DNA of 15,810 nt from positions 2,487 to 18,296 of the forward strand of contig CADBAC010000006.1 in the NCBI GenBank assembly GCA_902792495.1, read 5' to 3'. The stretch comes from Ruminococcus flavefaciens. Its GTDB lineage: Bacteria > Bacillota > Clostridia > Oscillospirales > Ruminococcaceae. The translations under genes and the position numbers were made by a program. Under the pieces are notes generated by a model that ran no database searches, was not told where the DNA came from, and was given only the letters and a program-made list of their open reading frames with translations. Shown one piece after another: positions 1 through 15,810 of this stretch (within the stretch, counting starts at the first letter, position 1; the number at the start of each line of letters is the position of its first letter).

Positions 1-1
1 C

Positions 2-862
2 ACATTCTTCGACAGCCGTGGACTTTCAAAGTTCCTCCTCCCACTAAACAGCTTCGACGGACAGGGCGAGGGATTCGGCTATCTTGGACTCGGAATGATA
101 GTCTGTACCATTCTTGCACTTATTATTCTTTTCAGCCTTATCGAAAAGAAGGAGGGAAGCTTCTTTGGTGCCGCTAAAGCGATCATAAAGAAGTACAACG
201 TTGAGATCCTCGCATTTGCCGTAGTATTCATGGTCAGCTTCTGCTGGGCTGTCAGCAACAGAATAACACTCAACGGCAGACTGCTTCTGGAGATACCGCT
301 CCCCTATCTTGTAAGAGGATGTCTCAGCATTTTCCGTGCGTCGGGACGTTTCATCTGGGTGCCATGCGTACTCATAATGACCGCTTCACTTGGACTTGTC
401 TCAAAGCTGAACAAAAAGACCGCCATTGCCGCTGCTGCGCTCTGCTTCCTTATTCAGGGAATGGACATCCGTGACTGGTGCAGGATACTTCACAGTCAGT
501 ACAGTCAGCCGCCTGCATATGAATACGCTCTCAAGGACGAGAAATGGGACGAACTCACAAAGGACACCAGCGAGATAATCTTCCTCCCCATGAAGGACGC
601 TTACGGCCTTTATATGCAGATGTACTTTGATTTCGCACAGATGGCCGCAGAAAAGCATATGGCTCTCAGCAGTTTCTACCTTGCACGTATGGATCTCGCT
701 TCTGTCAAGGAATACGCTGAGAACGAATACGAGAAGCTGAAGTCAGGCAATGGCCGCAAGGATGTGCTTTACGTATTCTTCGACGAGGAAGATGTCGTAG
801 ACGAGACCGACAGCGTCAAGGTCTACGATATCGACGGATACAAAGTCGCTAAAGTTAAATAA
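2..862 (+). CDS. Polytopic membrane protein, 3' part (DUF6311-like)
   Basis: The reading frame is open from the left edge (phase begins at base 2) to the TAA at 860-862, so this is the C-terminal 286 residues of a larger protein; an internal ATG at 95 is not the likely start because the upstream codons (FFDSRGLSKF, GFGYLGLG) read as protein. Hydrophobic stretches lie near residues 32-45, 58-80 and 110-145, followed by a soluble C-terminal tail. The combination of a ...GQGEGFGYLGLG motif before a membrane segment and a cytosolic or surface tail resembles DUF6311/YfhO-like membrane proteins linked to cell-surface polysaccharide. That family call is from memory and moderate; the membrane location is well supported. 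It could also be another glycosyltransferase-like integral protein. Confidence 0.6.
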   Translation, partial: TFFDSRGLSKFLLPLNSFDGQGEGFGYLGLGMIVCTILALIILFSLIEKKEGSFFGAAKAIIKKYNVEILAFAVVFMVSFCWAVSNRITLNGRLLLEIPLPYLVRGCLSIFRASGRFIWVPCVLIMTASLGLVSKLNKKTAIAAAALCFLIQGMDIRDWCRILHSQYSQPPAYEYALKDEKWDELTKDTSEIIFLPMKDAYGLYMQMYFDFAQMAAEKHMALSSFYLARMDLASVKEYAENEYEKLKSGNGRKDVLYVFFDEEDVVDETDSVKVYDIDGYKVAKVK

Positions 863-882
863 AAATAATATATTACTTGCTC

Positions 883-911
883 TTGACAAAGCAATATTTG
901 TGTGATATAAT
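883..911 (+). promoter_or_regulatory. SigA-type promoter for rpmE
   Basis: A perfect TTGACA (883-888) and a perfect TATAAT (906-911) are separated by exactly 17 bp. Transcription would begin near 918, leaving a leader of about 80 nt before the rpmE GTG at 999. This is the strongest promoter match in the window, fitting a ribosomal protein gene. Confidence 0.88.
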
Positions 912-916
912 ATTGC
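891..916. promoter_or_regulatory. Candidate operator: inverted repeat over the rpmE promoter
   Basis: GCAATATT (891-898) and AATATTGC (909-916) are perfect 8-bp inverted repeats with a 10-bp spacer. They cover the promoter spacer and the -10 box, where a bound dimer would block RNA polymerase. No known operator consensus is recognised. A chance AT-rich palindrome is possible. Confidence 0.4.
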
Positions 917-998
917 TTGCAATGTATAACTGCACTACTGTCTAAAGGAACTGATGGGCTGCACGGATACAAGAAAATCTGTGAAAGAGGTGACAATC

Positions 999-1232
999 GT
1001 GAAAGAGGGAATCCATCCTAACTTTGTTAAGACCACAATTACCTGCCACTGCGGTAACGTGATCGAGACTATGTCTACAAAGGAGAATATCAAGGTTGAA
1101 ATCTGCTCAAAGTGCCATCCGTTCTATACCGGAAAGCAGAAGCTTGTTGATACAGGCGGACGTGTTGACAGATTCAAGAAGCGTTTCAATCTCGAAGCGG
1201 CTTTTTTCCACTTTCCTATACAAAAACTATGA
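999..1232 (+). CDS. rpmE: 50S ribosomal protein bL31
   Basis: This is bL31 of the large ribosomal subunit, zinc-binding type: C16, C18, C36 and C39 form a CxC...CxxC set, and the MKEGIHPN start and [14 protein letters not shown] segment are family hallmarks. The GTG at 999 is chosen because it gives the canonical MKEGIHP N-terminus and has GAGGTG about 6 nt upstream; an in-frame ATG at 954 would add 15 atypical residues. The protein is 77 residues, roughly ten longer than usual: after KKRFNLE it continues [11 protein letters not shown], running through a T6 tract, and its TGA overlaps the ATG of the next gene by 4 bp (ATGA), which suggests translational coupling. The extra tail is unusual and could reflect lost use of an earlier stop. 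Confidence 0.93.
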
Positions 1233-1861
1233 ACTATTTCACAGTATCAGAGGCCGCTGAAGCCTCATTCATCGAAAAAAGATCCGAATTCATCGGCTAT
1301 ATCGCTCCCGTTAAGACTAACGACGAGGCCGTTGAATTCATAAATATGATAAAGGCAAAGCACCGCAAGGCTAAGCATAACGTCTATGCATACATTCTCC
1401 GTCAGGACAATATTTCCCGATATTCCGACGACGGCGAGCCCCAGGGCACCGCAGGCGTTCCTGTGCTGGATGTACTGCAAAAGCGTGGACTTACCGATGT
1501 TTGCGTGGTGGTCACCCGCTACTTTGGCGGTATCCTCCTCGGCGGAGGCGGACTTGTCCGTGCTTACTCCCATGCTGCCGCTCTTGCCTGCGACGCAGCC
1601 CATACTATGAATATGTGCCTGTGTCACCGCATTTCCATATCCTCAGACTACGGTATGTACGGCAAGATCTCCTATATACTGCCGAATTTCGATACCATTA
1701 CTGTCAGCTCTGATTTCGCCGACGACGTAAAGCTGGAGGTGCTGATCCTATCCGAGAAGCTGGATGCTCTCAGGAAAGAACTGGTAGAGATAACTAATGG
1801 CAGTGTTGAAATTGAGGATAAAGGTGAACTATTTGAGGATTTTTCCTCGGTTGCAAAATAA
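1229..1861 (+). CDS. yigZ: YigZ/IMPACT (UPF0029) family protein
   Basis: This 210-residue protein has the IMPACT family layout: an N-terminal domain carrying EKRSEFIGY (residues 16-24), KAKHNVYAY and [11 protein letters not shown] (about 66-76), then [21 protein letters not shown] (about 93-113), and a smaller C-terminal ferredoxin-like domain of the YigZ type. Bacterial members are of unsettled biochemical role; eukaryotic IMPACT regulates Gcn2. It starts at the ATG overlapping the rpmE stop and has no separate strong ribosome binding site, so it is probably translated by coupling from rpmE. The length is normal for the family. Confidence 0.9.
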
Positions 1862-1871
1862 ATTAAAGGGA

Positions 1872-1900
1872 TTTCAAGTTTTCGGGAGTATAAGTATATA
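1872..1900 (+). promoter_or_regulatory. Weak promoter candidate before the lipoprotein-dgt-dnaG-rpoD run
   Basis: TTTCAA (1872-1877), 17 bp, then TATATA (1895-1900). The -35 is poor (3/6). The segment TCGGGAG occurs twice here, the second copy being the ribosome binding site of the gene at 1926. It is the only promoter-like sequence seen before this gene run, so an upstream promoter may serve instead. Confidence 0.28.
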
Positions 1901-1925
1901 AGAAGCTTTTTCGGGAGGTATTGCC

Positions 1926-2393
1926 ATGAGAAGATTTCTGACCGCTTCAGCCATTTGCGCTGTTGCTTTTCTTTCGTCATGCGCTGACTCTCCGTCAGTT
2001 TCGGAAAATTCTGTAATCCCGGAGATCACTTCCGTCACGGAAACTACAGCCGTATCTGCAGTTCAGACCACTGTCTCCGCTGATATTGCCGGATATACCT
2101 TTACCGACAACGAGCTTCTTCACGATACTGTCTGGAAGACTTATACCGACCGTGGCACCTTTGATATCCCTCAGCTTCCTTTTGAGGGCGGCGACAAGGT
2201 CAGATATGAGACTCCCGATCTTATCATCGAAGGTACAGCCGCATATCCCGCAGCCGACAGCACCGACGGTGTTCTTCTGTTCGGGAAATGCACATACACA
2301 TTCCAAATACAACCTACATCTCCGCAAGGCATCGCTCTTACTTTTGTAAGCGGCGATGACATACTTCCGCAGAAAAGCCTGTTCCGCAACTGA
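1926..2393 (+). CDS. Small hypothetical lipoprotein
   Basis: A 155-residue protein with a lipoprotein signal peptide: MRR, a hydrophobic stretch (residues 4-16), and a lipobox LSSC with the lipidated cysteine at position 19. A Ser/Thr/Val-rich linker (about 20-55) follows, then a compact domain containing HDTVWKTYTDRGTFDIPQLPF and a later FGKCTYTFQI strand. I do not recognise the domain; the short beta-rich pattern fits an extracytoplasmic domain on the outer membrane face. The start is set by CGGGAGGT seven nt before the ATG. It lies 21 nt before dgt and is probably cotranscribed with the dgt-dnaG-rpoD genes. Confidence 0.75.
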   Translation: MRRFLTASAICAVAFLSSCADSPSVSENSVIPEITSVTETTAVSAVQTTVSADIAGYTFTDNELLHDTVWKTYTDRGTFDIPQLPFEGGDKVRYETPDLIIEGTAAYPAADSTDGVLLFGKCTYTFQIQPTSPQGIALTFVSGDDILPQKSLFRN

Positions 2394-2414
2394 ATTCCGG
2401 AAGGAGTGATATCA

Positions 2415-3410
2415 GTGAATGTACGTGAAAAAATCGAAAGCGCTGAGAAATATATTCTCTGTGAGTATGCCTGCAAAAGCACGGATGCTTCTGCTACAAA
2501 GCGTGAACGTGAGGACGAGCCATGCCCTTACCGCACCGAATTCCAGCGTGACCGTGACCGCATACTCCACTGCAACTCATTCCGAAGGCTGAAACGTAAG
2601 ACTCAGGTATTCCTCTCTCCCGTGGGCGATCACTACCGTACCCGTCTGACTCATACCCTTGAGGTGGCTCAGATAGCAAGGACTATGGCGAGAGGAATGG
2701 GACTGAATGAGGATCTGACCGAAGCTATCGCTCTCGGCCACGACTTGGGGCACTCCCCTTTCGGTCACTGCGGCGAGAAGGTGCTCAATGAGATCTGTCC
2801 TCATGGATTCAGGCACTATCTCCAGAGCGTCAGAGTTGTGGAATGTCTTGAAAAAAAGGGCAAGGGACTGAACCTCACTCACGCTGTCAGGGACGGCATA
2901 AAGTGCCACACCAATATGACCGCTGAGACAAAGGAAGGCAATATAGTCCGCCTTGCCGACACCATCGCCTACATAAACCACGATATCGAGGACTCCATCC
3001 GTGCAGGCATACTCCACGGAGACGAACTCCCCAAAGACTGCGTGGAAATTCTGGGCGACACAAAAACCAAAAGAATAACCTGTCTTATCGCTTCCGTTAT
3101 CGGGCACGGATGCGAAAATATAGATTTTGAGCCCGAAATACGCACCGCTCACGACAAACTGAGAAAATTCATGTTTGAGAGAGTCTACACAAATCCTGCC
3201 GCTAAGCAGGAGGAAGCAAAGGCGGAACGGCTTGTCCGCAAGCTGTATGCCTACTTTATCGAGAACAGCCGTCTTCTCCCCGAGGAGTACCGCTCTATCA
3301 TGGAAGCTTCCGATGCCGACCGTGCCGTATGCGACTACATATCAGGCATGAGCGACGGCTACGCTGTGGACCTTTACACTGAGCTTTTCGTCCCGAAATT
3401 CTGGAAATAG
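2415..3410 (+). CDS. dgt: HD-domain deoxyguanosinetriphosphate triphosphohydrolase-like protein
   Basis: A dNTP triphosphohydrolase of the HD superfamily that cleaves dNTPs to deoxynucleoside and triphosphate. Visible motifs are the family N-terminus RTEFQRDRDRILHCNSFRRL, a metal-site histidine in RLTHTLE (H80), the HD doublet in GHDLGHSPFGH (H109, D110), and RLADTIAYINHDIED further on carrying the last metal aspartate. I place the start at the GTG at 2415, six nt after AAGGAGTG; the GTG at 2406 sits inside that ribosome binding site. The product is 331 residues, normal for the shorter Gram-positive form. Its TAG is followed at once by the GGAGG of dnaG, and the dgt-dnaG-rpoD order is a common clostridial arrangement. 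Confidence 0.92.
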   Translation: MNVREKIESAEKYILCEYACKSTDASATKREREDEPCPYRTEFQRDRDRILHCNSFRRLKRKTQVFLSPVGDHYRTRLTHTLEVAQIARTMARGMGLNEDLTEAIALGHDLGHSPFGHCGEKVLNEICPHGFRHYLQSVRVVECLEKKGKGLNLTHAVRDGIKCHTNMTAETKEGNIVRLADTIAYINHDIEDSIRAGILHGDELPKDCVEILGDTKTKRITCLIASVIGHGCENIDFEPEIRTAHDKLRKFMFERVYTNPAAKQEEAKAERLVRKLYAYFIENSRLLPEEYRSIMEASDADRAVCDYISGMSDGYAVDLYTELFVPKFWK

Positions 3411-3421
3411 GAGGTAAGGCT

Positions 3422-5161
3422 ATGCCCCGAGACGATGAATTTCTCTACACTCTGAGAAATGCAAATCCCATTGAAACGGTCATGGGGTCATATGTCCACA
3501 TTATCCGCCGTGGACGGAATTACGTCTGTTCATGTCCTTTCCACTCGGAGAAAACTCCGTCATGCACGGTTTTCACCGAGACACAGAGCTTCTACTGCTT
3601 CGGCTGCGGCGCAGGCGGCGACGTTATCACCTTTACCATGAAGATAGAAAATCTCGACTTCATGGAGGCGGTAAAGCTTCTTGCCCAGCGCTCGGGAATT
3701 GAAGTTCCCGAAAGGAACAACAAGGACAGCTCCTATGCCAAGCGCAAAACACGTATATACGAGATGAACCGCATTGCCGCTAATCTCTATTACACCAACC
3801 TTTTCAAAGGCAGCGACAAGTCGGGGCTGAAATATTTCGCAGACCGCAAGCTGACTCCGCAGACCATCAAGAAATACGGTCTGGGATACGCTCCCGATTC
3901 GTGGAATTTTCTCACCGACCATCTGAAGTCCAAAGGCTACACCGATGACGAGATAGCCGATGCGTGGCTGGGAGGACAAAAAAACGGCCGCACCTTCGAT
4001 ATGTTCCGCAAGCGTGTGATGTTCCCCATAGTTGATATGCGTGGAAATATCATCGGCTTCGGAGGGCGTGTGCTTGACGATTCCAAGCCGAAATACCTGA
4101 ATACAGGCGCAACTCCCGTATTCGACAAAGGCTCCAACCTGTTCTCCATGAATTTCGCCAAGAATGCCAACACCAAGCGTCTCATCCTCTGCGAAGGCTA
4201 CATGGACGTTATCGCCGTGAATCAGGCCGGCTTCGACAACGTTGTCGCCACTCTCGGTACTGCTATAACTCCCGACCAGGCAAGGCTCATAAGCCATTAT
4301 GCCGAGGAAGTAATAATCGCTTATGACAGCGACGGCGCAGGTCAGAAAGCCACTCAGAAAGCCATAAACCATTTCGCCGATGTGGGACTTCAAACCAAGA
4401 TCATCCACATGGAAGGTGCCAAGGACCCCGATGAATACATAAAAAAATTCGGTGTAAACCGGTTCCGGCTGCTCCTTGACGGCTCAGACGATGCCATCGA
4501 CTTCATGCTTGACAAATGCGAGGACGGCCTCGACCTTTCTTCGGAAATGGGACGTGTGGAACTGCTGAAGCGTACCTCAAAGGTACTGGCAGGCATAGAG
4601 TCTGCACTGGAGCGTGAGGTCTATATTTCCCGTACTTCCAAGAAGTGCGATATCCCCGTTCAGGTGCTGAAAAGCCATATCGACAATATGCTCAAAAAGA
4701 ACCGCTATTCCGCAAAAAAGAACGAATGGCGCAATATCAAGGCAAACACCAATTTCGTCAGGGACGATGTGAACCCCGAAGCGGTCAATCACCGCAAGGA
4801 GGCCCGTGCCGAGGAAATGATAATATACTACCTGCTGAAACGGCCCCATGAATGGGAAGACGTGGAAAAGGCGATACCGCCCGATTCCTTCGTTACTCCC
4901 TTCCATAAAAAAGTATATTCGGCTCTGCTGGATAAAATGAGGGAAGCCGACAAATTTACCATTCTCATGCTGAACGGTGAATTTACTCAGGAGGAAATGG
5001 GAAGAATAAGCGGAATAGCCGCTAAGAACAATGACCTTCCGATCACATTTGAGGGTGTCCTCGACTGTGCGGAGGTACTGAAAAAATCAAAGCCAACACC
5101 ATCCGGAACACTCAGCGACGACGAGTTGATGAGCAAGTTCAGATCAAAAAATAAAAAATAG
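3422..5161 (+). CDS. dnaG: DNA primase
   Basis: DnaG makes the RNA primers for chromosome replication at the fork. The N-terminal CHC2 zinc domain has ligands C38, H41, C59 and C62 (CPFH ... CFGC). The primase core follows ([26 protein letters not shown]), and the TOPRIM fold shows the catalytic E258 in [10 protein letters not shown] and D302/D304 in [11 protein letters not shown]. The C-terminal part (about 455-570) matches the helical helicase-binding region. The protein is 579 residues, typical for the family. GGAGG nine nt ahead fixes the ATG. The gene sits between dgt and rpoD with 11-bp gaps on both sides, so the three are surely cotranscribed. Confidence 0.97.
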
Positions 5162-5172
5162 GAGGTTTTCTT

Positions 5173-6255
5173 ATGGAAAACAAAAAGAACACTATTGAAG
5201 CTCTCATCGAACAGGGCAAAACTAACGGAAAGCTTACAACAAAAGAGATCACCGACGCACTGGAAGAGCTGGATTTTGACGTTGACCAGATCAATACCTT
5301 CTATGATAACTGTGAAAGTCTCAACATCGAGATCGTAGAGGATATGAACCTTGACGCTGACCTGAAAATAGGTCTCGACTCCGCACTTACCGATGACCTG
5401 GAAATGGCTCTGTCAACCGAGGGCATCGCTATCGATGACCCTGTAAAGATCTACCTCAAGGAGATCGGACGTGTTCCGCTTCTTACAACAGAGGAGGAGA
5501 TCGAGCTTGCACAGAGAATGGCCAAGGGCGACCGCTACGCAAAGAAGCGTCTTTCAGAGGCTAACCTCCGTCTCGTTGTTTCTATCGCCAAGAAGTACGT
5601 GGGCAGAGGTATGCAGTTCCTCGACCTCATCCAGGAAGGCAACCTGGGTCTTATCAAGGCTGTTGAAAAGTTCGATTACACTAAGGGATTCAAGTTCTCC
5701 ACATACGCTACTTGGTGGATCCGTCAGGCTATCACCCGTGCTATCGCAGATCAGGCAAGAACTATCCGTATCCCTGTTCATATGGTTGAGACCATCACCA
5801 AGGTAAAGAAGGTGTCCAGCCAGCTTCTCCACGAAAACGGCCACGATCCAAGCCCTGAGGAGATCGCTGACAAGCTGAATATGCCTGTGGATAAAGTCCG
5901 TGAGATCATGCGTGTGGCTCAGGATCCTGTATCCCTCGAAACTCCTATCGGTGAGGAGGAAGACAGCCATCTGGGTGACTTCATCCCTGACGATGACGCT
6001 CCTGCACCTGCTGAGGCCGCTTCACACACTCTCCTCAAGGAGCAGCTCAATGAAGTGCTTTCAACTCTTACAGACCGTGAGGCAAAGGTACTGAAGCTTC
6101 GTTTCGGCCTTGAGGACGGCAAGTCACGCACTCTCGAAGAAGTTGGACAGCGTTTCGACGTAACCCGTGAGCGTATCCGTCAGATCGAAGCAAAGGCTCT
6201 CAGAAAGCTCCGTCACCCAAGCAGAAGCAAGAAGGTCAAGGACTTCCTTGACTGA
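5173..6255 (+). CDS. rpoD: Primary sigma factor SigA/RpoD
   Basis: The housekeeping sigma subunit of RNA polymerase. In order: a short region 1.1 (residues 1-75), region 1.2 ([17 protein letters not shown], about 91-107), regions 2.1-2.4 from [15 protein letters not shown] at 132 through [19 protein letters not shown] and the promoter-melting/-10 helix [14 protein letters not shown], region 3, then region 4 with [18 protein letters not shown] and the -35-reading helix-turn-helix ([22 protein letters not shown], from 318). At 360 residues it has the compact Firmicutes length. The ribosome binding site AGGAGG overlaps the dnaG stop. No clear terminator follows the TGA. Confidence 0.97.
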
Positions 6256-6395
6256 TGGCCGGATTTGTTGACCCACAGACAGAAGTTATTGGGCTGAATT
6301 GTATTTCAATGAAATTTTAACGTTACAACCGAATTAGCAAGAATTGACGATCTTGAAGTTACAAACCTTATATAAGATTGTCTGGAGGTGCTGGT

Positions 6396-6647
6396 ATGAG
6401 TATTGATATTAAACAAGCTTATAAAATAGCTTCTGACGTATTAGAAGGATTTAAGATATACTCATGCACTGAATTGAGTGACGGCTGGCTATTTTCATTT
6501 AAAAATGCTAATGGTGAGGGAATATGCATTCCGCCGTTAAAAGTATCAATAAATGGTGAGGCTTTACTTCACAACGAAACGGCTGCAATGTACCTCGATG
6601 GCTCTTGCAGTGAAAAAGGAAAAATCATACCTTTAGAAGATATATAA
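6396..6647 (+). CDS. Small hypothetical protein, possibly immunity-like
   Basis: An 83-residue protein starting at the ATG at 6396, placed by TGGAGGTG five nt upstream. It is more AT-rich than the neighbouring rpoD, with codons such as TTA and ATA more frequent, hinting at a different origin. The pattern of an N-terminal helix (IKQAYKIASDVLEGF), a GWLFSFKNANGEGICIPPLKVSINGEAL core and an acidic tail resembles small YrhB/Imm35-type immunity proteins, but the match is by eye and weak. No toxin gene is visible alongside. It is followed by its own strong terminator, so it is an independent unit or the end of the rpoD transcript. Confidence 0.65.
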   Translation: MSIDIKQAYKIASDVLEGFKIYSCTELSDGWLFSFKNANGEGICIPPLKVSINGEALLHNETAAMYLDGSCSEKGKIIPLEDI

Positions 6648-6665
6648 AGGTTAACATCTTAATTA

Positions 6666-6692
6666 AACCGCCCATAACAAGGCGGTTTTCTT
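6666..6692 (+). terminator. Rho-independent terminator
   Basis: AACCGCC (6666-6672) pairs perfectly with GGCGGTT (6681-6687) across an 8-nt loop, followed by TTCTTAT. It ends the transcript of the small gene at 6396 and possibly read-through from rpoD. Confidence 0.85.
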
Positions 6693-6709
6693 ATACCCAT
6701 CTGAAGGAA

Positions 6710-6841
6710 ATGGAACAGGAAGACACACTTAATATAATCTTACCCCTGATTGAGCACTCCATTCAAGATTTGAAAACCGATGTTATACAAGGAGCGCCCT
6801 ATCAGGGGCTGTATTTTTATTATAGCTGTGAGTTTCAGATG
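6710..6841 (+). pseudogene. Possible remnant of a small gene
   Basis: An ATG at 6710 opens a frame of about 43 plausible residues (MEQEDTLNIILPLIEH..., later GLYFYYSCEF) that then runs on antisense through the GNAT gene at 6835-7326. The opening looks protein-like, but the ribosome binding site (GAAGGA, two nt from the ATG) is badly spaced and the rest is antisense. It may be the 5' stub of a deleted gene, or chance. Confidence 0.2.
6792..6818 (+). terminator. Weak terminator-like hairpin
   Basis: AGCGCCCT and AGGGGCT (within 6792-6811) form a stem of 3 plus 4 pairs with a bulged G and a 3-nt loop, followed by GTATTTTTAT. It lies just past the 3' end of the convergent GNAT gene. The T tract follows only on the plus strand. 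Confidence 0.45.
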
Positions 6842-7326
6842 TCAAGGAAGTACATCACCTGTGTCACTGTCTTATGTCCGAACTTTTTCTTCATCAAATC
6901 TCCGCTGGCAGTGTAGCCGTAACGCTCATAGAACCGCCTTGCAACGAGATTCCGGTCAAGTGCAAAGAGGATTATCCTGCTGAATCCGAGTGCTTTCAGC
7001 TCGGCTACTGCCCTGTCCATCAGAAGCTTGCCTATGCCCTTGCCCGTGTACTGCGGAAGGACATACAGCGAAAACACCTCGCCAAGCCCCTCATACTGAG
7101 ATATGCGTGAAGCCCCGAAGCTTATGGTGCCGATATATTCGTCACCGCTGACAACTACCATTGACCGTGAACCAAAACGATTTATCCTGTCCGCCCAGTT
7201 GCCCTCGGGGATGCGTTTGAGATATCCGCTGGGAAGCATACCTTTGTACGTCTTCTTCCAGCTTTTTTCATAGATGCCGCTTATTTCTCTCAGGTCGTCT
7301 TTTTCTGTCACAAAGCGTATTTCCAT
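6835..7326 (-). CDS. GNAT family N-acetyltransferase
   Basis: A 163-residue acetyl-CoA-dependent N-acetyltransferase of unknown substrate. The acetyl-CoA pyrophosphate loop is visible as QYTGKGIGK (motif A, inside LYVLPQYTGKGIGKLLMDRA), preceded by the strand GEVFSLYVL and followed by the motif B segment ILFALDRNLVARRFYERYGYTASG. The N-terminus MEIRFVTEKDDLREISGIYEKSWKKTYKGML is typical of RimI-like members that begin at the first strand. AAGGTGGGAGGG precedes the ATG. It is transcribed divergently from cotJA from its own good promoter, so it is probably unrelated to the coat genes. Confidence 0.9.
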   Translation of the reverse strand: MEIRFVTEKDDLREISGIYEKSWKKTYKGMLPSGYLKRIPEGNWADRINRFGSRSMVVVSGDEYIGTISFGASRISQYEGLGEVFSLYVLPQYTGKGIGKLLMDRAVAELKALGFSRIILFALDRNLVARRFYERYGYTASGDLMKKKFGHKTVTQVMYFLDI

Positions 7327-7354
7327 TTCCCTCCCACCTTCTCGTTTTTTTCAG

Positions 7355-7383
7355 ATTATACCACATTAATGCGGGAAAGTCAA
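7355..7383 (-). promoter_or_regulatory. SigA-type promoter for the minus-strand GNAT gene
   Basis: Read on the minus strand: TTGACT (complement of 7378-7383), 17 bp, TATAAT (complement of 7355-7360). The GNAT start codon at 7326 is about 30 bp downstream of the -10. Confidence 0.8.
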
Positions 7384-7389
7384 TAATTC

Positions 7390-7419
7390 TTAACGCATTT
7401 TCTGTTATCTGCATATAAT
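7390..7419 (+). promoter_or_regulatory. Promoter candidate for cotJABC
   Basis: CATATAAT at 7412-7419 contains a perfect SigA -10 (TATAAT, 7414-7419) with TTAACG (7390-7395) 18 bp upstream. The same octamer also differs from the B. subtilis SigE -10 consensus (CATACAnT) at one base, and GCATA with an AC 17 bp upstream is SigK-like. No good SigE -35 is seen. Which sigma factor is used cannot be decided from sequence; in Bacillus cotJ is SigE-dependent. Confidence 0.5.
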
Positions 7420-7423
7420 GTGG

Positions 7424-7457
7424 TGTGCGGAGGACTTCGCACCTGTTCTCCGCAGCA
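7424..7457 (+). promoter_or_regulatory. Mutually exclusive hairpins in the cotJ leader
   Basis: GTGCGGA can pair with TTCGCAC (4-nt GGAC loop, one G-T pair). Alternatively TGCGGAG can pair with CTCCGCA farther downstream. The two share the same left arm. GGAGGACT occurs both in this left arm and in the cotJA ribosome binding site. Function unproven. Confidence 0.3.
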
Positions 7458-7475
7458 CAGAAAGGAGGACTCCAT

Positions 7476-7730
7476 ATGAAACTTGAACTTTTTGACGATA
7501 TGGATGGGCTTATCCTGCATGAGCGTGAAAACAGCCTGTCTGTGACGGATATGCGCAATGACAGACAGGAACGTCCCGAAACTTCACGGCTCCCAAAAAA
7601 TATGCCGCTGGCAATGGCTTATGTGCCCTTCCAGCAGTGGGGAGATGTTCACAGCAGTGAAGATGCCCTTGAAAGCGGTACGCTCTTCCCTGACCTTGTA
7701 TTCCCATTCGGCAAAGGAGGCGGAAGATAA
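7476..7730 (+). CDS. cotJA: Spore coat associated protein CotJA
   Basis: An 84-residue CotJA homologue. The family core is clear: PLAMAYVPFQQW, then EDALESGTLFPDLVFPFGK near the C-terminus. CotJA is a small protein of the inner spore coat encoded with CotJB and CotJC. The ATG at 7476 is set by AAAGGAGG seven nt upstream; longer frames begin inside the leader. The TAA overlaps the cotJB ATG by one base (TAATG), so translation is coupled. Residues 1-40 are variable and not conserved in pattern. Its presence next to a split cotJC is the context that identifies the interrupted gene. Confidence 0.93.
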   Translation: MKLELFDDMDGLILHERENSLSVTDMRNDRQERPETSRLPKNMPLAMAYVPFQQWGDVHSSEDALESGTLFPDLVFPFGKGGGR

Positions 7731-7978
7731 TGAACGAACGCAGAATGCTTCTCATGAAAATAAAAGAGTACGATTTTGCACTAAAGGAACTGAACCTCTA
7801 CCTGGACACTCATCCCAACTGCCGGCGTGGACTTGCAATGTTTGAGAAATACAAGGCACTCAGGCAGAAATGTATCAGCGACTACACTCAGCGTTTCGGT
7901 CCGCTTATGCCCGAACAGAACAACGATACTCAGCACTGGGACTGGATCGACGACCCGTGGCCCTGGGAAAGGAGATAA
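7730..7978 (+). CDS. cotJB: Spore coat protein CotJB
   Basis: An 82-residue CotJB homologue. The helical N-terminal part (LLMKIKEYDFALKELNLYLDTHPN) and the tryptophan-rich tail (HWDWIDDPWPWE) are diagnostic. CotJB works with CotJC in the spore coat in Bacillus. It overlaps cotJA by one base and is followed, three bases after its TAA, by the ATG of cotJC; the AAAGGAG within its last codons serves cotJC. Intact cotJA and cotJB with normal length show the operon is not decaying. Confidence 0.93.
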   Translation: MNERRMLLMKIKEYDFALKELNLYLDTHPNCRRGLAMFEKYKALRQKCISDYTQRFGPLMPEQNNDTQHWDWIDDPWPWERR

Positions 7979-7981
7979 TCT

Positions 7982-8026
7982 ATGTGGCAGTATGAGAAAA
8001 AATCCCTGTATCCATGTTGTACATAA
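7982..8026 (+). pseudogene. cotJC: cotJC, 5' fragment (interrupted by element)
   Basis: With AAAGGAG seven nt upstream, an ATG opens MWQYEKK, the usual CotJC N-terminus (MWxYEKKLQYPV in the family, from memory). After codon 7 (AAA at 8000-8002) the frame leaves the gene, reading SLYPCCT and a TAA at 8024-8026. The remaining gene is found, in frame and undamaged, beginning with TTA (Leu) at 15060. This is therefore the upstream half of a gene split by a 7-kb insertion, rather than decay. As it stands it can encode only a 14-residue peptide. Confidence 0.9.
7991..8025 (+). other. attL of the cotJC intervening element
   Basis: The left junction. Bases 7991-8013 match 15048-15070 at 17 of 23 positions (TATG..AA.AAAT..C.GTATCC). 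Inside the element, TGTTGTACATA (8015-8025) is the exact reverse complement of TATGTACAACA at the right end. The inferred crossover is between 8000 and 8001, in the AAA codon. Confidence 0.8.
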
Positions 8027-8050
8027 AAAACACCACAGTTAACCGTGGTG
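8025..8050 (-). terminator. Rho-independent terminator at the left edge of the element
   Basis: Read on the minus strand: CACCAC and GTGGTG flank an 8-nt region containing the palindrome GTTAAC, followed by TTTTTT. It stops the minus-strand cargo transcript before it runs antisense into cotJB and abuts the left arm repeat of the element. Confidence 0.85.
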
Positions 8051-8064
8051 CTCATATGGCATTT

Positions 8065-8433
8065 CTATGCGCTGATGCTGTAGCCGTTTTTGGAAAGCAG
8101 ATCCATAGCGGCTGTGAAGTTTTCAGCTTTTACAAGAACGTAGTCGGTATCATACGTAGAAACTGCGAATATGCCTATCTTTGCTTCTGCAAGAAGTGCG
8201 GCAATGGGCGAAAGTATACCTGTCAGCGAAAAATCCAGCTGTCCTTTTATACGGAATGCCCTCCAGCCGTCTTCTCTTGCCTTGCAGTCAGCAGGTACGG
8301 ACTTTGTTTCGCAAACCAGCGAAAGCTCACAGTCGGTCTTTCCGATGAAGAAAAACTCTCCCGAAAGCGTGTTCTGCGTTATTGCTGTGGGCTGGCAGAC
8401 TGTAAGTTCATAGGGAAGTATCTCAAGTATCAT
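8065..8433 (-). CDS. ACT-domain-containing protein
   Basis: A 122-residue protein with two small alpha-beta lobes; the second (about residues 58-120: GWRAFRIKGQLDF...GILSPIAALLAEAKIGIFAVSTYDTDYVLVKAENFTAAMDLL) fits the ACT_7 pattern, a ligand-binding fold that usually senses amino acids. The ILSPIAALLAEAKIGIFAVSTYDTDYVLV stretch is the most characteristic part. It begins inside the last codons of the GNAT gene (11-bp overlap) with AAGGAG seven nt upstream, and is the last gene of a run that starts with an amino-acid transporter, which fits a role tied to amino-acid supply. It has no fused catalytic domain, so its job is unknown. Confidence 0.8.
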   Translation of the reverse strand: MILEILPYELTVCQPTAITQNTLSGEFFFIGKTDCELSLVCETKSVPADCKAREDGWRAFRIKGQLDFSLTGILSPIAALLAEAKIGIFAVSTYDTDYVLVKAENFTAAMDLLSKNGYSISA

Positions 8434-8869
8434 CAGCTATCTCCTTGTACATATTGATATGGGGGCAGAATTCGTCCATATACTCATCGCCGAAAGGAAT
8501 ATACCCCAGCGACTTGTAAAAGCCTGTGACTCTTACCTGTGCGGATAATTCAAAGCGGCGGAATCCCTGCTTTACTGCGTAGTCCTCGCAGGCCCTCACC
8601 ACCTCGGCACCAAGTCCTGTTCCACGGTATTCCTTCAGCACTGCCACTCTGCCGATATGCATTGTCCTGCCGTCCTCGGTAAAGAATCTTGCGGTTGCGG
8701 CACATTTTCCGTCCTGATAGAGTACACAGTGCACGGAACGGCTGTCCGTTTCATCGAATTCCGTTTCAAACCCCTGCTCCTCCACGAATACCTTTTCACG
8801 TATCATTGCGGCATCGGGAAGTTTTTCAAGGCTCTCCGAAAAAACTGCTTCTGTATTTCTCATACACAT
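8423..8869 (-). CDS. ElaA-like GNAT acetyltransferase
   Basis: A 148-residue acetyltransferase with the ElaA-type opening IREKVFVEEQGFETEFDETD and the acetyl-CoA loop VAVLKEYRGTGLGAEVVRACEDYA (RGTGLG, motif A). The C-terminus (GFYKSLGYIPFGDEYMDEFCPHINMYKEI) has the usual motif B and the CPHI/H signature of this subgroup. Substrate unknown. The first ATG (8869) lies one base past the TGA of the ABC ATPase; a second in-frame ATG two codons on is an equal candidate. It overlaps the ACT gene. Its place at the end of an amino-acid transporter run suggests action on an imported amino acid or amine, but that is inference. Confidence 0.88.
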   Translation of the reverse strand: MCMRNTEAVFSESLEKLPDAAMIREKVFVEEQGFETEFDETDSRSVHCVLYQDGKCAATARFFTEDGRTMHIGRVAVLKEYRGTGLGAEVVRACEDYAVKQGFRRFELSAQVRVTGFYKSLGYIPFGDEYMDEFCPHINMYKEIADDT

Positions 8870-8870
8870 A

Positions 8871-9596
8871 TCAGAGCACCCTTGAAAGGAATTCTTTCAG
8901 ACGTGGACTTTCGGGATTCGAGAAGAACTTGTCTGGGCTGTTCTGTTCCATGACAACTCCGTCAGCCATGAACATCACACGGGACGCAACTTCTTTTGCA
9001 AAGCCCATTTCGTGAGTAACGACTACCATAGTCATTCCCTCATCTGCAAGCTGTTTCATCAGGTTGAGTACCTCGCCTACCATTTCGGGGTCAAGGGCTG
9101 ACGTTGGCTCATCGAAAAGAATAACTTCGGGATTCATTGCAAGCGTTCTTGCAATGGCGATCCTCTGCTTCTGACCGCCTGACAGACTTGCAGGATAATC
9201 GTCGGCCTTGTCGGGGAGTCCTACTCTTTTGAGAAGTTCAGCCGCTTTCTTGTCGGCTTCCTCCTGAGTCATGATGCCCAACTTTACGGGAGCGAGAGTG
9301 ATATTCTTCTTTATGGTGAGATGTGGGAAAAGGTTGAAATGCTGGAAAACCATACCCATTCTTCTGCGTATCAGGTTTATCTCTTTGTCGTGGAGTTTTG
9401 TTATCTCCTTGCCGTCGAAGTAGATCTCGCCCGATGTGGGAGTTTCCATAAGGTTGAGACAGCGTAGAAATGTACTTTTTCCCGAGCCTGAGGGTCCGAT
9501 GATAACTACCTTTTCGCCCTTCTGTATCTCCTCGGTAATGCCTTTCAGCACCTTTCTGTCACCAAAATCCTTGGTAAGGTTTTTAACGCTTATCAT
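8871..9596 (-). CDS. Polar amino-acid ABC transporter, ATP-binding protein
   Basis: The ATPase subunit (GlnQ/HisP type) that powers import. It shows Walker [11 protein letters not shown]-loop region [15 protein letters not shown], signature LSGGQKQR, Walker [14 protein letters not shown] and the switch histidine in VVTHEMGFA. The ATG at 9596 is preferred: GGAG lies about 11 nt upstream, whereas an in-frame TTG at 9605 would sit only 2 nt from it. The product is 241 residues, typical. It overlaps the permease gene by 14 bp and is followed one base later by the GNAT gene. The substrate class is polar amino acids (glutamine, cystine or similar); which one cannot be told. Confidence 0.95.
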
Positions 9597-10272
9597 TTGA
9601 AGCAAGTCTCCTTTCGAGTAAATTCACAAGACGGGTCAGAAGGACCACCATAATAAGGTAGATCAGCGCTACAGCTATAAGCGGCATGAACGCCGAGAAA
9701 GTCTGTGAACGGATGATATCTCCGCCCTTTGTGATGTCTGCAATGGCAATGTATCCTGCAACCGATGTTTCCTTCAGAAGAACGATAGCTTCATTTGCAA
9801 GGGCAGGAAGCACTGTTTTCAGCGCCTGAGGCATGATTATGGAAACCATGGTCTGACGGTAGTTGAGACCGAGACTTCTTCCTGCTTCAAGCTGACCTAC
9901 GTCAACAGCCATGATACCGCCTCTGACGATCTCAGCAACATATGCTCCCGAGTTGATACCAAAGGCGATTATTGCCACGAAAGTCTTGGAAATAGGCACA
10001 GACGCAAAAATAACGAAATAAATGATAAGAAGCTGTACAACAACAGGTGTTCCACGAATGACTGTGAGATAGATGCGGCACAGTATATCCGGTATCAGCA
10101 GACGCTTCGTCCTCAGATATGTGGAACGGATTATAGCCACAAGAAAGCCGAGCACCATACCGATGATAACGGCAAAGAATGTGATAATAAGTGTAGTTTT
10201 CAGACCGTCTGTAAGGTATCTCCAGCGGTCTTCTTCAATAAAATTCTGTCTGAAGCTTTCAGCAAAATTCAT
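9583..10272 (-). CDS. Polar amino-acid ABC transporter, permease
   Basis: A 229-residue HisM/GlnP-family permease forming the membrane channel, probably as a homodimer since only one permease gene is present. Hydrophobic spans are visible at about 27-50 ([20 protein letters not shown]), 68-90 ([16 protein letters not shown]), 95-115, 155-180 and 198-218. The family loop that contacts the ATPase reads [25 protein letters not shown] (EAA motif). AAGGAG lies seven nt before the ATG. Its 3' end overlaps the ATPase gene. Between it and the binding-protein gene there is a stable hairpin. Confidence 0.95.
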
Positions 10273-10298
10273 ATCAAGACTCCTTTCAAAATCATGAA

Positions 10299-10325
10299 CA
10301 GGCTGTCCTTTCGGGGAACAGCCTG
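10299..10325 (-). promoter_or_regulatory. Intercistronic hairpin between binding protein and permease
   Basis: CAGGCTGT and ACAGCCTG pair perfectly over 8 bp, with a further CC/GG inside the loop. No proper T tract follows on the minus strand. Such hairpins often raise binding-protein mRNA over the permease and ATPase by blocking 3' decay or causing partial termination; that role here is inferred. Confidence 0.6.
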
Positions 10326-10332
10326 TGTGTTA

Positions 10333-11118
10333 TCAGTCCTTTCTCACCATTACAACCAGGTGAGTAGTTGTGTATGTATCAGAGAAGAGAACGTTCTTCT
10401 CACGGTCGGGAGTAACTGTCATTCCTGCAACTCCCACATCAGCCTTTCCTGACTGTACAGCAGGGATAATGGAATCGAACGCCATATCCTCTACCTGAAG
10501 TTCATAGCCCAGCTGATCACAGACAGCGTTCATCATGTCGATATCGAAACCTATGATATCTGCGCCGTTCTTGAATTCATAAGGCGGAAACTCCGCATTT
10601 GTAGCCATTACCAGCTTGCCCTTGCTGTGGTCTGTGCCCTCGGGAGTTGTATAAGCGCTCTTGCCTGCATTCTCGCTGTCGTAGTTATCCTTGATCTGCT
10701 TTAATGTACCGTTGTCGCTGAGAGTTTTCAGTGCACCGTTTATCTCGCTCTGTAAAGCAGTATTTTCAAGCTTGATCGCAATAGCGTAGGACTCATCGGC
10801 ATATCCTTCGGAAAGCTTTGTGATGTCCTGATTATTCCTGAGGAAAGCCTCAGCAGTATCGCTGTCGATGATGATAGCATCGATCTTGCCCTGCTTGAGT
10901 GCCTGTACAGCGTCCGAATACTTGTTGTACTTCTCAACTGTTGCGTCCTCTACGTCCTCAGCAAGGGTATCGCCTGTAGTACCCAGCTGAACACCGATAG
11001 TCTTGCCTTTCAGATCATCGATGGAGTGTACGGGATTCGGCTTTGCGCTTGCCCCGCATGAAGAGAGCATTGCTGCCAACATAAGAGATGCAGCAAATCC
11101 TGTGATAGTTTTTTTCAT
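10333..11118 (-). CDS. Amino-acid-binding lipoprotein (SBP_bac_3), circularly permuted
   Basis: The extracellular receptor of the transporter: a 261-residue lipoprotein with signal peptide and lipobox LSSC (lipidated Cys21). The two halves of the family fold are in reverse order. Residues about 31-135 carry what is normally the C-terminal part (SIDDLKGKTIGVQLGTTGDT, ADESYAIAIKLEN, LKQIKDNYD). Residues about 160-261 carry what is normally the N-terminal part (KGKLVMATNAEFPPYEF, GFDIDMMNAVCDQLGYEL, DSIIPAVQSGKADVGVAGMTVTPDREKNVLFSDTY). A PEGTDHSKG linker joins them. Similar permuted receptors exist in Clostridia as far as I recall. The ligand-contact arginine (R in TPDREKNV) and acidic residues are retained, so it should bind amino acids. 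AAAGGA precedes the ATG. Confidence 0.92.
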   Translation of the reverse strand: MKKTITGFAASLMLAAMLSSCGASAKPNPVHSIDDLKGKTIGVQLGTTGDTLAEDVEDATVEKYNKYSDAVQALKQGKIDAIIIDSDTAEAFLRNNQDITKLSEGYADESYAIAIKLENTALQSEINGALKTLSDNGTLKQIKDNYDSENAGKSAYTTPEGTDHSKGKLVMATNAEFPPYEFKNGADIIGFDIDMMNAVCDQLGYELQVEDMAFDSIIPAVQSGKADVGVAGMTVTPDREKNVLFSDTYTTTHLVVMVRKD

Positions 11119-11168
11119 GTCTCATATTCCTTTCTGTCCAGTGCCTTTCGGCCTGTAGTTATAGAATC

Positions 11169-11197
11169 ATTATAACACTATGAATAGCAAAATGCAA
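11169..11197 (-). promoter_or_regulatory. SigA-type promoter for the ABC transporter run
   Basis: On the minus strand: TTGCAT (complement of 11192-11197), 17 bp, TATAAT (complement of 11169-11174). The start codon of the binding protein is about 50 bp downstream. It would drive binding protein, permease, ATPase, GNAT and ACT genes up to the terminator at 8025-8050. Confidence 0.8.
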
Positions 11198-11227
11198 GGG
11201 GAAATGATGATTTATACGGCATATAAA

Positions 11228-11265
11228 AAACAGCTGTAGGTATTCGTTCATCCTTACAGCTGTTT
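11228..11265 (-). terminator. Rho-independent terminator of the pectate lyase gene
   Basis: AAACAGCTGTA (11228-11238) and TACAGCTGTTT (11255-11265) pair over 11 bp with a 16-nt loop. On the minus strand the stem ends in a run of six T. It begins 24 bp past the lyase stop codon and separates it from the transporter promoter. Confidence 0.88.
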
Positions 11266-11289
11266 ATATTTATCCGGCAGAAAGGTATA

Positions 11290-13008
11290 TCATTCGCCGA
11301 GTGCGTTGATTATGCACTTTTTCAGTGCTGTGAGATCAAAGACATCCAGCGTTCCGTCGGTTATCATATCGGCACGTTTTCCCTGTTCTTCGGTCATATC
11401 TCCGCTGCCGTGAAGCCATTTGCTGAACACTACCGCATCGGCTACATCAAGACCGCCGTCAGCGTTGATATCTCCCATAAGCAGTTCGGGGATATCCTGA
11501 GGGACAGGTTCTGTCACTGGAACTACTTCCACGGGAACGACCTCGCCGTTTGAGGAAGCAGCCTTCATTCTTCCTGCGTACTCCATAACAGCAGCTTTAG
11601 CTTCATCGGGAGTCTGAATGTCATAGCTGTAAAGTTCAGCATCAAAATTATCATAGCCGTCGCCGCCCTCGATAAGGTTTGGTATCACAACGTTTTCGCT
11701 TCGGCTTTCTGCAATTTTATAAGCGTATTCACCGCCCATGTCGCAGTTGTCGAATTTATCACCGAAGGACTTGATAGTTCCCGAAAACTTGTCTTTTCCC
11801 ATATTTATCGCATACAGCGGATTGGTTGCCTTTTCAAAATAGTTGCACTCCGAGAATATCTTTGAATTGTATGAAGCGCAGATACCGTACTCGGAGTTAG
11901 TGGAGAAATAGTTGTTGAAAGAATGGATATGTGCATTTCTTGCACGGGGATTTCTTGACTGTGTATTGTTGAACCAGTTGTGGTGGTAGGTTATGAAGTC
12001 CTGTATCTGATCTGCCCTGCCGCCTACAAGGGATGTCTTGTGACAGTCCCTGAACTCGTTGTATGACACTGTAACATACTCAGCCCACTTCATATCCACT
12101 GAACCGTCGCCCTCGGCTTTATCAGCGTCAACATGGCCGTTGCCTGCAAACTGGTTGAAGCCTCTTTCGATCGTATTGTTGTGCACCCATATATGAGCGG
12201 AACGTATTTCGGCATTTCCTGTCATGGCTATACCGTCATCGGGATAATTTCCCAGCCACAGATTGCGGAATTCACAGCTTGTGCAGCGCTTCATCTCAAT
12301 TCCCCACGATCTGAGGTCTGTGTCAGGGCCGATACCCTCAACAGTAACATTTGAGCTGTTCTGGAGATAAAGCATATTCGAGCCGTCATTGTGGCTTCCG
12401 TCGTTGGCTACAGTACCGCTTGGCACATCAAGGCCGCCTACAAATCGGAATACCACATTCTTTGGTTTTGCGCTGAAAAAGATATTGTAAAGACCGACCT
12501 TGCCGTTGTAGGTTATGGTGTCCTTGTTTTCGTTGGTAACGTAGATGACTGTAACGTCAGGCTTCAGTGTACCGTCATCATTGTATCCGCCTATGCCTTC
12601 AAAGTTGTGATGAGCGTATCCGCTTCTGTCATATGCCATTGTTTTCGCTGTAAATTCGGCATTTCCCTTAGAACCTGATATCCTGACAGTGTATTCTGTA
12701 TCTCCTTTCAGTCCGGGGATATCCACTCTTGTGCCACGTATCAGTTCGGGGTCAGCATCGGTGAAAACGCTCTCTCCTGCCTGTGCATAGCTTACATGAA
12801 CGTCGCTTCCTATGGCGTTTTCGTCCCATTCCGCATAGGCTGACTCAAACCATCCGCCGCACAGTTTAACGGCGCTTTCCTCCATGATAACGGCATTATC
12901 CGTCACCGCATCATCTGCCATAGCGTACATTGGAAATGCAGTGAGCTGAACTGCGGACAAAGCGATAACAGCTGCATTCATGAGCTTTCTGCTGAATGTT
13001 TTCCTCAT
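11290..13008 (-). CDS. Secreted pectate lyase (PL1) with C-terminal dockerin
   Basis: A 572-residue exoenzyme that would cleave polygalacturonate by beta-elimination. Signal peptide 1-31 (cleavage after AMA). Residues about 45-125 look like a fibronectin III/purple acid phosphatase-like strand-rich domain. The PL1 parallel beta-helix (about 130-470) has the calcium-site segment DGSVDMKW (D305), VTVSYNEFRDCHKTSLVG, and YHHNWFNNTQSRNPRAR with the catalytic-type arginine at 355. A Val/Pro/Glu linker (about 485-510) leads to a type I dockerin (511-572): GDINADGGLDVADAVVF is a good calcium loop, whereas the second repeat (TDGTLDVFDLTALKK) lacks its opening GD-N. It would dock on a cellulosomal scaffoldin, a trait of rumen or gut Ruminococcus. 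GAGGTG precedes the ATG. A fibre-degrading enzyme is surprising cargo for an element in a spore gene. Confidence 0.93.
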   Translation of the reverse strand: MRKTFSRKLMNAAVIALSAVQLTAFPMYAMADDAVTDNAVIMEESAVKLCGGWFESAYAEWDENAIGSDVHVSYAQAGESVFTDADPELIRGTRVDIPGLKGDTEYTVRISGSKGNAEFTAKTMAYDRSGYAHHNFEGIGGYNDDGTLKPDVTVIYVTNENKDTITYNGKVGLYNIFFSAKPKNVVFRFVGGLDVPSGTVANDGSHNDGSNMLYLQNSSNVTVEGIGPDTDLRSWGIEMKRCTSCEFRNLWLGNYPDDGIAMTGNAEIRSAHIWVHNNTIERGFNQFAGNGHVDADKAEGDGSVDMKWAEYVTVSYNEFRDCHKTSLVGGRADQIQDFITYHHNWFNNTQSRNPRARNAHIHSFNNYFSTNSEYGICASYNSKIFSECNYFEKATNPLYAINMGKDKFSGTIKSFGDKFDNCDMGGEYAYKIAESRSENVVIPNLIEGGDGYDNFDAELYSYDIQTPDEAKAAVMEYAGRMKAASSNGEVVPVEVVPVTEPVPQDIPELLMGDINADGGLDVADAVVFSKWLHGSGDMTEEQGKRADMITDGTLDVFDLTALKKCIINALGE

Positions 13009-13032
13009 TTTAATATCACCTCAAAAAAATAA

Positions 13033-13112
13033 ATAAAAACGGTAAAGCCGTTAAACCGATGATCCATATAGGGTGCAGACCTGTCTGTATCTGTGTTTAT
13101 ACGGCTTTTCCG
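13033..13112 (-). promoter_or_regulatory. Structured attenuator-like leader of the pectate lyase gene
   Basis: Complementary strands at 13040-13056 and 13095-13112 (core AAGCCGT-TAAAC) form a stem of about 16 pairs with one mismatch and one bulge, closing a 38-nt apical region with a small AGAC/GTCT helix. On the minus strand the stem runs directly into TTTTTATTTATTTTTTT, then the ribosome binding site GAGGTG. A smaller hairpin (AACGG-CTTTA-CCGTT) uses the same 3' arm. Only about 31 nt separate the stem from the start codon, too few for a promoter, so the hairpin lies in the lyase leader. It matches no riboswitch class I know. Confidence 0.6.
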
Positions 13113-13146
13113 AGGATACCTGTCCCCCATGACAAAGTACTATTAG

Positions 13147-13155
13147 ATGATATCA
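13147..13155 (-). promoter_or_regulatory. Extended -10 promoter candidate for pectate lyase
   Basis: The minus strand reads TGATATCAT, an extended -10 (TGn) with one mismatch to TATAAT. No good -35 is seen. Transcription from about 13140 would give a leader of about 130 nt that includes the whole hairpin. Confidence 0.35.
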
Positions 13156-13204
13156 CAGAAAAGGAAAAAAATGTATGATAAATCGTACTTTAAAATTGAT
13201 TTAA

Positions 13205-13468
13205 TCAGCTTTTTTCATCAGGTCTGAGTATTTCCATATCGTGGATACGGCTGATATCCTGCCCTGTGAATGCGGTCTGAATCAGCGCATATGTAATGTC
13301 AGAGGCAAGTTTTTCTTCTTCCTCTGCGGTATGCTTCGGTATGCGGCACTCTATCAGCGCTCCGTTGCAGATGTTCCTTATAACTCCCGTGATACCGTTT
13401 TCTGTCTCGGTCTCACTTATTATTTCGTACTCCGTCCGCTCATACATCGATGGCTTTTCATCCGGCAT
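13205..13468 (-). CDS. Small acidic hypothetical protein beside the recombinase
   Basis: An 87-residue protein with no family I recognise. The ATG at 13468 is chosen because AAGGGAG lies eight nt upstream; a longer frame reaching 13582 would overlap the recombinase start and has a hydrophobic, unlikely beginning. The sequence is strongly acidic at both ends (MPDEKPSMYERTEYEI; RIHDMEILRPDEKS), with a predicted beta strand then a long helix (HTAEEEEKLASDITYALIQTAF). It is divergent from the recombinase with 97 bp between them. By position and size it is a candidate recombination directionality factor or accessory regulator; that is inference only. No terminator follows before the lyase leader. 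Confidence 0.7.
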   Translation of the reverse strand: MPDEKPSMYERTEYEIISETETENGITGVIRNICNGALIECRIPKHTAEEEEKLASDITYALIQTAFTGQDISRIHDMEILRPDEKS

Positions 13469-13565
13469 ATTATCAGCTCCCTTCCGTAATCTATATGGTA
13501 TCTCCGTCAAGAGTATGCATTGTCCGCCTTTGAAGGAAATATACTGGAAAGAAAGGAGTGGTAAA

Positions 13566-15029
13566 GTGGAAGAATACTGCATTTACCTGAGAAAATCCCG
13601 TGCAGATGCAGAGGCTGAAGCACGGGGCGAGGGCGAAACTCTTGCCCGTCACATGAAAATGCTCACCGAACTTGGCTGTAAGCAAAAGCTGAACGTGACA
13701 AGGATATACAAGGAGATAGTCAGCGGAGACAGCATTGCCGCCCGTCCGCAGATGCAGGCTCTCCTTGAAGATGTAAACAGCGGACGATATTCAGGGGTCC
13801 TTGTAGCCGAAATAGAACGTCTTGCCCGTGGTGACACCATCGATCAGGGCATAGTGGCTCAGGCTTTCCGTAAGTCGTCAACAAAGATCATTACTCCCGT
13901 AAAGACTTACGATCCTGACAATGAATTTGATGAGGAATACTTCGAGTTCTCGCTTTTCATGAGCCGCCGTGAATACAAGACCATCAACCGCCGTATGCAG
14001 ACAGGCAGACTTGCTTCCGTCAGGGACGGAAACTACATAGGCACATCTGCTCCCTACGGCTACAGAAAGACATCTCCCCTGCCGAAAATACATACCCTTG
14101 AGATAATTCCCGAAGAAGCTGAGGTCGTAAGGCTTATCTACAGGCTTTATCTTGATGGGCACGGTCCCGGATATATCGCAGGCGAACTTGACCGCATGGG
14201 TATCAGTCCGCAGAAAAGCCGCTCATGGAATCCCTCCAGCATTAAAAAGATACTGTCCAATCATATGTACTGCGGTATGGTTGGATGGAAAAGCAAGTCC
14301 AACGGCGGCACACTGTACAAGGGGCTTCATCAGCCCATGATCAGTGAGGAAATATACAATGCCGTTCAGCAGAAAAAGCATTCCTCTCCTGCCGCTCAGA
14401 TACATACAGACCAAAGGCTGATGAACTGCTATCACGGCATTCTCTTCTGCCGTAACTGCGGACATCAGATGAAACGCCGCAAAGTCACGGGAAACGGCAG
14501 TGAACATATGCTTTGCGTTTGCAGGGATTGCCGTGGAAAAACTGTCAGTTCCAAAACCGAAACAGTCAGTGAAGCTGTGATATCTGCTCTGCGCTACCGT
14601 ATAAGCAAACTTCCGCATCTGATAAGAAACGGAACGGCCGTGCAGGAAGATCAGCCCGATGTTAAAACAATCCTTACCGCCGAACTGGAAAAGGCCAAGC
14701 GTCAGCTTGCAAGGATGTACGATCTGCTCGAACAAGAGATCTACGATAACGGTATTTTCCTCGAACGCTCGGAAACAGTCAGCGAAAAGATACGTTCTCT
14801 TGAAGCGTCCATAAGAGGTCTTGACTTCTGTGAAAAGCCTGTCAGTGATATGCCCGAAAAAGCCGTCCTCAGACTTGATGATGTTATGGGATGCTTTTTC
14901 TCAGCGGCTCCCGATGAAAAAAACAGACTTCTCCACGCTGCATTCAGCAGGATAGACTACCATAAAACGAGAAGGTGCAGCCGTAACAATAAAGATACCG
15001 ACCTGATGCTGAACGCTTCTTTCCTGTAA
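13566..15029 (+). CDS. Large serine recombinase of the cotJC element
   Basis: A 487-residue large serine recombinase. The resolvase domain opens EEYCIYLRKSRAD with the catalytic serine at position 11 and includes the GEGETLARH, SGDSIAARPQM and LVAEIERLARGD segments (to about 130). A recombinase domain follows (APYGYRK, HGPGYIAGELDRMGI, WNPSSIKKILSNHMYCG, about 160-255), then a zinc ribbon (C295, C298, C319, C322) and a coiled-coil region (about 366-420). The GTG at 13566 is the start: GAAAGGAG lies seven nt upstream and upstream in-frame codons are antisense to the neighbouring gene. It is the likely integrase and excisase of this element. The stop at 15027-15029 is 3 bp from the right arm repeat. 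The following cotJC half is in the same frame, separated by this single TAA. Confidence 0.95.
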   Translation: MEEYCIYLRKSRADAEAEARGEGETLARHMKMLTELGCKQKLNVTRIYKEIVSGDSIAARPQMQALLEDVNSGRYSGVLVAEIERLARGDTIDQGIVAQAFRKSSTKIITPVKTYDPDNEFDEEYFEFSLFMSRREYKTINRRMQTGRLASVRDGNYIGTSAPYGYRKTSPLPKIHTLEIIPEEAEVVRLIYRLYLDGHGPGYIAGELDRMGISPQKSRSWNPSSIKKILSNHMYCGMVGWKSKSNGGTLYKGLHQPMISEEIYNAVQQKKHSSPAAQIHTDQRLMNCYHGILFCRNCGHQMKRRKVTGNGSEHMLCVCRDCRGKTVSSKTETVSEAVISALRYRISKLPHLIRNGTAVQEDQPDVKTILTAELEKAKRQLARMYDLLEQEIYDNGIFLERSETVSEKIRSLEASIRGLDFCEKPVSDMPEKAVLRLDDVMGCFFSAAPDEKNRLLHAAFSRIDYHKTRRCSRNNKDTDLMLNASFL

Positions 15030-15032
15030 AAC

Positions 15033-15070
15033 TATGTACAACAAGGCTATGGCAATAAATTACAGTATCC
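15033..15070 (+). other. attR of the cotJC intervening element
   Basis: The right junction. TATGTACAACA (15033-15043) mirrors the left arm repeat. Bases 15048-15070 match the left copy at 17 of 23 positions. The inferred crossover lies between 15057 and 15058. Everything from TTA at 15060 is cotJC sequence in frame with the left half. Confidence 0.8.
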
Positions 15071-15647
15071 GGTAAATATAAAGACCCCAAACGCTAAACT
15101 CGCTAAAGTAATAATCTCTCAGCTCGGAGGTCCTGACGGCGAACTTGCGGCTTCGCTGAGATATCTCAATCAGCGCTATGTTATGCCGTACCCCGAAGTA
15201 AAGGGACTGCTGACCGATATCGGCACAGAAGAACTCGCCCACGTTGAGATGATCTCGGCCATTCTCTATCAGCTTACAAAGGGGCTCTCCATCGATGAGA
15301 TAAAAGCAGGAGGATTCGACACATATTTCGTCGATCACACCACGGGCATATACCCTGTGGCCGCTTCGGGAGTTCCGTTTACAGCGGCATATTTCCAGTC
15401 AAAGGGCGATGTGATCACCGATCTCACTGAAAACCTTGCCGCCGAACAAAAGGCAAGAACCACCTACGACAACATCCTCAGACTGGCCGATGATCCCGAT
15501 GTCCGTGACCCTATCCGCTTCCTCAGACAGCGTGAGATAGTTCATTACCAGCGCTTTGGAGAAGCCCTGAGGCTCGCACAGGATAATCTCAATTCAAAGA
15601 ATTTCTACGCCTGCAATCCTGCATTTGACAAAAACTGCGGAAGATAA
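15060..15647 (+). pseudogene. cotJC: cotJC, 3' fragment (manganese catalase-like coat protein)
   Basis: The remaining 195 codons of cotJC, intact to the TAA at 15645-15647. With the seven codons at 7982-8002 the protein is 202 residues, near family length. Manganese-catalase ligand positions in the joined numbering are E35 (DGELAA), E65 and H68 (EELAH), E136 (LAAEQKARTTY) and H169 (REIVHYQRF). CotJC is a di-manganese catalase-like protein of the spore coat. On its own this half has no start codon: the preceding in-frame codons run back to the recombinase stop, and the first ATG (15183) would drop the first metal ligand. The frame shows no decay, so either the insertion is recent or excision keeps the gene under selection. 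Confidence 0.93.
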
Positions 15648-15683
15648 CTACGGTACTCATATAGAAGCTTTATACGCATTTAT

Positions 15684-15742
15684 CGGGGAAAAACCTTTCT
15701 GAGGAAAGGTCCTTTCCCCGAACCCCTTTTCCAAAGACTTTT
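15684..15742. repeat. Nested-hairpin intergenic sequence, dispersed-repeat-like
   Basis: CGGGGAAA (15684-15691) pairs with TTTCCCCG (15713-15720), enclosing CCTTT (15694-15698) paired with AAAGG (15705-15709). An AACCCCTTTTCCAAAGACTTTT tail follows in two parts. The pattern resembles an abundant intergenic sequence of Ruminococcaceae and Lachnospiraceae genomes, from memory. It may also terminate the cotJ transcript. Confidence 0.55.
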
Positions 15743-15810
15743 AATAGAATTTTTCCCCTGAGAGGGCGCTCCACGAAAGATGTGAAAACCAGTAGTATTA
15801 CTGTGAGCGC

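What the first reader, a model, noticed from the sequence alone, without database searches (positions are those of the whole stretch)
7982..15647. cotJC is split by a 7-kb recombinase-bearing element and would be rebuilt by excision
Seven N-terminal codons (MWQYEKK) follow cotJB at the expected place. The other 195 codons start in frame at 15060 behind a large serine recombinase. Joining AAA (8000-8002) to TTA (15060) gives MWQYEKKLQYPVNIK, the canonical CotJC start, and a 202-aa protein with all five metal-ligand positions. Neither half shows decay. The known parallels are skin in sigK, SPbeta in spsM and the gerE element, each excised in the mother cell to restore a sporulation gene. I cannot exclude that interrupted cotJC loci have been reported; this one, in a Ruminococcus-like genome with nutrient-gene cargo, looks new.
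Basis: partly seen in the sequence, partly recalled or inferred. Interest (0 to 1): 0.95.

Follow-up and report, generated by a model that had tools for sequence, protein, structure and literature searches.

The report
Spore-coat gene cut by excisable islands
In a gut Ruminococcus, the spore-coat enzyme gene cotJC is cut in two by a 7-kb DNA island that carries its own recombinase, and in most species of its genus where the gene was found it is cut at one or more of six recurrent places, by islands that are predicted to be cut out again when the cell makes a spore, which would rebuild the gene.

Summary
Confirmed, and larger than reported. cotJC is cut after codon 7 by a 7,057-bp element with a 487-aa serine recombinase and inverted ends; the halves abut as in the uncut site of the nearest relative, Ruminococcus flavefaciens FD-1. 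The draft genome (80% complete) shows no second cotJC. Of 60 genus genomes, 35 have a cut cotJC, 13 an uncut one, 12 none detected. Cuts recur at six sites (codons about 7, 30, 62, 65, 134, 174), up to four in one gene; a control gene gave a single match in 96 of 99 genomes. Each site has its own recombinase clade. Fifty junctions examined join without losing or doubling a codon. Cut and uncut genes show equal purifying selection (median dN/dS 0.028, 0.029). Two viral contigs with recombinases 96% and 79% identical to a codon-65 one carry the joined attachment site expected of a free form. An 87-aa protein kept in codon-7 elements with different cargo is a candidate directionality factor. Excision in sporulating mother cells is inferred: no excised junction was found in the assembly, and recombinases lack a sigmaK-type promoter. 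It works like skin, SPbeta and gin; new are the target and the many cuts per sporulation gene.

The parts
7476..7730 (+). cotJA
   Evidence: Pfam CotJA 2.2e-16
7730..7978 (+). cotJB
   Evidence: Pfam CotJB 9.8e-31
7982..8002 (+). cotJC 5' part, codons 1-7 (MWQYEKK)
   Evidence: same start as uncut relatives
7991..8030 (.). left junction (attL): coding GAGAAAAAA into element TCCCTGTATCCATGTTGTACATA
   Evidence: sequence; palindrome test; shared core AAAT
8003..15059 (.). 7,057-bp intervening element
   Evidence: absent at the empty site of R. flavefaciens FD-1
8065..8433 (-). ACT-domain protein (cargo)
   Evidence: Pfam ACT_7 1.3e-19
8423..8869 (-). GNAT acetyltransferase (cargo)
   Evidence: Pfam 8e-18
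8871..9605 (-). ABC transporter ATPase (cargo; amino-acid type inferred from its neighbours)
   Evidence: Pfam 1.6e-40
9583..10272 (-). ABC transporter permease (cargo)
   Evidence: Pfam 6.7e-20
10333..11118 (-). family 3 solute-binding protein (cargo)
   Evidence: Pfam SBP_bac_3 3.7e-34
11290..13008 (-). pectate lyase with dockerin (cargo)
   Evidence: Pfam 4.8e-22 and 2.6e-06
13205..13468 (-). 87-aa protein, candidate recombination directionality factor (predicted)
   Evidence: relatives of 39-72% identity, among the loci held, only in site-A elements or viral contigs with a site-A-type recombinase; no Pfam or PHROG match
13566..15029 (+). large serine recombinase, 487 aa, site-A clade
   Evidence: Pfam Resolvase + Recombinase; PHROG integrase 6.3e-93; tree
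15034..15075 (.). right junction (attR): TATGTACAACAAGGCTATGGCAATAAA into coding TTACAG
   Evidence: aligned with right ends of nine other loci
15060..15647 (+). cotJC 3' part, codons 8-202
   Evidence: Pfam Mn_catalase 1.5e-53

Best explanation
cotJC is cut after its seventh codon by a 7,057-bp element that encodes its own serine recombinase, and this recombinase, probably together with the 87-aa protein beside it, is predicted to cut the element out in the mother cell during sporulation, which would rebuild the 202-codon gene. Shown by sequence: the cut, the exact junctions, the recombinase, the inverted ends, the empty site in a sister species, and cuts of the same kind at six sites of cotJC in many relatives, each site with its own recombinase clade. 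Inferred: recombination between attL and attR at the AA core gives a circle and an intact cotJC; the mother cell is the place because cotJC is a spore-coat gene and the mother cell is terminal, so loss of the element there costs nothing while the forespore keeps it. The six sites lie in DNA more conserved than the gene's average, which would let one integrase lineage enter many species. Some elements of this kind are likely phages; others, like the window's, carry ordinary host-type genes.
For: Gene halves, families and junctions. Empty site in FD-1. Single cotJC found in the genome. Recurrence. Control gene YigZ: found in 96 of 99 genomes (own plus 98 relatives), one match each, two of them partial. 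Site-clade match, 55 recombinases: 5 label changes where 5 is the least possible, shuffled mean 33.8. Exons intact: no stops in codons 70-172; nearest-neighbour dN/dS median 0.0276 in cut (26 of 28; two had saturated dS) versus 0.0286 in uncut (13 of 13). Movement of such elements: the E element of G009 is 96-97% identical to that of G022 over two stretches of 2.1 and 1.3 kb, while their cotJC exons are 77% identical. Free joined attP: L295 and L296 (site C2), L272 and L275 (site-B type, read by eye). Candidate directionality factor. spoIVA and spo0A present.
Against: No excision was observed. The own assembly has no circle junction (an assembly is a weak test). A sigmaK-type pattern lies before 1 of 55 recombinases strictly and 4 of 55 loosely, against 3 and 45 of 407 other ORFs. 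The cotJ promoters themselves fit it in 9 of 30 loci, and the window's misses the last position by eye. 12 of 60 genus genomes gave no cotJC piece, and four of these (G012, G017, G040, G043) do have cotJB, so loss of cotJC may be tolerated there. Whether this host or R. flavefaciens makes spores was not established; one search listing was seen. The dN/dS values include time before the insertions. The own genome is 79.6% complete, so a second cotJC could be missing.
Confidence: 0.82

Rival explanations
1. Ordinary temperate phages and islands use cotJC as an attachment site; they come out now and then at random or on induction, without any link to sporulation, and cotJC is rebuilt only in that fraction of cells.
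For: Endolysin and repressor genes on viral contig L295 (site C2 recombinase, free attP) and endolysin, tail and tape-measure genes on L272 (site-B-type recombinase, free attP); horizontal movement; no sporulation promoter pattern before most recombinases.
Against: The window element and those of G050 and G009, as far as scanned, show no phage structural genes but host-type cargo; exons keep strong selection, which is hard if a gene with up to four cuts were rebuilt only by chance; six recombinase clades use the same sporulation gene.
Confidence: 0.15
2. cotJC is dispensable or sporulation is lost in these hosts, and the cut gene is a tolerated wreck.
For: 12 of 60 genus genomes show no cotJC piece (8 of them are under 90% complete), four of them with cotJB; cotJC homologues in C. 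difficile are described as redundant (PMC11222575, passages).
Against: No stops in codons 70-172 and dN/dS equal to uncut copies; 50 junctions exact; spoIVA and spo0A present in the window's genome.
Confidence: 0.05
3. The 3' part is made as a shorter protein from a start inside it (ATG 15183) or by read-through of the recombinase, whose frame it shares.
For: ORF of 154 aa from 15183; recombinase stop and exon are in one frame (sequence).
Against: A product from 15183 lacks the first 48 residues, yet codons 8-47 stay like those of uncut relatives; it cannot work for genes in three to five pieces.
Confidence: 0.03
4. Assembly or binning error.
For: The window's genome is a fragmented draft of 531 contigs; several relatives have the parts on different contigs.
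Against: In the window both halves and the element lie on one contig; the same cut recurs in many genomes; G093 shows three cuts in order on one 1.55-Mb contig of a genome scored 100% complete.
Confidence: 0.01

Closest known systems
skin in sigK, SPbeta in spsM, vfbin in spoVFB, gin in gerE, yin in yabG (PMC5595907 and PMC10747680, passages seen; PMC4191935, search listing only)
   Same: Element with a serine recombinase inside a sporulation gene; junctions that rebuild the gene; gin too lacks phage genes; a directionality factor decides excision in several of them.
   Different: Target is cotJC; six recombinase clades at six sites; up to four elements in one gene; cut in 35 of 48 genus genomes with cotJC. 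Regulated excision is shown there, only predicted here.
Heterocyst interruption elements of cyanobacteria (PMC4874684, passages seen)
   Same: Several elements per gene are known there (nifD of Rivularia by four); recombinase on the element.
   Different: Other phylum, other cell type, other genes; here viral contigs with a free attP of the same kind are seen.
Active lysogeny / prophage regulatory switches (named in PMC10747680 passages; otherwise recalled)
   Same: Prophage in a gene acts as a switch.
   Different: Here host-type cargo, and a terminal cell would make loss free; control unknown.
phi027 prophage of C. difficile R20291 beside a CotJC homologue (PMC11222575, passages)
   Same: A prophage next to a CotJC-type catalase gene.
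   Different: In the passages seen the gene is called adjacent, not interrupted, and no link to sporulation excision is made.

Membership tests
Sporulation gene-intervening elements | element lies inside the coding region of a sporulation gene | tested here: met
Sporulation gene-intervening elements | element encodes a site-specific recombinase | tested here: met
Sporulation gene-intervening elements | att repeats allow exact in-frame rebuilding | tested here: met
   core AAAT, joined MWQYEKKLQYPVNIK; by sequence only
Sporulation gene-intervening elements | a directionality factor on the element | tested here: inconclusive
   87-aa candidate kept in site-A elements; no activity data
Sporulation gene-intervening elements | recombinase or directionality factor under a sporulation sigma factor | tested here: inconclusive
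   sigmaK pattern strictly before 1 of 55 recombinases; CATA-type -10 before the 87-aa gene in several loci, also readable as sigmaA (by eye)
Sporulation gene-intervening elements | excision during sporulation, mother cell only | not testable with these tools
   needs cultures or reads; one search found no junction in the assembly
Large serine integrases | Resolvase N-terminal plus Recombinase domain, about 500 aa | tested here: met
Large serine integrases | palindromic attP of about 50 bp with 2-bp core | tested here: inconclusive
   palindrome met; free attP seen beside related recombinases; core length not proven
Prophage | phage structural or lysis genes on the window's element | tested here: not met
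   seven element proteins in Pfam and the 87-aa one in Pfam and PHROGs: none structural or lysis
Heterocyst-type multi-element interruption | several elements in one gene | tested here: not met
   one element in the window's genome; met in relatives G037 (four cuts) and G093 (three)

The most novel reading that the evidence does not exclude
cotJC of Ruminococcus and its order is a DNA-level intron gene: a docking place that at least six integrase lineages, from phages to islands of host genes, have entered at fixed conserved codons, so that a working spore-coat catalase must be put together in each mother cell by one to four separate recombinations, each by its own recombinase and partner factor.
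Probability: 0.6. Interest if true: 0.93.

Novelty: new variant of a known kind. Interest (0 to 1): 0.87.

Why it matters
It would turn a textbook curiosity (one prophage in sigK) into a common state of one gene in a major genus of gut and rumen bacteria. It offers natural series of cut and uncut species, six recombinase-site pairs with predicted attachment sites and a candidate directionality factor, and a way to ask why mobile DNA prefers genes of a terminal cell. It also warns that gene finders may call cotJC missing or broken in such genomes.

Tried and rejected
Circle junction in the own assembly: none. sigmaK-type pattern before recombinases: strict 1 of 55, loose 4 of 55; other ORFs 3 and 45 of 407 (its per-clade labels are partly off where one locus holds two recombinases, so only totals are used). 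Pfam and PHROG for the 87-aa protein: no match. Its AlphaFold model is weak (pLDDT 72, pTM 0.40), and a fold search was not accepted. Cargo: the ABC cassette occurs on other contigs without cotJC in the stretches held (G034, G009, G012) and, with ACT and GNAT, on G005:C151, a 5.4-kb contig with no cotJC piece, so the cargo is host-type but its source is unknown. The free attP of L142 (recombinase 62% to the window's) has another core by eye, so it is not shown to target cotJC.

Dropped before counts: 55 rows were printed; four site-A rows pair different gene copies or one uncut gene (G015, G026, G088, L217), and the site-C row of G039 is only two contig ends that overlap, with no element seen; 50 rows remain. 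Two dN/dS values with saturated dS. Six of 35 cut genomes were not given to because codons 70-172 are not in one piece (G006, G011, G018, G036, G042, G049), and G019 of the 29 given did not pass. In one search the best join point is chosen within a fixed frame, so the test is that no codon is lost or doubled, not that frame is kept by chance. In one search five of the 11 records outside my N-terminus pattern look uncut by eye (L172, L197, L207, L225, L226).
Full report
cotJA (7476-7730) and cotJB (7730-7978) are followed by ATG TGG CAG TAT GAG AAA AAA (7982-8002) and then by element sequence; codons 8-202 start at 15060. Between them lie 7,057 bp. The element ends carry inverted TATGTACAACA; joined as a circle would join them they form a palindrome centred on AA, reached by 3 of 2000 shuffles. 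The recombinase (13566-15029) is a full-length large serine integrase.

The empty site exists. In L158 the left flank of the window ends at 10001 and the 3' part begins at the same base. Own genome: one cotJC match in a 79.6% complete draft; spoIVA (711 bits) and two spo0A-type genes over the cut-off.

The surprise is recurrence. Of 99 genomes searched (own plus 98 relatives) 81 gave a cotJC match, many in pieces. I fetched stretches round the pieces and read the boundaries. In the genus (60 genomes with G000) I count 35 cut, 13 uncut and 12 without a detected cotJC. The 13 uncut have cotJB and codon 8 only 28-37 bp apart. Some of the 35 show only one side of a cut. Of the 12, eight are under 90% complete, and four (G012, G017, G040, G043) have cotJB. 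In the 39 other genomes of the order, boundaries at the same sites are seen in 11 (G060, G071, G072, G081, G082, G083, G088, G091, G093, G094, G098; G094 by hit range and adjoining recombinase only; G091 also has an uncut copy). In 299 genomes of the phylum 185 gave a match; in the capped list most run from residue 1, but some begin at the same places (query residues 20-22 and 50-58, ranges only). Among the 80 best named records 69 are uncut by my pattern, five more look uncut, six are cut; that list favours full-length matches. A control gene of like length, YigZ, was found in 96 of the 99 genomes with one match each; two of these covered only part of it.

Six sites recur: A codon 7|8 (core AAA), B about 30 (GG), C1 about 62 (GATATAGGTA), C2 about 65 (GAAGAA), D about 134 (GCAGCAGA), E about 174 (TTCGGTGAA). 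They lie in DNA more conserved than the gene's average (0.797 against 0.742; 21 of 20000 random draws reach it; 83 uncut genes; C1 and C2 are neighbours and not independent). G037, a 73% complete draft, has cuts at A, B and C2 on one contig and at E with the last part on another, five pieces; G093 has C, D and E in order on one contig. Of 55 pairs printed, 50 are junctions of this kind (A 13, B 8, C 16, D 4, E 9), all without a lost or doubled codon; one search adds G032 (E) and G058 (B) by eye.

Each site has its own recombinase lineage. The tree of 55 recombinases near the boundaries needs 5 label changes for six labels, the least possible, against a shuffled mean of 33.8. C2 taken alone needs two, because G082's lies beside clade A. 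Site labels were set from exon boundaries; that of G060 was checked only afterwards.

The cut genes are alive by sequence. In codons 70-172 there are no stops; nearest-neighbour dN/dS has median 0.0276 for cut (26 of 28) and 0.0286 for uncut genes (13 of 13); the codon model's last logged omega for the cut set is 0.022. These averages include time before insertion.

The elements move. The E elements of G009 and G022 share 96.6% identity over 2,149 bp and 97.2% over 1,282 bp, their cotJC exons 77%. Elements share the recombinase but not the cargo: window, transporter, acetyltransferase, pectate lyase; G050, methionine synthase and GGDEF/EAL proteins; G009, SpaA-type surface protein and sortase. 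Sizes from hit coordinates run from about 6 kb (G018) to about 52 kb (G002) at site A, and about 160 kb at site E of G035.

Free forms exist in relatives. Viral contigs L295 and L296 carry C2 recombinases 96% and 79% identical to that of G044, followed by a whole attP with core GAGGA; L295's arms match the left and right ends of the G044 element by eye. L272 and L275, with recombinases 51% and 50% identical to the site-B one of G007, show a whole attP with core GGCGGT or GGAGGT. L295 and L272 encode endolysin, and L272 tail and tape-measure proteins. Other viral contigs hold a recombinase joined to cotJC. Whether the contigs are circular was not shown.

Candidate directionality factor. An 87-aa protein (13205-13468, minus) has relatives of 39-72% identity in site-A elements of G006, G013, G018, G019, G022, G024, G035, G037 and L168 and in viral contigs L141-L143; the other loci held gave no hit at 1e-4. 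It was not seen in site-A loci held only in part (G007, G038, G029, G002, G052), nor in viral contig L144, which is held whole and has a recombinase 57% identical to the window's. PMC5595907 (passages) states that in SPbeta and C. difficile skin the recombinase is constitutive and the factor is under sporulation sigma factors; this would fit the lack of a sporulation promoter before most recombinases here, but the promoter of the 87-aa gene is ambiguous.

Prior work. Ten paper searches in the held library listed no report of an interrupted cotJC; most subscription papers and preprints are not covered. Targets named in PMC10747680 (passages) are sigK, spsM, spoVFB, gerE and yabG. Multiple elements in one gene are known in cyanobacteria: nifD of Rivularia by four (PMC4874684, passages). 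Hence new variant of a known kind.

What is not shown: excision, its timing, its cell, and the partner factor's role.

Noticed in passing
L217 8710-14126: A site-C element in a record titled Lachnospiraceae bacterium holds a second, diverged and complete cotJA-cotJB-cotJC set between the two parts of the outer cotJC.
   Followed up: partly
L057 5070-6383 (G029): cotJC codons 30-202 and cotJB lie close together but in opposite directions, as if the locus were inverted; draft genome, may be an assembly fault.
   Followed up: no
L044 4897-5117 (G015): A relic: site-A right end, cotJC codons 8-50 next to 176-202, in a genome with an uncut cotJC on another contig.
   Followed up: partly
L295 11616-14628: Viral contig with free C2 attP encodes a reverse transcriptase, an Avd protein and a decoration-like protein, likely a diversity-generating retroelement.
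   Followed up: no
window 15027-15060: The recombinase stop and the 3' part of cotJC share one frame, ten codons apart (sequence).
   Followed up: no
L036 and L050: G006 and G022 share 6,395 bp at 99.7% identity with a site-E recombinase; G006 has two different site-E 3' parts, so contamination is possible.
   Followed up: no
upstream of cotJA in L112-L140 and window: cotJ promoters look like AC-N15/18-CATAnnnTA in 9 of 30 loci, a sigmaK-like pattern (recalled consensus).
   Followed up: partly
G035:C1:938323-1098391: The two parts of cotJC at site E lie about 160 kb apart on one strand of a 3.6-Mb contig.
   Followed up: no
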